DNA of 64,000 bases, from positions 3,976,501-4,040,500 of the forward strand of contig NZ_CP011509.1 of NCBI RefSeq assembly GCF_001027285.1, read 5' to 3'. The stretch comes from Archangium gephyra. Lineage in GTDB: Bacteria; Myxococcota; Myxococcia; Myxococcales; Myxococcaceae. Under the pieces are notes generated by a model that ran no database searches, was not told the origin of the DNA, and saw only the letters and a list, made by a program, of their open reading frames with translations. This document shows, one piece after another, positions 1 to 64,000 of the stretch. The translations under genes and the position numbers were made by a program. Each line of letters begins with the position of its first letter. The stretch's first letter is position 1.

Positions 1-783
1 CTCGGCGAGGTGCTTCGTCATGGGCGAGCACACGCCCTTGCAGGAGGTGAAGGCGAAGTTGATGAGCACCTTCCGGCCACGGATGAGGTCCTCGTAGAAG
101 CGGTGGGGCTTGCCGTGCTGATCGATGAGCTCGGTGTTGGTGAAGTAGCGGGCGGCGGAGGCATCCCGGGCGGCGGTGGCGTCCTCCAACTCGGGAGGAG
201 GCGCGGAGGCGGCGCGCACCTCGCGGAGGGCGTCGAGGATGGAGGAGGCGGAGCCGAGCCCGTCCACGCGCAGCCACCTGCCCGCGGTGGCGTTGCCCAC
301 CAGCACGAGCGGCCGGTGCGCCTCCTTGTCCGGGGTGTAGCCGCCGAGCGCCACCAGGGCCTGCTTCACCTGCTCGGGCTCTCCGGTGAGGAAGGACCAG
401 CGGGGTCCGGGCGAGAAGGGCTCGGCGAAGCGGGCCAGCTTTCCGGGCGTGTCGTGGGCCACATCCAGGGTGATGGAGATGAAGCGCACGGGAGCATTGG
501 GGCCCAACTCCTTGCGCACGCGCGCCAGGGTGGCGGTCATGGGCGCGCAGATGGTCTTGCAGCGGGTGAAGACGAAATTGATGGCCACCACCTGTCCCCG
601 GACGAGGTCGGACCACAGGCGCACCGTGCGCCCGTGTTGATCCACCAGGGAGACGTCGGGCACCTGCACCTGGAGGGACTCGGCGGGAGGTGGGGCGGGC
701 ACGCGCACGGTGTCCTGTGCGGACGCGGCGGCGGCAGTGGACAACGCGAGGAGGACGGCGAGGCAGCGCAGGCGTGGGAGCAT
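1..783 (-). CDS. Tandem SCO1/SenC copper chaperone-like protein (3' end beyond window)
   Basis: Reading the minus strand from ATG at 783 gives 261 codons without a stop, running off the left edge. Residues 1-22 are a signal peptide ending near ASAQ. A first SCO1/SenC thioredoxin-like domain carries the copper-binding CxxxC (C75, C79 in FTRCKTICAPM) and a downstream AHRPLVLVG segment with the probable third ligand histidine. A second SCO domain begins near residue 215 and has its own CxxxC (FTSCKGVCSPM) before the sequence ends. SCO proteins deliver copper to cupredoxin sites or act as thiol reductases in the periplasm. The start overlaps the stop of the upstream beta-propeller gene as TGATG, so it is the third gene of the multicopper oxidase operon. 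Two SCO domains in one chain is unusual. Confidence 0.85.
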   Translation of the reverse strand, partial: MLPRLRCLAVLLALSTAAAASAQDTVRVPAPPPAESLQVQVPDVSLVDQHGRTVRLWSDLVRGQVVAINFVFTRCKTICAPMTATLARVRKELGPNAPVRFISITLDVAHDTPGKLARFAEPFSPGPRWSFLTGEPEQVKQALVALGGYTPDKEAHRPLVLVGNATAGRWLRVDGLGSASSILDALREVRAASAPPPELEDATAARDASAARYFTNTELIDQHGKPHRFYEDLIRGRKVLINFAFTSCKGVCSPMTKHLAE

Positions 784-2708
784 CAGGGTTGGACCTCGGA
801 GACGTGGCGGAGGGTAGGAGCGGCCTGGACGCCGAGCTTGAAGTCACGCAGGGTGCCGAGCGTGGCCCCCCGGCTCTCGGCGCCGACGAGCAGCACGTAT
901 TGGCCTGGCTCGGGCGGGGAGACATCGATCTCGAAGACGCCGTCCTCCACGCGCCGGGGCACGGGCCGCTCCAGCCAGTGCCCGGATGGGGGACGGAACA
1001 GCATCACCTGGAGCTCCTCGGGGACCAGCGGGCGCTGATCCTTCACGTGCGCGGCGGGCGTCAGCCGGAAGCGCAGCGAGGTGCGCTGGCCAGCGGTCAG
1101 CAACCGGGAGGGCTCGAAGCCAGGCTCGAGCACGAGGGGCGCCGTGCCCGCGGAGGCGGCGTCCTCGGGAACGCCGGACACCGTCCACGTGAGGCACACG
1201 GGCGTGCGCGGCGAGTCCAGCAGCACGTGGACGTCATGGGGGCCGTTCTTCCTCGGGCGAGCCTGGGCCGCGTAGACGCCGGGCTCCACCTCGCGCAGCG
1301 AGCGATCCAGCACCAGGACAGCGCGGGGCTCGCGGCCATAGTTCAGGTGGGTGCCGCGTGGGGCCATCATGCCCTCGGAGTACAGGTAGAGGGCGCGGTC
1401 GGCGGTGCCGGCGACGAGGACACTGTTGCCCTCGGGCAGGACGGCGATCGCCGGGGAGCGTCCGAGCTCCCGCGCCAGCGTGGGCTTCTTCTGGCCCATG
1501 GTGATCTGCACGACGGAGGGTGTGCCGGACTTCTCCAGAGAGGCCAGCTCGATGAGGGACACGCGGGCATCCCCGGTGTTGCGCACGTAGGCGAAGGAGG
1601 AGGTGAAGGTCACCTGGTCCGGCGCGGAGAAGCCGGTGAGCGAATGGGCCACCCGGTTGGAGGCCGTGTCGAGGATGTCCACCCGGTCGCCGCGCGGGTA
1701 GAGCACGAAGGCCCAGCGGCCCGAGGGCTCGAACCGCAGTGCACCCGGTCCTGGCGCCACCGGGAGGCGGTGCACCACCTCGCGCCGCGAGCCGTCCACC
1801 ACCAGCACCTCGTTCGCCTGCTCCCGCACCACGTAGAGCGCCCGGGCCACCTCGCTGTAGGCCAGCGCGCGGGTGCCCGGGCCCACCGTCACGCGCCCCA
1901 GCTCCTCGCGTGAGGCCACGTCCACCGCCACCAGCTCCTCGCTCCTGGAGCTGGAGAGCCACGCCGTCCGGCCGCCCTCTCCGAAGGCGAACGCCTTGGG
2001 GCCCTCGCCCACCTCCAGCGTGCCCAGCACCGCCTGCGTGGTGGTGTCGAGCACGGACACGGTGCCATCCCCCTCGTTGTCCACCCAGAGCGTGCGCCCG
2101 TCCGGAGCGAGCGCCAGCCGCCCCGGTGCTCGGCCCACCCGCACGTTGCGCTGCACGACGAAGCGGCGGGTATCCACCACGGACACCGAGCCGTGCGTGG
2201 GCTGGGTGACGTAGAGCGCTCCTCCGTCCGGCCGCAGTGCCCAGTCCCCGGCGGCTCCGCCCAGGGAGACCAGGTTCCTCAGCTTGGTGCGCTGGAAGGA
2301 GAGCTGCGGATCGATGACGGACAGCGTGTGGTCATGGTTGAGGGTGAGCAGCAGGAAGGAGTTGAGGTCCACGTCGGCCCGCGCCGCCAGCAGGCCGCCG
2401 AGGTACGTCTTGATGCGGGCCCGGCAGGCCGCCTCGTCTGGAGCCGGTTGTCCCTCGGGCCTCGCGTCCATCCACGCGAGCAGGCGCGCCCCCCGCACGG
2501 GCGCACCGGTGCGTGGATCCTTCAACACGAAGCGCGCCGTGCCCTCCGCGCCCTCCTGAAGCTCGAAGGACACGCTCACCTCCGCCTTCGTCACCGTCAC
2601 GGGTGCTGGCGCGGCCACGGGTGGCGGGGCGCGTGGCCCCTCTTCCTTCCGTGGCTGGCAAGCCAGCAGCAACACGAGCAGCACTGCCCATCCAGGCCTT
2701 CCCGGCAT
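783..2708 (-). CDS. YVTN-type beta-propeller lipoprotein
   Basis: 641 aa. The N terminus is a lipoprotein signal with lipobox LLLAC (C17), so it is probably membrane-anchored outside the cytoplasm. Residues roughly 130-430 contain repeated blades of the YVTN/YncE type, with recurring units such as SVVDTRRF, SVLDTTTQ, VAVDVASR, LVVDGSRR and DILDTASN, each followed by a V-x-VG or similar strand. The C-terminal third (about 430-641) is beta-rich and looks like an added immunoglobulin-like region. ATG at 2708 has a GAAGGGGGG ribosome site about six bases upstream. It lies 38 bases after the multicopper oxidase stop and overlaps the SCO gene by one base. No enzymatic motif is visible; a scaffold or electron-transfer partner for the oxidase is inference. 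Confidence 0.8.
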   Translation of the reverse strand: MPGRPGWAVLLVLLLACQPRKEEGPRAPPPVAAPAPVTVTKAEVSVSFELQEGAEGTARFVLKDPRTGAPVRGARLLAWMDARPEGQPAPDEAACRARIKTYLGGLLAARADVDLNSFLLLTLNHDHTLSVIDPQLSFQRTKLRNLVSLGGAAGDWALRPDGGALYVTQPTHGSVSVVDTRRFVVQRNVRVGRAPGRLALAPDGRTLWVDNEGDGTVSVLDTTTQAVLGTLEVGEGPKAFAFGEGGRTAWLSSSRSEELVAVDVASREELGRVTVGPGTRALAYSEVARALYVVREQANEVLVVDGSRREVVHRLPVAPGPGALRFEPSGRWAFVLYPRGDRVDILDTASNRVAHSLTGFSAPDQVTFTSSFAYVRNTGDARVSLIELASLEKSGTPSVVQITMGQKKPTLARELGRSPAIAVLPEGNSVLVAGTADRALYLYSEGMMAPRGTHLNYGREPRAVLVLDRSLREVEPGVYAAQARPRKNGPHDVHVLLDSPRTPVCLTWTVSGVPEDAASAGTAPLVLEPGFEPSRLLTAGQRTSLRFRLTPAAHVKDQRPLVPEELQVMLFRPPSGHWLERPVPRRVEDGVFEIDVSPPEPGQYVLLVGAESRGATLGTLRDFKLGVQAAPTLRHVSEVQP

Positions 2709-2746
2709 GAGAATCCCCCCTTCGCTTTCGATGGTGTGAGGCCGCG

Positions 2747-5700
2747 CTACTCCACGCGGACGATGCCCCAGAGGCCCTGGGTGAACGAGAAGCTGGCCAG
2801 GTCCTGGTAGAGGTAGTCGCCCCGGACGCCGTAGAGGCCTCCCGCTCCGTACTCGGGCACGATGTTCCAGTGCTGCATCGCGGAGATGCCGCCCTGGGTG
2901 GAGATGATGGGAGACAGGGGACTGGGGCCGAAGACGCGGGAGTGCTCACCCCGGGCCCACGGGTTGAAGCGCCACTCGGCGCCGTGGAGCGCGAAGGCGT
3001 GCTGGCGCGCATGGCCCGAGGGTTGTCCGATGCGCAGGCGCAGCGCCTCGCCGCGGAGCGCCCGGAGCAGGGGCGTGGCGGGGTCTCCGAAGGCCTTGGA
3101 GGACAGCAGGTTGGACTGCTCCCGGTCGTTGAGCTGCTCCAGCGGCGTCTGGGGCGCCACGCCGAGCCGGGCCCAGAGGGGCTCGGTGCGGTAGTTGAAC
3201 GCCTTCATGCCCGTGTCCTCGGCATCGTCCTCGCCGGCCAGGTTGCGCAGCGCGCTGCCGCTGTTCAGCTCCACGTCGGTGTCCCGGAAGGCGGCGGTGT
3301 CCGTGTGCAGGCCGAGGTCGTCCTGGAAGAGGAGGACGAACTCGCGGAACGTCCGGGTGGTGCCGTCCGGCCCGGTGTAGCGCACGCGGGCCTGGGCCTC
3401 GGTGTCCGCGTCGGTGCTCCACACGGCGTTGGAGGGCTCGATGACGAGCGCACCGAGGGCGCCATGCAGGCCGTGGTTCACCACGTCCGCCATGTCACGC
3501 AGGTTGACGATGCCGTACTCCACCGGTGTCGCGCGGCCCTCCGCGGGCAGTGTGCCGATGACCGGGGGACTGGCGAGATCTCCCGCGTACCAGCGGTACG
3601 TCCACGAGCCGCCGGGAGGAACCGTCTGCGGGGCATTGAGGCCCACGTTGGCTCCGTCATCCGTGTTCACGTCGTAGTTGACGAGCTGCGGGTGCAGCGA
3701 GACGTGGTTGGAGGGCCGCACCTGGTTGACGTTGAAGAAGGGGGTGATGGGCGCGTGGTGGGACCAGTGGGGCGTCTGGCGCGGGGCCTCCGGCAGGAGG
3801 TTGGTGAGCGTCACCTGGACGCACTCACCGGCGCGGGCCCGGAGGATGAGGGGCTCGGGCTTGCGCTTCCCGGTGCGCACGTCCTCCAGGTGCTCGTTAC
3901 GGACGAAGAGCAGGGCGTCCGGATCGTACAGGCCGTACTCCTCGTTGTAGGTGAGCCGGCCTCCGGGCAGCCACGTCTCCGCGTCGATGGCCGAGACCTG
4001 GTAGGTGCGCACCGCCGCCGTGCTCGGGCACGAGTCCACCATCACCGCCCGTGGCCTGAAGCGGCCCTCGGCATCCGCCTGGCGCACCAGCTCGGGCGCG
4101 AGGGCATACATCTCCCGGGGGTACATCATGGGGCCGCTCACCCGGCGCAGCTCCTGCTGCTGGCCGTTGGCGCCGGTGACGTAGGAGGGCTGCAAGGGGG
4201 CGCTCGTGGGCGTCAGGGGCATGCGGCGCGACTCGGGAGGCATGGCCAGCAGGGGCGCGGGAGGTGGGCGCGGCTGTCCGTCCGCGGCTTGCAGCGCCAC
4301 GTCCGCGAGCGTCATCAACCCCGTCTGGGGATTGAGGTACGTGCGGAGGATGCCCCACGTGCCATGCCAGAGGTCTCCCGTGGCGGCGCTCTGGTACATG
4401 GCGTCGGCCGTCTCGTAGCTGCCGCCGATGGGGGGCAGGCCGTTGTTCAGGGCGAACTCGAAGTGCTCGGAGATGCCTATCGGCTGGGCATTGGAGAAAC
4501 CGCTGTGCGGGTCATGCTCCTCGCGCAGCCACTTGTGGCCGTGGACGGTGAAGGAGTGCTGCTCCTCCTGGGCGCCCTGGATGAGGCGCAGCTTCACCCG
4601 GTCTCCCACGTAGCCGCGCAGCAGCGGGGTGAACGGGTCTCCATGCACGTCCGAGCGGAACACCTGGGCCATGTCCCCCCGGAAGTCCGGCAGCTGGTAG
4701 CGCTCGCCACACCCCTCGCGCCGCGAGATGCGCAGGGGAATGGGCTCGTTGCGGTAGTTGATGACCATGGTGCCCGGATCCTTCGCGCTGATGGCCTCGG
4801 GGGCGGGGAAGGGCGAGGGCAGGATGGCCAGGGGCAGTGGCGCCTCCCGGGGCGGAGGCGGATTCACCGGCTCGCCGCACTCGTCATAGGCGAGGGCGAA
4901 GTCCGCGATGGCGAGGGCGAACTCCCGGTAGCTGTCCGCGGGGAAGGCGGTGAGGATGTCCGCCTGCCAGCTGGTGGGGCCGCCGTCGCTCGGGCGCGTG
5001 CCGTAGAAGACGCCCGTGCGGGGATCCCTCCACCGCGAGCCCTTGGGCTCCACGATGAGTGCGCCGTACAGGCCGTGATGCTGGTGGGACGAGGGCGAGA
5101 AGTGGTCATGCGTGAAGACGGTCTCCACGGTGCGGTCGCGTCCGTTGGGGTCCTGGAGCGGGTCCGCCCACCAGCGCTGCACGGTGGTCTGGGCGCCGGA
5201 GGCCCCCAGGCGCGGATGGGCCTTGGCGGTGAGCGTCACGCGCGCGCCATCCGGATTGAGCGTGCCATCGGCCACGAAGGCGCCGCCGGCCACGTTGGCC
5301 TTCTCGATGCGCTCCAGCACCTCCTGGGCGGCGAAGGTGCCGTCCTCGTAGTTCCACCCGTTGCCCGAGCCATCCGAGGAGGTGACGTCGAACTTCACCA
5401 GGTGGATGTGCTGACCGATGGTGTCGGTGGGCGTGTAGATCTGGAAGTCGTCCTGCTCCAGCGCCTTGGGGATGAGGTTGGTGGTGAAGAAGTTGATGCA
5501 CTCGCCGGACTCGGCGCGGAAGAAGAAGGGCTCGGGAGGACGCGCGCCGGAGCGGGTGTCGGCCACGTCGTCATCCAGGACGGTGAGGCGGGCCTGCGGG
5601 TCATGCCAGCCCGCGCGGTTGATGTTGGGCAGATCGATCTGCAGGAAGGCGGCGCGGTAGTCGCGCCGTGGGGAGCCCGTGGGGCAGGGATCCGCGTAGG

Positions 5701-7852
5701 GGGCGCCGGGTGAGGGCGGGCGGCCGTTGACGAGGAAGCGCGAGAGCGAGCCGAGCGCCGTGTACGCGGGATAGGCGGCCACCGTGTCGCCGTAGCGATT
5801 CGTCGCCGGGCCAGCGCCCGGGAACTGGCCGGCGTGGAAGGACATGGCCTTCTTCTCGGGAGGCGTGCCGTCCTCGGGCAGCAGCTTGAGCTCCAGCGCG
5901 GTGTGCTCCACGAAGAAGCGTTTGTCGGGCGTGCCCAGCACGGAGGGGCCGATGGCCCGGGTGACGAGGTGGCGGGGCAGGCCTCCGTCCTCGACGATGT
6001 CCAGCGGCGGCTGGGGAGGACGATGGCCCGCCCTGGCGGCGATGTAGAAGGGGTAGCCCGGGAAGGCGGGCCGCACCACGGGCAGCCCCGAGGCGCCCGT
6101 CACCTCCGTGTCCACGTAGGTGGGCAGGGGCGGCATCCCGCGCTCGGGCAGGGGGACGACGGCGGGACTGGGCGTGCCCTCGGTGATCTCCCCATCCGGG
6201 AGACGGCGATCCCCGGTGCCGGCCTCGAAGACATCATGCACGCGCCACAGGGCCCACATGCCCTGGGCGAAGTGCGGGTAGAGGTGGCAGTGGTAGATGG
6301 CGTCACCCGGCGTGAGGTTGCGATTGCCGGAGCCGCCGTAGTTGATGTCGTAGGTATAGGACGAGCCCGGCCCGATGGTCTGCGAGTCGAGGTAGCTGGA
6401 GTACTCCTCGCCCGGGGCGGCCTTCCACTGGTGGGCGTGCAGGTGGAAGACGTGCGTCTCCTTGGGCCCGGCGTGGAGGTTGCGGAAGCGCACCGGATCC
6501 CCCAGGTAGCTGTGGCTCACGTTGGAGGGGTCATCCGGGTAGAGGGCGCGCACGGCGCGGCCGGTGGCGTCCTTCTCCACGTTGAGCGCGGGGTCGCCGT
6601 TGGCCCAGGACTCGAGGAAGAACTCCTCGTACTGGCACTCGCCGCAGTCCTGGCTGGGGCCGATCCTCGCGCGGTTGGCGAGCAGCTCCGCGCCCAGGCC
6701 GGATGCGCCGTAGTTGATGGCGAACCCATCGCGGACCCCCGCGAAGGAGGGATTCGTCTCCAGCTCCGGGAAGGCCTGCACGGCCTTGAGCTCGTCATGG
6801 AAGAGGACGGTGAACTCGCGGAAGTGGCCCTGGTCCTTCGACGAGGTGGTGCCCACGACGGTGCTGGAGTAGCCGGTGATGAGGGCGTGGAGGTCCGAGT
6901 GGACGAGCTCCAGCGTGTTCGGCTCGAGCATGTTCAACAGGGGCGCGCCGTCGGGGCCGCGGGCCTCGTAGTCGAGCAGGGGCGTGCCGTCGGGATTGGT
7001 GAGCGGGTGGCCGGCGGCGTCCTTGCGGGTAGCGGCCTGGAGCACGGCGGCGGAGACCTGGGAGCGGTACCAGCGTGCGCCCGGTGGCTCCACGTGGACG
7101 GCGCCGAAGAGGCCCTGGACGAGCGATCCGCCATTGCCCTCTCCGCCGATGAGCGCGCCCTTGCTGGACAGGAGGAAGGAGCCCTCGTGGTCCGCGTAGT
7201 AGGAGACGCTGAGGCCCTGGCCCGGGGACACCAGCGTGCCGGGATTGCGTCCCACCCACGCCCCGTCACTGCCGATGTTGATGTATTGCATTCCCTGCAC
7301 GTGCACGGAGGCCTTGCGGGTGAAGGGCGAGTCCTGGCGGTGGTCTTCGTTGTCGACCCGGCTGACTCCGGGTTGTGTGTCTTCCGGAGAGGGAATGGCC
7401 TCGCGGGTGGGGGACAGCCAGTTGGTGAAATGGATGAGCAGACAGTCCCCCACGTTGACCCGGAGGGTGAGCGGGCGCGGGCGCTTGTCCTGGCGCAACC
7501 GCGCGTTGCCCGGGCCCACGGGACGCGAGGCGTCGATGGGTTCCACGTCCCGGCGCAGCGCGTAGAGCATCCCCGTGGGGTTGTACGAACCGAAGCGGTT
7601 GTAGGTGTAGACCTGGTCCAACGCCACCACGCGGGCGGTGACGACGCGGTGGCATTGCACCAGGGGCGGCACCTGCGGCGCGGGCTCGACGATGGGTGGC
7701 TCCCCAGCGCCCTCGATGGGCGCGGGGGTGTCTGGGTTTGCGTCCAGCTCCCCCTGACAGGCCAGTGCCAACGTCAGCACGGCCCACATGACCAGGTACA
7801 CCCCTCCCGCGCGCACCCTTCCCGTGCGCGTCCTGCTCGCGGCCCATGACAT
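2747..7852 (-). CDS. Giant multicopper oxidase lipoprotein, three two-cupredoxin repeats
   Basis: 1701 aa from ATG 7852, chosen over an ATG at 7924 because it has a GAGGGGGG ribosome site and puts a lipoprotein signal (lipobox LALAC) at the N terminus. The chain contains three homologous blocks starting near residues 50, 720 and 1275, each opening with a Cys-containing strand and an ECxxxxxTN-type segment. Block one carries full multicopper motifs: HLHAHQW near 470 and HCHLYPHFAQGMW near 520, matching the HCHxxxHxxxGM type 1/trinuclear signature. Block two keeps HQHHGLYGAL and HGHKW but has no HCH. Block three keeps HGLHGALG and ALHGAEW and ends FTQGLWG. The arrangement recalls six-domain oxidases such as ceruloplasmin or MnxG-like manganese oxidases. 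Substrate unknown; copper or manganese oxidation is the best inference from the SCO neighbour. Confidence 0.85.
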   Translation of the reverse strand: MSWAASRTRTGRVRAGGVYLVMWAVLTLALACQGELDANPDTPAPIEGAGEPPIVEPAPQVPPLVQCHRVVTARVVALDQVYTYNRFGSYNPTGMLYALRRDVEPIDASRPVGPGNARLRQDKRPRPLTLRVNVGDCLLIHFTNWLSPTREAIPSPEDTQPGVSRVDNEDHRQDSPFTRKASVHVQGMQYINIGSDGAWVGRNPGTLVSPGQGLSVSYYADHEGSFLLSSKGALIGGEGNGGSLVQGLFGAVHVEPPGARWYRSQVSAAVLQAATRKDAAGHPLTNPDGTPLLDYEARGPDGAPLLNMLEPNTLELVHSDLHALITGYSSTVVGTTSSKDQGHFREFTVLFHDELKAVQAFPELETNPSFAGVRDGFAINYGASGLGAELLANRARIGPSQDCGECQYEEFFLESWANGDPALNVEKDATGRAVRALYPDDPSNVSHSYLGDPVRFRNLHAGPKETHVFHLHAHQWKAAPGEEYSSYLDSQTIGPGSSYTYDINYGGSGNRNLTPGDAIYHCHLYPHFAQGMWALWRVHDVFEAGTGDRRLPDGEITEGTPSPAVVPLPERGMPPLPTYVDTEVTGASGLPVVRPAFPGYPFYIAARAGHRPPQPPLDIVEDGGLPRHLVTRAIGPSVLGTPDKRFFVEHTALELKLLPEDGTPPEKKAMSFHAGQFPGAGPATNRYGDTVAAYPAYTALGSLSRFLVNGRPPSPGAPYADPCPTGSPRRDYRAAFLQIDLPNINRAGWHDPQARLTVLDDDVADTRSGARPPEPFFFRAESGECINFFTTNLIPKALEQDDFQIYTPTDTIGQHIHLVKFDVTSSDGSGNGWNYEDGTFAAQEVLERIEKANVAGGAFVADGTLNPDGARVTLTAKAHPRLGASGAQTTVQRWWADPLQDPNGRDRTVETVFTHDHFSPSSHQHHGLYGALIVEPKGSRWRDPRTGVFYGTRPSDGGPTSWQADILTAFPADSYREFALAIADFALAYDECGEPVNPPPPREAPLPLAILPSPFPAPEAISAKDPGTMVINYRNEPIPLRISRREGCGERYQLPDFRGDMAQVFRSDVHGDPFTPLLRGYVGDRVKLRLIQGAQEEQHSFTVHGHKWLREEHDPHSGFSNAQPIGISEHFEFALNNGLPPIGGSYETADAMYQSAATGDLWHGTWGILRTYLNPQTGLMTLADVALQAADGQPRPPPAPLLAMPPESRRMPLTPTSAPLQPSYVTGANGQQQELRRVSGPMMYPREMYALAPELVRQADAEGRFRPRAVMVDSCPSTAAVRTYQVSAIDAETWLPGGRLTYNEEYGLYDPDALLFVRNEHLEDVRTGKRKPEPLILRARAGECVQVTLTNLLPEAPRQTPHWSHHAPITPFFNVNQVRPSNHVSLHPQLVNYDVNTDDGANVGLNAPQTVPPGGSWTYRWYAGDLASPPVIGTLPAEGRATPVEYGIVNLRDMADVVNHGLHGALGALVIEPSNAVWSTDADTEAQARVRYTGPDGTTRTFREFVLLFQDDLGLHTDTAAFRDTDVELNSGSALRNLAGEDDAEDTGMKAFNYRTEPLWARLGVAPQTPLEQLNDREQSNLLSSKAFGDPATPLLRALRGEALRLRIGQPSGHARQHAFALHGAEWRFNPWARGEHSRVFGPSPLSPIISTQGGISAMQHWNIVPEYGAGGLYGVRGDYLYQDLASFSFTQGLWGIVRVE

Positions 7853-7916
7853 GGATTGTCCCCCCTCGGACTTCACGCGGGAGCGGCGCTCAGTGGCCCT
7901 CCCACCCTTCAAAAAG

Positions 7917-7956
7917 ACAAACACTCCGCGCGATGGATTTCACTTGGAGTGTTTGT
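7917..7956 (-). terminator. Perfect 11-bp inverted repeat followed by a T-run (terminator or operator)
   Basis: ACAAACACTCC (7917-7927) and GGAGTGTTTGT (7946-7956) are exact reverse complements separated by 18 bases. On the minus strand the second arm is followed by CTTTTTG, which fits an intrinsic terminator for the small secreted-protein gene ending at 8032. It also sits 65 bases before the multicopper oxidase start, so it could instead be an operator for the copper operon. The sequence does not decide between these. Confidence 0.55.
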
Positions 7957-8031
7957 GTTTGAATATGATGAAGTGGGCGAGCGAGTAAACAGCCCTCCCG
8001 GGAGGGGCATGTGTCGGATGGACAGCCTTGC

Positions 8032-8388
8032 CTACCGCAGCCCCGAGTCCAGCGGACCGAGGATGGGCGGGGGCATGAGCCCGCCAGAGCCGCCCAGCCC
8101 CGCGTCCGTCGACTCGAAGGGCGAGGGGGCGCTCGGCGTGAGGCCCGAGCCTCCCATGCCGCCATCCATGCCGGTGTCATAGGGGGACGGAGTCGTCGTC
8201 GGCACGCTCCCCGGTGAGGGCGAGATGCCCGGTTGGGGCGAGAGCCCCGGGGGCGACGGGGAGATGCCGGGCGTCGTGGGTGCGCCCGTACTGGGATCGA
8301 GCTGCGCGTTGGCCACCGCCAACGTGAACAGCGAAGCCCCGAGCACCGCCCCGGCCACCGCGAGCCGCTTCTTCGGATTCCGCGCCAT
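8032..8388 (-). CDS. Small secreted Pro/Ser/Gly-rich protein
   Basis: 118 aa from ATG 8388, which has an AGGAGG ribosome site at ideal spacing; a longer open frame starting at 8505 lacks this support. Residues 1-28 form a signal peptide ending ANAQ. The rest is low complexity: repeated short units such as GISPSP, GLSPQP and SVPTTTPSP, then Gly/Met-rich stretches (GMDGGMGGSG) and a second region LGGSGGLMPPP. No cysteines, catalytic motifs or known domain can be seen. It is divergent from aibR and precedes the copper operon on the same strand, but the hairpin at 7917-7956 probably separates them. Function not recognised; a disordered exported protein is all that can be supported. Confidence 0.7.
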   Translation of the reverse strand: MARNPKKRLAVAGAVLGASLFTLAVANAQLDPSTGAPTTPGISPSPPGLSPQPGISPSPGSVPTTTPSPYDTGMDGGMGGSGLTPSAPSPFESTDAGLGGSGGLMPPPILGPLDSGLR

Positions 8389-8563
8389 TTTCCGCCTCCT
8401 GCCGTGCCTCTGGCGCCAGGAAGGTGGGTATGCCCATGTGCGTGCCGCAGCGAGCCCTGAGCCTCCCGCCCGGAGAGAAGGCATCCGCCAACCCCCTGTT
8501 TTCACGTGGTTTCGCTTGCTTCAAATGATTTGGACTTGACGCCTCGTGTCAGTCGGGTGCATT

Positions 8564-8579
8564 TACCGACCGGTCGGTA
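8564..8579. promoter_or_regulatory. 16-bp perfect palindrome, likely AibR operator
   Basis: TACCGACCGGTCGGTA is its own reverse complement. It lies 43 bases before the aibR ATG, and a TTGACG hexamer at 8536-8541 could be a -35 element that would place the palindrome across the transcription start. TetR repressors bind such sites. AibR of Myxococcus xanthus is known to bind a short palindrome upstream of its own operon and to be released by isovaleryl-CoA; assigning this site to AibR is inference from position. Confidence 0.75.
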
Positions 8580-8621
8580 GGTCGTTCGCGCGACGGACGG
8601 CCACCCACGGGAGGAGACGCG

Positions 8622-9293
8622 ATGAACTCGGGGCGAAGGCAGGACGACGGCGAGCGCTACAGGACCATCCTGGAGACGGCGGCGCGCCTCATCTGCGAGC
8701 GCGGGTACGAGGGCACGTCGATGCAGGAGATCGCCGCCGCGTGCCGGATGACGAAGGCGGGGCTCTACCACCACGTGCAGAACAAGGAGCAGCTGCTCTT
8801 CGACATCATGAGCTACGGGATGGATGCCTTCGAGCAGCAGGTGCTCGACCAGGTGCGGCACCTGGAGGATCCCGTCGCGCGGCTGCGCGAGTGCATGCGG
8901 CTCAACATCCACCTGGTGACGGGCGGCTGCAGCAAGGAGGTCATCATCATCCTCCACGAGCACGCCACGCTCACCGGCGAGGCCCGGGCCTTCATCGACA
9001 GCCGCAAGAAGGCCTATGTGCGGTTCCTCGAGGACTCGTTCTCCGAGGCCGTGCGCCTGGGGCGCATCCGCACCGTGCAGCCCACCGTCGCGGCGTTCTC
9101 GTTCCTCGGCATGGTGCTGTGGATCTACAAGTGGTTCCAGCCCGACGGGCGGCTGACGGCCGAGCAGGTCTCCAACGAGATGGTGGAGCTGCTCTTCGCC
9201 GGGCTCGTCTCGCCCGCGGTGGCGGCCGTGCCTGGGGCGGGTGCTCCGCAGCTGTCGATCGTTCCCCCCGTGGCGGTGGGGGAGAAGTCATGA
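8622..9293 (+). CDS. aibR: TetR-family repressor AibR
   Basis: 223 aa. Residues about 12-60 form a TetR helix-turn-helix (ILETAARLI..., SMQEIAAA, TKAGLYHHV), with the LYHHVxNKExL signature typical of the family; the rest is a helical ligand-binding domain. It opens the operon aibR-aibA-aibB-aibC-mvaS, and its TGA overlaps the aibA ATG (ATGA), so the regulator is translated with the enzymes. In Myxococcus xanthus AibR represses the alternative isovaleryl-CoA pathway and senses isovaleryl-CoA, the end product. The gene name rests on this conserved gene order plus the TetR fold; the sequence alone would only give a TetR regulator. The palindrome at 8564-8579 is the probable target, giving autoregulation. 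Confidence 0.85.
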   Translation: MNSGRRQDDGERYRTILETAARLICERGYEGTSMQEIAAACRMTKAGLYHHVQNKEQLLFDIMSYGMDAFEQQVLDQVRHLEDPVARLRECMRLNIHLVTGGCSKEVIIILHEHATLTGEARAFIDSRKKAYVRFLEDSFSEAVRLGRIRTVQPTVAAFSFLGMVLWIYKWFQPDGRLTAEQVSNEMVELLFAGLVSPAVAAVPGAGAPQLSIVPPVAVGEKS

Positions 9294-10090
9294 AGCCGGG
9301 ACGCTGGGGCTCGCTGTCCGAGCTGGTGGCTTCCATCCCGGATGGGGCGTGGCTGGGCACGGGTGGCTTCATGCTGGGCCGCGCGCCCATGGCCATGGTG
9401 CTGGAGCTGATCGCCCAGGGCCGCAAGGATTTGAAGCTCATCTCGCTGCCCAACCCGCTGCCCGCCGAGTTCCTGGTGGCCGGGGGTTGTCTGTCGCGGG
9501 TGGAGCTGCCCTTCGGGGCGCTGAACCTGGAGAACCGGGTGCGGCCCATGCCGTGCCTCAAGCGGGCCATCGAGCAGGGGCGGCTCCAGTGGCGCGAGCA
9601 TGACGGCTACCGCATCGTGCAGCGGCTGCGCGCGGCGTCCATGGGCGTGCCCTTCCTGCCGGCGCCGGACGCGGACGTGTCCGAGCTGGCCGACGCGGAT
9701 CCGCTCCAGACGGTGGTGGATCCCTTCACCGGGCAGCGGGTGCCGGTGGAGCCGGCCTTCTACCCGGACGTGGCGCTCATCCACGCGCGAGCGGCGGACG
9801 AGCGGGGCAACCTGTTCATCGAGGACCCCACCACGGACGTGCTGGTGGCGGGAGCGGCCCGGCGGGTGCTGGCGACGGCCGAGGAGCGCGTGTCCAAGCT
9901 CCCCCGGGTGACGATTCCCGGCTTCCAGGTGGAGCGGGTGGCCCTGGTGCGCCAGGGAGCGCTGCCCACCGGGTGCACCGGGCTGTACCCGCACGACGAT
10001 GGGATGCTGGCGGACTACCTCGCGCTGGCCGAGGCCGGGCGGGAGGCGGAGTTCCTGAACGCGATGCTCCAGACGCGGAGGGCGGCATGA
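9290..10090 (+). CDS. aibA: 3-methylglutaconyl-CoA decarboxylase subunit A (class I CoA-transferase fold)
   Basis: 266 aa from the ATG at 9290 inside the aibR stop (ATGA). The protein has the class I CoA-transferase alpha-subunit fold: an N-terminal GTGGFMLGRAP glycine loop near residue 22, a central VDPFTGQRVPVEPAFYPDVALIHA stretch typical of glutaconate CoA-transferase subunit A, and DERGNLF. In Myxococcus xanthus AibA with AibB has lost transferase activity and decarboxylates 3-methylglutaconyl-CoA to 3,3-dimethylacrylyl-CoA during isovaleryl-CoA synthesis from HMG-CoA. The identification uses operon order (regulator, A, B, MDR reductase, HMG-CoA synthase). Stop overlaps the aibB start as ATGA, supporting a heteromeric complex made at equal levels. 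Without the context it would be called a generic CoA-transferase alpha subunit. Confidence 0.85.
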   Translation: MKPGRWGSLSELVASIPDGAWLGTGGFMLGRAPMAMVLELIAQGRKDLKLISLPNPLPAEFLVAGGCLSRVELPFGALNLENRVRPMPCLKRAIEQGRLQWREHDGYRIVQRLRAASMGVPFLPAPDADVSELADADPLQTVVDPFTGQRVPVEPAFYPDVALIHARAADERGNLFIEDPTTDVLVAGAARRVLATAEERVSKLPRVTIPGFQVERVALVRQGALPTGCTGLYPHDDGMLADYLALAEAGREAEFLNAMLQTRRAA

Positions 10091-10827
10091 ACGTGGCGCC
10101 CGCCGTGACTCCCGCGGAGCTGGTGGTCTCGCTGCTCGCCCAGGAGATTGATGATGGGGCGGTGGTGGCCACCGGAGTCGCCTCGCCGCTGGCCATCCTC
10201 GCCATCGCGGTGGCCCGGGCCACGCATGCGCCCGGGCTGACGTACCTGGCGTGCGTGGGCTCGTTGGATCCGGACCTGCCGTTCCTGTACCCCTCGTCCG
10301 AGGACCTCGGCTACCTGGAGGGACGCTCGGCGGAGATCACCATCCCGGACCTCTTCGACCATGCGCGCCGGGGGCGGGTGGACACCGTCTTCTTCGGGGC
10401 CGCCGAGGTGGATGCGCAGGGGCGGACGAACATGACGGCCTCGGGCAGCCTGGAGCGGCCGCGGAGCAAGTTCCCCGGAGTGGCGGGGGCGGCGACGCTG
10501 CGGCAGTGGGTGCGCCGGCCCATCCTGGTGGTGCCGCGCCAGTCGCGCCGCAACCTCGTGCCCGAGGTGCAGGTGGCGACCACGCGGGACGACCACCGTC
10601 CGGTGAAGCTCATCTCCGACCTGGGCGTCTTCGAGCTCGGGGCGGGTGGGGCCCGGCTGCTGGCCCGTCATCCCTGGGTGGAGCTCGAGGCCATCCAGGA
10701 GCGCACCGGCTTCTCCTTCCAGGTGGAGGAGCCGCTGCCCGTCACGCCGCTTCCGGATGCGCGCACCGTGTCCGCCATCCGCGCCATTGATTCCAGAGGC
10801 CTCCGCGATCAGCTCGTGGGCGCCTGA
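10087..10827 (+). CDS. aibB: 3-methylglutaconyl-CoA decarboxylase subunit B
   Basis: 246 aa from ATG 10087, overlapping the aibA stop. It has the beta-subunit fold of class I CoA-transferases (GVASPLAILAIAVA, later GAAEVDAQGRTNMTASG and RNLVPEVQ). Ordinary members carry a catalytic glutamate that forms the CoA thioester; at the corresponding strand here the sequence reads TYLACVGSLDP, with Cys56 in place of an acidic residue. From memory, a cysteine at this position is a hallmark of AibB, where it belongs to the decarboxylase active site; this fits loss of transferase chemistry. Acts in the cytoplasm with AibA. A 47-base gap separates it from aibC. Confidence 0.85.
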   Translation: MNVAPAVTPAELVVSLLAQEIDDGAVVATGVASPLAILAIAVARATHAPGLTYLACVGSLDPDLPFLYPSSEDLGYLEGRSAEITIPDLFDHARRGRVDTVFFGAAEVDAQGRTNMTASGSLERPRSKFPGVAGAATLRQWVRRPILVVPRQSRRNLVPEVQVATTRDDHRPVKLISDLGVFELGAGGARLLARHPWVELEAIQERTGFSFQVEEPLPVTPLPDARTVSAIRAIDSRGLRDQLVGA

Positions 10828-10874
10828 GTTTCCATCCACAGAAAGAGTGTCTTTACCGGCCAGGGAGTGCCCCC

Positions 10875-11915
10875 ATGAAGGCTGTCGTGTTGCGTGAGTT
10901 TGGTGAGGCGAGCAATCTGAAGTTGGAGTCCGTGCCCGATCCCCGGCCGGGGCGAGGCGAGGTGCTCATCCGCGTGCATGCCTGCGGCGTCTGCTACCAC
11001 GACGTCATCAACCGCCGGGGCAACCTGCCGCGCACGCACGTGCCCGCGATCCTCGGCCACGAGGCCGCGGGCGAGGTGGTGGAGGTGGGCCCGGACACGC
11101 CGGGATGGAAGGTGGGCGACCGGGTGGCGACGCTGCAGCGGCTCTCGTGTGGCGAGTGCGCGCTGTGCAAGAGCGGCCGCAACAGCCTGTGCAAGAAGGA
11201 CAACCGCTTCTTCGGGGAGGAGATCTCCGGAGGCTACGCGCAGTACATGACGGCGCCGGTGGCGGGACTGGGCCGGGTGCCCGCGAACCTGCCCTGGCCG
11301 GTGGCGGCCACGGTGTGCTGCACGCTCGGGACGGCGGTGCACACGGTGCGCACGCGCGGGCGGGTGCGTGACGGGGAGACGGTGCTCATCACCGGGGCGA
11401 GCGGCGGCGTGGGCCTGGCGGCGGTGCAGCTGGCGAAGCTGGACGGGGCGCGAGTCATCGCGGTGACGTCCGGCGAGGCCAAGGTGCAGGCGCTGCGCGA
11501 GGCGGGAGCGGACGAGGTCATCGTCTCGCGCGGACTGGACTTCGCGTCCGAGGCGCGGCGGCGCACGGGCGGGGAGGGCGTCAACGTGGCCATCGAGATC
11601 GTGGGCAGCGTGACCTTCGGGCAGACGCTGAAGGCGATGGCGCCGGGCGGCCGGGTGGTGGTGGTGGGCAACCTGGAGACGGGGACGGTGGACCTGAACC
11701 CGGGCCTCGTCATCGTGAAGGAGCTGGAGATTCTCGGGGCGTACGCCACCACGCGCGAGGAGCTGGACCAGTCGCTGCAACTGGTGGCGGACGGGAAGAT
11801 CCGTCCCTTCGTGGCGGAGGCGGTGCCGCTGGCGGAGGCCGGGCGGGCGCACTTCCGTCTGGAGAACCGCGAGGTCGCGGGCCGTCTGGTGCTGGTTCCC
11901 CCCGAGCTGCAGTGA
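10875..11915 (+). CDS. aibC: Zinc-dependent MDR reductase, dimethylacrylyl-CoA to isovaleryl-CoA
   Basis: 346 aa medium-chain dehydrogenase/reductase. The N-terminal GroES-like domain shows catalytic zinc residues C40 (ACGVCYHD) and H62-E63 (GHEAAGEV), and a structural zinc set C92, C95, C98, C106 (SCGECALCKSGRNSLC). The Rossmann domain has TGASGGVGLAAVQLA near residue 170 for NAD(P)H. In Myxococcus xanthus AibC reduces 3,3-dimethylacrylyl-CoA to isovaleryl-CoA, the last step of the alternative pathway used when branched-chain keto acid dehydrogenase is limiting. Isovaleryl-CoA primes iso-branched fatty acids important for development. The assignment comes from family plus operon order; an alcohol dehydrogenase label would be the fallback. 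Start ATG 10875 is preceded by a CAGGGAG ribosome site. Confidence 0.85.
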   Translation: MKAVVLREFGEASNLKLESVPDPRPGRGEVLIRVHACGVCYHDVINRRGNLPRTHVPAILGHEAAGEVVEVGPDTPGWKVGDRVATLQRLSCGECALCKSGRNSLCKKDNRFFGEEISGGYAQYMTAPVAGLGRVPANLPWPVAATVCCTLGTAVHTVRTRGRVRDGETVLITGASGGVGLAAVQLAKLDGARVIAVTSGEAKVQALREAGADEVIVSRGLDFASEARRRTGGEGVNVAIEIVGSVTFGQTLKAMAPGGRVVVVGNLETGTVDLNPGLVIVKELEILGAYATTREELDQSLQLVADGKIRPFVAEAVPLAEAGRAHFRLENREVAGRLVLVPPELQ

Positions 11916-11938
11916 GTCCACGAGGCAAGGAGCTTTCC

Positions 11939-13192
11939 ATGAAGAAGCAGGTTGGAATCGAGGCGCTGGCCATCGCGGTCCCCCGCCGCTACGTGGACAT
12001 CGAGGACCTGGCCCGGGCCAGGGGCGTGGAGCCGGCGAAGTACACGGCGGGCCTGGGTGCGAAGGAGATGGCGGTGGCGGATCCGGGCGAGGACTCGGTG
12101 GCGCTCGCCGCGAGTGCCGCGTCCCGGCTCATCCAGCGCAACGGCGTGGATCCGTCGCGGGTGGGCATGCTGGTGGTGGGAACGGAGACGGGGGTGGACC
12201 ACTCGAAGGCGGTGGCCTCGCACGTCCAGGGGCTGCTGAAGCTGCCGAGGACGATGAGGACCTTCGACACGCAGCACGCGTGCTACGGCGGCACCGCGGG
12301 GTTGATGGCGGCCACCGAGTGGATTGCCTCGGGCGCGGCGGCGGGCCGCTCGGCCATCGTGGTGTGCTCGGACATCGCGCGCTACGGGCTGAACACGGCG
12401 GGCGAGCCGACCCAGGGCGGTGGCGCGGTGGCCCTGCTGGTGTCGGAGCAGCCGGACCTGCTCGCCCTGGACATCGGGCTCAACGGCGTGTGCTCCATGG
12501 ATGTGTATGACTTCTGGCGGCCGGTGGGCCGGCGGGAGGCGGTGGTGGACGGGCACTACTCCATCAGCTGCTACCTGGATGCGCTCTCGGGCGCGTACCG
12601 CGGCTGGCGCGAGCGCGCGCTGGCGCACGAGGTGGTGCGTTGGAGTGACTCGCTCCCGGGCGAGCAGCTCGCGCGCATCCTCTACCACGTGCCCTTCTGC
12701 AAGATGGCGCGCAAGGCGCACACGCAGCTGAGGCTGTGCGACCTGGAGGATGGGCCGGGCAGCCGGGACAGCACTCCGGCGGCGCGCGAGGAGGCGGCCA
12801 AGTCCCAGGCGAGCTACGACGCGCAGGTGGCGTCGTCGCTGGGGCTCAACGCCCGCATCGGCAACGTGTACACCGCCTCGCTGTACCTGGCGCTCGCGGG
12901 CCTGCTGCAGGGCGAGGGCGCCGCGCTGGCCGGCAAGCGGATTGGCCTGCTGTCCTACGGCAGCGGGTGCGTCGCGGAGTTCTACTCGGGCGTGGTGGGG
13001 GAGGGGGCGGCGAAGCGGATGGCCCAGGCGGACGTGGAGGCGGTGCTGGCGAAGCGGGAGCGCGTCTCCGTGGAGGAGTACGAGCGCATCATGCGTCTCC
13101 CCTCGGACGCGCCGGAGGCGCTGACCCCGGCGCCGGGGGAGTTCCGGCTCGCGGAGATTCGCGAGCACCGCCGCCTCTACACGGCGGGCTGA
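11939..13192 (+). CDS. mvaS: Hydroxymethylglutaryl-CoA synthase
   Basis: 417 aa from ATG 11939, preferred over an in-frame start at 11912 because CAAGGAG lies eight bases upstream. It is a thiolase-fold HMG-CoA synthase: catalytic Glu in GTETGVDHSK (E83), acyl-accepting cysteine C115 in TQHACYGGTA, and the C-terminal YHVPFCKMARKAH histidine region. It condenses acetyl-CoA with acetoacetyl-CoA to HMG-CoA. As the last gene of the aib operon it supplies HMG-CoA, which is dehydrated to 3-methylglutaconyl-CoA for AibAB, rather than serving only the mevalonate pathway. Myxobacteria carry a second, mevalonate-linked copy elsewhere as far as is known. Two hairpins follow within 190 bases. Confidence 0.93.
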   Translation: MKKQVGIEALAIAVPRRYVDIEDLARARGVEPAKYTAGLGAKEMAVADPGEDSVALAASAASRLIQRNGVDPSRVGMLVVGTETGVDHSKAVASHVQGLLKLPRTMRTFDTQHACYGGTAGLMAATEWIASGAAAGRSAIVVCSDIARYGLNTAGEPTQGGGAVALLVSEQPDLLALDIGLNGVCSMDVYDFWRPVGRREAVVDGHYSISCYLDALSGAYRGWRERALAHEVVRWSDSLPGEQLARILYHVPFCKMARKAHTQLRLCDLEDGPGSRDSTPAAREEAAKSQASYDAQVASSLGLNARIGNVYTASLYLALAGLLQGEGAALAGKRIGLLSYGSGCVAEFYSGVVGEGAAKRMAQADVEAVLAKRERVSVEEYERIMRLPSDAPEALTPAPGEFRLAEIREHRRLYTAG

Positions 13193-13223
13193 GCCTCTCG
13201 GTCAGGTCCACGAAGCAGTACCC

Positions 13224-13249
13224 CTGGGGAAATGCGCTGGGGAAATGCG
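13224..13249. repeat. Direct repeat, two copies of a 13-bp unit
   Basis: CTGGGGAAATGCG is repeated exactly at 13224-13236 and 13237-13249 and a third copy begins (CTG). It lies just after mvaS, in non-coding sequence. No function can be assigned; slipped-strand duplication is the simplest explanation. Confidence 0.7.
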
Positions 13250-13267
13250 CTGACACGCGGCCATTTC

Positions 13268-13288
13268 CCCTCTCCCTTCGGGAGAGGG
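13268..13288. repeat. Hairpin resembling a dispersed REP-like element
   Basis: CCCTCTCCC, a TTC loop and GGGAGAGGG form a perfect 9-bp stem, followed by ACGGGGTGAGGG. This CTCTCCC-TTC-GGGAGAG plus GGGGTGAGGG pattern recurs as a dispersed intergenic element in many proteobacterial genomes, usually after genes. It may also end aib operon transcription, although no T-run follows. Confidence 0.6.
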
Positions 13289-13350
13289 ACGGGGTGAGGG
13301 TGTCGGGTGAACCCGGGTTGAACCCCCTGTCCCCACGGAGGGTCGCGGAG

Positions 13351-13378
13351 GGAGAGGCCTCTTCAACGAGGCCTCTCC
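13351..13378. terminator. 11-bp stem hairpin between convergent genes
   Basis: GGAGAGGCCTC (13351-13361) pairs with GAGGCCTCTCC (13368-13378) around a six-base loop. It sits between mvaS (plus) and the S15-type gene ending at 13419 (minus), so it can serve both strands. There is no clear U-tract. Confidence 0.6.
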
Positions 13379-13418
13379 TGGACCGTGGCACGTGTCGTTG
13401 ACCCGAGACCGTCCCGCG

Positions 13419-14990
13419 TCACTTGAGCGGCAGGGACACGTAGGACGGATTGCCCGAGGGAGAGGAGAACTTCACCGTGGTGAAGAACGCCCCCTGGTCG
13501 GCGTAAAGCGGGTCCACGGTGTCGATGACGAGCGAGAGCCGGTGCCCGCTCGGCACGTCGTAGACGGTGGAGGGGAAGTCCGTGTCCACGGTGTAGGCCT
13601 GGCCGGCCACCGCTCCCCGGAGGGTGTACGCCACGTGCGTCACGAGGCTGCCGGTCCCGTACTCGTCCGTGTCGTAGAGGTAGGCGATGACCGTCGTCTG
13701 CCCGGAGCTGCCGGGGGTGACCGTCAGGCGCAGGTGGGCGGCTCCCCGCAGACGCCGCGCGCTCGTCAGCCAGCCGGACTGCCACACGCCCGCGTTGTCC
13801 CGGTCCACCGAGGGAATCCAGTTCGTCGGCGGCTCGCCCGTGAGCGCCTCAGCGCCGTTCGTCAGCAGCACGGCTCCTCCGTTGGCGGTGGTGTCGTCAC
13901 CCGCGAGCACCGTCCAGCTCCAGCCGGTCTGCGCGCTCGCCAGCAGGCTCCCCTCGTCGCTCCACCAGGGCACCTCACCCAGGTAGTAGCGCGCGCTGCT
14001 CGTGGAGATGGTGCTCCACGACGCATAGGCCTCGTAGCCGCTCTGGCCGCGAGGCTGGAGCTGGACCGGCCTCTCCAGGGCGATGCCGGTGTCCACGCCG
14101 CGCAGGTACTGGTCGAACCAACGGTGCACGCTGGTCCACGCGTCATTGGGCAGGCCGAGCAGGCCGGTCAGCTCGGGGATGGCGTGGTCGCCCGGGCGGA
14201 GCTCGAGCCGCTTGGGCCCGGTGAGCCGGGTGAAGAAGTCGGTGAGCTGGTTGGGGGCGAAGAGGCTGTCCCCGTAGGCGTTGGCGATGAGGATGGCGGG
14301 GCGGTTCGCGTTGATGCGGTCCACGTACGTCGAGGCGCTGCGCACCTGGGCGAAGGTGGCGAGCCCCCCGAGGTTCCGGTTGGCGAAGTAGTCCGAGAGC
14401 AGCTGTTGCAGCTCCGCCGAGGGCCGGCCGGTCAGGTCGGCGGCGAGCTGGAGCAGCCCCGCGGCCTGCTGGTGGCGGGTCTGGTTGGAGAGCAGCGAGT
14501 AGAGGAGGTCGGTCCAGGTGCTCAGGGCGGCCACCGCGCGGATGCGCGAGTCGAAGGCCGAGCCGAGCAGGCTGATCCCCGAGCCATACGAGATGCCGGC
14601 CGCGCCGATGCGCGCGGGGTCCGCGGGGGTATTCAAGAGCAGCCAGTCGATGACATCGCTCACATCGCTGATGTCCTTGGGACCGGCCGTCTCGATGTAC
14701 CCGCCGGAGAAGTAGAAGCCGCGGGGCGTGTACGAGAGCACGATGTACCCGGCGTCGGCGAACTGCTGGGCCTGGGCGAGGTACTCGATGTTGGGCGTGG
14801 CCCAGCTGGTGATGAAGATGATCGCCGGATGGGGGCCAGGGGTGTCGGGGGTGAAGACATTGCCGGTCAGCACCACACCGTCACGGGCCGTGATGTCGGC
14901 GAGGTAGAAGGACGAGGCGGACGCGGGGCCTGCACCGAGGCTCAGTGACAGGACCATGGCCGAGAGGGCAATGGCACGCAGCCAGGACAT
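13419..14990 (-). CDS. Secreted S15/CocE-type acyl esterase or X-prolyl dipeptidyl peptidase
   Basis: 523 aa with a signal peptide (about 1-26, ending ASAS). An alpha/beta-hydrolase core follows, with nucleophile elbow G-I-S134-Y-G in AGISYGSG and the aromatic YTPRGFYFSGG loop. The C-terminal 200 residues are a jelly-roll region of the PepX_C type (AHLRLTVTPGSSGQT, SGHRLSLVIDT). This domain order is that of the S15 peptidase/CocE esterase family, which cleaves X-Pro dipeptides or acyl esters; the sequence does not fix the substrate. ATG 14990 has GGAG eight bases upstream. It diverges from the MaoC-like gene and converges with mvaS. Exported to the periplasm or outside. Confidence 0.85.
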   Translation of the reverse strand: MSWLRAIALSAMVLSLSLGAGPASASSFYLADITARDGVVLTGNVFTPDTPGPHPAIIFITSWATPNIEYLAQAQQFADAGYIVLSYTPRGFYFSGGYIETAGPKDISDVSDVIDWLLLNTPADPARIGAAGISYGSGISLLGSAFDSRIRAVAALSTWTDLLYSLLSNQTRHQQAAGLLQLAADLTGRPSAELQQLLSDYFANRNLGGLATFAQVRSASTYVDRINANRPAILIANAYGDSLFAPNQLTDFFTRLTGPKRLELRPGDHAIPELTGLLGLPNDAWTSVHRWFDQYLRGVDTGIALERPVQLQPRGQSGYEAYASWSTISTSSARYYLGEVPWWSDEGSLLASAQTGWSWTVLAGDDTTANGGAVLLTNGAEALTGEPPTNWIPSVDRDNAGVWQSGWLTSARRLRGAAHLRLTVTPGSSGQTTVIAYLYDTDEYGTGSLVTHVAYTLRGAVAGQAYTVDTDFPSTVYDVPSGHRLSLVIDTVDPLYADQGAFFTTVKFSSPSGNPSYVSLPLK

Positions 14991-15129
14991 GGGTTTTCTC
15001 CGTGGGGGGACGATGAAACGGGGCGGGATTATGGCCCTCGGCCCCGGTGGGAAGAAAAACTTGCTCTCCCCGCCGGGTGCTCACTACGAGACGAACCCGG
15101 CTGAATCTCCAGACCTCGCAGGAGCCTCC

Positions 15130-16056
15130 TTGTCCGCCTCTCCGCCCGTGCTCGAGCTCGCTGAACCTCCGTCCCTCGCCGTGGAGCTGTTGCGAGCCGC
15201 CGTGGCCCGCCGTCCCGCGCGCCCGGGCGAGGTACCCCGGCTCGAGGTGCGCGTGCGTCCCTTCACGCCGGACAAGAGGCAGCTCGCGCTCTACCGCGAG
15301 GTGTGCGGCTTCCCGGCGGAGGGCCACCTGCCGCTGCCCTTTCCCCAGGTACTCGCCGCGCCGCTGCACCTCGCTTTGCTCAACCGCCCCGAGTTCCCCT
15401 ACCGGCTGCTGGGGATGATCCACGTGCGCAACCACCTCCAGCAGCACCGCCGGCTGGCGGAGGGCGCCTCGCTGTCCGTGTCCGCGTGGGTGGAGGGCCA
15501 GCGTGAGGTGCGGCAGGGACGCGAGTTGGACCTGCACACCCGCGTGGAGGAGGGCGGGGTGCTCGTGTGGAGTGCCGTCACCACGATGCTGCGCCGTCTG
15601 CCCGGCACCAGCGAGCGCCCGCGTGAGGAGCGGCCCGCGGGGTCCTCGGCCTCCGCCACGGAGGAGGACACCCTCTTCGCCCACAGCCGCCCCGCGCCGT
15701 GGACGGTCCCCGAGGACACGGGCCGCCGTTATGCGCGGGCCTCGGGGGATTACAACCCCATCCACCTGTACGCGCTCACGGCGCGTGCTTTCGGGCTTCC
15801 ACGCGCCATCGCGCACGGCATGTGGACGGTGGGCCGCTGCGTGGCGGAGATGGGCGAGGCGGCGGAGGCTCCCGCCCTCACCCTGACCTCTGCGTTCCGC
15901 CGCCCGCTCCTGCTGCCCTCGCGCGTGGTGTTCCAGACGGCGGTGCAGCGGGACGGAACCGTGGCCTACCGCGTGAAGTCCGAGGATGGCCAGCCGCACG
16001 TCATGGGACAACTGACGCCCGGGGTGGACGAGCCCGCGCGCACGGACTCTCCTTGA
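15130..16056 (+). CDS. MaoC-like hot-dog fold hydratase
   Basis: 308 aa if translation begins at TTG 15130, which has GGAG five bases upstream and avoids the divergent neighbour; in-frame ATGs at 15013 and 14956 are alternatives. The N-terminal half is a degenerate hot-dog domain. The C-terminal half contains the MaoC hydratase-2 signature YARASGDYNPIH followed by AIAHGMWT, where Asp and His are the catalytic dyad. Such two-domain proteins act as (R)-specific enoyl-CoA hydratases or 3-hydroxyacyl-ACP dehydratase-like enzymes in the cytoplasm. No partner gene is adjacent; it converges on the ELWxxDGT gene with only ten bases between stops. Exact substrate unknown. Confidence 0.8.
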   Translation: MSASPPVLELAEPPSLAVELLRAAVARRPARPGEVPRLEVRVRPFTPDKRQLALYREVCGFPAEGHLPLPFPQVLAAPLHLALLNRPEFPYRLLGMIHVRNHLQQHRRLAEGASLSVSAWVEGQREVRQGRELDLHTRVEEGGVLVWSAVTTMLRRLPGTSERPREERPAGSSASATEEDTLFAHSRPAPWTVPEDTGRRYARASGDYNPIHLYALTARAFGLPRAIAHGMWTVGRCVAEMGEAAEAPALTLTSAFRRPLLLPSRVVFQTAVQRDGTVAYRVKSEDGQPHVMGQLTPGVDEPARTDSP

Positions 16057-16066
16057 ACGGCCTGGG

Positions 16067-17722
16067 TCAGTGAGAATCCTGGCCCTTCGGGAAGCACGCC
16101 AGGGGAAGTGCCCAGGGCTCACTGCCCACGGTGACGTCGGCGGCCATGAAGTAGACCCACCGGCCCACGGCGATGAAGCTGGCGGGAGACGACGAGCCGG
16201 GCCCTGGCACCAGGTCCGCCATCATCGTTCCCTCCTCGGTGCCATCGGTCCACCACGGCTCGCTCCCATGGTCGCCGTCAAACGCCCGGAACGCGGCACC
16301 GCCCCGTATCGGGTGGATCGGGTCGGGATCTCCGGAGATGGAGTTACCGGGACCCGGCCGGATGTCCTTCACGAGATGCGTACCGGTTCGCGTGCCATCC
16401 GTCACCCAGGGCTCGAAACCCGTGGCGGGCGCGAAGGCGTAGAAGAAGACCTTGCCCTCCGCCGCCGTGAGGAAGGTCGGGGGCGAGAACTCCATTGCGG
16501 GCCCTGGCTGGGTATCCGCGAGCAAGAACGTGCCTCGGCGTGTGCCATCGCTCCGCCAGGGCTCGATGCCGTGGACGCCATCATCGGCGGTGAAGATGAC
16601 CTTCCCGCCCAGTGGGGTCAGCTCGAAGGGCCGTGAGCCTTCCGGACCCGGGCGGATGTCCTCCACGAGCCGGGTGTCCTCCTCGCATCCCTCCGAGGCC
16701 CAGAGCTCGCGGCCGTGCACGCCATCCTCGGCGGTGAAATAGAGCGTCCGCCGTACCGCGACCATCGACTCCACGTCCGAGCTCTCCGGGCCGCGGCGGA
16801 GGTCCTCCACGAGCCGGGTGCCTCCCCGGGTGCCGTCACTGCGCCACAGCTCGCGGCCGTGCACGCCATCATCGGCGGTGAAGAAGGTCAGGTGGTTGCC
16901 CACCCGGACCAGGCGCTCGGGAGTGGAGCTCTCGGACCCGGGGGCGATGTCCTCCACGAGCCGGGTGCCTCCCCGGGTGCCGTCACTGCGCCACAGCTCA
17001 CGGCCATGGACGCCATCGTCCGCGCCGAAGAGGAGCCGGTGGCCGTCCACCACGAACGGGCCGGGCGAGGCGCTCGCGGGCCCCGGGGCGATGTCCTCCA
17101 CGAGCCGGGTGCCCCGCTTCGTCCCGTCACTGCGCCACAGCTCGGCACCATGGCGGCCATCATCGGCGACGAAGTAGAGCGTCCGCTCCCCGGGCACCAA
17201 CGTGGGGCTGAAGGGGAAGGCGTCGCCGAAGGGGTTGAGATCCTCGACCAGGACCGTGCCCTCGGGGGTTCCGTCGCTCTTCCACAACTCGCGGCCATGG
17301 ATTCCGTCATCGAGCGTGAGGAAGAGCGTCCGGCCCACGCGGACGAGTCCTCGCGGCTCCACGCTGAGCTCTCCCTTGAGGAGGACGGCACGGAACTCCG
17401 GGTCTCTTCTCCGGCCTTCCGACACGTCCTCCAGTTTCCACAGGGAGAAGGTGCTCCTGAGAAAGTCCAGGTTGATGAGGAAGAGCGCTCCGTCCACCTC
17501 GAGCTGCTCGATCACGAACGAGTTGCCGTCCGGGGTGAGGTCCGCGACCAGGATGGGAGGTTCGCAGCGCTCTGGATGATGGCGGCGTCCAGAGTCCTCT
17601 TCGAGCGGCGCGATGGCCGTCGAGGGCACCTCGAGCGCGGGTGGCTCCTCCAGCGGGCCGCAGGCGCTGAACAGCACGCAGGCGCCAGCCGTCGCGAGCC
17701 AGCGCGGGTATCGGCGAGTCAT
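16067..17722 (-). CDS. ELWxxDGT-repeat lipoprotein
   Basis: 551 aa from ATG 17722 (GGAGGGGG ribosome site), preferred to an ATG at 17767. The lipobox is LFSAC. After residue about 100 the chain is made of eight tandem units of about 47 residues containing (E)LW-S-DGT--GT and a following LVEDI-PGP segment, with EPW variants toward the end. The DNA of neighbouring units is nearly identical (for example around 16806-16855 and 16950-16999), showing recent internal duplication. The family is common in myxobacteria and predicted to form a beta-propeller on the cell surface; no molecular function is established. The gene converges with the MaoC-like gene. Confidence 0.85.
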   Translation of the reverse strand: MTRRYPRWLATAGACVLFSACGPLEEPPALEVPSTAIAPLEEDSGRRHHPERCEPPILVADLTPDGNSFVIEQLEVDGALFLINLDFLRSTFSLWKLEDVSEGRRRDPEFRAVLLKGELSVEPRGLVRVGRTLFLTLDDGIHGRELWKSDGTPEGTVLVEDLNPFGDAFPFSPTLVPGERTLYFVADDGRHGAELWRSDGTKRGTRLVEDIAPGPASASPGPFVVDGHRLLFGADDGVHGRELWRSDGTRGGTRLVEDIAPGSESSTPERLVRVGNHLTFFTADDGVHGRELWRSDGTRGGTRLVEDLRRGPESSDVESMVAVRRTLYFTAEDGVHGRELWASEGCEEDTRLVEDIRPGPEGSRPFELTPLGGKVIFTADDGVHGIEPWRSDGTRRGTFLLADTQPGPAMEFSPPTFLTAAEGKVFFYAFAPATGFEPWVTDGTRTGTHLVKDIRPGPGNSISGDPDPIHPIRGGAAFRAFDGDHGSEPWWTDGTEEGTMMADLVPGPGSSSPASFIAVGRWVYFMAADVTVGSEPWALPLACFPKGQDSH

Positions 17723-17945
17723 CTCTGTCCCCCTCCACCGTGCGAGAGCCGCCCCACGGCCGCGCAAAGATCAGCAGTGGGGTGCCCGGCGCCCATTGTT
17801 CCCGGGCCGCAAGGAGGAGTCGGGAAGCGTACGCCCCCGGGGTGAGAACAGGGCGCTCGTGGAGAACTGCACAGGGGCGAGTGCGTAGTAGAACCCGGCG
17901 CGGTCCGGGCGCGAGACACCCGGCGAGAGTCATGAGGAAATGAAG

Positions 17946-18401
17946 ATGCAAACAGCGGTTTCAATCCCTGGCGCGCGGTGGTTTCGCGTGGCGTCCTGGA
18001 TGCACGTCATGGTCGCGCTCGGTCACATGCTCGGCAACTTCGGCCCTGGCCGGCAGGTTCCGACTCCCGAGGAGTCGACGGTCTACGACGCGATGTCGCG
18101 GTTGACCATGCGTTTCCCGGGGCCTCCGCACACCTTGATGGACTTCGCCACCGGGTGGAGTGTGTCCATGGGCCTGCTCTACCTGGGCTTCGGCGCCGTG
18201 AACCTCACGCTCGAGCACGTGCTGCGCAAGGAGGGCCGGGCCGTTCCCTCGGCGGTGTCCGCCGTCAACGTGCTGGTCTCGCTCGCCGGGCTGATCGTCG
18301 CCGCGCTCTACTTCTCTCCACCGCCGCTGCCGTTCCTGGCGGCCGCGGTCATCTGCTTCGGTGTCGCCTGGGCGCGCTCCCGCCAGACCGCGCCGAAGTG
18401 A
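17946..18401 (+). CDS. Small four-helix integral membrane protein
   Basis: 151 aa from ATG 17946, eight bases after a GAGG site; ATG 17940 is too close to that site. Four hydrophobic segments are visible: about 12-30, 65-88 (GWSVSMGLLYLGFGAVNLTL), 100-122 and 124-142. There are no enzyme motifs; conserved-looking residues include HMLGNFGP and SMGLLYLGFG. It resembles small uncharacterised membrane proteins found singly in bacterial genomes. It precedes the gas vesicle cluster by 117 bases on the same strand but has no similarity to Gvp proteins and is probably unrelated to it. Confidence 0.75.
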   Translation: MQTAVSIPGARWFRVASWMHVMVALGHMLGNFGPGRQVPTPEESTVYDAMSRLTMRFPGPPHTLMDFATGWSVSMGLLYLGFGAVNLTLEHVLRKEGRAVPSAVSAVNVLVSLAGLIVAALYFSPPPLPFLAAAVICFGVAWARSRQTAPK

Positions 18402-18518
18402 ATGACCAGGAGGCAACACACGGCGCTCCGGCCCTGAGCGCGTGTCTTGTTCCCGACGGCATGGCGCTCGCGTGCACCCCCGTCTCTGTCGGAGGCGGGA
18501 GGGACACTGCGGGGCACC

Positions 18519-19376
18519 ATGAACGCAAGAGAGACTCCCCGTTCCACGGGTGAAGAAGGCGTGGGGCTGTACGTCTTCTGCTTCGCGCGCGCGGATGCGG
18601 CCGGGGTGGCGGTGGGCCACGGCGTCGACGGAGGGGCGCCGCTCGGCGCGAGGGTGCACGAGGACATCGCGGCCATCTGCTGCGAGGTGCCGCTCCACGA
18701 ATGGACGGGGGAGGGGGGCGAGGCCCACTTGAAGGACCTGGCCTGGCTCGGGCCGCGCGCTCTGCGCCACGAGGCCGTCATCGAGCAGCTGATGCATGCC
18801 TCTCCGGTGCTGCCACTGCGCTTCGGGTGCCTGTTCTCGTCAGCCGGGCGGCTCGAGGAGCTGCTCCAGCGCGAGCGGGCGCGGATCTCGGCCTTCATCG
18901 AGAAGGCGGCGCACGAGGAGGAGTGGTCGCTCCAGGGCTGGCTGGATGTGCGGGCCTGCGAGGAGGCGATGTTCGCCGCGGATCCCCGCGTGGCGAAGCT
19001 CCCGGCGCAGGCGGGCGCGCGCTACTTGATGGAGCAGAAACTGCGGAAGGACGCGGTACGCGCGGCGCGTGCATGGGCCCAGGAGACCCAGGCGGAGCTC
19101 TCGCGGGCCCTCGAGGGATGGGTGCTCGAGCGGCGCTCCCTTCGGCCCCCTTCCCGCGACGCGGAGCAGCCGGAGCGGGAGGGCGTCTTCCATTGGGCGC
19201 TCCTCCTGCCGCGAGGCGCGGAGGCGGAGCTGGCCAGGCGGCTGGAACCCCTGGCGGAGTCCCTGTCGGCGCGCGGTCTGCACCTGTCGGCGCGAGGGCC
19301 CTGGCCGGCCTACAACTTCGCACCGCCCCTCGGGGACAGGTCCGGCGAAGAGCGCGAGGTGGGGACCCATGACTGA
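18519..19376 (+). CDS. Gas vesicle protein GvpF/GvpL family (first copy)
   Basis: 285 aa from ATG 18519. GvpF/L hallmarks are present: an N-terminal GLYVFCFARAD strand, the central VLPLRFGCLF motif and the terminal ARGPWPAYNF motif. GvpF and GvpL are accessory proteins that bind GvpA and help nucleate gas vesicle assembly. The ending overlaps the next gvpF/L gene by eight bases. Between the two halves a long Arg/Glu-rich helical stretch (residues 105-210) is seen, as in other members. This is the first of three F/L paralogues here, which share motifs but little else, so they are old duplicates. Which one is F and which is L cannot be decided from sequence alone. Confidence 0.85.
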   Translation: MNARETPRSTGEEGVGLYVFCFARADAAGVAVGHGVDGGAPLGARVHEDIAAICCEVPLHEWTGEGGEAHLKDLAWLGPRALRHEAVIEQLMHASPVLPLRFGCLFSSAGRLEELLQRERARISAFIEKAAHEEEWSLQGWLDVRACEEAMFAADPRVAKLPAQAGARYLMEQKLRKDAVRAARAWAQETQAELSRALEGWVLERRSLRPPSRDAEQPEREGVFHWALLLPRGAEAELARRLEPLAESLSARGLHLSARGPWPAYNFAPPLGDRSGEEREVGTHD

Positions 19377-20070
19377 CAGGGCCCGTCTGCTGCTCTATTG
19401 CATCGCGGACGCGCGGGCGGCGTTGCCGCATGGCGCGCGAGCGGAGGGGCTCCAGCGCATCGAGCACGGCGGGCTGGTGGCCTTGGTTTCTCCCCTCGCG
19501 GAGTCCGCGCGGGTGGAGGAACCCACGAAGGCGGACCTGCTCGAGTACGCGCACGTCATCCGTTCACAGCATGCCGTGGCCGATGTGGTGCCCATGCGCT
19601 TTGGCAGCGTGCTTTCCGGAGAGGTGGCGGTGCGCGCTCACCTCGACGAGCAACGGGACACCTACGTGCGCGCGCTCACGCGTGTGACGGGTTGCGTGGA
19701 ACTGGGAGTGCGGGTGCTGCTCTCCGTGTCCCCTCCACCCCTCGTGCCAGACCTGGCCGTGAAGCCCATGAGCCATTCGGGGGCCGCGTACCTCGAGTCA
19801 CGGAGGCGGCACTACTCCGCGGAGAACCGGCTGCGCGAGCAGTGCGAGGCGCTGGAGCAATCCTTGCTGTCGAAGGTGGCGCCGCTGTGCAGGGAGCACC
19901 GCACGGAGTTCCCGGCCCCGCGTCCGGACAGTCCCGCGCTCTGCTCGCTGTATTTCCTGGTGCCGCGCGAGCAGGTGCTCGCGTTCCGCACGGCGTTGGC
20001 CTCAATCCCTGTCGAAAATACAGACATCGCGCTGAGCGGGCCGTGGCCGCCCTTCAATTTCGTGGCGTGA
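19369..20070 (+). CDS. Gas vesicle protein GvpF/GvpL family (second copy)
   Basis: 233 aa from ATG 19369, overlapping the preceding gene. It has the N-terminal LLYCIADARA strand, central VVPMRFGSV and C-terminal SGPWPPFNF motifs of GvpF/L proteins, and a middle helical region (YLESRRRHYSAENRLREQCE). The family member is a gas vesicle assembly factor found associated with the vesicle base or with GvpA. Ends 99 bases before gvpA, and a promoter-like sequence starts immediately after its stop, so gvpA may have its own transcript. Confidence 0.85.
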   Translation: MTDRARLLLYCIADARAALPHGARAEGLQRIEHGGLVALVSPLAESARVEEPTKADLLEYAHVIRSQHAVADVVPMRFGSVLSGEVAVRAHLDEQRDTYVRALTRVTGCVELGVRVLLSVSPPPLVPDLAVKPMSHSGAAYLESRRRHYSAENRLREQCEALEQSLLSKVAPLCREHRTEFPAPRPDSPALCSLYFLVPREQVLAFRTALASIPVENTDIALSGPWPPFNFVA

Positions 20071-20079
20071 TTCTGTCCA

Positions 20080-20108
20080 TTGACAAACATGTCGGAGCCC
20101 CCTGTTAA
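20080..20108 (+). promoter_or_regulatory. Sigma70-like promoter ahead of gvpA
   Basis: A perfect TTGACA (20080-20085) and TGTTAA (20103-20108) are spaced by 17 bases, about 60 bases before the gvpA start. A dedicated promoter would suit the major structural protein, which is needed in large excess over the accessory Gvp proteins. Confidence 0.5.
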
Positions 20109-20169
20109 GCGTAAAGGCAAGCAAGGACGGGAAGGCCAAGGTCCGAGCCCAACACAACAGGAGGCAGTC

Positions 20170-20469
20170 ATGGCGGCCATTACGAAGTCGACCGATTCGT
20201 CCAGCCTCGCGGAAGTGATCAGCATCATCTTGGATAAGGGCATCGTGATTGACGTGTGGGCCACCGTTTCGCTGGTGGGCATCCAGATCCTCTCGGTGGA
20301 GGCGCGTGTGGTCATCGCCTCGGTCGAGACGTACCTGAAGTACGCGGCGGCGATTGGCCTCACGGCCGGTGGGAGCAGCGCCCTCCAGGAGGGCAAGAAC
20401 GTGGCCCTGCCGATGCCGGCTCCGGCGATGGCGGCGGCTGGCGTGCCCGCCGCGGCGATGGGCGTGTAG
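20170..20469 (+). CDS. gvpA: Gas vesicle major structural protein GvpA
   Basis: 99 aa from ATG 20170 with an AGGAGG site; the reading frame extends upstream but without support. The core is the classical GvpA fold: [38 protein letters not shown] and IGLTAGG, i.e. helix, two strands and helix that polymerise into the gas-permeable vesicle ribs. The tail after residue 70 is Ala/Met/Pro-rich and longer than in many GvpA proteins. A single gvpA copy is present. Gas vesicles provide buoyancy; finding them in a soil gliding bacterium is unexpected. Confidence 0.95.
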
Positions 20470-20508
20470 CGCAACCAACGCAGTGCACCACGAGAAGGAG
20501 TCCAGGAG

Positions 20509-21276
20509 ATGATGAGCGCTCAGGCAGGAGGCACGTATCTCTACGCCGTACTCGCCGGCTCTGAAGGGGCCGGGGAGACGGAGTTGAGCGGTATCGAGGG
20601 CGGCGCGGTCTACCGCATCACCGCGGGAGACATCTCGGCAGTGGTGGGCCGTGTGAGCCGTGCGCGCCTCCGGCCTGAGCGCAAGCATCTCCTCGCGCAT
20701 CAAGCGGTGTTGCGGCGCTTGATGGAGCACACGACCGTGTTGCCGGCGGCGTTCGGCCTCGTCGCCCGGAGTGACGAGGCCGTGCGCGGCCGGTTGCTGG
20801 AGAACCAGGAGCTGTTCCGGGAGCAGCTCGCCCAGGTCGCGGGCAAGGTGGAGATGGGGCTCAAGGTGCGCTGGAGCGCCCCGAACCTCTTCGACTACTT
20901 CGTCGCCTCGCACCCGGAGCTGGGGGCGGCCCGTGATCGCATGAAGGGCCGCCATGATATCGGCCGCGAGGAGCTGATCGAGGTGGGCAAGCTGTTCGAG
21001 AACCTCCGCGAAGCCGATCGGCAGGCGCACTCCGAGCGGGTGGCGGCGGTGCTCCAGGGGCGGGGTGTCGAGCTGAAGTGGAACCCGACGCGTGGGGAGA
21101 CCGAGGTGATGAACCTCTCGTGTCTGGTGCCGCGAGAGGGATTGGATGCCTTCGAGAAGCTGATCGAGGCCGCCGCGGAGGGCTTCGATGATCATTTCAC
21201 CTTCGAGTTCAACGGTCCGTGGGCGCCGCACAGCTTCACGGAGCTGAAGCTTCCGGCCACGTCCGCGCAGGAGTGA
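20509..21276 (+). CDS. Gas vesicle protein GvpF/GvpL family (third copy)
   Basis: 255 aa from ATG 20509 (a second ATG follows at 20512); AAGGAG lies eight bases upstream. It shows the GTYLYAVL N-terminal strand, VLPAAFGLV in place of the PLRFG motif, and a C-terminal EFNGPWAPHSF. Residues 115-185 are helical (ELGAARDRMKGRHDIGREEL). This copy is the one most like stand-alone GvpL/F proteins of actinobacterial-type clusters, judged by the Tyr-Leu-Tyr start and spacing before gvpG. It is separated from gvpG by two bases, so the two are likely co-translated. Confidence 0.85.
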   Translation: MMSAQAGGTYLYAVLAGSEGAGETELSGIEGGAVYRITAGDISAVVGRVSRARLRPERKHLLAHQAVLRRLMEHTTVLPAAFGLVARSDEAVRGRLLENQELFREQLAQVAGKVEMGLKVRWSAPNLFDYFVASHPELGAARDRMKGRHDIGREELIEVGKLFENLREADRQAHSERVAAVLQGRGVELKWNPTRGETEVMNLSCLVPREGLDAFEKLIEAAAEGFDDHFTFEFNGPWAPHSFTELKLPATSAQE

Positions 21277-21278
21277 AG

Positions 21279-21551
21279 ATGCTGCTCATTGATGACATCC
21301 TGTTCGCGCCGCTCCATGGCCTGCTCTGGGTCGCCCGCAAGGTCGACGAGGCCATGGGCCAGGAGCAGGAGCAGGAAGAGGAGGCGCTCAAGGCGCGGCT
21401 GCGGGAGCTGTATCTCCAGCTCGAGTCCGGGCAGCTCGCGGAGGAGGAGTTCGAGGCGCGGGAGGCGGAGTTGCTGGATCGGCTCGAGGCCATCCTCGCG
21501 AGCCAGGAGGCGGCCGAGGCCGCCGAGGACGAGGAAGAGAGGGCGGCGTGA
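21279..21551 (+). CDS. gvpG: Gas vesicle protein GvpG
   Basis: 90 aa. The start MLLIDDILFAPLHGLLWVARKVDE is the diagnostic GvpG N terminus (ILFxPxxGLxWVxxKI), followed by a Glu-rich coiled coil (LRELYLQLESGQLAEEEFEAREAELL pattern). GvpG is a small essential accessory protein usually located directly after gvpF/L, as here. The stop overlaps the GTG start of the next gene as GTGA. Confidence 0.9.
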   Translation: MLLIDDILFAPLHGLLWVARKVDEAMGQEQEQEEEALKARLRELYLQLESGQLAEEEFEAREAELLDRLEAILASQEAAEAAEDEEERAA

Positions 21552-21775
21552 ACCTGGAACTGGAAGGGCTCGGAGACGAGGTGCGGCTCGAGGAGTCCGA
21601 GTCCCTGTCGCTCTGTGAGGCGCTCGACCGGGTGCTGCACAAGGGCGTGGCGCTGCGCGGAGACATCGTGTTGTCGGTGGCGGATGTGGACCTCGTCTAC
21701 CTGGGCCTGCAGCTCGTCCTGTGCTCGACGGACACGGCCCGGCGGGCGGGGCTCGTGGGCGGAGGAAGGAAATGA
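21548..21775 (+). CDS. Gas vesicle GvpA-like minor protein, GvpS/GvpJ type
   Basis: 75 aa from GTG 21548. The core LCEALDRVLHKGVALRGDIVLSVADVDLVYLGL is a GvpA-family helix-strand-strand unit. The DVDLVYLGL(Q)LVLCS pattern with Asp in the second strand is typical of the short GvpS class rather than GvpA. GvpA homologues of this type are minor constituents that nucleate or cap vesicles. It lacks the second GvpA helix. Coupled to gvpG upstream and to gvpK downstream by stop-start overlaps. Confidence 0.8.
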   Translation: MNLELEGLGDEVRLEESESLSLCEALDRVLHKGVALRGDIVLSVADVDLVYLGLQLVLCSTDTARRAGLVGGGRK

Positions 21776-22092
21776 GCGGCGTGGAAGGCGAGCTCGCGGC
21801 GGTGCTCCAGAAGCAGAGCGCCACGCCCGCGCGGAGGCTCTCGTTGGACGAGGGCAAGCTGAAGAACGGGCTCGGGCAGCTGGTGCTCACCCTGGTGAAG
21901 CTGCTGCACGAGCTGCTCGAGAAGCAGGCCATCCGCCGCATGGAGGGCGGTTCGCTGAGTGACGAGGAGCTCGAGAGACTGGGGACGGCCCTGATGCGTC
22001 AATCGGAGGAGCTCGAGCGGCTCCGCCTGGAGTTCGGGCTGACCGAGGAAGACTTGAACCTGGACCTGGGCCCACTCGGCAAGCTGCTGTGA
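21772..22092 (+). CDS. gvpK: Gas vesicle protein GvpK
   Basis: 106 aa from ATG 21772 with GGAGGAAGG upstream. The central LKNGLGQLVLTLVKLLHELLEKQAIRRME stretch and SDEEL(E)RLG, followed by GLTEEDLNLDLGPLG, match the GvpK family closely. GvpK is an accessory protein of unknown biochemical role needed for vesicle formation in most systems. The order S-K-J after G is the order seen in Bacillus megaterium-type gvp clusters, supporting a functional operon. Confidence 0.9.
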   Translation: MSGVEGELAAVLQKQSATPARRLSLDEGKLKNGLGQLVLTLVKLLHELLEKQAIRRMEGGSLSDEELERLGTALMRQSEELERLRLEFGLTEEDLNLDLGPLGKLL

Positions 22093-22101
22093 GGAGCACG
22101 C

Positions 22102-22431
22102 ATGACGTCACAACGCATCGTCCAGGGGCCTCGCAACGCCACGCTCGCGGATGTGCTGGACCGCGTCCTCGACAAGGGATTGGTGGTCGCGGGCGACATC
22201 AAGATCAAGCTGTTGGACGTGGAGCTGCTCACCATCCAGGTGCGGCTGGTGGTGTGCTCGGTGGACAAGGCCACCGAGATGGGGATGGACTTCTGGAAGA
22301 GCGATCCCCACCTGTCACCGCTCGCGCGGCGTGAACAGCCTCCAGCCCTGCCGGCGGGCGGCTCCGAGGAGCTCGCCCGCCGGGTGGCGGAACTGGAGGC
22401 GGTGGTGGCGAAGCTAGACCCGGCGCGTTAG
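22102..22431 (+). CDS. Gas vesicle GvpA-like minor protein, GvpJ/GvpM type
   Basis: 109 aa. The N-terminal ATLADVLDRVLDKGLVVAGDIKIKLLDVELLTIQVRL segment is a GvpA-family core with the LLTIQVRL strand typical of GvpJ/GvpM, and MGMDFWKSDP follows as in GvpJ proteins. The last 25 residues (EELARRVAELEAVVAKL) are predicted coiled coil. It is the last gene of the cluster. Its TAG overlaps the TAA of the convergent protease gene by four bases, leaving no room for a terminator between them. Confidence 0.85.
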   Translation: MTSQRIVQGPRNATLADVLDRVLDKGLVVAGDIKIKLLDVELLTIQVRLVVCSVDKATEMGMDFWKSDPHLSPLARREQPPALPAGGSEELARRVAELEAVVAKLDPAR

Positions 22432-23957
22432 CGGCGGAACCACTTCTGGTTGGCGGTGCCGCCACACTCCCAGAGCTGGAGCCGGGCGCCGCTGGCCGAG
22501 TTCCAGTCCTTGATGTCCACGCACTTGTTGGCCTGCGGGTTCACGAGGTCACCCGCGCCGCTGAGCACGAACTTCTGGGCCGCGTTGCCATTGCAGGCGA
22601 CGAGCTGGATGACCGCGCCATTGGCCGTCGAGCCCCAGGCCACGTCCATGCACTTGCCGAGCGCCCGGACGGTGCCGTCGGAGTAGAAGGTCCAGCGCTG
22701 GGCGCCGCTGCCGTTGCAGTCCCACATCTGGAGCGGGGTGCCGTCCGTGGTGTTCGAGTTGGGAATGTCGATGCACTTGCCATTCCAGCTCGAGACGATG
22801 GCCTGGCCGCCCGTGGTGGTGAGCGTGAGGCCGTAGGTGGAGAGGATGGGCCAGATGGGCTGGAAGAAGGTGGTGCCGCCCGTGGTGCAGTTGCCGGAGC
22901 CGCCCGAGGTCACGCCCTGGGCCTGGTCACCGGAGAGCCAGGAGCCACCGGAGTCGCCGCCCTCGCAGCAGGCGTTGCTCTGGGTGAGGCCATAGACGGC
23001 GCCCTGGGGGTAGTTGACGGTGACGTTCTTGGCCTGGATGACGCCGCAGCGCCAGCCGGTGGTGGAGCCGGAGCGGCAGACCGAGGCGCCCACGGGGGCC
23101 TCGTTGGAGCCGCCGACGTTGGCGACACCGCCCGCGTAGTTGTTCACCCAGGGCTGGGAGGCCCACGAGGAGTTGACCTGGACCCAGCCGTAGTCGTTGC
23201 CCGGGAAGGTCGAGCCCCGCACGGTGCCCTGCGCCACGCCGTTGGAGCCGGAGGTGTTGGTGCCCACGCCGCCGCAGTGGCCCGCGGTGACGAAGCCGCC
23301 ATTGACGGAGAAGCCGATCGAGCAGCGCGCGTTGCCCGGGTAGTACGCATCACCGCCACGCAGATCGTACATGGGGCGGGGCTCCTCGCTCGAGGCGACC
23401 ACGCGCACCGAGCCGTCGGCCGCGCCGCTGTCGGCGATGAACTTCCCGACGCTCGACAGGGACGGGTCCTGGGCGAACACGACGACGCTGTTGGTGGCGG
23501 GGTCCACGTACCAGCCGTGGATGGTCCGGTCGGCGCGCTTGGAGTTGCGGTCCAGCGCGGACTTCACCTTGTCGAGCTGCTTCTGGCTCCGGGTGACCAG
23601 CCGGGGCTCGGCCCCGAGGCCGCGCACATAGCGGGCGCTGGCCTCGTCCGTGACGCCGACGATGAGCGTGCTGCCGTCCTGGTTGAGCCAGGCACCGGCG
23701 AACGTGGTGCCCAGGTTCTCGCGCACCTTCTGCTCGAGACGGGCCGCCGCCGCTTCGCTGGCCAGCCGGCGCCGGGCCTGCTCACCGTTGAGCCCGAGGT
23801 CCCGCTGCATCGCGGAGAGGACCTCCGGCGACGCGTCCGGCACGGCCACGGCCTCCTCGGTGGAGGCGGCCACGGCGGTGGTGGGGATGAAGGAGAGGGC
23901 GGCCGGTCCGGCGAACAGCGCCGTCGCGAGGGTGAGGGTTCTGAATCCGTGGTTCAT
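22428..23957 (-). CDS. Secreted alpha-lytic-type serine protease with ricin-type lectin domain
   Basis: 509 aa preproenzyme. Signal peptide about 1-31 (ending AVAA); pro-region about 32-196 of the alpha-lytic protease type; mature S1 chymotrypsin-fold protease from about 197. The catalytic triad is H227 (TAGHC), D255 (GNDYGWV) and S336 (EGGDSGGSW), with disulfide cysteines C212/C228 and a CC pair at 330-331. Residues 385-509 form a ricin B-type beta-trefoil with three repeats (CIDI, CMDV, CVDI and Q-W motifs), expected to bind carbohydrate and target the protease to cell walls or polysaccharide. ATG 23957 has AGGAAG upstream. Probable predatory or nutritional exoprotease. Confidence 0.93.
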   Translation of the reverse strand: MNHGFRTLTLATALFAGPAALSFIPTTAVAASTEEAVAVPDASPEVLSAMQRDLGLNGEQARRRLASEAAAARLEQKVRENLGTTFAGAWLNQDGSTLIVGVTDEASARYVRGLGAEPRLVTRSQKQLDKVKSALDRNSKRADRTIHGWYVDPATNSVVVFAQDPSLSSVGKFIADSGAADGSVRVVASSEEPRPMYDLRGGDAYYPGNARCSIGFSVNGGFVTAGHCGGVGTNTSGSNGVAQGTVRGSTFPGNDYGWVQVNSSWASQPWVNNYAGGVANVGGSNEAPVGASVCRSGSTTGWRCGVIQAKNVTVNYPQGAVYGLTQSNACCEGGDSGGSWLSGDQAQGVTSGGSGNCTTGGTTFFQPIWPILSTYGLTLTTTGGQAIVSSWNGKCIDIPNSNTTDGTPLQMWDCNGSGAQRWTFYSDGTVRALGKCMDVAWGSTANGAVIQLVACNGNAAQKFVLSGAGDLVNPQANKCVDIKDWNSASGARLQLWECGGTANQKWFRR

Positions 23958-24287
23958 TCGAGCTTCCTATGGGGGAGGTGTGTCTATGAATGAGGCGCGG
24001 AGGGAAGACTCCTTCGAGCCCCTCCGCGCTCGTGGCGGTTCCTTTGCGTCCGGCGTGCCATAGCACGGAGGGGCTCCGAGGTTCTATCGGGTTTCGTGAT
24101 TTCAGGGGTTTACGCGGGAGGCCGGAACGCACGGCCTGGTGACAACAGTCATCACCATGGTGTCTGGAGTCATCACCCTCTCATTCGTCTGAAATTGCCG
24201 TAGATGGGGTAAAGCGGAAATGAATGGATTTCTGTTCCGCATGTCTGTATTGCGTGCCGCGAATCCTCTCACCTCCAGGAGTTTCGT
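23958..24287. other. 330-bp divergent intergenic region
   Basis: Non-coding space between the divergently transcribed protease and GH30 genes. It is less GC-rich than its surroundings near 24180-24260. It contains a direct repeat and small palindrome (24147-24177, listed separately). No confident -35/-10 pair, RNA gene or terminator was recognised. Confidence 0.6.
24147..24177. promoter_or_regulatory. Direct repeats AGTCATCACC spaced by two helical turns
   Basis: AGTCATCACC occurs at 24147-24156 and 24168-24177, exactly 21 bases apart, with the palindrome CACCATGGTG (24153-24162) overlapping the first copy. Repeats on the same face of the helix between two divergent secreted-enzyme genes suggest a shared activator or repressor site. 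The regulator is unknown. Confidence 0.45.
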
Positions 24288-26174
24288 ATGCACAAGGGTA
24301 TGTCCGGACGCCGGACTGCGTGGAGCACTCTCGCGGCCACGGCGCTTCTCTGCACCTTCTCTCCCGCGAGTGCGGTGGCCGCCGGGGAGTCCGTCCAGGT
24401 GTGGCTGACGACCACGTCGAACAACGTGCTCTCCAAGCGGCTCAGCGCGGAGCCAGCCAGGAACTTCGGACCGGAGAGCGGCACGTCGCTGGTGATCGAC
24501 CTCAACGAGGCGACCACCTATCAGAGCATCGATGGCTTTGGAGGCGCGCTCACCGATGCCTCCGCGTGGGTGATCTACAACTCACCCCAGCGCAACGCGA
24601 TCATGAATGACCTGTTCAGCGTCGCGGGTGGAGCCGGGTACAACCTGGTCCGGGTGCCCATGGGCTCGTCCGACTTCGCGCGCAATCACTACACCTACGA
24701 TGATACCTGCTGCGATCTGAACGACTTCTCGGTGAACCACGACACCGCCTACATCATCCCGCTCCTGCAGCAGGCGCGGCAGCTCAATCCCGAGCTCAAG
24801 CTCATGGCGGTGCCGTGGAGCGCACCGGGGTGGATGAAGTTCAACAACTCGCTGACGGGAGGCGGGTACCTGCGCAACGACCTGTATGGCCTGTATGCCA
24901 ACTACTTCGTGCGCTTCCTCCAGGCCTATAACAGCCACGGCCTGCCGGTGTACGCCGTCAGCATGCAGAACGAGCCGCACTATGCCGCTCCTTCCTATGC
25001 GTCCATGCAGATGGAGCCGAATGATCAGTCGAACTTCGCGACCCAGAACCTGCGGCCGGCGCTGAACAACGCCGGGCTCGGGTCGGTGAAGATCCTCGGG
25101 TGGGACCACAACTGGTACGACAACGGCAGCCCCGCCCGCTTCCCGTTCGACCTGATGAGCTACAACAACAGCCAGGCGCTCTCCTCGGTGGCGGGTGTGG
25201 CCTATCACTGCTACGAGGGCCCCGACGGCAGCTACAGCGTCCAGTCCGATTTCCGCAACGCCTATCCCGGCAAGGAGGTCCACTTCACCGAGTGCTCCGG
25301 CGGAGACTGGGCGACGAACCAGGCCGGCAATCTGAAGTGGGAGTTGCAGAACAACGTCATCGGCCCGCTGCGCAACTGGGCGAAGAGCTCGCTGTATTGG
25401 AACATCGCGCTCGACCAGAACCATGGTCCGCGCGTGGGTGGCTGTGACAACTGCCGCGGCATGATCACCGTGAACACGGCCACGGGCACCTATACCAAGA
25501 ACGAGGACTATTACAGCTGGGGGCACCTGGCGAAGGTGGTGCGGACCGGTGCGGTGCGCATCGCCTCGACGAGCCTGGGCAATGGCAGCATCGAGACGGT
25601 GGCCTTCAAGAATCCGGATGGTTCGCTGGCCCTGGTGGCGTTGAACTCGAATGAGACCAGCTCCCTCACCTTCAAGGTGCGTTGGGCCGGCCAGTCCTTC
25701 GACTACACGCTCCCGGCTCGCTCGGTGGCCTCGTTCAAGTGGGACTCGCGTGCGTATTACCGGCTCGTGAACAGGTCCACCGGCCGTTGCGTGGACGTCG
25801 CCGGTCCGAGCACCGCCGACGGTGCCAACATCCACCAGTGGGCCTGCCACACCGGCTCCAGCCAGCAGTGGGCCATGGAGCCGGCCGACAGCGGCTACTA
25901 CCGGTTCGTCTCCCGCTACAGCGGCAAGGTGCTCGACGTCGCCGGCCCGAGCACCGCCGATGGGGCCAACATCCAGCAGTGGACCTCCTTCAACGCGGCC
26001 AACCAGCAGTTCAAGCCCATCCTGGTCAGCGATGGCTGGTACCGGTTCGAGGCGCGCCACAGCGGCAAGGTGATCGACGTGGCCAACTGCTGGAGCAGCG
26101 GGGACGGCGCCAACATCCAGCAGTGGATCTGGTCCAACAACGACTGCCAGCAGTTCCGGCTCGAGCGGATGTAG
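24288..26174 (+). CDS. Secreted GH30 family glycosidase with ricin-type lectin domain
   Basis: 628 aa. Signal peptide about 1-32. Residues 50-490 are a GH30 (beta/alpha)8 barrel plus beta-side domain: IDGFGGALTDASAW and the catalytic acid/base E229 in SMQNEPHYA and nucleophile E335 in HFTECSGG. GH30 enzymes include glucosylceramidases, beta-1,6-glucanases and xylanases; the DGFGGALTD start and TECSGG favour the glucanase/glucosylceramidase side, but substrate is not provable. Residues about 492-628 hold three ricin-like repeats (DVAGPSTADGANI twice at near identity, then DVANCWSSGDGANI with QQW). The two identical repeat blocks indicate recent internal duplication. ATG 24288 has CAGGAG upstream. 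It diverges from the lectin protease, suggesting a joint role in attacking prey or fungal walls. Confidence 0.9.
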   Translation: MHKGMSGRRTAWSTLAATALLCTFSPASAVAAGESVQVWLTTTSNNVLSKRLSAEPARNFGPESGTSLVIDLNEATTYQSIDGFGGALTDASAWVIYNSPQRNAIMNDLFSVAGGAGYNLVRVPMGSSDFARNHYTYDDTCCDLNDFSVNHDTAYIIPLLQQARQLNPELKLMAVPWSAPGWMKFNNSLTGGGYLRNDLYGLYANYFVRFLQAYNSHGLPVYAVSMQNEPHYAAPSYASMQMEPNDQSNFATQNLRPALNNAGLGSVKILGWDHNWYDNGSPARFPFDLMSYNNSQALSSVAGVAYHCYEGPDGSYSVQSDFRNAYPGKEVHFTECSGGDWATNQAGNLKWELQNNVIGPLRNWAKSSLYWNIALDQNHGPRVGGCDNCRGMITVNTATGTYTKNEDYYSWGHLAKVVRTGAVRIASTSLGNGSIETVAFKNPDGSLALVALNSNETSSLTFKVRWAGQSFDYTLPARSVASFKWDSRAYYRLVNRSTGRCVDVAGPSTADGANIHQWACHTGSSQQWAMEPADSGYYRFVSRYSGKVLDVAGPSTADGANIQQWTSFNAANQQFKPILVSDGWYRFEARHSGKVIDVANCWSSGDGANIQQWIWSNNDCQQFRLERM

Positions 26175-26217
26175 CGCTGGGACGCTGGACCTCTTCTTCG
26201 AAGCGGGCCCTCGCGGG

Positions 26218-27774
26218 TTAGAGCCCGGCCACCTTGGCGGAGCTGGCCACCGAGTAGGCGAAGGCCAGCTCCTGCTGCGAGCGGGGTGGGGCGGCCAGCT
26301 CGAAGCGGACGATGCCGTCCTCGCTCACCTTCGCGGGGGCGGGCTTCGTCTGCTCCTGCAGCAGCCTCACCTCCACGGCCTCCACCTCGGAGACCGGCAT
26401 GCGCTCCTCGAGGACCACCTTCTCGGCGCGGGGGCCGGTGTTGGAGAGGAACAGCTTCACCTGGTGCGTCCGCGTGCGCTTGCCGGTGAGGCGCTGGGTG
26501 TCCTGCTTCGAGTCCACCAGCCGCGCGATGCGCAGGGTGTCCTCGCTGCCGAAGCCCAGCTTGAGCTTCTCGCCCACGCCGGTGAACTTGAGCTGCGAGC
26601 GGCCCACGTAGCCACTCGAGCGCACCAGGTCCACCGGGCCCGCCAGCAGCACCGCCGGGCCCCGGTTGTCGAAGCGCGCCACCCGGTGCACCAGCGGCGA
26701 GTGCTCCGGGTAGCCGATGAGCTCCGACGCCGCCGGGGCGCTGAACTGGAACAGCGGCACCCGGTGCGGCGCTCCGTCACCCGGCACCGTCACCCGGTGG
26801 GCCGCCCGGAGCGTCAGGGCCTCTCCCCCGTCGTCCAGGCCCGGCATGGACTCCGTCTGGCTGGCCCCGCCCTCGCCGGTGGTCTGGATGACCTCCTCGC
26901 GGATGCTCACCTCCACCGTGTGCTTCTCCTGCTCGCTCTTGTCGCGCAGCCGCAGCCAGTCCTCCATCAGCCGCGGCGGCGAGGCGCCCAGGGTCGGCCG
27001 CGCCGTGGAGAACAGCAGCTCCACGTCCTTCCACTCCTCCTCCGTGCGCTGCCACACCACGGCCTCGCACTCGAGCGTCACCGCCTCCCCGCCCTCGGCC
27101 GGAGCCAGGGTGGCCCGGTACGCCGGCCGCCACACCGCGCAGGGCACCAGGTACGTCACGCGCAGGGACACCGTCCCTCCCGCCGGGTGGTTCGCCTCCA
27201 GCTCCGCCGCGGTGACCAGTTGCTGCTCCGGCTGCTCACTCTGGAGGAGCGCCGCCCGGGCCTCCACCAGCCGCTGCCACGCCTCCTGCACGTGGCTGTG
27301 CGCCCGCTGGAGCGCGTCCTCGACGGAGGCCGTCTCCTTGCGCACCGTCTCGAGCTGCTCGTGCCAGGACTCCGGCTTCGCCCGGCCGGCGCCCGACAGC
27401 TCGGCGATGGCCCGCAGCACGTCCTCGCGGGCCACGTGCACCACCTCCATCCGGGCCCGCAGCCGCTGGACGTCCACCTGCGCGCGCTTCCACTCGGCCT
27501 CGAGGTCCTCCACGCGGCGGCGCAGCTCCGTCCACTGTGCCCGCGCGCTCTCGCCACGGGGCTTCTCCTTCCACGTGCGGCTCACGCGCGCCTGCGCGAC
27601 GGTGCCTCCGGTGAGCTGGGCCTGGAGCGACCGGTCCACGGCGAGGGGCGACAGTCCCTCCACGCGCAGCCGCTGCGGCCCGGCGGGCAGCACCACGTCC
27701 GCGCGGCGCTCCACCAGTGCACGGTCCTCGAGGACGGTCACCTTGACGATGGGGAGATGGATGGGGTTGCTCAT
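26218..27774 (-). CDS. MuiA-family (DUF4139) protein, second of pair
   Basis: 518 aa from ATG 27774, which overlaps the upstream stop as TGATG; an in-frame ATG at 27831 would overlap that gene more. An N-terminal beta domain (VTVLEDRALVERRADV, the DUF4140 type) is followed by a long coiled-coil (about 75-190, rich in Arg/Glu) and a C-terminal beta-rich DUF4139 region with YLVPCAVWRPAYRATL and VVWQRTEEEWKDVEL. There is no signal peptide. The name derives from a mucoidy inhibitor label, but the biochemical role is unknown. Shares domain layout with the upstream gene, so the two probably form a heteromeric complex. Confidence 0.8.
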   Translation of the reverse strand: MSNPIHLPIVKVTVLEDRALVERRADVVLPAGPQRLRVEGLSPLAVDRSLQAQLTGGTVAQARVSRTWKEKPRGESARAQWTELRRRVEDLEAEWKRAQVDVQRLRARMEVVHVAREDVLRAIAELSGAGRAKPESWHEQLETVRKETASVEDALQRAHSHVQEAWQRLVEARAALLQSEQPEQQLVTAAELEANHPAGGTVSLRVTYLVPCAVWRPAYRATLAPAEGGEAVTLECEAVVWQRTEEEWKDVELLFSTARPTLGASPPRLMEDWLRLRDKSEQEKHTVEVSIREEVIQTTGEGGASQTESMPGLDDGGEALTLRAAHRVTVPGDGAPHRVPLFQFSAPAASELIGYPEHSPLVHRVARFDNRGPAVLLAGPVDLVRSSGYVGRSQLKFTGVGEKLKLGFGSEDTLRIARLVDSKQDTQRLTGKRTRTHQVKLFLSNTGPRAEKVVLEERMPVSEVEAVEVRLLQEQTKPAPAKVSEDGIVRFELAAPPRSQQELAFAYSVASSAKVAGL

Positions 27775-30047
27775 CACGTCCTCCGGTTTCCGCCCACGAG
27801 CATCTTGCTCGAGGGAATCCGTACGGCCCACGTCGCGTTCAGCGTCTGCGCCTCACCCGGTTGCAGCGTCACCTTCCACGCCCGCTCGCCCTCCACGGGC
27901 GTCTCGCCGGGCAGGAGCGCGCGCTTGCTCCAGGCGGGCCTCACCTCGGCCTCGTCCACCTTGATGTCCTTCTCCGCCGCGGAGGGCACCGCGGGCACCC
28001 GCTCCAGCACCTCCACGGTGACACGCTGCGCGGTCCGGTTGGCCAGCTCGACGCAGACGTGGTGGGTGAGCACGTTGGCGCCGCCGAACACGCCGCCCGA
28101 GGCCTCGTCGAAGCGCGTGTTGCGCGACACCTTGATGGACTCCTCGACGCCCAGTCCCAGCCGCTGCGTGGCTCCAGGGGCGAGCGTGGGCAGGGGAGAT
28201 GTCATCAGGAACTCGTCGCCGAGGGTGATGTCCACCGGGCCGGCGAGCAGCGCGTGGGGCGTGCGGTTCTCCACCTTCACGGTGCGGAAGGCGCGCGGTT
28301 CCATGGAGGGCACGCAGATGTATTCGGCGCTCAGTCCCACGGGGGCGGAGAAGACGGGCACGGTGTGCCACACGCCATCCGAGGGCACGTCGACGCGCGT
28401 CTCCACGTCGAAGCGGTAGTCGAAGTGCGGCGTGGACTGGCGCGGCGGCACGGACCAGGCCGGGAGCGCCGCGTATTGCACCGAGGCCGCCGTGTGCTCG
28501 TACTGGGCCACGAGCGCGAAGACATCCACGCGCACGTGCACGCCCAGCAGCATCAGCAGCTCCCGGGACTTGTCCTCGGACTGGGGCTGCAACCGTCCGC
28601 GCTGACCGGGCTGGTCCACGCCGCCCAGCTCCAGGCTGCCGTAGTCGAGCAGATCCACCGCCGGCTCCAGGCCGGTGGGCTGGGCGCGGGTGTCCGCGGG
28701 GCCACCGCCGCCCAGGGAGTCGAGGTCCCCGTACCCGTCCGAGTCCTCGAACTCCAAGGCCGACTCCTCCTTCATCATCTCCATGGGCGCTTCGTCGGCG
28801 ACGGCACGGCGCTTCATGAAGTTCGCGCTCTTCATCTTGGGGGGCGCGGGTGCTGCTCCGGGGGCTGGCGGAGGGGGAGGGGCGCCTCCCGCGCGGAAGG
28901 AGGAGCCGGTGGGGGCCTCGGCCGCCAACATGGGGGCGGACTTCATGGGCGCGGACACGGACGGCATGGACTGGGACGCGCGCATCGGCATGGGCGCCGC
29001 CGCCGCGGCTCCCTCCATCAGCAGGCCGCCCTGCGGCATGGGCTCCTCGGCGGGGGCGGCCATGACGGGCTCGCGCGGCCTGCGCTCCAGCCTGGGCTCG
29101 GGACGCGAGGGTTTCCGGGGCAGGGCGGTGTCGTAGCCGACGAACAGCTCGTCGAGCCCCGGGGGCGGTTCACGCCAGCCCGAGCGGGCCGGAGGCGGCT
29201 GGCGCCGGCCGATGCGCAGGGCCTTCAGCTCCGGCACATCGGCGCGCCGCTCCAGGTTCGCGGTGGAGAGGGCCAGCCGCACGTTGCTCCAGTCCTCACC
29301 GGTGCGCTGGATGATGGAGGCGCGCATGCGCAGGGTGCCTCCGTCGAGCGTCCGGGGCATCCGCAAGTCGTAACCCGGTACCCAGCGGGCACCGAACACG
29401 GCGTACTCGAGCGCGAGCTGCGCGGCCTCGTCCGCCGGGCCCACCTCGGAGAGGGTGATGATGGCGGCCCGGTAGAGCTGGGCACGCTGGCCGCGCACCG
29501 CGGACGAGCCCTCTTCCAGCCGCCGCTGGCGCAACTCCACCTCCTCGGTCGCGTCGCGCTGCTGGCGCTCCAGTTCGAGCTGCCGGGTGTGCAGCGCGGT
29601 GAGCTCTGAATCGAGGAAGCCCGCAAGCGAGAGGATGGCGGTGAGGGCGGACTCGCGTGGCTCGTGCGGCTCGTCCTTCTTTCGGGGTGGGAAGGAGGGC
29701 TTGAGCTTCTGGAGGGTCGAGACCTCCTGCCGCAACCGCACCAGCTCGGAGGAAATGGTGTTGAGCCGCTCCTTGGCTTCCTCCAGGGCGCGCTGTTCGG
29801 CGGGGAGGTCGGTCTCCGGGGGCAGCCGCACGTCGTAGGCGGGGCGGATGTCCCGTACCTGGAGGCCCTGGGGGCCCTTCAGCACGGCGGCCCGGAGCGA
29901 GCCGGTGCGCAGCCCGAGCGGCAGGCCCGCGATGCGCACCTGTCTGGGAAGCCGGCCGTTGTCGGACGGCACCGCGGCGAGGCGCGTGCAGAGCGCGCCC
30001 TCGGCATGCACGGTGACGGCATCCAGCGTGGACGGTACGACGACCAT
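27774..30047 (-). CDS. MuiA-family (DUF4139) protein, first of pair, with disordered insert
   Basis: 757 aa from ATG 30047 (GAGGGGG ribosome site) rather than an unsupported start at 30131. Layout: DUF4140-type beta domain (VTVHAEGALCTRL), coiled coil about 75-180, DUF4139 core starting YAVFGARWVPGYDLRMP with RTGEDWSNVRL, then a low-complexity insert of about 200 residues rich in Ala, Pro, Met and Gly (about 300-460), then the rest of the DUF4139 domain with KVENRTPHALLAGPVDI. Shorter relatives lack the insert, which may be a flexible linker. Coupled by a one-base overlap to the second copy. Function not known. Confidence 0.8.
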   Translation of the reverse strand: MVVVPSTLDAVTVHAEGALCTRLAAVPSDNGRLPRQVRIAGLPLGLRTGSLRAAVLKGPQGLQVRDIRPAYDVRLPPETDLPAEQRALEEAKERLNTISSELVRLRQEVSTLQKLKPSFPPRKKDEPHEPRESALTAILSLAGFLDSELTALHTRQLELERQQRDATEEVELRQRRLEEGSSAVRGQRAQLYRAAIITLSEVGPADEAAQLALEYAVFGARWVPGYDLRMPRTLDGGTLRMRASIIQRTGEDWSNVRLALSTANLERRADVPELKALRIGRRQPPPARSGWREPPPGLDELFVGYDTALPRKPSRPEPRLERRPREPVMAAPAEEPMPQGGLLMEGAAAAAPMPMRASQSMPSVSAPMKSAPMLAAEAPTGSSFRAGGAPPPPPAPGAAPAPPKMKSANFMKRRAVADEAPMEMMKEESALEFEDSDGYGDLDSLGGGGPADTRAQPTGLEPAVDLLDYGSLELGGVDQPGQRGRLQPQSEDKSRELLMLLGVHVRVDVFALVAQYEHTAASVQYAALPAWSVPPRQSTPHFDYRFDVETRVDVPSDGVWHTVPVFSAPVGLSAEYICVPSMEPRAFRTVKVENRTPHALLAGPVDITLGDEFLMTSPLPTLAPGATQRLGLGVEESIKVSRNTRFDEASGGVFGGANVLTHHVCVELANRTAQRVTVEVLERVPAVPSAAEKDIKVDEAEVRPAWSKRALLPGETPVEGERAWKVTLQPGEAQTLNATWAVRIPSSKMLVGGNRRT

Positions 30048-30170
30048 CGAAGCCCCCTCGGCGAGATTGCACGCGGAGGCTAGCCGGGATGGGGGTGGGA
30101 TCGCGAGCCCTCGCGAGGTTGGGTAGGACAACGGGAGCGGTGTGGCACGTGTGCCTGATACGCTCCACTC

Positions 30171-30608
30171 ATGATCCAGTGCGTTCTGCTCGGGCTGCTC
30201 GCCCTCTCAGGCTCCTTCGAGGTGCATCGACTCGCGCCCGCTCCAGCCCAGGTCCGTGAGGTGGCTGCGCTTTCCCCTGGTTCGCCAGTGGAGATGGGTG
30301 ACCCGGGAACGTCCCCTACGGTCGAAGCGATTGCCGGGAAGGATCGAACCAGCCGTCTCTTCACGAAGAAGGGGAAGTCGCTCGTCAAAGACGCCAACGC
30401 CAAGCAAAACGACGGGAAGATCCTCTGCGAGAACTGCAAGGTGGAGACAGTTCCGGGTGAGAAACACGTCAAGGACGTCACTCCTCCGTCCAACGAGGCA
30501 CAGGTCGACCACATCATCCCGAAAGCGAAGGGGGGCAAGGGCGAGCCTTCGAACGGGCAGGTGCTGTGCCGTGACTGCAACATCAAGAAGAGCGACAAGC
30601 CGGAATGA
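30171..30608 (+). CDS. Small exported HNH nuclease, candidate toxin
   Basis: 145 aa. The N terminus (MIQCVLLGLLALSG) is hydrophobic and looks like a signal or anchor. The C-terminal 65 residues are an HNH endonuclease domain: a zinc knuckle CENC, then VDHIIPKAKGG with the catalytic His of the DHI motif, an Asn in EPSNGQVLC and a second knuckle CRDC followed by KKSDKP. HNH domains of this kind cleave DNA non-specifically in colicins, pyocins and polymorphic toxins. The next gene, ten bases on, is a DUF4265 protein of the type often found as an immunity partner. No clear ribosome site is seen. Could also be a repair or restriction-linked nuclease, but the leader argues for export. Confidence 0.7.
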   Translation: MIQCVLLGLLALSGSFEVHRLAPAPAQVREVAALSPGSPVEMGDPGTSPTVEAIAGKDRTSRLFTKKGKSLVKDANAKQNDGKILCENCKVETVPGEKHVKDVTPPSNEAQVDHIIPKAKGGKGEPSNGQVLCRDCNIKKSDKPE

Positions 30609-30617
30609 GGGTGTGGA

Positions 30618-31073
30618 ATGGCCGCTGAAGAATCCGAGCAGCTCGTGAAGGTCTTCTTCGAGCTACAGCAGGATGAGGATGGCTATCCGCCCGTTACGAG
30701 CGAAAGCATGTGGGCCACACCTGTCGGCGATGGGCTCTACCGCCTGGGCAACATCCCCTTCTTCGCGCGTGGAGTCGCTTACGAGGATGTTGTCTCCGCG
30801 GTCCGTCGTGACGACGGCACGAGGGGCTTCGTCGAGGTTGTTCGCCCCTCCGGGCACAGCACCTTGCGCGTCATCATCTACGAAGCCTCCGAGGCTCCAG
30901 CTCTGCGTCATGAGCTGGAGGCGCTCGGGTGTGACACCGAGCTGAGCCACATCCCCAACCTGGTGGCTGTCGATGTCCCTCCGGCCGTCTCCCTGGATGA
31001 GGTGAGGCGCCTGCTCGAGACAGGAACTGCCTCCGAGCGCTGGGAGTACGAGGAGGCGTGCCTGGGGAGTTGA
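30618..31073 (+). CDS. DUF4265 protein, candidate immunity partner
   Basis: 151 aa from ATG 30618 with GAGGGTGTGG just upstream. The motifs ESMWATPVGDGLYRLGNIPFFARGV, YEDVV and SGHSTLRV are those of the DUF4265 family (W-x5-G-Y-x-N-PF--G). No signal peptide, so it stays in the cytoplasm. DUF4265 proteins are small and often lie beside toxin genes in myxobacteria and streptomycetes. Acid-rich composition (many Glu/Asp) suits neutralising a basic nuclease. The pairing with the HNH gene is inferred from spacing and family habit only. Confidence 0.65.
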   Translation: MAAEESEQLVKVFFELQQDEDGYPPVTSESMWATPVGDGLYRLGNIPFFARGVAYEDVVSAVRRDDGTRGFVEVVRPSGHSTLRVIIYEASEAPALRHELEALGCDTELSHIPNLVAVDVPPAVSLDEVRRLLETGTASERWEYEEACLGS

Positions 31074-31096
31074 TGGCACGCCAGGCCATCGCTACT

Positions 31097-32068
31097 TCAG
31101 CACCCCGAGCGCCTCGAGCCGATCGAAGAGCTCCTCGCGGCGTGGGCGTGGGGGGGGTGGGCCGCCAGGAAGGACTCGATGGTTCGCACCTCGTCGAAGC
31201 GGTAGGTGAAGCCGGTGGCCTCCCGGAAGGCCTTCGCGTCCACCACGATGGGATACTGCAGGTGGTAGAGCGCCCCGGGCGGCAGCCGCGGCAGCCCGAA
31301 GCGGCCGAGGAGCTGTCGCAACACCATCATCGGCAGTGGCACGGGCTGGCGCTGAGCCTGCCGGATGATGACGGAGAGCGGCAGCGGCTGCGGACCCGCC
31401 ACGTTGAACACCCCGCGCACGCGCTTCTCCACCGTGAGCGTGATGGCCGACGCCACGTCGTCCTCGTGCAGGAACTGGAAGAGCGGATCATACCCCGCCA
31501 CCATCGGCACCCGCCGGCCGCGCATGAAGGTGGCCAGCGTGCCCTGCGCCGAGGGCCCCAGCGAGTAGCACACGCGCAGCACCGACGTGGTCAGCTCCGG
31601 GTAGCGCCACAGCGCCGTCGAGGCGTAGAGGTCCGCGGCCACCAGGTCCGCCAGCTCCGGGAAGGAGGCCAGCTCCTTCGGCGGCTCGTCCTCCGTGTGG
31701 TACAGCGCCGAGTCCGGTGCCGCCCCGTAGAAGGTGTGCCGGCCCACGAAGACGGCGTGCTTCACCCCGTACTCCCGGCAGTGCTCGAACACCACCCGCG
31801 TGCCGCCCAGGTTGATGCGGTGGCGCTCCTCGCCCTGCACGCGCAGCGACGTCACCGTGGCCATGTGCACCACCGCCTCGGGCCGCCGCGTCCGGAACAC
31901 GTCCTCGGCCGGCCGCTTGCGCAGGTCCACCTCGTGCACCTCGATGTCCGACGGCCCTCCCTCCCACGGCCGCGTGTCGATGCCGAACACCGTGTGTCCC
32001 TTGTCTCGCAGCTGCAGCGCCACGCGCCGGGCCACCGCTCCGCCAATCCCCAGGATGAGGATCCTCAT
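31097..32068 (-). CDS. NAD-dependent epimerase/dehydratase-like SDR protein
   Basis: 323 aa extended short-chain dehydrogenase. The N terminus [17 protein letters not shown] is a Rossmann beta-alpha-beta start with GxGGxxA, followed by GIDTRPWE with the adenine-ribose Asp. The usual active-site YxxxK is absent: the region reads [12 protein letters not shown]. So it may bind nucleotide without the standard epimerase chemistry. Residues 200-240 ([23 protein letters not shown]) are typical of nucleotide-sugar epimerase family C-termini. Follows the acyltransferase gene by three bases, so they form a two-gene operon, perhaps in lipid or polysaccharide metabolism. The C-terminal tail is Ser/Arg-rich. 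Confidence 0.75.
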
Positions 32069-32071
32069 GAC

Positions 32072-32872
32072 TCAACGCCCTTCCCAGCGCTCGTGCCGGC
32101 GCCGCTCGACGATGCCCGCGATGCGTTCCTTCACCTGCTCCACATACCCCTGGATGACCGTGTCCTCCTCGTTGCCCGTGCCCTCGAACACCATGGGCTC
32201 GCCATAGTGGATCTCCAGCGGCACCGGAAGCGGCAGCGGCAGCACGTACGGAGTGACGGGCACGTAGGGCATTCCGAGCACCTTGCCCAGTCCGTAGAGG
32301 TTGGCCACCGTGGGGATGGCCGCCCCGCCTCCCAGGAAGCCGAAGGGGATGATGGGCGTGCGCGTCTTGAGCGCCAGGCGCATGAAGCCCGTGCCGAAAT
32401 CCACCAGGTCATAGCGCTGCGGGTAGAGCTTCGCGGTGCCACGCGCGCCCTCGGGGAAGATCATCAGCAGCCGATCCTCCTCCAGCAGGCGGACGGCATG
32501 CTCGGGCAGGCCGGGGAACTGGCCGCAGCGGCTGGCCCATGTGGAGGCCACCGGCGTGGCGGCGATGAACTTCTCCGCCATGCCCTGCGCCAGCCGCGGT
32601 GGCTCCATCTCCAGGAAGCACGAGGTGACGACCATGGCCCCGTCCACCGCCACGCCGCCCGAGTGGTTGCCCACCACCATGGCCCTCCCGCGCGCCGGGA
32701 TGTGCTCGATTCCGTGGCAGCGCACCCGGAAGTAGCTCCGGTAGAAGAAGCTCATCGCCTCGAAGATGACGCGCAGGTGCCACTTGGACACGCCGTACGG
32801 GTCCACCCCGTACGCGTTGAACGGCAGTTCCATCCGCTCCAGCCGCTCCTTCACCGACTCTGCTTGCTTCAC
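32072..32872 (-). CDS. PlsC-type glycerolipid acyltransferase
   Basis: 266 aa from GTG 32872, supported by GGAGGGGG a few bases upstream; longer in-frame starts are unsupported. Motif I is NHSGGVAVDG (H70, D77), motif III FPEGARG. The NHSGG spacing, with six residues between His and Asp, is that of the LPLAT/DGAT-like acyltransferase subfamily. Several hydrophobic segments suggest membrane association. It acylates glycerol-based lipids or a related acceptor; the exact acceptor is unknown. Co-transcribed with the downstream SDR gene (three-base gap). Confidence 0.8.
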   Translation of the reverse strand: MKQAESVKERLERMELPFNAYGVDPYGVSKWHLRVIFEAMSFFYRSYFRVRCHGIEHIPARGRAMVVGNHSGGVAVDGAMVVTSCFLEMEPPRLAQGMAEKFIAATPVASTWASRCGQFPGLPEHAVRLLEEDRLLMIFPEGARGTAKLYPQRYDLVDFGTGFMRLALKTRTPIIPFGFLGGGAAIPTVANLYGLGKVLGMPYVPVTPYVLPLPLPVPLEIHYGEPMVFEGTGNEEDTVIQGYVEQVKERIAGIVERRRHERWEGR

Positions 32873-33111
32873 GCCTTCTCCCCCTCCCGGGACACGGCCC
32901 ACCATCGTGGCAGATCCAGCACGCCCCCGGGGGCATGTGTCGCATGGCGCTCGCACTCCGCGTCCGTCCGCCGGGGCCCACCTCCCCTTACCTTGTGTTT
33001 TCCCTGAAAAGTTAATTTCATTGGAAGTACCAGAAGGTCAGGAATATCAGGCCCTCCCGTTATTAAGAGGAAGCAGAGTTTTCCGGAATAGCCGCACGAG
33101 GGAGGGTGGAG

Positions 33112-34092
33112 ATGAAGAAGACGATCCGTTTGATGGGAGCCTGGATGGCGCTGCTGGTGGCGCTGGCTCTTCCGGGGATGGCCGAGGCCCATGGGGCCCG
33201 GGATGTGAAGGTGGAGCGGCGGGAGTTCCCGGTGCGGCTCGCCAACGGCCAGCGGTACACGGTGGTGGGCTACCTCTACTACCAGGGCAGCTTGAAGAAC
33301 CGCCCGGTGCAGATCCTCACCCATGGCATCACCTACAATCATGGCTACTGGGATCTGCCCGAGGTGGACGGCCAGGACTACTCGTATGCGCGGTACATGG
33401 CGCGCCGGCACTACGCGGTGCTCGCGTTGGACCTGCCGGGCACGGGCGAGAGCGACCGGCTGGACGGGGATGCGCTGGACCTGGCGGAGTCGGCGAGCGC
33501 CCTGCACCAGGTGGCGCGGCACCTCCGGGCCACGGCGGAGAAGAACACCTTCGAGACGCTCATCTACGTGGGGCACTCCAACGGAGCGCTCGTCTCCACC
33601 TTCGCGCAGGCGCAGTACGGGGATGCGCAGGCGGTGGTGAACACGGGCTGGCTGAACACCGCGCACTCGGTGCCGGTGGAGTCGGGCACGCTGCTGGAGT
33701 TCCTGAACCAGGGCCCCTACATCCGCATCCCCGGGGAGCTGCGCAGCGCGCTCTTCTATGCCCCGGAGTACTCCCATCCGGAGCTGGTCGCCTACGACAA
33801 CGAGACGGCGGACACGGTGACGCGCGGCCAGTACCTGGGCCTGCTGACGATGATGGGCTCGCCGGAGTCCATTCCGGCGGGGGACATCCGGGTGCCGGTG
33901 ATGGTGCAGCTGGGGGACAGGGACCTGGTGGCGTCGGCCTCCTACGCCGAGGCCGAGGCGAAGATGTACCCGCGTGCCCGCTCGGTGTGGGTGGACACGC
34001 TCGTCAACACCGGGCACGTCTTCAACGGCCACTACGGCAAGGAGCGGGGCTGGGCGGCGATCGATCTGTGGCTGCGCCTGGTGGTGCGCTGA
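33112..34092 (+). CDS. Secreted alpha/beta-hydrolase
   Basis: 326 aa from ATG 33112 with GGAGGG six bases before. Signal peptide 1-26 (PGMAEA). The canonical fold has an HGITYNHGYW oxyanion loop, LDLPGTGES, nucleophile S156 in YVGHSNGALV, an acid in QLGDRDLVA and catalytic His in NTGHVFNGHY. Substrate is not predictable; it may be a lipase, esterase or chloroperoxidase-type enzyme acting outside the cytoplasm. Upstream 33008-33111 holds its probable promoter. The stop lies three bases before the end of the convergent eut gene. Confidence 0.8.
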   Translation: MKKTIRLMGAWMALLVALALPGMAEAHGARDVKVERREFPVRLANGQRYTVVGYLYYQGSLKNRPVQILTHGITYNHGYWDLPEVDGQDYSYARYMARRHYAVLALDLPGTGESDRLDGDALDLAESASALHQVARHLRATAEKNTFETLIYVGHSNGALVSTFAQAQYGDAQAVVNTGWLNTAHSVPVESGTLLEFLNQGPYIRIPGELRSALFYAPEYSHPELVAYDNETADTVTRGQYLGLLTMMGSPESIPAGDIRVPVMVQLGDRDLVASASYAEAEAKMYPRARSVWVDTLVNTGHVFNGHYGKERGWAAIDLWLRLVVR

Positions 34093-34095
34093 GGC

Positions 34096-36417
34096 TCAGG
34101 ACGCGGAGGTGAGCTCGCCCAGGATGCGCGCCACCTCCGCCGCGGCGGCCTCGGGACGCAGGCTGGTGTCGGAGATGCCGGCCACCACCCGGGTGATGTT
34201 GTGGTCCACCGTGCCCGGCCGTGCCCAGACGCGGGCGGGAGGCGCGGTGACGTAGGCGGAGAAGCTGTGGTGCCCGGAGCCGGGGCGCTCGCCGACGACG
34301 TGGATGAGCGCGCGGGGCCCGTCCGCCGCCGCGTCCCCCAGGAGGAGCTCTCCCGCGCGGTAGCCGGCCCGCACGCGCCCCAGGGACAGCACGAGGTGCT
34401 CGGGCGCCACGCGGTGGCCGGCGGCCTCGAGCCGGGAGCGCAGCGCGGTGAGGAAGGGCCGCAGGTGGCCCTCGTCCATGAGCGAGCGCGCGTCCAGCCC
34501 ATCCGAGATGACCAGCTGCACGTCGTACTGGCCGGCATGGCGGGAGCGCAGGGACTCCAGCACGCGCTCGGAGGCGGGCTCGAGCTGCTCGCCGGAGGGC
34601 GGGTGGAGGATGTAGTCGCGGCGGGTGGCGGCGCGGGTGCGCAGGTGCACGGCGTTGGGCAGCGACGCGATGAAGTCCGGGGTGAGCTCGGACCAGAGGC
34701 CGGCCTTCGCGTCGTCGTAGAGCCGGCGCAGCTCGGCCTCCAGGGAGGGCTTCAGGTCCCACGGCTTCTCGCCATGGCCCACGGCGAGGGGCACCCCGCG
34801 GGCGCGCACCTCGTCCATCTGCCGCGCGGCCTCGGCGAGCACGTCCGCGTCCGGGCGTGTGTCGCCCTTGTGGCGGCGGTACTGGAGGTACACCCAGGCG
34901 GGGTCTCCGAAGTGCTCGGTGGGGCGGCCCTCCGCGTCGATGACGCCCAGCCGCTGGAAGAAGGCCCACATCCGGTCATCCACCTTGTAGCCGGACTGCT
35001 CGCGCAGGCGGACGTGGTCCTGGAAGCCCGTGGTCAGGTAGCTGAGCATCGGATCATTCCGGGTGGGCAGCGCCATGAGGTAGCCGGGGTTGGCCGGCAT
35101 GAGCTGCTCCAGGCACCAGCCCAGGTCATCCAGCGACACGTCCATGTGCAGGGTGGAGCAGACGTCCAGGCCGATCGTCAGGCCGTGCAGCTTGCCCATG
35201 ACGATGTCCTCGAGGCAGCAGCGCACCAGTTGCTCGCGGGTGCGGAACACCTCGGGGCCGATGAAGCCGGCCACGTCGTTGACGATGACGTGTGGGGCGG
35301 GCTCGCGGCCGGCGCGGGCCTGCGCGGCGGCGACGCGCTGGGTGAGGGCGCGCGAGAAGCCGTACTTGCGCGACTCGTGCACCACCATGTCCACCCCGGC
35401 GGCATGGCCGTTGGTGGCGTCGGCGCCCTGGCCCGTCTCGAAGTACATGCCCCAGCGCCCGGTGCGCGCCGCGGCGTGCGTCTCCATCTTCTCCAGGGTG
35501 ACGTCGAAGGTGCGGTTGGCGGCCTCGGTGCTGCCGAGGCTCTGGAACCAGATGCCGGTGGTGCCCGGCTGCATGGCCTCCACCACCGCCTGCACGTCCA
35601 CGTGCGCGAGCACGCAGTGCGGCATCACGTCCCGCAGCCCGAACGTCACCAGGAGCTCGTGCAGGGCGGACTCCACGGCGGCCACGGACTCGGGCGCCGA
35701 GGACACCGGGTTGGTGCCGAGCACCACGTCGCCCAGGGCGAAGCTCCACCCGTTGAAGACCTGCCAGCGGATGTCGTCCGGGTGGTCCGTGGGCGAGTTG
35801 GGCTGGATGCGCGCGCCCAGGTAGCCCTTCGCGCCCACCTTGCTGCCGGGGAGCGGGTTGAAGACCTTGCGCCCCACGGCGGCGAGCTCCTCGTTGCTCA
35901 TCAGCTTCACCACGCAGCCGATGACGTCGCTGCTCAGCCCGCCCTTGAGCTCATGGATGTCCGCCTCGCTCGCGGAGAGCAGGAAGGCCTTGAGCTCGCC
36001 CAGCGTCCAGCTCGCGGTGCGCGCCTGCGCCGTCGCGTCGAGGGCTCCCTGCATGTACGAGTAGAGCCGCTCCTCGATGAGCGGGTATGCGTCCAGGTCG
36101 CCGATGCGCGTGCGCGCGAGCAGCTCCCGGGCGTTGCGGCGGGACGCCTCGTCGGCCGCGGCGACGCCGATGGCCGCGTCCCCCTCCTTGAACTCGTTCG
36201 CCGCGCCCACCACCTGCTGGTACAGCCGGGGCTCGAAGGCGCCGTGGACGCGCCGCACGTAGGCGAACACGTCCTCGCCGGGCAGCAGGTGGGGGATGGA
36301 GACGCGGGCCGGGGCGCTCTCGTGGGAACGGGCGGCCTCGGCGCTGGTGCCGGGGACAGGCGCCGCGGGGAGCGGCTCGGGGTGCTGCTCACGGGGCTGC
36401 GTCAGGCTTTCCGCCAT
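34096..36417 (-). CDS. Fused ethanolamine ammonia-lyase (EutB-EutC in one chain)
   Basis: 773 aa from ATG 36417 with a GAGGTGA site; a frame-compatible start at 36534 adds a low-complexity tail and is unlikely. Residues about 35-560 match the large subunit EutB: YVRRVHGAFEP, FNPLPGSKVGAKGYLGARIQPNSPTDHPDDI, HVIVNDVAGFIGPEVF, EHFGDPAWVYLQYRRHKGD. From about 570 on it is EutC-like: DYILHPPSGEQL, DVQLVISDGLDARSL near 630, VGERPGSGHHSFSAY, and a final RPGTVDHNITRVVAG. The enzyme splits ethanolamine to acetaldehyde and ammonia using adenosylcobalamin. Large and small subunits are normally separate genes; here they are one ORF with a shortened EutC N terminus. No other eut genes, reactivase or microcompartment shell genes are in the window. 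Confidence 0.88.
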   Translation of the reverse strand: MAESLTQPREQHPEPLPAAPVPGTSAEAARSHESAPARVSIPHLLPGEDVFAYVRRVHGAFEPRLYQQVVGAANEFKEGDAAIGVAAADEASRRNARELLARTRIGDLDAYPLIEERLYSYMQGALDATAQARTASWTLGELKAFLLSASEADIHELKGGLSSDVIGCVVKLMSNEELAAVGRKVFNPLPGSKVGAKGYLGARIQPNSPTDHPDDIRWQVFNGWSFALGDVVLGTNPVSSAPESVAAVESALHELLVTFGLRDVMPHCVLAHVDVQAVVEAMQPGTTGIWFQSLGSTEAANRTFDVTLEKMETHAAARTGRWGMYFETGQGADATNGHAAGVDMVVHESRKYGFSRALTQRVAAAQARAGREPAPHVIVNDVAGFIGPEVFRTREQLVRCCLEDIVMGKLHGLTIGLDVCSTLHMDVSLDDLGWCLEQLMPANPGYLMALPTRNDPMLSYLTTGFQDHVRLREQSGYKVDDRMWAFFQRLGVIDAEGRPTEHFGDPAWVYLQYRRHKGDTRPDADVLAEAARQMDEVRARGVPLAVGHGEKPWDLKPSLEAELRRLYDDAKAGLWSELTPDFIASLPNAVHLRTRAATRRDYILHPPSGEQLEPASERVLESLRSRHAGQYDVQLVISDGLDARSLMDEGHLRPFLTALRSRLEAAGHRVAPEHLVLSLGRVRAGYRAGELLLGDAAADGPRALIHVVGERPGSGHHSFSAYVTAPPARVWARPGTVDHNITRVVAGISDTSLRPEAAAAEVARILGELTSAS

Positions 36418-36537
36418 GGCGAACTCACCTCGGGGGCAGAGGCTAGTGCTGCCCCGGCTGGGTGTCACGGGGGGCCCGGGAGTGGGATGCCTTCCGCGTG
36501 ACGCTGGCGTCAAACGCGGAGGGGTACCCGACAAATT

Positions 36538-37098
36538 TCAGCGGGTTCCGCCGGCCTGGGCGCGCAGGTGCTCCAGGTAGAAGGCCACCACCACCAGCGA
36601 GTGGGTGATGGCCCCACCCAGGATGAGCTGGGGCACGGCCGAGCGGGGGTGCAGCTCCACGGCGATGTCCTCCCCCGCGTCCTGCTTGCCCTCGTGCCGC
36701 TTCTCGCAGTCGAGCGCCAGGTAGCTGTGGCAGATGTTGCTCTGGATGGCGGGGTTGGGGTGCACCTGTCCGAGCCTCACCACGCGGCCCGGCACGTACC
36801 CCGTCTCCTCCTCCAGCTCGCGCGCGGCGGCCGCCCCGGGCTCCTCTCCCGGCTCCACGAGGCCGCCGGGAACCTCCAGCGTCGTCTCCTGGGTGCCGAA
36901 GCGGAACTGGCGGATGAGCACCAGCTGGTCGTCCTTCGTCACCGCGATGACGTTCACCCAGTCGGCGCTGTCGATGACGACGCGGGGATGCTCGTGGCCG
37001 GTGCGCGGGTCCGCCACCATGTCCTGGCGCACCTTGAGGACGCGGTAGTCGTACTCCAGGCCCCGGCGCAGGCGGGGCCACGGTTTGATGGAGCTCAT
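36538..37098 (-). CDS. Nudix hydrolase, ADP-ribose pyrophosphatase type
   Basis: 186 aa. A complete Nudix box runs from GGLVEPGE to REL-EETGY (GX5EX7REUXEEXGU), which binds Mg2+ for cleavage of a nucleoside diphosphate derivative. The preceding VIAVTKDDQLVLIRQFRFG and the following HPNPAIQSNICHSYLA resemble ADP-ribose/ADP-sugar pyrophosphatases. Cytoplasmic. Lies between eutBC and the SirB1-like gene on the same strand, four bases after the latter's stop. Confidence 0.85.
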   Translation of the reverse strand: MSSIKPWPRLRRGLEYDYRVLKVRQDMVADPRTGHEHPRVVIDSADWVNVIAVTKDDQLVLIRQFRFGTQETTLEVPGGLVEPGEEPGAAAARELEEETGYVPGRVVRLGQVHPNPAIQSNICHSYLALDCEKRHEGKQDAGEDIAVELHPRSAVPQLILGGAITHSLVVVAFYLEHLRAQAGGTR

Positions 37099-37102
37099 CG
37101 GC

Positions 37103-37957
37103 TCAGTTCAACAGCTCGGCGCGCTCGCGCAACTCCCGGGCCGTCAACTCCAGCCGATCCCTGTCCGGCGCCTCCGGCGACAGCTCCAGGCAGCGCTCCA
37201 CGTCCTTGAGGGCCGCCCGGTAGGCCCCCAGGTTGGCGAGCAGGGCCGCCCGGGTGCGCAGCTCGCCTGGATGGTTGGGGGCCAGCATCAGCAGCAGATC
37301 CACCACCGCGAGGCCCCGCTCGCTCTCGTCGCGCTCCAGGTACACCCGGCGCAGGTTGGACAGCATCCGGTAGGTGATGAGCTCCACCGGCGCTGGCGCC
37401 AGCATGGAGGGGTTGAAGCGCAGCTGCGGCGCCACCCGCTCCAGCAGCTCCTTGCAGCCCTCCTCGGTGAGGATCTCCCCGCCGTGGTACGGGTCCACCA
37501 CCAGCTTGTGGTCCCCCGCGCTGCAGGCCACCAGGAAATGCCCGGGGAAGGGCACGCCATAGAGGGGAATGCCCGCGCGCCGCGCCACCTCCAGGTACAC
37601 CACCGAGAGGGTGATGGGCAGGCCCACCTTCCGCTCCAGCACCTGGTCCAGGAAGCTGTTCTCCGGCGCCTGGTAGTCGTCCTCGTTGCCGCGGAAGCCC
37701 TCGATGTCCGCGAGCACATGACGCAGCGCGGTAAGCCCGGCGAGCACCTCGCCATGGCCGGTGTGCCGCTCCATCTCCAGCTGCACCCGGGCCGCCAGCG
37801 CGTCCAGCGTGTGCAGGTACGCCGAGGCGTCCAGCTCCGGCCGGTTGAGCGTGGCGATGGCCAGCGCCGCCAGATCCAGCCGTGGCGGATCCGACGCGAG
37901 CGCGGAAAGGAGGCGTTCGCGGGATACCGGCGGGCTCAAGGTCGAGGTGATGCTCAC
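37103..37957 (-). CDS. SirB1-family transglutaminase-like/TPR protein
   Basis: 284 aa from GTG 37957 (or TTG 37981; neither has a strong ribosome site). Residues 50-190 are SirB1-like: RGNEDDYQAPENSFLDQVLERKVGLPITLSVVYLEVARR is a family signature region, with GVPFPGHFLV following. The C-terminal 90 residues look like tetratricopeptide helices (LAVVDLLLMLAPNHPGELRTRAAL, LKDVERCLELSPE). SirB1 proteins have a transglutaminase-like fold but usually lack clear catalytic activity; role unknown. Four bases separate it from the Nudix gene. Confidence 0.8.
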   Translation of the reverse strand: MSITSTLSPPVSRERLLSALASDPPRLDLAALAIATLNRPELDASAYLHTLDALAARVQLEMERHTGHGEVLAGLTALRHVLADIEGFRGNEDDYQAPENSFLDQVLERKVGLPITLSVVYLEVARRAGIPLYGVPFPGHFLVACSAGDHKLVVDPYHGGEILTEEGCKELLERVAPQLRFNPSMLAPAPVELITYRMLSNLRRVYLERDESERGLAVVDLLLMLAPNHPGELRTRAALLANLGAYRAALKDVERCLELSPEAPDRDRLELTARELRERAELLN

Positions 37958-38008
37958 GGCGGGAAGGACTAACCCAGGCAAGAGGGAACGGCAAAGGCAG
38001 GCAGGCAG

Positions 38009-38287
38009 TCAGCCCCGGGGGGGGTCGGGGGGCAACAACCGGCCCTTGAGCTCCGCACGCATCGCTATCTGGGCGGAAATGAGTCCCGAAAGGAGACCGT
38101 CCTCGAACTCAAAAGTCGGGTGTTCCTTGAGTTTCGGGAAGTCGTGGGGGTTGCGGAGCTCCTCGGGAGTGATGTTGGGGACCACCTCGCGGGCGAGGCG
38201 GAGGACCTTGGCCTGCTGCTGGGAAATCATCCGCTCGAAGAGCTTGCCGGCAATCTCCAGCATCTCGAGTCCGCTCTCTTCCGTCAT
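38009..38287 (-). CDS. Small hypothetical protein
   Basis: 92 aa from ATG 38287 (an in-frame start at 38305 is possible). It is mainly helical and mixed in charge: MLEIAGKLFERMISQQQAKVLRLAREV, then NPHDFPKLKEHPTFEFEDGLLSGL. No signal peptide, no cysteines and no recognised domain. The sequence composition and good start context suggest a real gene. It follows the YiiX-like gene by 28 bases and precedes the SirB1-like gene, all on the minus strand. No function can be offered. Confidence 0.65.
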   Translation of the reverse strand: MTEESGLEMLEIAGKLFERMISQQQAKVLRLAREVVPNITPEELRNPHDFPKLKEHPTFEFEDGLLSGLISAQIAMRAELKGRLLPPDPPRG

Positions 38288-38315
38288 GGGTCTGCTTGGC
38301 CTCACTGCTGGAGTC

Positions 38316-39926
38316 TCACTGCTGGGCGATGTCCCACTTGGTCCGGCGCCAGGTGCGCCGGAAGGACTCTACATCGCCCTGGACCGCATCCCGCTCCTGC
38401 TCGCGGCCGTCGAGGAACGCAACGAAATCGAGCTGCTGTCCGGGCTGGCCGTACTCGGAGTCGAAGAGGCGGACAATCTCATTGGCGGGCAGGGTGCGCC
38501 GGCCGGCCACGTCCACCAGGCCGATGCGCACGCCCCGCATCTCCTGGGAGGGGGCATAGGACTTGTAGACGAGCTCGGTGCACACGAGGGTGGAGTCGGA
38601 GAAGAAGTCGAAGTTGAAGTCATAGGGCCGGCCCTGGAGGTGGAAGGCGCGGGCGATGGCGCGGGCCTTCTCCACCGGGGACAGGCGCGGGCGCAGGACG
38701 CCGAGGTAGTCCACGTGCATGCCGTGCTCGGGGCCGGTGAAGGAGACACCCTCGCTGATGGATTCGATGATGCGCAGTGCGTCGCCGTGGCTGTCCGGGG
38801 CGGAGTAGGTGGCCCACTTGGAGGGGTACTCGCGCGCCAGGTGCTGGGCGAGCGTCTGGGGGGAGCCCGGCAGCGTCTTCAGCCAGTCGCGCACCCCCGG
38901 GTCGCCATCGAGGAAGGTGGCCCAGTCCTGGGGCGTGCCCACGTAGAGCTCGGCATGGGGCCAGAAGCCGGGCAGGCCGATGTTGGAGAGGTACCAGTTC
39001 TGCCGGGCCACCAGGATATCGCCCGGCTGCATGTGGGCCAGGAGGGCGAGTGTCTGCTCGCGGCGGATGAGGGGTTGGCCGATGCGCTTCACCCGGGTGT
39101 CGCCCATCCACTCGGCCACCGAGCGCTGCACGGGGAAGACGGCGTGGGCGGTGGAGTCCTTGAGCACGTCCGCGCCGGCCTTGGCGAAGAGGGTGAAGCC
39201 GCGCTTGAGCAGCTTGCTCCGGGCCGCCTTGGAGTTGAGCCGCGTCTCCTGGAGGAGCCACACGGCGCGGCGCACGTTGAGGATGCCCGTTTTCTTGAGC
39301 AGGGGGCGGAGCTGCTCGGCGTAGGTATCCCCCGTCATGAGCTGGGTGGTGGTGGAGACGTGGATGGCCTTCTCCTTGAAGCGGGCGAAGGTGCCGGCGG
39401 GCAGGCCGTACTCCTCGGCGGGCTCGTCCAGGAGGACCTCGAGCTGCTTGCGGCCGCTGGTGAGCTCCGCGTACGTGAGCCCGTGGGCCAGCTCCGTGGT
39501 GAGCGCGCCGTGGGTGAGCAGGAAGCCCCAGGCGTGCTTCGTCTGCCGGGTGAGGGCGGGCACCTTGACGAAGTCCCAGTAGCGCTGGCGGAGCAGCTCG
39601 AGCGAGGCGAAGTAGTCGGAGAAGGCCGCCCAGGTGGTGAGCAGGGTGCGCTTCTCGTCCGGCGTGTAGGGGATGTCCTGCTTGCGCTCGTAGAGGCCGC
39701 GTGTCTTGGAGATCTGCTCCTGCAGGGCGCGCAGACCCTGGGCGTAGCGCTCGATGGCCTCGAGGTCTTCGAGGGCCTGGTCCACGAAGGCGCCCTCGTC
39801 GAGCGAGTAGACGCTCGTGGCGTCGGAGTCGGAGGACGGGGCCTGGGGTGCCTGGGGAGCGGGCGGGGGAGCGGCGGGAGGCGGGGTGAGCGCCAGCCAG
39901 GTGACGAGCAGGGGGGTGAGGAGCAT
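38316..39926 (-). CDS. Exported YiiX-like cysteine hydrolase (permuted NlpC/P60 fold)
   Basis: 536 aa from ATG 39926, with a signal peptide (MLLTPLLVTWLALTPPP) and a Pro/Ala-rich spacer to about residue 40. The first 270 residues are helical with no recognised motif. The C-terminal part has MQPGDILVARQNWYLSNIGLPGFWPHAELYVG, where His is in the permuted papain-like position, and STLVCTELVYKSY carrying the catalytic Cys, matching YiiX/YebB-type proteins related to lipid or peptidoglycan hydrolases. Likely acts outside the cytoplasm, but the first half is long for the family. No good ribosome site is seen. Start of a minus-strand run of genes extending to eutBC. Confidence 0.75.
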   Translation of the reverse strand: MLLTPLLVTWLALTPPPAAPPPAPQAPQAPSSDSDATSVYSLDEGAFVDQALEDLEAIERYAQGLRALQEQISKTRGLYERKQDIPYTPDEKRTLLTTWAAFSDYFASLELLRQRYWDFVKVPALTRQTKHAWGFLLTHGALTTELAHGLTYAELTSGRKQLEVLLDEPAEEYGLPAGTFARFKEKAIHVSTTTQLMTGDTYAEQLRPLLKKTGILNVRRAVWLLQETRLNSKAARSKLLKRGFTLFAKAGADVLKDSTAHAVFPVQRSVAEWMGDTRVKRIGQPLIRREQTLALLAHMQPGDILVARQNWYLSNIGLPGFWPHAELYVGTPQDWATFLDGDPGVRDWLKTLPGSPQTLAQHLAREYPSKWATYSAPDSHGDALRIIESISEGVSFTGPEHGMHVDYLGVLRPRLSPVEKARAIARAFHLQGRPYDFNFDFFSDSTLVCTELVYKSYAPSQEMRGVRIGLVDVAGRRTLPANEIVRLFDSEYGQPGQQLDFVAFLDGREQERDAVQGDVESFRRTWRRTKWDIAQQ

Positions 39927-40106
39927 CGGAAATCCCGGAGGAGGTCTGCGGAGCGGCAGTCTACCCTGGCCCTGGCCGGAAGGCTGCCCGGGAGGCAGGG
40001 ACGAGGGGGCGATGCCGAGGTGGCCCGCCAGACATTCCATCCCCACGTTGAAGCCGAGGCCCGGGAGTGGAGAGGGACACCCGGGCGGAAAGGCACAGGA
40101 CACGAG

Positions 40107-40424
40107 ATGGCATTCGGATTTGCGGAGAACCCGGCACTCTCCATCACGCCCCACCTGGACTCCGTGGACTACCCGGCCACGCGCGAGCAGATCGTCGCGG
40201 CCGCGGCGGACAACGGTGCGTACGTGGACATCATCAACGTCCTCAAGTCGCTGCCACGGGAGGACTACCAGTCGCGCGAGGAGGTGATGAGGGATCTGGC
40301 GGAGGCGGCGCGGCGTTTCGCGAGCGGAGGCCTGCGGGATGATGACGGGGTGGATCGGGATCGGCGCAACATCGGCCGGGACCTGGTGGAGAACGCCCCG
40401 GATGGGAACTCGCGGCATCCGTAG
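40107..40424 (+). CDS. DUF2795 protein
   Basis: 105 aa from ATG 40107 with an AGGA site. Residues 20-70 carry the DUF2795 helix bundle (VDYPATREQIVAAAADNGAYVDIINVLKSLPREDYQSREEV), a small domain with an alternating hydrophobic pattern typical of stress-induced or DNA-associated small proteins. The tail is Asp/Arg-rich and likely disordered. Function unknown. Diverges from the YiiX-like gene. Confidence 0.75.
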   Translation: MAFGFAENPALSITPHLDSVDYPATREQIVAAAADNGAYVDIINVLKSLPREDYQSREEVMRDLAEAARRFASGGLRDDDGVDRDRRNIGRDLVENAPDGNSRHP

Positions 40425-40578
40425 TCACGGGTGACGACGTTGAGCAGTCGAGGCGCTCGCGGGCGCCGGCCACCAGAGGCCGGTCCTCGCGGGCGCTGTG
40501 TTTTTCCGGTGCGCGGTGGCTTCTCTCGCGGTCCGCTGTGTAGGCTTCGAGGTCCTTCGGGCTCAGGGGGCCAGGGCG

Positions 40579-40815
40579 ATGAACCGCTTATACGTGGTGG
40601 CATGGATGCTGGTGCTGATGCTCGATACAGCGTGCCCCGTGGGCGGTGACGCGGGAGTCCTGCACCAGGCCCTGCTCAGGGACAGCATCAAGAAGTTGGC
40701 TGGTGCCAGTTGCCAACCCGCGGACATCTGGAAGGAGTGTGGGCCAATCCAGGAGGATTACGATGCCTGCAAGGCCGCTTGTGAGGAGGAGATGGCGAGA
40801 AGGAGCCGGGAATGA
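40579..40815 (+). CDS. Small exported Cys-containing protein, partner of Cys-rich gene
   Basis: 78 aa from ATG 40579. A hydrophobic N terminus (MNRLYVVAWMLVLMLDTAC) is a signal peptide; C19 is not in a canonical lipobox because the -3 residue is Asp. The mature part has four more cysteines in C-x7-C and C-x3-C spacing (CQPADIWKECG, DYDACKAACEEE). The stop overlaps the start of the next Cys-rich gene (ATGA), so they are translated together. Unknown function. The tail DYDACKAACEEEMARRSRE resembles a remnant at 41694-41749. Confidence 0.6.
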   Translation: MNRLYVVAWMLVLMLDTACPVGGDAGVLHQALLRDSIKKLAGASCQPADIWKECGPIQEDYDACKAACEEEMARRSRE

Positions 40816-41693
40816 CGTGGCGAGCCCGGCTTGCCGTCCTGCTGGCCTCCTCATTGGCAATCCCGTTGATGTGGGCGCTGAACGGGCTGCTGCTGGGGGA
40901 TCTGAAGACGTCCAACACGCACGAGCATGGCAGCAGGATTGTTCCCATGCTTCCGCCAGACGAGACGAGACGGCTGCTCACTTTCGAGAAACCGTGCCGC
41001 GGAGATGAGGACTGCGACGCTCCGCTCGTCTGCCTGCGAGGAAAGTTGATGTGGAAGGCCGCCTGCGTGGCCAGTCAGTGTGCGACGGATGTGGATTGCA
41101 GCGAAGGACTCTCCTGCTACCCGATCCGTACAGGTGAACGTGTGGTTCGCAGGTGTGGGGCCCCAGGCAAGGCGACAGAGGGGATGTTTTGCGTGGAATT
41201 GCCCCTCAAACCGGAAATGGGGTGCGCGCCAGGTCTGATGTGTACCGACAAGAGATGCCGCCGCACCTGCCGGCTCCAGGAGCCCCAGGGCTGCTCCAGT
41301 GGATATTTTTGTAGCGCCGAGGACGTGAAGAGCCCCGTGTGCCTGCCGACCTGTGAGGGGCAATCTTGTCCTGCGGGACAACGATGCGTGTCGCTGACAC
41401 ATGGGGCCTCCATATGCGCGCGGGTTCATGGAGCGGATTGCCAGCTCAATCCGTGCCCGGCGGAGCAGGTGTGCGACGTCTCGGCCCAAGAGCTGAAGAG
41501 TGACGTCTGGATGAAGTGCGCGCTTGCGTGTGGCGAACAAGGGCCCTCGTGCCCCGAGGGGTACTCGTGCATGAGCGAGCGCTGCCACCAACAGTGCAAC
41601 TCGGATGCTCCAGATGCCTGCGGGCCGGGGGAGAAATGTGTGGGATTCTCCGAGAGCCAACCCGGGTTTTGTATCGTCGACTCCGGGGCGTGA
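40812..41693 (+). CDS. Cysteine-rich secreted protein, first tandem copy
   Basis: 293 aa from ATG 40812. A hydrophobic signal/anchor (LAVLLASSLAIPLMWALNGLLLG) is followed by about 250 residues with more than thirty cysteines arranged in short units: CRGDEDCDAPLVC, CATDVDCSEGLSC, GCAPGLMCTDKRC, SCPAGQRCV, NPCPAEQVCD, SCPEGYSCMSERC. The spacing resembles disulfide-rich repeats of secreted myxobacterial proteins. Clearly paralogous to the gene at 41746-42624 over the whole length. No catalytic motif. Probably exported and disulfide-bonded; role unknown. Confidence 0.75.
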   Translation: MTWRARLAVLLASSLAIPLMWALNGLLLGDLKTSNTHEHGSRIVPMLPPDETRRLLTFEKPCRGDEDCDAPLVCLRGKLMWKAACVASQCATDVDCSEGLSCYPIRTGERVVRRCGAPGKATEGMFCVELPLKPEMGCAPGLMCTDKRCRRTCRLQEPQGCSSGYFCSAEDVKSPVCLPTCEGQSCPAGQRCVSLTHGASICARVHGADCQLNPCPAEQVCDVSAQELKSDVWMKCALACGEQGPSCPEGYSCMSERCHQQCNSDAPDACGPGEKCVGFSESQPGFCIVDSGA

Positions 41694-41749
41694 GCAGCGC
41701 TCGGTTTGCGGAATGCATCGAGGAGCGCAACAAGAGGGACCGGAAATGA
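41694..41749 (+). pseudogene. Remnant of a duplicated small-gene C terminus
   Basis: In the frame ending at 41749 the last codons read about FAECIEERNKRDRK followed by a TGA that overlaps the ATG of the second Cys-rich gene. This mirrors the end of the 78-aa gene (DACKAACEEEMARRSRE and an ATGA overlap). The intergenic DNA therefore looks like the tail of a second copy of the small gene, left after a tandem duplication of the pair. No start or signal peptide remains. Confidence 0.5.
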
Positions 41750-42624
41750 AGTGGCGCACCCGGTTTGCTGTCCTGCTGGCGTTTCTGCTTTCAGCCCCAC
41801 TGATGTGGTCCTTGAACAGGCTGCTGGTAGGTGAGCTGAAGGTGCCCGTTGCTAGCGGTGATGCGAGCAGGCTTGTCCCCATACTGTCGCCAGACGAGAC
41901 GAGCCGATTACTCACCTTCGCGAGGTCTTGTGAGGGGAATGAGGATTGCGAGGCTCCGCTCGTCTGCCTTCGCGAGTTGAAGTGGAAGAGAGCCTGTGTG
42001 GCGAGCACCTGTGCAACGGATGCGGACTGTAGCGGCGGACTCTCCTGCTATTCCGTCGCAGTGGGCGAACGCGTGGTGCGCATGTGTGGTGCGCCAGGCG
42101 AGGTCGCGGAGGGGGCGTTCTGCACGGAACTTCCTCGCGAACGGAACTGGGCTTGCGCGCCGGGCCTGGTGTGTACCCACATGAGCTGCCGCCGCCCCTG
42201 TCAACCACAGGGGTCCCAGGGCTGTCCTGCTGGGTATTTCTGTAGTGCCGCGGATGTGAAGGGCCACGTGTGTCTACCTACCTGTGAGGGGCGAGCCTGT
42301 GCCGAGGGTGAGCGATGCGTGGCGCTGGACCACGGCGTTTCAGTGTGCGCGCGGGTGCATGGATCGGATTGCCAGCTCAATCCCTGCCCAGTGGGTCAGG
42401 TGTGCGGCGTCTCGGCCGGGAAGATGCAAGGTCAAGTGTGGATGAAGTGCGAGCTTCCTTGTAGCAAACAGGCACCCTCATGCCCCGAAGGGTTTTCGTG
42501 TATCGGGGAGACGTGCCGCCAACGGTGCAGGGCGGATGAGCCGGGCTCTTGTGGGCCGTTGGAGACGTGTGCGGGAGCGTCGGAACGCTCCCTGGGAGTG
42601 TGCATTTTCGATTTCAACAAGTGA
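41746..42624 (+). CDS. Cysteine-rich secreted protein, second tandem copy
   Basis: 292 aa from ATG 41746. N-terminal hydrophobic segment (FAVLLAFLLSAPLMWSLNRLLVG) as in the first copy; then the same cysteine units (CEGNEDCEAPLVC, CATDADCSGGLSC, RRPCQPQGSQGCPAGYFC, CPEGFSCIGETCRQRC). The two proteins align along their whole length with many identities but have clearly diverged, so the duplication is not recent. Short, mostly conserved spacing between cysteines is the main constraint seen. Function unknown. Confidence 0.75.
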   Translation: MKWRTRFAVLLAFLLSAPLMWSLNRLLVGELKVPVASGDASRLVPILSPDETSRLLTFARSCEGNEDCEAPLVCLRELKWKRACVASTCATDADCSGGLSCYSVAVGERVVRMCGAPGEVAEGAFCTELPRERNWACAPGLVCTHMSCRRPCQPQGSQGCPAGYFCSAADVKGHVCLPTCEGRACAEGERCVALDHGVSVCARVHGSDCQLNPCPVGQVCGVSAGKMQGQVWMKCELPCSKQAPSCPEGFSCIGETCRQRCRADEPGSCGPLETCAGASERSLGVCIFDFNK

Positions 42625-42703
42625 GGCAGGGTCGGCTCCCGGCCTCTCTTCCAGAGACACGCGGCACATGGTGCGCTGCGGCCTCGACAGAGCCCGAGCG
42701 GAG

Positions 42704-44557
42704 TCAGCGCCAGTCCGGCGGAGCCAGGTCGACGCGGGGCACGTAGTAGCCCTCGGGCCCCTGTAACACCGTCTCGAAGCGCGGGTCGTTGAGCACGGCG
42801 CTGCCAGGACTCTTGTCCACTCGCGCCGGGTCCACCTTGGCGCCGTGCATGGGCAGCTTCGCGTACGTCGGGATGCCGTACTGGTGCTTGCCATCCACGG
42901 CCACGCCACAGATGGGATACATGGTGCCGTCCGACAGATAGAGCCGGTCGAACTGGATGTAGACACGGTTGGGCGTCGTCACCGCCTCACCGGTGATTTT
43001 CAGGTACAGCTCCTGGCCGTTCATCTCCACGAATATGGATGCCGTGATGGGGCCCGGCTTGATGTTGAGGGCACCTCCATCCTCGATGGATTCATCTGAT
43101 ACAGGCGTGCCCGATTCAGGTTCGATGAAGGAGCCCTGTTCGTCGGGTTTGATGCCCAGCTTGACGGGGGTGGCACGGGCCTCGGGAGAGCAGCTCGCGA
43201 GGTAGCTGATGGGGTCGGGCCGCACGGGAGCGGTGGCGCACCCGAGCAACTGCGCGGTGGCCACTCCCAGCAAACTGGAGAGCAGCGCGCACCTGCGCGA
43301 GCCCGTTTGAGGTGGCGTGGAGGAGGTGTCGGGCGCTTCGGTAGCAAGTGGCGGCATGGGAGGTGTTCCTTTCTCGGAATGCGCCGGAGTGACCGGTGCG
43401 GTGGGCTCCGCGCGGAGCAGCATCCACCCTAACCCGAGCACTCCCAATCCGAGGGCCAGCGCGGTCAGACGCCACAGCCGCTTGCTTGTCCTCTCTTCGC
43501 GAGCAGGCGGAGCGTTCTCCCGAGGAGGGTCGGAGAGCTCTGGTTCAGCGAGTTCCTCCCGTGGCTCCTCCAACAGGTCCACATCCGGGAACAGTTCCCG
43601 TACCCGCGTGCACTCGGAGGGGAGCTGTGCCGGAGCCTGCCAGGCTGCGGTCTGTCCCTCTTCCCCGAGCAGCCGATTCAACTCCTCGCGGACCGCCCCG
43701 GCGCTCGGAGGACGTTGGGCAGGTTCCTTCGCCAGCAGCCGCAGGGTCAGCCCGCATAACGACTCAGGGGCACCGGGCGCGAGCCGTCCGGGCTCCAGCG
43801 GCGGCGTGGAGGCGATGGTCGCCAGCAACTGCTCCAGTGGCACCCGCGTGCTGAAGGGACGGCAGTTGGTGAGTGTTTCGTACAGCAGTACGCCCACGGC
43901 ATACAGGTCCGCTGCGGGACGGGCCTCCAGCCGAGCGTCCCGGGGCGGGTCCGCCGAGAGCAGTGCCGCCAGGAAGAGGACGGCCTCGGGTGGTTGGCAA
44001 TGGAGTGTTCCCGGCGCGAGCCCGTCCGTCAGCGCGCTTGCACACGGTAGGTGGACAGCCCCGAAGTCGATGAGGAAGAGGGCGTCGTCTCCCTCTCGCA
44101 CCAACAGGTTCTCCGCCTTCACGTCCCGGTGGCAGATGCCCCGCTCGTGCAGCACCTCGAGCGTCTTCAACAGCTCGCACAGCGCGCCCATGGCGCGCTG
44201 CAGCGGGACGCGCTTGCGCCAGCGCCAGTCGTGGAAGGTGATCCCGGAAACATGGGGGGTGACGAAATAGGCGTAGCCCTTCTCCGGATCGGGCCACCGG
44301 CCCCGCTCGAGTACCGGCAACAGGTGGGGATGCTCCAGGTGTTCCAGGGAGGTCACCTCGCGGCGCATCCAGTCGTCGACCCGATCCTCGTCCTCTTTCG
44401 AGGCGGGCCTGGCCGCCATCTTCAACGAATAACGGCGCCCCGCCCGCTCTACCAGGAAGACGAAGGAGAAGCCCCCGACGCCCAACCGGCGCACGATGAG
44501 GAAGTCCCGGAGGTGGTGCCCCGGGCGAAGCTGGTGGGGATGCAGTGGCGGGCTCAT
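42704..44557 (-). CDS. Ser/Thr protein kinase fused to an exported lipoprotein-like module
   Basis: 617 aa from ATG 44557, which overlaps the DUF2381 stop (ATGA). Kinase domain about 15-300: glycine loop LGVGGFSFV, K46 (YSLKMA), catalytic loop ICHRDVKAENLL (D145), and D164 of the DFG-like LIDFGAV. A juxtamembrane Glu-rich region precedes a transmembrane helix at about 376-397. After it comes a segment (GSRRCALLSSLLGVATAQLLGCATAP, about 420-445) that reads like a lipoprotein signal, then about 170 residues with a beta-rich domain (GPITASIFVEMNGQELYLKITGEAV, PICGVAVDGKHQYGIPTYAKL). Kinase proteins of this kind with DUF2381 partners recur in myxobacteria. Ligand and substrate unknown. Confidence 0.85.
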   Translation of the reverse strand: MSPPLHPHQLRPGHHLRDFLIVRRLGVGGFSFVFLVERAGRRYSLKMAARPASKEDEDRVDDWMRREVTSLEHLEHPHLLPVLERGRWPDPEKGYAYFVTPHVSGITFHDWRWRKRVPLQRAMGALCELLKTLEVLHERGICHRDVKAENLLVREGDDALFLIDFGAVHLPCASALTDGLAPGTLHCQPPEAVLFLAALLSADPPRDARLEARPAADLYAVGVLLYETLTNCRPFSTRVPLEQLLATIASTPPLEPGRLAPGAPESLCGLTLRLLAKEPAQRPPSAGAVREELNRLLGEEGQTAAWQAPAQLPSECTRVRELFPDVDLLEEPREELAEPELSDPPRENAPPAREERTSKRLWRLTALALGLGVLGLGWMLLRAEPTAPVTPAHSEKGTPPMPPLATEAPDTSSTPPQTGSRRCALLSSLLGVATAQLLGCATAPVRPDPISYLASCSPEARATPVKLGIKPDEQGSFIEPESGTPVSDESIEDGGALNIKPGPITASIFVEMNGQELYLKITGEAVTTPNRVYIQFDRLYLSDGTMYPICGVAVDGKHQYGIPTYAKLPMHGAKVDPARVDKSPGSAVLNDPRFETVLQGPEGYYVPRVDLAPPDWR

Positions 44558-45390
44558 GGATGCGTCCGCACTTCTTCGAGGGGAAGGGGTTGGAAGGCCC
44601 CAGGTGAGTCCTCTCCGTCCAGTGCCAGATCCAGCAGAGAGGCCCCTTCCGGGAGAACACCACTCAGGATGTGGCGCTGACGTACCGGCCCCGCTTCTCC
44701 CGAGAACAGGTGCGCGGGCCACTCTAAGAGGACGCCGTCCGCGAGTGTCGCCCGCAGACGCGCTTGGACCAGCCTCCACGGGGATGAGCCTTTCTTGCGG
44801 CTACGCATGGCCACGGTGGCGAAGAAGCGCCGCTCCACCCAGAGCACGGACTCGGCCTCTCCTCGCGAGGCTCGTGTCTCGAGGTCCACCGTCTGTTGGG
44901 GAACGGCGAGCGTGGCGCGGCCGTCTGCCGTGGCGAGAAGGCTCCGAGCCAGCGCCGACACGGTGGATTCATCGACGGAGGGCTGGTTTTTCACCACGCG
45001 CACCTGGAGGTCCACCGCGTCGGGTCGGGTGAAGAGCGCGAAACGGAGCGGCTCGGCACCGGGCCCGGTCTCCACGGTGAGGGGGACCTGCTCACCCTCG
45101 GACAGATCCGTGATGGGGACGATGATCAGCGAGCCGTCATCCATGGGCACCAGTTGGAGTCGTTTCTCGTCCGCGGGGAGCGTCACGGCTCCGCGCTTCA
45201 GGGGAGCTTCGAACAGGAGGAGCGAGGCCACGCCCGCGCGCACCTGCAACTCCAGCGGCGGCACCTGCTCGGGATGGATGGGGACCACGAGCATGCGCCG
45301 GCGAATCCACGGCGAGTCCAACCGGACCTGTGCGGCGGCCGGGGCGGAGAGCAGGAGGGACAGAACGAGGAGCCAGGAACCAGGGCGCAC
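44554..45390 (-). CDS. DUF2381 family secreted protein
   Basis: 278 aa from GTG 45390, giving the signal peptide VRPGSWLLVLSLLLSAPAAAQ; ATG 45432 would add a non-signal N terminus. After the signal the protein has beta-rich segments (PPLELQVRAGVASLLLFEAPL, LIIVPITDLSEGEQVPLTVE, PDAVDLQVRVV) matching DUF2381, a family found essentially only in myxobacteria and regularly next to Ser/Thr kinase genes, as here. It may be the periplasmic sensor or ligand partner of the kinase; this is inference from repeated association. The end overlaps the kinase start. Confidence 0.8.
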   Translation of the reverse strand: MRPGSWLLVLSLLLSAPAAAQVRLDSPWIRRRMLVVPIHPEQVPPLELQVRAGVASLLLFEAPLKRGAVTLPADEKRLQLVPMDDGSLIIVPITDLSEGEQVPLTVETGPGAEPLRFALFTRPDAVDLQVRVVKNQPSVDESTVSALARSLLATADGRATLAVPQQTVDLETRASRGEAESVLWVERRFFATVAMRSRKKGSSPWRLVQARLRATLADGVLLEWPAHLFSGEAGPVRQRHILSGVLPEGASLLDLALDGEDSPGAFQPLPLEEVRTHP

Positions 45391-45867
45391 GTGGGACTCA
45401 CAGGGCAGGCGCGCAGGGTAGGGGAGGCCCATTCGTGGGGCAAGGACAAACCCACTTGTGCCGTCACCTCGTTGGAGTAGACTCCTGAGGTGAGGAGCGT
45501 GCAATGACCACGGCTCTAACTACAGGCCGCAGACGCCCGCGGTCTCAGTGCCACCCTGATGGTTTCCAGCACCAGCTGCATTTCCAGCAGACCCTCTGGG
45601 GGCAAAGCGGGCTCCTACGAGAAGACGCGTCCCCGTGCTCTCGCGGTCCAATAAAACAAGAAAGACATCACCCCGCGACTCCTGACCTTGCTGGCAGGTC
45701 AACTGTCCCCAAAAGAACGCTCTTCTCCACATACACCATGGCTGCCTTTCATCCACAGCAATGACCCAGCTATCCCCCTTGAAATCTAGTCCAAGCAGCC
45801 ATAGCTATTCATATTCTTGATCAAGAAAACCTTGATGATGGCCAATTCCTAGTTGACCGGGTGAAAC
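45391..45867. other. Gene-poor region ahead of lipoprotein gene
   Basis: About 480 bases without a convincing gene. From about 45640 it is clearly AT-richer than the rest of the window and likely contains the promoter of the lipoprotein gene at 45868 (for example around 45790-45840). Short open frames exist but have no recognisable motif or coding character. No RNA gene or mobile-element end was identified. Confidence 0.5.
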
Positions 45868-46446
45868 ATGAAGAGTCTTGGAACGTCCGTTCTCGGTGCG
45901 GTTGCGTTGGCGTCTCTGCTGGGTGCTTGTGGACCCGCCATGGAGGGCGAGGAGTTCGAAGGCGGCGAGTCCACGGTGGCGCCGGCCAAGGAGCACAATG
46001 CTCCTGATTTCTCCGATCCTGACGCGTTCGAATTCGTGGAGACAAGGGACGTGCATGCACAGGCTCTCCTCGGCGATCTGGGCAATGCGATAGGCTCCCC
46101 TGTTGCCACCTACTCTGCTATCAGCACGACCTCCAATCAGTGGAGCGTCAGTTGCAATTTTGGGGGGTCACGAGACATCTCCTACGTCTGGACGGCGCCC
46201 GCGACGGGGTCGTACACCTTCAGCACCATTGGCTCGAACTTCGACACCGTCCTCCAGATTCGCAATTATAGAAACGCCTCGGAGATCCTTGGCTGCAATG
46301 ACGATTATCATACCACGGAACAATCGAGACTCGTCTTCGACAGCCTCCCCAAGGGCACTGCCCTGTTGATCATCATTGAGGCCTATGACGGCAGCAGCAC
46401 CAACCAATACGGTAACTACGCCCGACTGAACATCTACAAGAATTAG
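45868..46446 (+). CDS. Lipoprotein with PPC-like beta domain
   Basis: 192 aa. Lipoprotein signal with lipobox LLGAC (C21). After an acidic, disordered stretch to about residue 65, the C-terminal 125 residues form a beta-sandwich with SYVWTAPATGSYTFSTIGSNFDTVLQI and GCNDDYHTTEQSRLVF, a pattern seen in bacterial pre-peptidase C-terminal (PPC)-like domains, which help secretion or substrate binding. Stand-alone PPC-like lipoproteins are common in myxobacteria. No protease domain is attached. GGGTGAA lies upstream of ATG 45868. Codon and base composition are less GC-rich than neighbours. Confidence 0.75.
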   Translation: MKSLGTSVLGAVALASLLGACGPAMEGEEFEGGESTVAPAKEHNAPDFSDPDAFEFVETRDVHAQALLGDLGNAIGSPVATYSAISTTSNQWSVSCNFGGSRDISYVWTAPATGSYTFSTIGSNFDTVLQIRNYRNASEILGCNDDYHTTEQSRLVFDSLPKGTALLIIIEAYDGSSTNQYGNYARLNIYKN

Positions 46447-46958
46447 CTCTTGGCAAGCCTGGAGTAGAGGCCGCTCGCGAGTGGCCGGACGCGCCACCGG
46501 AGGCTTCCGGTGAGCGCGCCAGAACGACCGACAGCAATTGTGATAGGACCGCACCGAGAGGTCCCTGGAACGATGGCTGCCATCACGAAGGAAAGTGCCG
46601 TGGGCGCAGGGCGGCGCCTCGCGTAGGGGCTTTGGGAGCGCCGTCCCTCCGCCGTGGGTCTCGACGCGCGTGAGGATGCCCTGACGCTGCGGCTGGACCC
46701 TTTTTCTAGGCCTGTCATCCAGCAGTGTGCCCAGCAACTCTGGAGCGACGCCGGAGTCCACTCTTCTCAGCACAAACTGGGCGGCTCAGTCATCGACCTC
46801 GTTAGGTGCGAGGGAGGGGATGTGCGCGGATGCCATGTGTCTCCTTCGTCCGTGCCTCCCTAAACCCATCCCATCCAACGTTGCATGCTCCGTGCGCATG
46901 ATGGGTGACCTGCTTTGGGCGGCAGCTCTCGCGTTGCTATTGGGCTCTTTTTTGTCAG
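46447..46958. other. Intergenic region, no gene recognised
   Basis: About 510 bases between the PPC-like lipoprotein and the broken gene. Both strands hold short open frames but none has a start context, motif or family resemblance I can support. Possible degraded gene DNA; nothing further can be said. Confidence 0.4.
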
Positions 46959-47354
46959 GCCAAGACCGAACTCCAGCACGAAGTTCAGCCTTTTTAAGCT
47001 CTACGATAGGATCTGCTACGACCTCCATCAGATGGAGAAGCGGATGTCCTCACCCGAGGAGATCGAGGCCATCAGGACCGCCAAGATCTCCTTCAACTTC
47101 GTGATGCGCGTGGGGAGTATGGCTTCGAGGAGTATCTGGAGGGGCTTCGCTCAGCCAAGACCTCACCTCCGCTCGAGTCCTTCGAGACCCGTGAGGAGGC
47201 GGACACCTGGTTGGCGACTCAACCCGAGTCTCCGGCTCCAGCGCTGGTCGCCATTGGGAACGAGCTCTCCTCCGTGGGCTACAATCGTCGCCGAAAGATG
47301 CACGTGTTGATCCGCATCCCCAAGCAACTGGAACTGGATACCAGAGCGACCTGA
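46959..47354 (+). pseudogene. Frame-broken conserved hypothetical gene
   Basis: A coherent protein can be read across two frames: QAKTELQHEVQPF in the frame stopping at 46997, then KLYDRICYDLHQMEKRM, SSPEEIEAIRTAKISFNFVMRVG one frame on (46996-47115), then EYGFEEYLEGLRSAKTSPP and LATQPESPAPALVAIGNELSSVGYNRRRKMHV back in the first frame to TGA 47354. The shifts fall at five Ts (46991-46995, one T too many) and at GGGG (47112-47115, one G short). No start codon with support is seen. It is either a decayed gene or an intact gene with two sequence errors. Family not identified by name. Confidence 0.6.
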
Positions 47355-47404
47355 AACGAACCGCTCGCGAGCCATGGTGCTTTCTGCCAGCGTGCGCGGC
47401 CGTC

Positions 47405-48310
47405 ATGCGCCTCCTCCGTTTGAGCTTCCTGCTGCTCCTCGTGGCCCTGGCCAGCGCGTGCAGCCGCAATGTTCCCTCGCTGGTGCCCAAGCCGGGTGCG
47501 CCGCCTTCCCCGCGGCTCGAGTTCCGCCCTCCCGATGACGCGGTCCTCACCGAGTCCCTGAAGAGCTCCGTGGGACGCAGTGGCGCGCCGGGCACGCAGG
47601 AAGCGGAGTTGACCACCGTCACGCGCTTCACCCCGGAGCAGGGTGGTTGGCTCCTCACGCAGAGGGTGACGCAGGCTCGCTACTCGCGGGACGGGGCCCC
47701 GGTGGAGACGCTGGTGGATGATGTCCTCACGCGCTTCGCCTTGCGCGTACGGCTCGCGGGGGACGGAGCCTACGTAGGGGTGGTGGAACCCGAGGCCGCG
47801 CTGGTGGCGCTCGCGGCGGTGGCCCCGGCGGGGCAGGACGTCTCGCCGTTGGAGGGCTTCTTCGCCCCGGAGGCACTGGAGAACCGCACGCGGTCCGAGT
47901 GGGACGTGAAGTACGGCGGCCTCTACGGGCGCGCCTGGGAGCCGGGTGCGCGCTCCTATGTGGTGGGCACGGTCCCCCTGGGCGGGCGCGAGGTGACGTA
48001 CCTCCTGGAGCGCACCTTCTCCGGGACGGTGCCCACCGGGCATGGCGAGGCGATGCTGTTCTCGCTGCGCTGCCTGGAGGCCCCGGGAGCGGACGCATCC
48101 CCCCAGGTGCTCGAGGCGTTGAGCCAAGCGGGGAACCCGGAGCTGACGCCCGGGGTTCAGTGCGAGGGAGAACAGTTGCTCGGACGAGGCCGTTTCATCC
48201 CGGTGCGGCGCGGGCTCACCTTGCGGGCGACGTTGGACGGAGAGACCTGGACGTGGGCAGCGAAGTCGCAACTGGAGTCGCTGCAGGCGCCCGAGGAGGA
48301 GCGGAGATGA
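47405..48310 (+). CDS. Lipoprotein of unknown function
   Basis: 301 aa. Lipoprotein signal with lipobox ASAC (C19). The body is a predominantly beta protein with segments like LTTVTRFTPEQGGWLLTQRV, FALRVRLAGDGAYVGVV and REVTYLLERTFSGTV, and short acidic loops. It has a long middle part (GLYGRAWEPGARSYVVG) but no catalytic residues stand out. The stop overlaps the CoA-binding gene (ATGA). Tethered to a membrane; role unknown. Confidence 0.75.
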   Translation: MRLLRLSFLLLLVALASACSRNVPSLVPKPGAPPSPRLEFRPPDDAVLTESLKSSVGRSGAPGTQEAELTTVTRFTPEQGGWLLTQRVTQARYSRDGAPVETLVDDVLTRFALRVRLAGDGAYVGVVEPEAALVALAAVAPAGQDVSPLEGFFAPEALENRTRSEWDVKYGGLYGRAWEPGARSYVVGTVPLGGREVTYLLERTFSGTVPTGHGEAMLFSLRCLEAPGADASPQVLEALSQAGNPELTPGVQCEGEQLLGRGRFIPVRRGLTLRATLDGETWTWAAKSQLESLQAPEEERR

Positions 48311-48747
48311 GCTACGAGCAGAACCTCATCGAGGATGAGGCGGGCATTCGCGCGGTGGTGCAGGCCAGCAAGCGCGTGGCGGTGCTGGGCATCAAGACGG
48401 AGCAGCACGGCGGCCAGCCGGCCTTCTACGTGCCGCAGTACCTGGCGGGGGCGGGCGTGGACGTGGTGCCAGTGCCCGTCTACTACCCGGACGTGACGCA
48501 CATCCTCGGCAAGCCGGTGTTCCGGCGGCTGGTGGACATCCCGGGCGACGTCGATCTCGTGGACGTGTTCCGGCGGCCCCAGGACATCGACCAGCACGTG
48601 GACGACATCCTCGCCAAGAAGCCCAAGGCCGTCTGGTTCCAGTCCGGCATCCGCAACGACGCGGCGGCCGAGAAGCTGGCCCGGGCGGGCATCAAGGTGG
48701 TGCAGGATCGCTGCCTGATGGTGGACCACCGGCGCTACGGCCGCTGA
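48307..48747 (+). CDS. CoA-binding domain protein (YccU type)
   Basis: 146 aa from ATG 48307. It consists of a single Rossmann-like CoA-binding domain: VAVLGIKTEQHGG, ...FYVPQYLAGAGVDVVPV, VDLVDVFRRPQDI, AVWFQSGIRNDAAAEKLARAGIKVVQDRCLMVDHRR. The C-terminal RCLMVDHRR motif (cysteine plus histidine) is diagnostic of the YccU class, which binds CoA and may act in metabolism or regulation. Overlaps the lipoprotein gene by four bases. Confidence 0.85.
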   Translation: MSYEQNLIEDEAGIRAVVQASKRVAVLGIKTEQHGGQPAFYVPQYLAGAGVDVVPVPVYYPDVTHILGKPVFRRLVDIPGDVDLVDVFRRPQDIDQHVDDILAKKPKAVWFQSGIRNDAAAEKLARAGIKVVQDRCLMVDHRRYGR

Positions 48748-48759
48748 GCACCGCGCGCG

Positions 48760-49635
48760 TCACGCCTGCTCGAAGGGCACGGGAGGCCGGGCCATGGCGC
48801 GCTCGGCGCTCAGCTTCGCCTGGTGCAGGGCATCGAAGCCGCGCTCCATCTGCGACGGCGACACCGGCGGCAGGGTGGACACCACCACGTAGACGGGGAC
48901 GTTGCGCTCCTTCAGCAGCGACAGCTGCAGCCGGAAGTGGTCCTGTCTCAGCGCCGCCGAGCCCGCGGCAATCCCCTGCGCGTACGCCATGGGGCCTCCG
49001 AGCATCTTGCGCGTGCGGCTCGGCAGGTAGTGCACGAGGATGGCGTCCAGGTCCTTCCCGACGGCGCTCTCCCTCATGGCCAGCGCGGGCGCCTTGTCCA
49101 CCAGGCCCCCGTCCCAGTACAGGTCCCTCCCCAGCCGCACCGCGCGGAACAGGCCCGGGTAGGCGCACGTGGCGTGCACCCGCGGCGCCAGCTCGCCCGA
49201 GGTGAACACCTCGTGCGTGCCCTGCGTGAGGTTGGCGCTCACCAGCAGCAGCGGGTGCGGCAGCTCCTCGAAGCCGTGCACCGGCAGCGTGTCCTCCAGC
49301 AGCCGGCGGAAGCGCTCGCCCTTGAGCAGGCCCGTGGCCCCGTGGCCCTCGCTCGGAAACGCGTTGAGCACCGCTCCAATCGGATCCGGATCCCAGAACG
49401 CCTGCCGCGTCTGCTTGAGGACCAGCTCCTCGATGGTGTGCACGCTCGCCCCCGCGGCGGCATACGCGGCCACCAGGCCCCCGGCGCTCGTCCCGGCGTA
49501 CGCAGCGGGCTTCAACCCCGTGGCCGCCAGCCCCTTGAGGAAGCCGGCATGTCCATAGAAGCCGAAGTACCCGGCGGAGAGGACGAGTCCGAAACGTTTG
49601 CCTTCGAGGAGCTGGTGCAGGGTGGGGGCGGCCAT
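48760..49635 (-). CDS. Patatin-like phospholipase
   Basis: 291 aa. The nucleophile elbow is GTSAG with Ser50; the catalytic partner Asp is in DGGLVDKAP. An oxyanion loop (SAGYFGFYGHAG) precedes. The rest alternates helix and strand. Patatins hydrolyse phospholipid acyl chains; in bacteria several are secreted toxins or housekeeping lipases. No signal peptide is visible, so cytoplasmic or delivered by another system. Converges with the CoA-binding gene, 12 bases apart. Confidence 0.85.
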   Translation of the reverse strand: MAAPTLHQLLEGKRFGLVLSAGYFGFYGHAGFLKGLAATGLKPAAYAGTSAGGLVAAYAAAGASVHTIEELVLKQTRQAFWDPDPIGAVLNAFPSEGHGATGLLKGERFRRLLEDTLPVHGFEELPHPLLLVSANLTQGTHEVFTSGELAPRVHATCAYPGLFRAVRLGRDLYWDGGLVDKAPALAMRESAVGKDLDAILVHYLPSRTRKMLGGPMAYAQGIAAGSAALRQDHFRLQLSLLKERNVPVYVVVSTLPPVSPSQMERGFDALHQAKLSAERAMARPPVPFEQA

Positions 49636-49717
49636 AGGGGCCCGTCTCTAGACGACGCTTCCCCACATGGCAACGCGACGCGTCGCCTCGACGAACTTCC
49701 CTGGCCTTCCACGTCAC

Positions 49718-49733
49718 ATCGACGTATGTTGAT
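49718..49733. promoter_or_regulatory. Imperfect palindrome at ArsR-methyltransferase start
   Basis: ATCGACGTATGTTGAT reads ATCRACRTAYGTYGAT on both strands, differing from a perfect palindrome only at degenerate positions. It ends nine bases before the ATG at 49742. ArsR-family repressors bind such inverted repeats over the promoter. The regulator directly downstream is the obvious candidate, which would give autoregulation that could extend to metH. Confidence 0.6.
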
Positions 49734-49741
49734 TCGCCGAT

Positions 49742-50638
49742 ATGGAAGAGCTGTCACAATCCTTCCGGGCCCTGGGTGACCCGACACGCTTGCGCATCCT
49801 GCGGCTGATGGCGCGGGCTCCGCTGAACGTGTCGGAGCTGGTGTCCCTGGTGGGGGTGGCGCAGTCCTCGGTGTCGCACCACCTGGGCAAGCTCAAGGGG
49901 CTGGGGCTCATCCGCGAGGAGCGGCAGGCGGGCTTCACCTACTACTCGCTGTCGCTGGAGCCGCAGGACGCGCGCTGGCCGCTCATCCGCCTGGCCCGCG
50001 AGGCTACCGATGACGAAGGGGACCTGGCCCGGCTCGAGGATCTCCTGCGCCAGCGCGAGGACCGGCAGGCCCTCAACGAGCGGCTGCTGGAGCCCGGCCA
50101 GTCCTGGTTCCTGTGGGCGGGGGCGCTGGCCTCGCTGCTGCCGGCGCTGGACGTGGCGGACTTCGGGTGCGGCACGGGCGTGCTGTCGGTGGCCATCGCC
50201 CGGTGGGCCTCGCGGGTGTGGGCCATCGACCAGAGCGAGGCCGCGCTGGCCCAGGCCCGCGAGCGCGCCGCCCGCGAGGGCCGCACCAACATCACCTTCC
50301 TGCGCGAGGATCTGCACCGGCTGTCGCTGCCCCCGGGCCAGCGCGACCTGGTGGTCATCTCCCAGAGCCTCCACCACATGGAGTCCCCGCCCGCGGTGCT
50401 GGCCGAGGCCGCGCGCCTCCTCAAGCCCGGGGGCAAGCTGGTGCTGTTGGAGTTGATGCCCCACGACGAGCGGTGGGTGTTGGATCGGCTGGGCCACCGG
50501 CACCTCGGCTTCGCGCCGGAAACGCTCGAGGCTTCCCTGCGCGAGGTGGGCTTTGGCGCCCTCACGCGCGAAACCCATGCACGCGAGGGGGCGAGCCCCT
50601 TCCGCGTCTTCCTCCTCACTGGAGTCAAACAGTCATGA
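49742..50638 (+). CDS. ArsR-type regulator fused to SAM-dependent methyltransferase
   Basis: 298 aa. Residues 1-75 are an ArsR winged helix (FRALGDPTRLRILRLM, LNVSELVSLVGVAQSSVSHHLGKLKGLGLI). Residues 125-298 are a class I methyltransferase with motif I VADFGCGTGVLSV, acidic loop AIDQSEAAL, and motif LLKPGGKLVLLEL. No metal-binding Cys are seen, so this is not a metal sensor; binding of SAM or SAH is the natural ligand. Such fusions are often beside methionine-cycle genes, and metH follows with only 52 bases between. Proposed role: SAM/SAH-responsive control of metH. Confidence 0.85.
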   Translation: MEELSQSFRALGDPTRLRILRLMARAPLNVSELVSLVGVAQSSVSHHLGKLKGLGLIREERQAGFTYYSLSLEPQDARWPLIRLAREATDDEGDLARLEDLLRQREDRQALNERLLEPGQSWFLWAGALASLLPALDVADFGCGTGVLSVAIARWASRVWAIDQSEAALAQARERAAREGRTNITFLREDLHRLSLPPGQRDLVVISQSLHHMESPPAVLAEAARLLKPGGKLVLLELMPHDERWVLDRLGHRHLGFAPETLEASLREVGFGALTRETHAREGASPFRVFLLTGVKQS

Positions 50639-50690
50639 GCAGCCATCTTCCCGCCCCCTTCCTCTTCCTCCGGGGCAGCACGGCCGACGC

Positions 50691-53600
50691 GTGGAGGCCC
50701 TGCGGGCCGCGATGCGCGAGCGCGTGCTGGTGCTGGATGGCGCCATGGGCACCCAGTTGCAGGCCCAGAACCTCAAGGCCGCGGACTTCGGCGGCGCCGA
50801 GTACGAGGGCTGCAACGAGTACCTCGTCCTCACCCGGCCGGAGGTCATCCAGGGCATCCACGCCGCCTACTTCGCCTCGGGCGCGGACGTGACGGAGACG
50901 GACAGCTTCGGCGGCACGCCGCTGGTGCTGGGCGAGTTCGGCCTGTCGCACAAGGCGATGGAGATCAACCTCGCCGCCTCGAAGCTGGCCCTCAATGCCG
51001 CCGAGGCCGCCGAGGCGAAGGACGGGCGGATGCGCTGGGTGGCGGGCTCCATCGGCCCCACCACCAAGGCCATCAGCGTGACGGGGGGCATCACCTTCGA
51101 GGAGCTGGTGGACAACTTCGCCCTGCAGGCCGAGGGGCTCGCGCTGGGCGGCTCGGACTACCTGCTGGTGGAGACGTGCCAGGACACGCGCAACGTGAAG
51201 GCGGCGCTGCTCGGGTGCGAGCGGGCCTTCCGCAAGCTGGGGTGGAAGCTGCCGGTGGCGGTGTCCGGCACCATCGAGCCCATGGGCACCATGCTGGCCG
51301 GCCAGTCCGTGGAGGCGCTGGCGGCCTCGCTGGAGCACGTGGAGCTGCTCTACCTGGGCCTCAACTGCGCCACCGGCCCCGAGTTCATGACGGACCACAT
51401 CCGCTCGCTGGCCGCCATGAGCCCCTTCGCCGTGTCGTGCGTGCCCAACGCGGGCCTGCCGGACGAGAACGGGCACTACCTGGAGTCCCCCGAGATGCTG
51501 GCGCGCTCGCTGCGCCGCTTCTGTGAGCAGGGCTGGCTCAACGTGGTGGGCGGTTGTTGTGGCACGCACACCGGACATGTGAGCGCCATCGCCCAGGCGG
51601 TGAAGGGCCTCACGCCTCGCCGCCAGCTCCCGCCGCCGCGCTCCACGCTCTCCGGCGTGGACTTCCTGGAGGTGCGCGACGAGGAGCGTCCCGTCATCGT
51701 CGGCGAGCGCACCAACGTCATCGGCAGCAAGAAGTTCAAGGAGCTCATCGTCGCGGGGCAGCTCGAGGACGCCTCGGAGATTGCCCGCGCCCAGGTGAAG
51801 CGGGGCGCGCAGGTCATCGACATCTGCCTGGCCAACCCGGACCGGGACGAGCTCGAGGACATGCGCCGTTTCCTGGAGGTGGTCGTCAAGAAGGTGCGCG
51901 TGCCCCTGATGATCGACTCCACGGACGAGCGCGTGCTCGCCATGTCGCTCACGTACTCGCAGGGCAAGGCCATCATCAACTCCGTCAACCTGGAGGACGG
52001 CGAGGAGCGCTTCGAGAAGGTGGTGCCGCTGGCGCGCGAGTTCGGCGCGGCGCTGGTGGTGGGCTGCATCGACGAGCAGGGCATGGCCGTCACCCGTCAG
52101 CGCAAGCTGGAGGTGGCCGAGCGCTCCTTCGCGCTGCTCACCGGCAAGTACGGCATGAAGGCGGAGGATCTGTACTTCGATCCGCTCGTCTTCCCGTGCG
52201 CCTCGGGCGACGCGCAGTACACGGGCAGCGCGGTGGAGACCATCGAGGGCGTGCGCCTCATCAAACAGCGCTTCCCCCAGTGCAAGACGGTGCTGGGCAT
52301 CTCCAACGTGTCCTTCGGCCTGCCCACCGCCGGCCGCGAGGTGCTCAACTCGGTGTTCCTCTACCACTGCGTCCAGGCGGGCCTGGACATGGCGCTCGTC
52401 AACTCGGAGAAGCTCGAGCGCTACCCGTCGCTGCCTCCCGAGGAGCGCCAGCTGTCCGAGGATCTGCTCTACAACCGGGGGGGAGATCCCGTGACGCCCT
52501 TCGCCGCGCACTTCCGCGAGCGCAAGCCGAAGAAGGCGGACGTGAGCACGCTGCCGCTGGAGGAGCGGCTGCAGCGCTACATCATCGAGGGCAGCCGTGA
52601 CGGCCTCCAGGCGGACCTGGACCTGGCGCTGCAGAAGTACGCGCCGCTGGAGATCATCAACGGCCCGCTGATGAAGGGCATGGACGAGGTGGGCCGGCTC
52701 TTCGGCGCCAACGAGCTCATCGTCGCCGAGGTGCTCCAGAGCGCCGAGTCGATGAAGGCGGCGGTGAGCTACCTGGAGCCGCTGATGAGCAAGGCCCAGG
52801 CGGCCAGCCGCGGGAAGATCGTGCTCGCCACGGTGAAGGGCGACGTGCACGACATCGGCAAGAACCTGGTGGAGATCATCCTCGCCAACAACGGCTTCCA
52901 GGTGGTGAACCTGGGCATCAAGGTGCCGCCCGAGCAGCTGGTGCTGGCGGTGCGCGAGCACTCCCCGGACATCCTCGGCCTGAGCGGCCTGCTGGTGAAG
53001 AGCGCGCACCAGATGGTGGCCACGGCGGAGGATCTCAAGCGCCAGGGCGTGGACGTGCCCATCCTGGTGGGCGGCGCCGCGCTGAGCCGCAACTTCGTGG
53101 ACCGCAACATCGCGCCGGCCTACGGGGGCGGCACTGTGGCGTACGCGCAGGACGCCATGAGCGGCCTGGAGCTGGCCAAGCAGATCGTCGACCCGACGGC
53201 CCACGAGAAGCTCAAGGGCGAGCTGGCCGAGCGCCGCACGAAGCTGTCACAGCAGGACAAGGATCGGCCCAAGGCCAGCGCCCCGGTGGTGGCGGCGCGC
53301 AGCAAGGAGGTCCCCATCCTGGAGCAGGTGCCGCCCGCGCCGGACTACACGCGGCACGTGCTGACCAACACCCCGCTGGACACCATCTGGCGCTTCATCA
53401 ACCCGGTGATGCTCTACGGGCGCCACCTGGGCCTGCGCACGGCCTCTCGCGCGCTGGGCACCCCGGCCGAGGCGGAGCTGGCCAAGACGGACGAGGGCCG
53501 CAAGGCGCTCGCGCTCAAGGAGCAGGTGGAGCTCATCAAGGGCTCGCTGCGCGGCGGGCGCATGCAGGCCAAGGCCGTGTTCCGCTTCTTCAAGGCGGGC

Positions 53601-54149
53601 GGTGAGGGCAACCGCCTCCACCTCTTCGACGGCGAGACGGGCCAGCCCTCCGTGGCCTTCGAGCTGCCGCGCCAGGACAAGCCGGACGGGCTGTGCCTGG
53701 CCGACTTCGTCCAGCCGCTGGAGAACGGCCAGCCGCGCGACAACGTGGCCATGTTCGTGGTGACGGCCGGCCAGGGCATCCGCGAGCTGAGCGAGGAGTA
53801 CAAGGCCAAGGGCGAGTTCCTGAAGATGCACGCGGTGCAGGCGCTCGCGCTGGAGACGGCCGAGGCCTACGCCGAGATGCTCCACACCCAGCTGCGCAGC
53901 ATGTGGGGCTTCCCGGACAAGCCGGACATGACGATGCTCGAGCGCTTCCGCGCCGAGTACCAGGGCAAGCGCTACTCCTTCGGCTACCCCGCCTGCCCCC
54001 GCCTCGAGGATCAGACGCTCCTCTTCCAGGCCCTGCGCCCCGAGGACATCGGCGTCCAGCTCACCGACGGCTGCATGATGGAGCCCGAGGCCAGCGTCTC
54101 CGCGCTCGTCTTCCACCACCCCCAGGCACACTACTTCTCAGTGTCGTGA
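50691..54149 (+). CDS. metH: Cobalamin-dependent methionine synthase
   Basis: 1152 aa from GTG 50691; ATG 50577 would overlap the regulator and is less likely. Four modules in order: homocysteine-binding (about 1-310, with zinc ligands C226 in NCATG and C289-C290 in GGCCGT), pterin-binding methyltetrahydrofolate domain (about 330-590, VGERTNVIGSKKF), B12-binding cap and Rossmann domain (about 620-870, DVHDIGKN with H720 as the lower cobalt ligand), and the reactivation domain (about 930-1140, GYPACPRLEDQ). It transfers methyl from methyltetrahydrofolate to homocysteine. Probably controlled by the ArsR-methyltransferase protein encoded just upstream. Length slightly below the E. coli 1227. Confidence 0.95.
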   Translation: MEALRAAMRERVLVLDGAMGTQLQAQNLKAADFGGAEYEGCNEYLVLTRPEVIQGIHAAYFASGADVTETDSFGGTPLVLGEFGLSHKAMEINLAASKLALNAAEAAEAKDGRMRWVAGSIGPTTKAISVTGGITFEELVDNFALQAEGLALGGSDYLLVETCQDTRNVKAALLGCERAFRKLGWKLPVAVSGTIEPMGTMLAGQSVEALAASLEHVELLYLGLNCATGPEFMTDHIRSLAAMSPFAVSCVPNAGLPDENGHYLESPEMLARSLRRFCEQGWLNVVGGCCGTHTGHVSAIAQAVKGLTPRRQLPPPRSTLSGVDFLEVRDEERPVIVGERTNVIGSKKFKELIVAGQLEDASEIARAQVKRGAQVIDICLANPDRDELEDMRRFLEVVVKKVRVPLMIDSTDERVLAMSLTYSQGKAIINSVNLEDGEERFEKVVPLAREFGAALVVGCIDEQGMAVTRQRKLEVAERSFALLTGKYGMKAEDLYFDPLVFPCASGDAQYTGSAVETIEGVRLIKQRFPQCKTVLGISNVSFGLPTAGREVLNSVFLYHCVQAGLDMALVNSEKLERYPSLPPEERQLSEDLLYNRGGDPVTPFAAHFRERKPKKADVSTLPLEERLQRYIIEGSRDGLQADLDLALQKYAPLEIINGPLMKGMDEVGRLFGANELIVAEVLQSAESMKAAVSYLEPLMSKAQAASRGKIVLATVKGDVHDIGKNLVEIILANNGFQVVNLGIKVPPEQLVLAVREHSPDILGLSGLLVKSAHQMVATAEDLKRQGVDVPILVGGAALSRNFVDRNIAPAYGGGTVAYAQDAMSGLELAKQIVDPTAHEKLKGELAERRTKLSQQDKDRPKASAPVVAARSKEVPILEQVPPAPDYTRHVLTNTPLDTIWRFINPVMLYGRHLGLRTASRALGTPAEAELAKTDEGRKALALKEQVELIKGSLRGGRMQAKAVFRFFKAGGEGNRLHLFDGETGQPSVAFELPRQDKPDGLCLADFVQPLENGQPRDNVAMFVVTAGQGIRELSEEYKAKGEFLKMHAVQALALETAEAYAEMLHTQLRSMWGFPDKPDMTMLERFRAEYQGKRYSFGYPACPRLEDQTLLFQALRPEDIGVQLTDGCMMEPEASVSALVFHHPQAHYFSVS

Positions 54150-54319
54150 GATGGTTGACGCCGGAGTAGGCGTTATGGCGGTATGAAGCCCACATTTTAA
54201 CACCTGGGTCAGTTTTGTCCCAGTGGTGGGTCATCCGCGATACTGGACGTGCGAAATCATGGTAGAAGTCCATCCCCACTGGTAGCGCGGTGGGGCCGAT
54301 TGCCTCATCCTGGAGGCCC

Positions 54320-55330
54320 ATGAGCACACGCAGTTCGGAAGGCCGTCATTTCGGAGTCGTTCGGGAGCTGAAGAATCAGTACGCGGAGGCCCAGTCCCCG
54401 GGGGTTCCGAAGGAGCAACTGGAGCGCATCCAGGCGCGGGTGAAGGAGCTGTTGCCGTCGCTGATGGCCTGGCGGGAGCGCTTCCCGGCCATCATGGCCT
54501 CGCGGCTCAAACCCGCCACGTTGGGTAGTGTGGCGGGTCACCCGGAGGTGACGCTCGAGCAGCACCTGCTCATCGCCAAGGCGGGGCTGCTGGTGTTCGC
54601 CGTGGACGACATCGCGGACGGGGAGATCGGCTCGCTGGAGGACGCGGAGATGCACCGCGTGTTCGAGCGCTACGTGGAGACGGCCCGTGCTCCGGACTCG
54701 CAGGAGTGGACGGGGACGGACGAGGGCAGCCTCGTGGGCGGCGCGGTGCAGGACGTGGCGAGGCAGCTGCACGCGGCTCCGGGAGCGGGGCGCTTCCTGG
54801 CGCTCTGGCAGGAGCACTTCCGGCGCATGTGCTCCGGCCACCTGACGGAGCTGCGCGACAAGCGCCGCTACCAGCGCGAGGGCGCGCTGCCCACGCTGGA
54901 GCACTACCTGGACGTGTCGCGGTGGACGTGCGGCGCGCCCATGTACCACAGCGCGGCGCTCGTGGTGCTCGGGCCGGAGTTCGCGGCGGATCCCCTCCAG
55001 GAGCCGCTCGTGGAGCACGCCCTGTCGGACATGGCGCTGCTGGGCCGGTGGATGAATGACGTGCGCAGCCTGGAGCGCGAGCGCGCCGAGGGGAAGGTCA
55101 ACAGCCTGACCCTGCTGTGCGCGGCGGGCATGTCCGAGGCGGACGCCGAGCGCGAGGCGGTGAAGCGCTCCGGCGAGCACCTCGAGTCGCTCGCGGACGT
55201 CGCCGGACGCCTCCCCGAGCCGCTGCGTCCCTGGGGGAAGACGCTGGTGGCGACGGGTCACTTCAGCCGGATGTTCTACATGCAGCGCGAGTTCCACCAT
55301 CCCGAGTCCAGCTCTCGCGAAGAGGCCTGA
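54320..55330 (+). CDS. Class I terpene synthase
   Basis: 336 aa from ATG 54320 with GGAGG five bases upstream. The metal-binding Asp-rich motif is DDIAD (D96, D97, D100) and the second metal triad is N246-D247-S250-E254 (NDVRSLERE), both intact, so the protein should ionise a prenyl diphosphate with Mg2+. The fold is all-helical with hydrophobic core helices as expected. It overlaps the class II cyclase by one base (TGATG), so the two are made together and probably act in sequence. Without an isoprenyl synthase in the window the substrate is unsure, but a class II partner suggests copalyl-type diphosphate or GGPP. Confidence 0.85.
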   Translation: MSTRSSEGRHFGVVRELKNQYAEAQSPGVPKEQLERIQARVKELLPSLMAWRERFPAIMASRLKPATLGSVAGHPEVTLEQHLLIAKAGLLVFAVDDIADGEIGSLEDAEMHRVFERYVETARAPDSQEWTGTDEGSLVGGAVQDVARQLHAAPGAGRFLALWQEHFRRMCSGHLTELRDKRRYQREGALPTLEHYLDVSRWTCGAPMYHSAALVVLGPEFAADPLQEPLVEHALSDMALLGRWMNDVRSLERERAEGKVNSLTLLCAAGMSEADAEREAVKRSGEHLESLADVAGRLPEPLRPWGKTLVATGHFSRMFYMQREFHHPESSSREEA

Positions 55331-56868
55331 TGAAACGCATCCAGGATGTCTTGTTGGCGGAGCTGCACTCGCTGGTGTCTGCCCTGGGTTCGAAGGGCGG
55401 GCTGATGAGCCCCTCCGTCTACGACACGGCGCAGATGCTCCTGACGCTGCCTCCGGCGGAGGGAGGCTGGCCCGCGGTGGAGTGGCTGCTGTCCCAGCAG
55501 CACCCGGATGGAGGATGGGGAGACCCGGCCATGCCGCTGCACCGGGACATCCCCACGCTGGCCGCCGTCCTCGCGTTGCGGGAGTACGGGCGCCGCCAGG
55601 GAACCCGCGCCGCCATCCAGGAGGGCGTGTCCTTCCTGCGCAAGCAGGCGGCGCTGTGGGCCACCATGGCCAAGGACGATCTGCCCGTGGGTGGGGAGAT
55701 CGTCCTGCCCGGCCTGTTGAACCAGCTCGACGCGGCCGGGGAGATGCACATCCCCCGCAGGCCCTACGGCAAGTTGATTGAGTTCGGCGAGCGCAAGCGC
55801 CAGTCCGTCACGAAGCTGCCGAAGGTGCCGGGCATGCCGTGGAACCACGTCTGGGAGAGCACCGGCACCGAGCCCGAGCCGTGGCTCATCGACGGCGCGG
55901 GAGGTCTCAGCCACAGCCCGGCGGCGACGGCGGCGTGGGTGAAGGCCGCCTCGGGCCGGCCGGAGCTAGAGGAGACCGCGCAGCGCGCGCGCAGGTACCT
56001 GTCCAACGCCGAGCGCGCGTGCGAGATGGGGATTCCAGGCGTCACCTCGACCGTCTACCCGTTCGATCGCTACGAGCAGCTCTTCTCGCTCTACGCCCTG
56101 CAGATCGCCGGGGTGCTCAAGGATCCGCGCCTGGAGGGCGTGGTGATGCCCATCGTCCGGGAGCTGGCCTCGGCGCTGGGCCCCAAGGGCATCGCCATGA
56201 GCGACTACTTCCTGCAGGACGGAGATGACACGGCGGCGGCCGTGCTGCTCCTGCACGAGTTCGGCTACCCGGTGGACCTGTCCATCCTCTACCGCTTCCA
56301 GAACGACAACCACTTCGTCGCCTACGCGGGGGAGATGCACCCCTCGCCGACGGTGACGGCCCGCTGCATCCACGCCCTGATGGTGATGGGCCGGGACGTG
56401 GCGCCCTTCCAGCGCTTCCTGCTGGACCGCCAGGACGCGGATGGGCGCTGGACGGTGGACAAGTGGAACCGCTCCTGGCTGTACACGACGGGCCACGCGG
56501 CCATCGCCCTCATCGGCTCTCCGCACGTGGAGGCGCTGCGCGAGGCCGTCGAGGCCGTGCTCGTGTGCCAGAACCGCGACGGCGGCTGGAGCACCAATGG
56601 CCCCTCCAACCTGACGGAGACGGCCTACGCGGTGCTGATGCTCGCCTACCTGGAGCGCCACGGCTTCATCAACCAGGGCATCACCCTGTCGCTGGACCGG
56701 GCCTTCGCGTGGATGCTGCAGAACTACCGGCCCTTCGCCCGGCCCGACACCAAGGTGAAGTGTTGGATCGCCAAGGAGCTGTATCGCGTGGACCGCATCG
56801 ACACCATCTTCGAGCTGAGCGCCATGTTGATGCTCGACGAGCGCAAGTCGAAGGAGCGCGGCGGCTGA
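55330..56868 (+). CDS. Class II diterpene cyclase (DxDD)
   Basis: 512 aa from ATG 55330. A squalene-hopene-cyclase-like alpha-alpha barrel with several QW-type repeats (QQHPDGGWGD, RQDADGRWTVDKW, CQNRDGGWSTNG). The protonation motif is DGDD (D297, D299, D300) in a QDGDDTAA context, fitting class II terpene cyclases that cyclise GGPP to a copalyl/labdadienyl diphosphate. Length (512) agrees with bacterial class II cyclases. Squalene-hopene cyclases are larger (~630). Substrate FPP to drimane type is an alternative. Coupled to the class I synthase and ends in the hairpin at 56876. Confidence 0.85.
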   Translation: MKRIQDVLLAELHSLVSALGSKGGLMSPSVYDTAQMLLTLPPAEGGWPAVEWLLSQQHPDGGWGDPAMPLHRDIPTLAAVLALREYGRRQGTRAAIQEGVSFLRKQAALWATMAKDDLPVGGEIVLPGLLNQLDAAGEMHIPRRPYGKLIEFGERKRQSVTKLPKVPGMPWNHVWESTGTEPEPWLIDGAGGLSHSPAATAAWVKAASGRPELEETAQRARRYLSNAERACEMGIPGVTSTVYPFDRYEQLFSLYALQIAGVLKDPRLEGVVMPIVRELASALGPKGIAMSDYFLQDGDDTAAAVLLLHEFGYPVDLSILYRFQNDNHFVAYAGEMHPSPTVTARCIHALMVMGRDVAPFQRFLLDRQDADGRWTVDKWNRSWLYTTGHAAIALIGSPHVEALREAVEAVLVCQNRDGGWSTNGPSNLTETAYAVLMLAYLERHGFINQGITLSLDRAFAWMLQNYRPFARPDTKVKCWIAKELYRVDRIDTIFELSAMLMLDERKSKERGG

Positions 56869-56875
56869 GGCCAAC

Positions 56876-56898
56876 GGGGCACCCCACGCGGGTGCCCC
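56876..56898. terminator. Strong bidirectional terminator hairpin
   Basis: GGGGCACCC (56876-56884) pairs with GGGTGCCCC (56890-56898) across a five-base loop, and outside it GAGGCC and GGCCTC extend the stem. It lies between the convergent cyclase and P450 genes and can stop transcription from both sides. Confidence 0.8.
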
Positions 56899-56923
56899 GG
56901 GCCTCGGTCCGGGCGGGGGGCGC

Positions 56924-58351
56924 TTATGCCACCCGGCTCACGGGGGCGTCCTTGCGGTGCTCCACCCTCATCTTCAGGTGCGAGGGGCGCAGCGTCACCG
57001 TGAGGACCTCGGGAGAGATCTCCTGGCCATCCACCAGCTCGATGTGGAGCCGCTGGACCATGGTGGCCACGATGAGCTGCTTCTCCATCAGGGCGAAGTG
57101 GTTGCCGATGCAGGTGTGCGGGCCCGCGCCGAAGGGGAACCAGGCGTAGCGCGGCAGCTGCTTCTCGCGCTCCGGCAGGAAGCGATCGGGATCGAAGCGC
57201 TCCGGGTCCGGGAAGAACTTCTCATCGCGGTGGATGATGTAGGGCGGCATGAGGACCATCTGCCCCTTGGGCAGACGATAGCCCTCGATCTCCAGGTCCT
57301 TCGTGGGCGCGCGGGCGAGCATGAAGATGACGGGGTAGAGCCGCAGCGACTCCTTGATGACCTGGAGCGTGTAGCGCAGCTGGGGCAGGTGCTCGAAGGC
57401 CGGAGGGCGTCCGCCCAGGACGGTGTCCACCTCCTGGCGCACGCGGGCGAGCACCTCGGGGTGGCGGGCCAGCAGGTACCACGTCCAGCCCAGCGAGAGC
57501 GCGGTCGACTCATGCCCGGAGTAGATGGTCATGAGATCGTCGTGGAGCTGATCCTCGTCGATGGGCTGGCCCTCCTCGTCGCGCACCTGCACCAGTGAGG
57601 ACAGCATGTCCTTGCGCTGCGCATGGTCCACGCGCCGCTGGCGGATCATCCCGCGGAAGGTCGTGTCGATGGTGCGCAGGGCCTCGCGGACGCGCCGGTT
57701 GCGAGGTGTCGGCCAGGAGAGGGGAATCTGCACGAGGCTGGAGGTGAGGTACTCGATGTGCTCCAGGGCCTGCCCCATGGCGCCGAGCAGCTCGTTCGTC
57801 TCGTGGCGGTAGTCCACGTCGAAGAGCGTCTTGCCGATGATGCGCATCGTCAGGGTGGCCATCTCGTCGTGGACGTCGAACGTCTGTCCGTCCCGCCAGC
57901 CCTCGATGGCATCCAGGGTGTACTGCACCATGGTCTGCGTGAAGTGGGCGAGCTGCTCGCGCTGGAAGCTGGGGGCCAGCAGCTTGCGCTGCTTGCGGTG
58001 CTGGGGCCCGTGGAGCAGCACCAGGCTGCGCTCGCCCACGAGCGGGGTGAAGGTCTTCACCAGGGGGCCGCCATCCACGTCGTTGGCGTGGGTGTGCAGC
58101 AGGGTGTGCGAGATGCTTCCGGAGGTGACGACCTGGACGGGGACCGGACCGATGCGGATGGTGCCGATCTCTCCGCAGCGCTCCTTGATGTCGCGGAACA
58201 GCTTCAGCCGGTGGTGCCTGAAGTCGGACAGGTTGCCCAGCAGGAAGCCGCCAGGGAAGCGGGGGATGTCCCTGGCGGTGGGGAGGGGGTGAGGGCGGGA
58301 GCGGGGGAGGGCTCCGGAGGGTGACCTACGGGGGCGGGGGAGTCCATCCAA
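56924..58351 (-). CDS. Cytochrome P450
   Basis: 475 aa taking TTG 58351 as start (no ATG/GTG with better support lies close; the start is uncertain by a few codons). P450 hallmarks: I-helix oxygen motif YSGHESTALS, ExxR in KESLRLYP, PERF-type FDPDRFLPER, and the heme loop FGAGPHTCIGNH with Cys at about 414. This is a soluble bacterial P450 needing separate electron donors, none nearby. Convergent with the terpene cyclase pair across 56 bases, it is a good candidate for oxidising their product, although opposite strand makes a single regulon uncertain. Confidence 0.85.
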   Translation of the reverse strand: MDGLPRPRRSPSGALPRSRPHPLPTARDIPRFPGGFLLGNLSDFRHHRLKLFRDIKERCGEIGTIRIGPVPVQVVTSGSISHTLLHTHANDVDGGPLVKTFTPLVGERSLVLLHGPQHRKQRKLLAPSFQREQLAHFTQTMVQYTLDAIEGWRDGQTFDVHDEMATLTMRIIGKTLFDVDYRHETNELLGAMGQALEHIEYLTSSLVQIPLSWPTPRNRRVREALRTIDTTFRGMIRQRRVDHAQRKDMLSSLVQVRDEEGQPIDEDQLHDDLMTIYSGHESTALSLGWTWYLLARHPEVLARVRQEVDTVLGGRPPAFEHLPQLRYTLQVIKESLRLYPVIFMLARAPTKDLEIEGYRLPKGQMVLMPPYIIHRDEKFFPDPERFDPDRFLPEREKQLPRYAWFPFGAGPHTCIGNHFALMEKQLIVATMVQRLHIELVDGQEISPEVLTVTLRPSHLKMRVEHRKDAPVSRVA

Positions 58352-58418
58352 CTCCTCTACACCGTGAGGCCCCGCGCCGCCAAGGTTGCGAGTCCGAGGG
58401 ACTACCTGAAAGGTAAGA

Positions 58419-59269
58419 CTAGCGGCACTGCAGGCCGAGCCAGGCACGGTCGAACCGGCAAGCGCGGAGATCCTGCTCACGGAGGAGGAGGTAGAGGTTG
58501 CCCCCATCGCCCCAGGTGAAGCCCGTCTGGTCATCCGAGCCGATCTGCCACAGCAGGCGCCAGGCGGAGGCACCGGGCTCGAGCCGGCGCGCTTCGGGGG
58601 AGTCGTAGCCGCGCGAGTCGCCGCAGTACAGGCCGTGGGTGACGAGCTCGGCCTCCAGGCGGGCGTCGTTCTGGATCCACCAGGGATGGCCCTCCACCTG
58701 GTGGGCGTGCTCGCCGCCGGTGAGCCGCTCGCGCAGGACGGCGTAGTCGTCCGCCTGCTCCTGGCCCCACTCGTCCGCGGGCAGGGGCGCGCGGCGGTCC
58801 CAGGGGTCCGGCAGGCAGACGCCGAGCCGGGGCTCCAACCGCAGCGGCAGGTCGAAGGCCAGGCCGGCGTCCTCCAGCTCCTGGGGGGGCGCGAGGGGCA
58901 CGGCCTCGTCGCGGCGCGGCGTCCAGACGAGCTTCCAATACGCGCTGTCCTTGGGGTTGTACCCCAGCGTTGCTCCTGCGCGTCGTAGAAGAGGGCGAGG
59001 ACGCCCTCGCGGGGCAGGTGGGGCAGGGCCTCGCCCCGGCACGCGGCGAGCTCGGCGAAATCGAGCTGGCCCACGAAGACGAGCAGGCCGCGGGGAGAGC
59101 GGGGCCACTCCGTGCCCGGTGGGACGAGCGGGTGTCCTCCATAGCGGCAGCCGGGCATGTCCGGATCCTCCGCGTCCCGGGCGGAGAAGAGGAGGCAGGG
59201 CGCGGCGGCGGACTCGAGGCGCTCGTGCCAGGCCTGGAGCGAGGAGGGAAGGGGAGGGAGCTCGAGCAT
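58419..59269 (-). pseudogene. DUF1963 (YwqG-like) gene broken by a frameshift
   Basis: The N-terminal half reads from ATG 59269 (MLELPPLPSSLQAWHERL... FYDAQEQRWG), the C-terminal half is in another frame (GYNPKDSAYWKLVWTP ... CRFDRAWLGLQCR). They join at a run of four Cs on the plus strand (58962-58965, four Gs in the gene); one more base there restores the reading. The whole, about 283 aa, matches DUF1963/YwqG proteins with conserved PGCRYGG, EWPR, LVFVGQLDF and EGHPWWIQND. Could be real decay or a homopolymer error. The run-on frame makes an apparent fusion with the P450 that should be ignored. Confidence 0.75.
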
Positions 59270-59331
59270 GGGCGCGGGAGGCTACCCGACTCCGGGCGGC
59301 CGCTGGCGCTTCCGTGGTAGGGAAGCGGGCC

Positions 59332-59475
59332 ATGCTCACGCGGACGCTCGAGCTCGACGGACCCGTTCACTCCATGGAGATTCCGGACGAGGTCCTCGCC
59401 ACTGTGGAAACGTGGATGGATGGACCGGGCCGGGCGGCCCTGGGCAAGGGAGAGCGGGTGGCGCGGGCTTCCTGA
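59332..59475 (+). CDS. Possible 47-aa small protein
   Basis: A short frame from ATG 59332 to TGA 59475 reads MLTRTLELDG, HSMEIPDEVLATVETWMDGPG, ending VARAS. It has GAAGCGGG upstream and no overlap with other genes. Mixed acidic/hydrophobic helix-like content; no domain. It lies 15 bases before the core-MetE-like start, so it may be co-transcribed. Coding status is unsure. Confidence 0.4.
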   Translation: MLTRTLELDGPVHSMEIPDEVLATVETWMDGPGRAALGKGERVARAS

Positions 59476-59490
59476 GGTTAGACTCGGGGC

Positions 59491-60585
59491 ATGAGCGCGC
59501 CGAACATCCGCCGGGCCATCCAGCTGCTTCCCACGTGTGCCACCACGGGCGTCGGGAGCCTTCCGCACACGCAGCTCGAGCTGGGCCTGCAGGCCGCGCT
59601 CGCGCTGGACATTCCCTTCCTGCCGCAGCTGCCGGTGGGGAGGCCCGCGGAGTTCATGATTCCGCAGGCGCTCGAGGGGTTGCCGGGCCTGCGGTGGGAC
59701 GACGAGGGCATGTGCACGGTGGACCTGGGGGCGTGGGAGGCGGGGCGCGCGGATTTCCTGGAGCGGCTGGAAGCGGCGCTGTCCTCGGGAAGGCTGGAGG
59801 GCTTCGAGCCCTCGCTGGACAATTGCCGGGCCTGGAGGCCCTTCCTCTGGGAGGTGGAGAACCGGAAGCTGGCCTTCGCGAAGGCGCAGCTGGCGGGGCC
59901 CTTCACGGTGCGCTCGGTGGCGCGCACGAGCGAGGGGCACGCGACGTTGGACGTGCCGGGACTGGACGAGGCCATCTTCCGGCTGGTGCTGGCGCGCTCG
60001 CTGGGGATGGTGAAGGCGCTGCGGCGGGCGGGGACGACGCCGCTCTTCTTCCTGGACGAGCCGGGCCTGTACGCCTTCGAGCGCTCCAACCCGAGGCACC
60101 TGCTGGCGATGCAGGAGCTGCGGCTGCTGGTGGTGGCGTTGCAGCGCGAGGGAGCGCTGGTGGGCGTGCACTGCTGCGGCAACACGGACTGGGCGAGCCT
60201 GCTGGACGCGGGGCTGGACGTGCTGTCGCTGGACGTGCGGCTGTCGCTGGACGCGGTGCTGGAGGAGTCGGGAGCGTTCTCGCGCTTCCTGGACTCGGGG
60301 GCGACGCTGAGCCTGGGCATCATCCCCACGGACTTGGCGTCCACCTACGCGGTGGAGGAGCTGGTGGACGCGGTGGAGGTGTCCCTGAAGGCGGCGCTGC
60401 CACCGGGCCACGGTTTCGAGCGGGTGGGCTCGCAGGTGCTGCTGACGCCGGCCTGCGGCCTGGCGATGCGCACGGTGGTGGACGCGGAGCGCGTCCTCGA
60501 GCAGCTCAAGGTGGCGCAGCGCCGGCTCCAGGAGGCGCTGCTGGCCGAGCCGGTGGCGGCGGGCCGGCCCCCCTACGCGAGCTGA
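59491..60585 (+). CDS. Core-MetE-like methyltransferase (UROD/MetE fold)
   Basis: 364 aa. It has the TIM-barrel of the MetE/UROD family: N-terminal TTGVGSLPHTQ, LAGPFTV, FLDEPGLY, and zinc residues in HCCGNTDW (His and Cys) and TPACGLAM (Cys). It contains only the catalytic half of MetE, without the N-terminal duplicated domain. Short proteins of this kind (core-MetE) make methionine using methyl from a corrinoid protein rather than methyltetrahydrofolate in some microbes. Whether this one does so, or acts on another thiol, is not known; metH is 5 kb upstream. Converges on the MBL gene with a 13-base overlap. Confidence 0.75.
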   Translation: MSAPNIRRAIQLLPTCATTGVGSLPHTQLELGLQAALALDIPFLPQLPVGRPAEFMIPQALEGLPGLRWDDEGMCTVDLGAWEAGRADFLERLEAALSSGRLEGFEPSLDNCRAWRPFLWEVENRKLAFAKAQLAGPFTVRSVARTSEGHATLDVPGLDEAIFRLVLARSLGMVKALRRAGTTPLFFLDEPGLYAFERSNPRHLLAMQELRLLVVALQREGALVGVHCCGNTDWASLLDAGLDVLSLDVRLSLDAVLEESGAFSRFLDSGATLSLGIIPTDLASTYAVEELVDAVEVSLKAALPPGHGFERVGSQVLLTPACGLAMRTVVDAERVLEQLKVAQRRLQEALLAEPVAAGRPPYAS

Positions 60586-62015
60586 GCGCCAGGCGCACTC
60601 GGAGCGGCGGGCGGGCCGCGGACGATGTGCAGCTTCCCGTTCTCGAAGCGGGCCACGTCGCCGGGGTTCCAGTCCAGCACCTCGGTCGTGGCGCCCCGTG
60701 AGGCCAGCCCCGTGCGTACGCCCTCCTCCAGGTTGGCGTCCGCGTCCACGCCGATGCCCTGGAACATGTGCGCGTAGGGCAGCACGTAGCGGGCTTGGGC
60801 CGCGAGGCTCGCGCGCGCCACTCCGTCCACGCCCAGCGTCATGGAGCGCACGTTCCCGGCCCGGTGCTGCGCGAAGGTGGCGCGCAGCTGCTCGAAGGGC
60901 AGGGTGAGGGCGTACTGCGGCAGCCCGATGTTGATGGACTCCGGGAAGGAGCGGAAGTTGCTCAGCACCACGTCGGCGGGCCCTCGCTGCTCCGTGTTCT
61001 GGCGCACCGCCTCGACCATGTCGCCCAGGGGATCCGAGCCGCTGTCCACGAGCACCACCGCGCTGAACTCCGGGGTGGTGAAGCGGTAGCAATTGCCCCA
61101 GGAGCGCAGCCCGTCCGCGGGCCCGGGCGAGCCGGCCGTCGGCTGCTCTCCATAGAAGGGCAGGATGTCGATGTCGATGTCTCCCACGCGCAGCGTGCTC
61201 CCCCAGGCCGGGGCAATGGCCTTGAGCCCCACCTGGCCCAGCGAGGCCGAGAAGTCCTCCGGCGTGAGCAGGTTGGGCCGCGGCACCTGGGGCACGATGA
61301 CGGGGAGGTCCGCACGGCTGGCGTAGCGCAGGATGGACGGCAGGTACCAGTGGTCCTCGTGCTGGTGGGTGATGAGGATGGCGTCCAGCTCGAGCGGCCC
61401 GGACTCCCGGGGGTAGCGCGAGAAGTGGGTCGCCTCTCCCAGGCTGAGCACCTGGGGATCCAGCAACAGCGTGGTCGTCTTCGAGCGGATGACGAGGCTG
61501 GCGTGCTCACGGCGGTAGATGCCGGGCGCATCCACCACCGGCCATGCGCCGTAGGACGCCTCGTCCCCGGCGGGCTCGAGGCACGCGCCGAACACCTGCG
61601 CGAAGCGGCTCGTCAGGTGGGAGGCCGCGGCGCCTCGCAGATCCTCCGCGTCCCGGCTGTAGCCGGCGGCGCGGATCAACTGGGCCACCCAGCTCACGGA
61701 CTCCGTTGGCAGACGCAACCCGGCGCGCAGCAGCTCCTGTCCCCGCTTCGCCTGCGCGTACAGCGTCCAGTCCCGCACCGGCGTGCCGAAGGCGCCGAAG
61801 AGCAGGGTGTCGGAGGCCACCACTCCGCCCTTCTGGATCTCCTCGGGGTGGAAGAGCTCCGGGGAGAGCTTCTTCGCCGCCACCAGACGCTCGAACCGGC
61901 GCTGGCACTCGTCCGGCTCGAACTGGGCGTCCAACCATTGCTGGAGCAGCAAGCCGAAGGCGACGTTGGGCAGCGTGGGCTTGAGGATGAGGGCACTGCT
62001 TCCAGAGAACAGCAT
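60573..62015 (-). CDS. MBL-fold metallo-hydrolase with N-terminal extension
   Basis: 480 aa. N-terminal 190 residues are helical (NVAFGLLLQQWLDAQFEPDE and so on) and unrelated to known domains I can name. The C-terminal metallo-beta-lactamase domain has the HxHxDH motif as ITHQHEDHW, with IYRREHASLVIRSKTTTLLLDP before it and VVLVDSGSDP, RYVLPYAHMF after. Predicted zinc hydrolase. ATG 62015 has AGGAG. Next upstream gene on the same strand is a C39 ABC exporter, 38 bases away, so the two likely belong to one export/maturation operon that continues beyond the window. Confidence 0.8.
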   Translation of the reverse strand: MLFSGSSALILKPTLPNVAFGLLLQQWLDAQFEPDECQRRFERLVAAKKLSPELFHPEEIQKGGVVASDTLLFGAFGTPVRDWTLYAQAKRGQELLRAGLRLPTESVSWVAQLIRAAGYSRDAEDLRGAAASHLTSRFAQVFGACLEPAGDEASYGAWPVVDAPGIYRREHASLVIRSKTTTLLLDPQVLSLGEATHFSRYPRESGPLELDAILITHQHEDHWYLPSILRYASRADLPVIVPQVPRPNLLTPEDFSASLGQVGLKAIAPAWGSTLRVGDIDIDILPFYGEQPTAGSPGPADGLRSWGNCYRFTTPEFSAVVLVDSGSDPLGDMVEAVRQNTEQRGPADVVLSNFRSFPESINIGLPQYALTLPFEQLRATFAQHRAGNVRSMTLGVDGVARASLAAQARYVLPYAHMFQGIGVDADANLEEGVRTGLASRGATTEVLDWNPGDVARFENGKLHIVRGPPAAPSAPGAQLA

Positions 62016-62053
62016 GGGGGTCTCCTGCGGATGGGTCTGGTGTGCAGCGGGCT

Positions 62054-64000
62054 TCAGGCGGCGGAGGTGCTCGGGGTCTTGTCAGCCGGCTGCTGGCCCT
62101 GGAGTTGGGCGTGGATGAGCTGGGCGTAGAGGCCGCCGCGGGCCACGAGCTCGTGGTGCTTGCCCTGCTCGGCGAGCCGGCCCTTGTCCATCACGAGGAT
62201 GAGGTCCGCGTTCATCACCGTGCTCAGCCGGTGGGCGATGACGATCCGGGTGCAGCGCAGGGAGGAGATCGACTCGAGCACCCGGGCCTCCGTCACGGCG
62301 TCCAGCGCGCTCGTCGCCTCGTCCAGCAGCAGCATGGCGGGATTGCGCACCAGCGCCCGGGCCATTCCCAGCCGCTGCCGCTGCCCGCCCGACAGCTGCT
62401 GTCCCTGGTTGGCCAGCGGCGTGTTGTAGCCGAGCGGCAGGGCGACGATGTCGTCGTGGAGCTGCGCCAGCCTCGCCGCCTGCTCCACGGCCTTCATCGG
62501 AAGGTCTGGCTCGTCGAGGGTGATGTTGTCGCGCACGGTGCTGCCGAAGAAGGCGGGGTTCTGCAGCACCACCCCCATCTGACGGCGCACCGCATGCAGG
62601 TCCAGGTCCACCAGGTTCGCTCCGTCGTAGCGCACGCAGCCGGAGGTGGGCAGGTACAGGCCGAGCAGGAGGTTGGCCAACGTGCTCTTTCCCGCGCCGG
62701 ACCTGCCCACGATGGCCACCATGCTGCCGGGCTCGATGCGCACGGAGACGTCCTGCACCACCAGGGGCGTGTCGGGGGAGTAGCGGAAGCTCACCTGCTC
62801 CAGCTCGCAGGCCCCGGTGAGGGTGGGGGCATGGCCCGACCTGTCCTTGGGCCGCTCGGGGGGCGTTTCCAGCACGTCCCGGAGCCGCTCCAGGTAGCTG
62901 CCCATCTGTTGCAGCTGGCCCGCGGTGGCGACGAGGTTGGAGAGCGGCCCGAGCACCGAGGCGGCCAGGGCGTTGATGGCCAGCATCTGTCCGGTGCTCA
63001 GCTCCTGGTTCACCACCTGCCACGTGCCCAGCATCAGCAGCAACAGGGGAGAGCCCAGCCGCAGCGTGCTCGTCGCGCTCTCCACCCACACGCCCAGGAT
63101 CCCTCGCGCCAGCGACACGTTGAGCAGGTCCACGAAGAGGTTGGAGTACGTCTGGACCGAGCGCTCCTCCATCCCGAAGGCCTTGAGCGTCTGGATGCCC
63201 GAGAGCATCTCCATCTGGTACGTCGCGTTCTTGGCCTCCAGCTCCAGGCTCTGGGACAGCAGTTGCTGCTGCCGGTGGCGCGAGAGCAGGAAGACGAGCA
63301 CCTGCATCCCTCCGAGCGCCACCACCAGCAGTCCCATCGCGGGGCTGGTGGCGAAGAGGATGCTCAGGTAGAGCACCACCATGCCCCCGTCCAGCAGGGT
63401 GGAGAGGGTGCTCGAGGAGAGCAGATCCCTCATGCTGGTGTTCATGGACAGCCGCATCATCAGGTCGCCCGTGGGCCGCGACTGGAAGAAGGGGAAGGAG
63501 AGGCTGACCAGGTGCTCCAGGAAGCCGAGCGTCAGCTCGGAGTCCACGCGGATGCGCAGCGCGGTGATCAGGTAGCCGCGGATGAGCGACGCCAGGAACT
63601 GGAACACCACGATGGACATCATCCCCACGCCCGCCACCAGCAGCAGGTGCGTGTCCCCGCGCGGAATCACCTGGTCCACCAGCAGGCCCGTCAGCAGCGG
63701 CAGCGTCAGCGCGAAGAGCTGCACCAGCAGCGACAGCACGAGGATGCGGCGCAGCGCCACCGACTGTTTGAGCAGGGGGGCGACGTAGCGGCGCCAGTCC
63801 GTCCTGCGCGGCTGGCTCTTGACGAAGTCCTCCCCCGGCTCCAGCAGCAGCGCCACCCCGGTGAAGGACTGACGGAACTTCTCCATCGTCACCCGGCGCC
63901 GGCCCTGCGCGGGATCCACGATGTCCACGTAGTCCGAGCCCAGCCCCTCGAAGACGACGTAGTGGTTGAAGCGCCAGTGGAGGATGGTTCCGGTCTCCAC
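62054..64000 (-). CDS. C39-peptidase ABC exporter (5' end beyond window)
   Basis: At least 648 residues, with the first part cut by the window edge. The opening visible stretch (HWRFNHYVVFEGLG, DIVDPAQG) is the end of a C39 bacteriocin-type cysteine peptidase with its His and Asp; the Cys lies outside. Then six transmembrane helices and an ATPase with Walker A GRSGAGKST, signature LSGGQRQRL, Walker B MLLLDEATSALD and the H-loop IAHRLST. Such exporters cleave double-glycine leader peptides and export RiPPs or small effectors. A substrate peptide is not visible; it may lie to the right. Confidence 0.9.
   Translation of the reverse strand: METGTILHWRFNHYVVFEGLGSDYVDIVDPAQGRRRVTMEKFRQSFTGVALLLEPGEDFVKSQPRRTDWRRYVAPLLKQSVALRRILVLSLLVQLFALTLPLLTGLLVDQVIPRGDTHLLLVAGVGMMSIVVFQFLASLIRGYLITALRIRVDSELTLGFLEHLVSLSFPFFQSRPTGDLMMRLSMNTSMRDLLSSSTLSTLLDGGMVVLYLSILFATSPAMGLLVVALGGMQVLVFLLSRHRQQQLLSQSLELEAKNATYQMEMLSGIQTLKAFGMEERSVQTYSNLFVDLLNVSLARGILGVWVESATSTLRLGSPLLLLMLGTWQVVNQELSTGQMLAINALAASVLGPLSNLVATAGQLQQMGSYLERLRDVLETPPERPKDRSGHAPTLTGACELEQVSFRYSPDTPLVVQDVSVRIEPGSMVAIVGRSGAGKSTLANLLLGLYLPTSGCVRYDGANLVDLDLHAVRRQMGVVLQNPAFFGSTVRDNITLDEPDLPMKAVEQAARLAQLHDDIVALPLGYNTPLANQGQQLSGGQRQRLGMARALVRNPAMLLLDEATSALDAVTEARVLESISSLRCTRIVIAHRLSTVMNADLILVMDKGRLAEQGKHHELVARGGLYAQLIHAQLQGQQPADKTPSTSAA

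Follow-up and report, generated by a model that had tools for sequence, protein, structure and literature searches.

(2-Hydroxy)sorangiadenosine is a eudesmane sesquiterpene bonded to adenosine, for which a candidate cluster has been described in Vitiosangium cumulatum MCy10943, and A. violaceum Cb vi76 is said to hold a similar cluster (PMC7321100). According to the consulted sections of that report, NMR data join eudesm-11-ene at C-4 to adenine (HMBC from the C-15 methyl to C-6', with N-1' excluded), C–N bonding of a hydrocarbon to a nucleoside is called unprecedented, and the link between genes and compound comes from comparative genomics, metabolomes and labelled feeding, without knockout, heterologous expression or enzyme test (PMC7321100). 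MetH and the SAM methyltransferase are proposed there as the adenosine supply through S-adenosylhomocysteine, Sora8 is named "eudesmadiene transferase", and the mycobacterial Rv3377c/Rv3378c pathway is drawn as an analogue of the route (PMC7321100). The authors associate a second class II gene in the producer, sora12, with higher yield, and describe both Archangium clusters as lacking it (PMC7321100).

The window analysed here is a 64,000-nucleotide stretch of the Archangium gephyra genome (NZ_CP011509.1), in which a class I terpene synthase gene and a class II DxDD cyclase gene form a pair that is 94% identical to the pair of A. violaceum Cb vi76. The rhizobial operon at L100, L101 and L105, which we take to be a gibberellin-type CPS/KS operon, likewise has class II and class I genes side by side, together with P450s, and its class II proteins are 34–36% identical to that of the window, but the order is class II then class I, a prenyl synthetase is included, and its class I genes bear no close relationship to the window gene. 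The mycobacterial tuberculosinyl adenosine pathway (Rv3377c/Rv3378c) is similar in having a class II cyclase (PDB 6vpt, presumably Rv3377c; E = 1e-29 to the window protein) and an adenosine-coupled terpene. Unlike in mycobacteria, where Rv3378c couples a diphosphate to adenosine, the partner in the window is a canonical class I synthase, and the acid motif is DGDDT where 6vpt has DCDTT.

Colinearity with the sora cluster

The window is colinear with sora4–9, 13–15, 18 and 19, with eleven consecutive counterparts in the same order, one of them a remnant (Table 1). Genes were matched by size, order and annotation to those tabulated for V. cumulatum (PMC7321100, Table 4), and most protein sizes agree within a few residues. 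The P450, class II, class I, MetH, SAM methyltransferase and patatin genes follow the published order. Like the V. cumulatum cluster as published, the window has class I, class II and P450 genes beside MetH and a SAM methyltransferase; unlike that cluster, it has no counterparts of sora16–17 or, in the interval between class I and metH, of sora10–12, including the sora11-type sensory transducer and the sora12-type class II gene (PMC7321100). Modules of a 432-aa protein (u432), a chemoreceptor and a second class II gene, which resemble sora10–12 in content and size, are located elsewhere in the genome, as at L034 (4.45 Mb), where the class II motif is DGDIT. In the published annotation, sora18 is an O-acetylhomoserine sulfhydrylase and sora4 is called MetE (PMC7321100). 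Over 146 residues, the window counterpart of sora18 shares 93% identity with a CoA_binding_2 protein from L037, and that of sora4 has no match in Pfam or NCBIfam.

Table 1. Features of the locus in the window, with counterparts in the V. cumulatum sora cluster (PMC7321100)
Feature	Position	Strand	Basis and counterpart
301-aa protein, no Pfam match	47405..48310	+	sora19 (302 aa, hypothetical)
146-aa protein	48307..48747	+	sora18 (147 aa), matched on size and location
Patatin-like protein, 291 aa	48760..49635	-	Patatin, E = 6.2e-28; sora15 (292 aa, patatin)
ArsR-type HTH and SAM methyltransferase, 298 aa	49742..50638	+	sora14 (299 aa)
B12-dependent methionine synthase MetH	50553..54149	+	Pfam S-methyl_trans, Pterin_bind, Met_synt_B12; sora13
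Class I terpene synthase (alpha domain), 336 aa	54320..55330	+	Terpene_syn_C_2, DDIAD, NDVRSLERE, PDB 9kgb; sora9 (333 aa)
Class II (beta-gamma) cyclase with DGDD, 512 aa	55330..56868	+	PDB matches, tree, motifs; sora8 (518 aa)
Hairpin between convergent genes	56866..56906		Folding energy against shuffles
Cytochrome P450, possible in-frame start TTG 58351	56924..58351	-	Pfam p450; sora7 (457 aa)
DUF1963 gene broken across two reading frames	58422..59269	-	sora6
Alpha/beta hydrolase remnant	59374..59472	+	Last 33 residues match; sora5
364-aa protein	59491..60585	+	sora4 (364 aa)

The break in the DUF1963 gene is seen as two tblastn matches in different frames, and the families of this gene and of the hydrolase remnant are taken from the Pfam assignments of the L036 homologues. 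Since the P450 start and the counterparts of sora6 and sora5 look damaged, the strain may make less of the compound, or another one. The broken accessory genes (sora6 in two frames, sora5 down to 33 residues, the P450 start out of frame) could also be read as signs of a decaying or silent cluster, in which the pair has no selected product in this strain, but both cyclase genes are open and under purifying selection, with dN/dS values against three orthologues of 0.18–0.28 for class II and 0.23–0.54 for class I, and we consider such decay very improbable.

The two cyclases and the P450

As the sequence-only reading had described, the two genes are coupled by TGATG, the A of the class II start ATG overlapping the class I stop; the class I frame runs from an ATG to a TGA, and an in-frame GTG at 54290 is another possible start. 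The motifs it had assigned to the class I synthase are intact, with DDIAD at residue 96 and NDVRSLERE at residue 246 providing the DDxxD and NSE metal-binding motifs inside a Terpene_syn_C_2 domain (E = 3.4e-25). The closest solved structure is tolypothrichol synthase (PDB 9kgb), both in the sequence search (E = 1.6e-23) and in Foldseek (E = 2.3e-10, TM 0.72) with a model of modest confidence (mean pLDDT 62.6), yet the identity is 24%. The Foldseek list is mixed, containing T-muurolol synthase, abietadiene synthase and a pimarane-type synthase besides 9kgb, and the best NCBIfam matches are sesquiterpene synthases, far under the cut-off.

The class II protein, a beta–gamma didomain protein of about 500 residues, carries the intact DxDD acid motif D297-G-D299-D300 (DGDD at 297–300), in agreement with the earlier assignment, and matches SQHop_cyclase_C in Pfam (E = 4.8e-10). 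It aligns over nearly its full length, or over the core, with PDB entries 7xkx (E = 5.1e-33), 6vpt and 5bp8 (E = 1.2e-22), while the squalene-hopene cyclase match reaches only 6e-4. In the tree, 30 rows separate from squalene-hopene cyclase and the L091 protein (90/91), at a weak joint where long branches meet. Positions invariant in the prenyl-diphosphate cyclase references were compared for signs of lost diphosphate binding: 26 are altered in squalene-hopene cyclase versus 9 of 53 in the window protein, and left-out references differ at 1–17 of 55–71, a range that includes the window count. The reading as a squalene-hopene cyclase is rejected on the PDB matches, the tree and the invariant positions; the sequence-only reading had named a placement inside that family as a result that would refute it, and the protein falls outside, grouping by sequence with bacterial class II diterpene cyclases. 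On the same matches and motifs, the window counterpart of Sora8 is assigned as a class II cyclase. An AlphaFold model of the protein (mean pLDDT 38.1, from three near-identical sequences) was left unused.

The P450 (Pfam p450, E = 2.6e-86) does converge on the pair across a strong hairpin, as noted earlier (−40.7 kcal/mol and z −2.56, with one of 200 shuffled sequences forming an equally stable fold). The hairpin has no T-run, so that a classical terminator is not shown; it is also present in L036, and L038 has a different hairpin-like sequence. The window ATG that aligns with the P450 start of the relative sits out of the P450 frame. A P450 is found at three of the four pair-bearing loci, at one of which it is just 58% identical. 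The window P450 is itself among seven best-scoring relatives, every one of them located at a class I, class II, UbiA or chemoreceptor locus; a P450–class I–class II cassette in G121 is one such case.

In sequence, the class II protein lies nearest to prenyl-diphosphate cyclases, the gene of the rhizobial gibberellin-type operon being 36% identical over 98%, and the pair had been taken for the logic of labdane-type diterpene synthesis from GGPP. Class II would then convert GGPP to a copalyl-type diphosphate, class I would ionise this intermediate and the P450 would oxidise the product, which is consistent with the folds and motifs of both cyclases, with the loci of the P450 relatives and with rhizobial and Streptomyces plasmid operons that show the same pairing along with P450 and prenyl synthetase genes. 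The catalytic-base dyad of gibberellin-type ent-CPP synthase as described, LHS/PNV (PMC11795633, PMC11469919), is however NHV/STV in the window (S240-T241-V242). H173 of the LHS motif is retained, which favours the labdane route, and the PNV residue is not decisive, one rhizobial reference (R. phaseoli) carrying PSV. Further against this route, the class I protein finds no close relative in the rhizobial kaurene-synthase-like gene (best E = 0.005 across 38 residues), and the cluster lacks the GGPP synthase gene that the plasmid operons have. The window indeed holds no polyprenyl-synthetase gene, as the first reading had said of GGPP synthase, and the nearest of six matches in the genome is about 0.84 Mb away; this absence is also expected of an FPP pathway. 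Given in addition the gene-by-gene match to a candidate cluster proposed for a C15 eudesmane–adenosine compound (PMC7321100), a labdane-related route is not the best reading and appears unlikely.

Distribution of the pair and proposed route

Of six genomes from the genus group to which the window belongs, four carry both a class II gene of the window type (84–100% identical) and a close class I gene (77–100%), in tandem in each, and the other two carry neither, a pairing beyond chance. The TGATG junction is common only to the nearest relative, the other two orthologous loci having gaps of 39 and 74 bases. In the neighbouring genus group (G072–G075), all four genomes have a 56–58% identical class II gene at the corresponding place and no class I relative genome-wide at E <= 1e-8, and the pairing is therefore not obligatory. 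Cystodienoic acid, a Cystobacter diterpene, was dropped as a candidate product, as group g6, presumed Cystobacter, has class II without a class I relative.

The class I enzyme might act alone, turning FPP into a eudesmyl cation captured by adenosine, with class II making a different compound with other partners. Class II genes and paralogues stand without a class I neighbour at all four window-type loci of group g6 and at L034-type loci, and the weak NCBIfam matches to sesquiterpene synthases on the class I side would also fit. Against this stand the tandem kept in every genome having both genes, with an overlap in two, and the higher yield that the authors associate with sora12 (PMC7321100), and we regard this alternative as improbable.

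Across 11 genomes, 17 of the 36 best matches of a membrane-embedded chemoreceptor subfamily lie <=3 kb from a gene for a terpene synthase or a class II enzyme, where 0.19 would be expected by chance; for other chemoreceptors the count is 0 of 29. One adjoins the orthologous cluster of a relative, and none adjoins the window's pair. That terpenoids of this locus family are signals read by the accompanying chemoreceptors is a doubtful but conceivable proposal; if true beyond these genomes, the association would list terpenoids for which predatory bacteria have candidate receptors.

Because the pair matches the published sorangiadenosine candidate cluster, the plant-resin-like diterpene pathway guessed at first is probably not what the locus encodes. 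"Uncharacterised", as the pair had been called, is right in that no gene has been tested according to the published account, but a product has already been proposed for the orthologous cluster (PMC7321100). With moderate confidence, we favour a sorangiadenosine-type cluster in which the class I enzyme would cyclise FPP, the DxDD enzyme would protonate the product and adenosine would capture the C-4 cation. Since the eudesmane skeleton requires class I 1,10-cyclisation of FPP, the first step would fall to the class I enzyme, which would ionise FPP from primary metabolism and close the ring (1,10) to give germacrene A or eudesmadiene as a neutral product. The class II DxDD acid would then protonate this alkene to the eudesmane C-4 cation, C-4 being the site of water entry that gives intermedeol, and adenosine N-6 would trap the cation in a proton-initiated C–N coupling. 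The P450 may hydroxylate C-2, and MetH and the SAM methyltransferase would supply adenosine through S-adenosylhomocysteine. The gene order, class I first, counts for the sorangiadenosine-type route; the kinship of the class II protein with prenyl-diphosphate cyclases, and the four other genomes that hold class II without class I, count against it.

More tentatively, the DxDD enzyme may itself be an intermolecular coupling enzyme, protonating the neutral sesquiterpene made by class I while the adenosine N-6 amine traps the cation (a terpene hydroamination); we know of no published enzyme for such terpene–adenosine coupling. Should this proposal for the pair hold, a class II cyclase would join a hydrocarbon to a nucleoside through a C–N bond, and adjacency of class I and class II genes alone would not imply labdane chemistry.

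The cyclase pair and its counterpart cluster

The tandem class I and class II terpene cyclase genes proposed by the sequence-only reading are present as described, the class I stop and class II start overlapping by one base in TGATG. The class I protein carries DDIAD at residue 96 and NDVRSLERE at residue 246, and the class II protein has DGDD at residues 297–300, in agreement with the motifs claimed. The P450 gene is in the opposite orientation and converges on the pair across a 61-base inter-stop stretch that accounts for the predicted strong hairpin (fold −40.7 kcal/mol, z −2.56). The reported absence of a nearby GGPP synthase also holds, as none of the six polyprenyl-synthetase matches in the genome lies in the window, the nearest being about 0.84 Mb away.

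Read from right to left, the window holds counterparts, in the same order, of eleven of the 22 sora genes of Vitiosangium cumulatum, a candidate cluster to which sorangiadenosine and its 2-hydroxy derivative are ascribed, when compared by size, order and annotation with the part of PMC7321100 used here and taking the sora numbering as genome order. The same part describes a similar cluster, without sora12, in A. violaceum Cb vi76, and the cyclase pair of that strain (L007) is 94% identical to the window pair. Judged by this comparison, the window locus is a new member of this published candidate cluster type. The link between cluster and compounds rests, in those sections of PMC7321100, on comparison and feeding, with genetic tests named as future work. 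Next to the P450, the accessory genes are open in the orthologous locus L036 but have suffered damage in the window.

Coordinates of the features discussed and sora counterparts of window genes, the latter from the part of PMC7321100 used here (G000, the window's own genome)
Feature	Location	Strand	Description	Counterpart	Basis
Class I terpene synthase gene	54320–55330	+	336 aa; ORF, motifs	sora9 (333 aa)	size, order
Class II cyclase gene	55330–56868	+	512 aa; ORF, motifs	sora8 (518 aa)	size, order
P450				sora7	order
Damaged genes beside P450	58422–59472
DUF1963 gene			spread over two frames	sora6	order
Hydrolase remnant			last 33 residues	sora5	order
364-aa protein				sora4 (364 aa)	size, order
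MetH			L037 ORF 1171 aa, equal to sora13	sora13	size, order
Methyltransferase			298 aa	sora14 (299 aa)	size, order
Patatin			291 aa	sora15 (292 aa)	size, order
146-aa protein			annotated differently in PMC7321100	sora18 (147 aa)	size, order
301-aa protein				sora19 (302 aa)	size, order
Chemoreceptor subfamily	L038:5993–7813; L034:6524–8746; L043, L044, L045, L085–L092, L116–L134
DGD[ILT]T class II paralogue	L034:8766–10319 (G000:4.45 Mb); also L022, L043–L045, L088, L089		motif in place of DxDD, conserved
Squalene-cyclase-like protein, separate HAD phosphatase, chemoreceptor	L091:5533–8427 (G000:8.59 Mb); also L119		cyclase-like protein 548 aa, DVDD
Class I and class II genes, Nonomuraea record	L106:5001–7576	opposite	class I unannotated; class II DCDTT

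Conservation of the locus

Among 145 genomes of the order, relatives at E ≤ 1e-8 were found in 11 for the class II protein and in nine for the class I protein. Within the window's genus group, the window-type class II gene (84–100% identity) and the class I gene (77–100%) occur in the same four of six genomes, in tandem and downstream of metH. TGATG is common to the window and L036 only, and the intergenic gap is 39 bases in L037 and 74 bases in L038, the other two orthologous loci. The P450 is found at three of the four loci (92% identity in L036, 58% in L038); the L037 locus has no counterpart, and the best P450 match in that genome is at 40%. The pair is under selection, with Nei–Gojobori dN/dS values of 0.23, 0.26 and 0.54 for class I and 0.22, 0.18 and 0.28 for class II; those for the P450 are 0.29 and 0.75. 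The pair is real and conserved, and probably functional.

In the neighbouring genus group g6, a class II gene of 56–58% identity adjoins the same patatin and 301-aa genes in all four genomes, and no class I relative was found in any of them at E ≤ 1e-8. At three of the four loci (L039–L042) this gene adjoins flavin monooxygenase-like and SGL-repeat genes, and at two g6 loci it is preceded by a short match to the metH end, possibly a remnant. The gene content of L039–L042 suggests a class II gene that stays constant while the class I and P450 genes beside it can be exchanged.

Chemoreceptors and class II paralogues

A subfamily of methyl-accepting chemotaxis proteins with multiple membrane spans adjoins terpene-forming genes of several types, namely class I, class II and UbiA genes and squalene-cyclase-like genes with an accompanying HAD gene. 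A search with residues 1–303 of the L038 chemoreceptor found 68 matches across 11 genomes. Hydropathy of eight receptors places 4–6 membrane segments within the first ~260–300 residues, with no large soluble domain seen in that part. A class I or II gene lies within 3 kb of 17 of the best 36 matches (random expectation 0.19) and of 19 of 66 (0.35). Chemoreceptors with similarity confined to the signalling part, 29 in number and taken from nine of the same genomes, served as a control, one split-member fragment being left out; among the matches listed, none of the 29 has such a gene within 20 kb. Because orthologues are not independent, 44 receptors were clustered by sequence. Of the 13 clusters that make up the stronger group (at least 150 bits against the L038 query), 11 have one of these types of terpene-forming gene a few genes away at most. 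The two that do not are L117 and the L092 group, which comprises 11 members, one of them on a 3-kb contig, and has polyketide and FAD genes nearby. In the weaker group, one of seven clusters has a terpene-type neighbour. The L038 receptor is placed after the P450 of the window-type cluster, and no receptor match was found in the window, L036 or L037 loci. The published cluster includes a 609-aa sensory transducer, sora11, according to the part of PMC7321100 used here; the passages of PMC6997564 used here do not state a receptor–terpene gene association.

Further class II genes lie elsewhere in the window's genome. In the L034-type protein and its kin (seven rows), the DGD[ILT]T motif resembles DCDTT of PDB entry 6vpt; a chemoreceptor accompanies this paralogue at every locus examined, and a ~430-aa protein without a Pfam match is often near. 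The content of L034 (432-aa protein, chemoreceptor and class II gene) resembles that of V. cumulatum sora10–12 (387, 609 and 509 aa), as these are listed in PMC7321100. The arrangement at L091 and L119 resembles HAD-fused drimane-type cyclases in split form.

Cyclase relationships and proposed chemistry

The class II protein matches 7xkx (5.1e-33), 6vpt (1e-29) and 5bp8 (ent-CPP synthase, 1.2e-22), and the solved structure nearest to the class I protein is 9kgb, tolypothrichol synthase. The class II protein falls outside the squalene-hopene cyclases, which it matches at only 6e-4; a tree of 32 rows places it first with the g6 proteins (91/84, branch not starred) and next with the other bacterial diterpene-type cyclases, with the squalene-hopene cyclase and the L091 protein apart on very long branches. 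Its best plasmid relatives are rhizobial genes in P450–SDR–prenyl synthetase operons (36% identity over 98%). In the base motif, H173 is kept and PNV is replaced by STV. Eight references share 53 invariant positions, of which 9 are changed in the window protein and 26 in the squalene-hopene cyclase; since left-out references themselves differ at 1–17 of 55–71 invariant positions, the changes in the window protein are by themselves no proof of a new substrate.

We favour sorangiadenosine, a eudesmane sesquiterpene bonded to adenosine, over a labdane-type diterpene pathway. In general terpene chemistry, protonation of germacrene A followed by closure across the ring yields a C-4 eudesmane cation; the neutral precursor is one that a class I enzyme is able to produce, and a DxDD enzyme is built for alkene protonation. 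For these reasons we infer that the class I enzyme would act first, making a neutral terpene precursor, and that the class II enzyme would then protonate it, with adenosine as the trap of the resulting cation; the substrate, the coupling and the hydroxylation are likewise putative. What the analysis establishes for the pair is its fold families, motifs, synteny and selection. Published NMR attaches the adenine to C-4 of eudesm-11-ene (PMC7321100, in the part used here). The same part ascribes hydroamination or alkylation to Sora8/Sora12, termed ‘transferase’, and counts ‘2 x Type II’ in its Table 3; a mechanistic identification of this transferase as a class II cyclase was not found there. The chemistry of the class II enzyme is the testable point of the locus.
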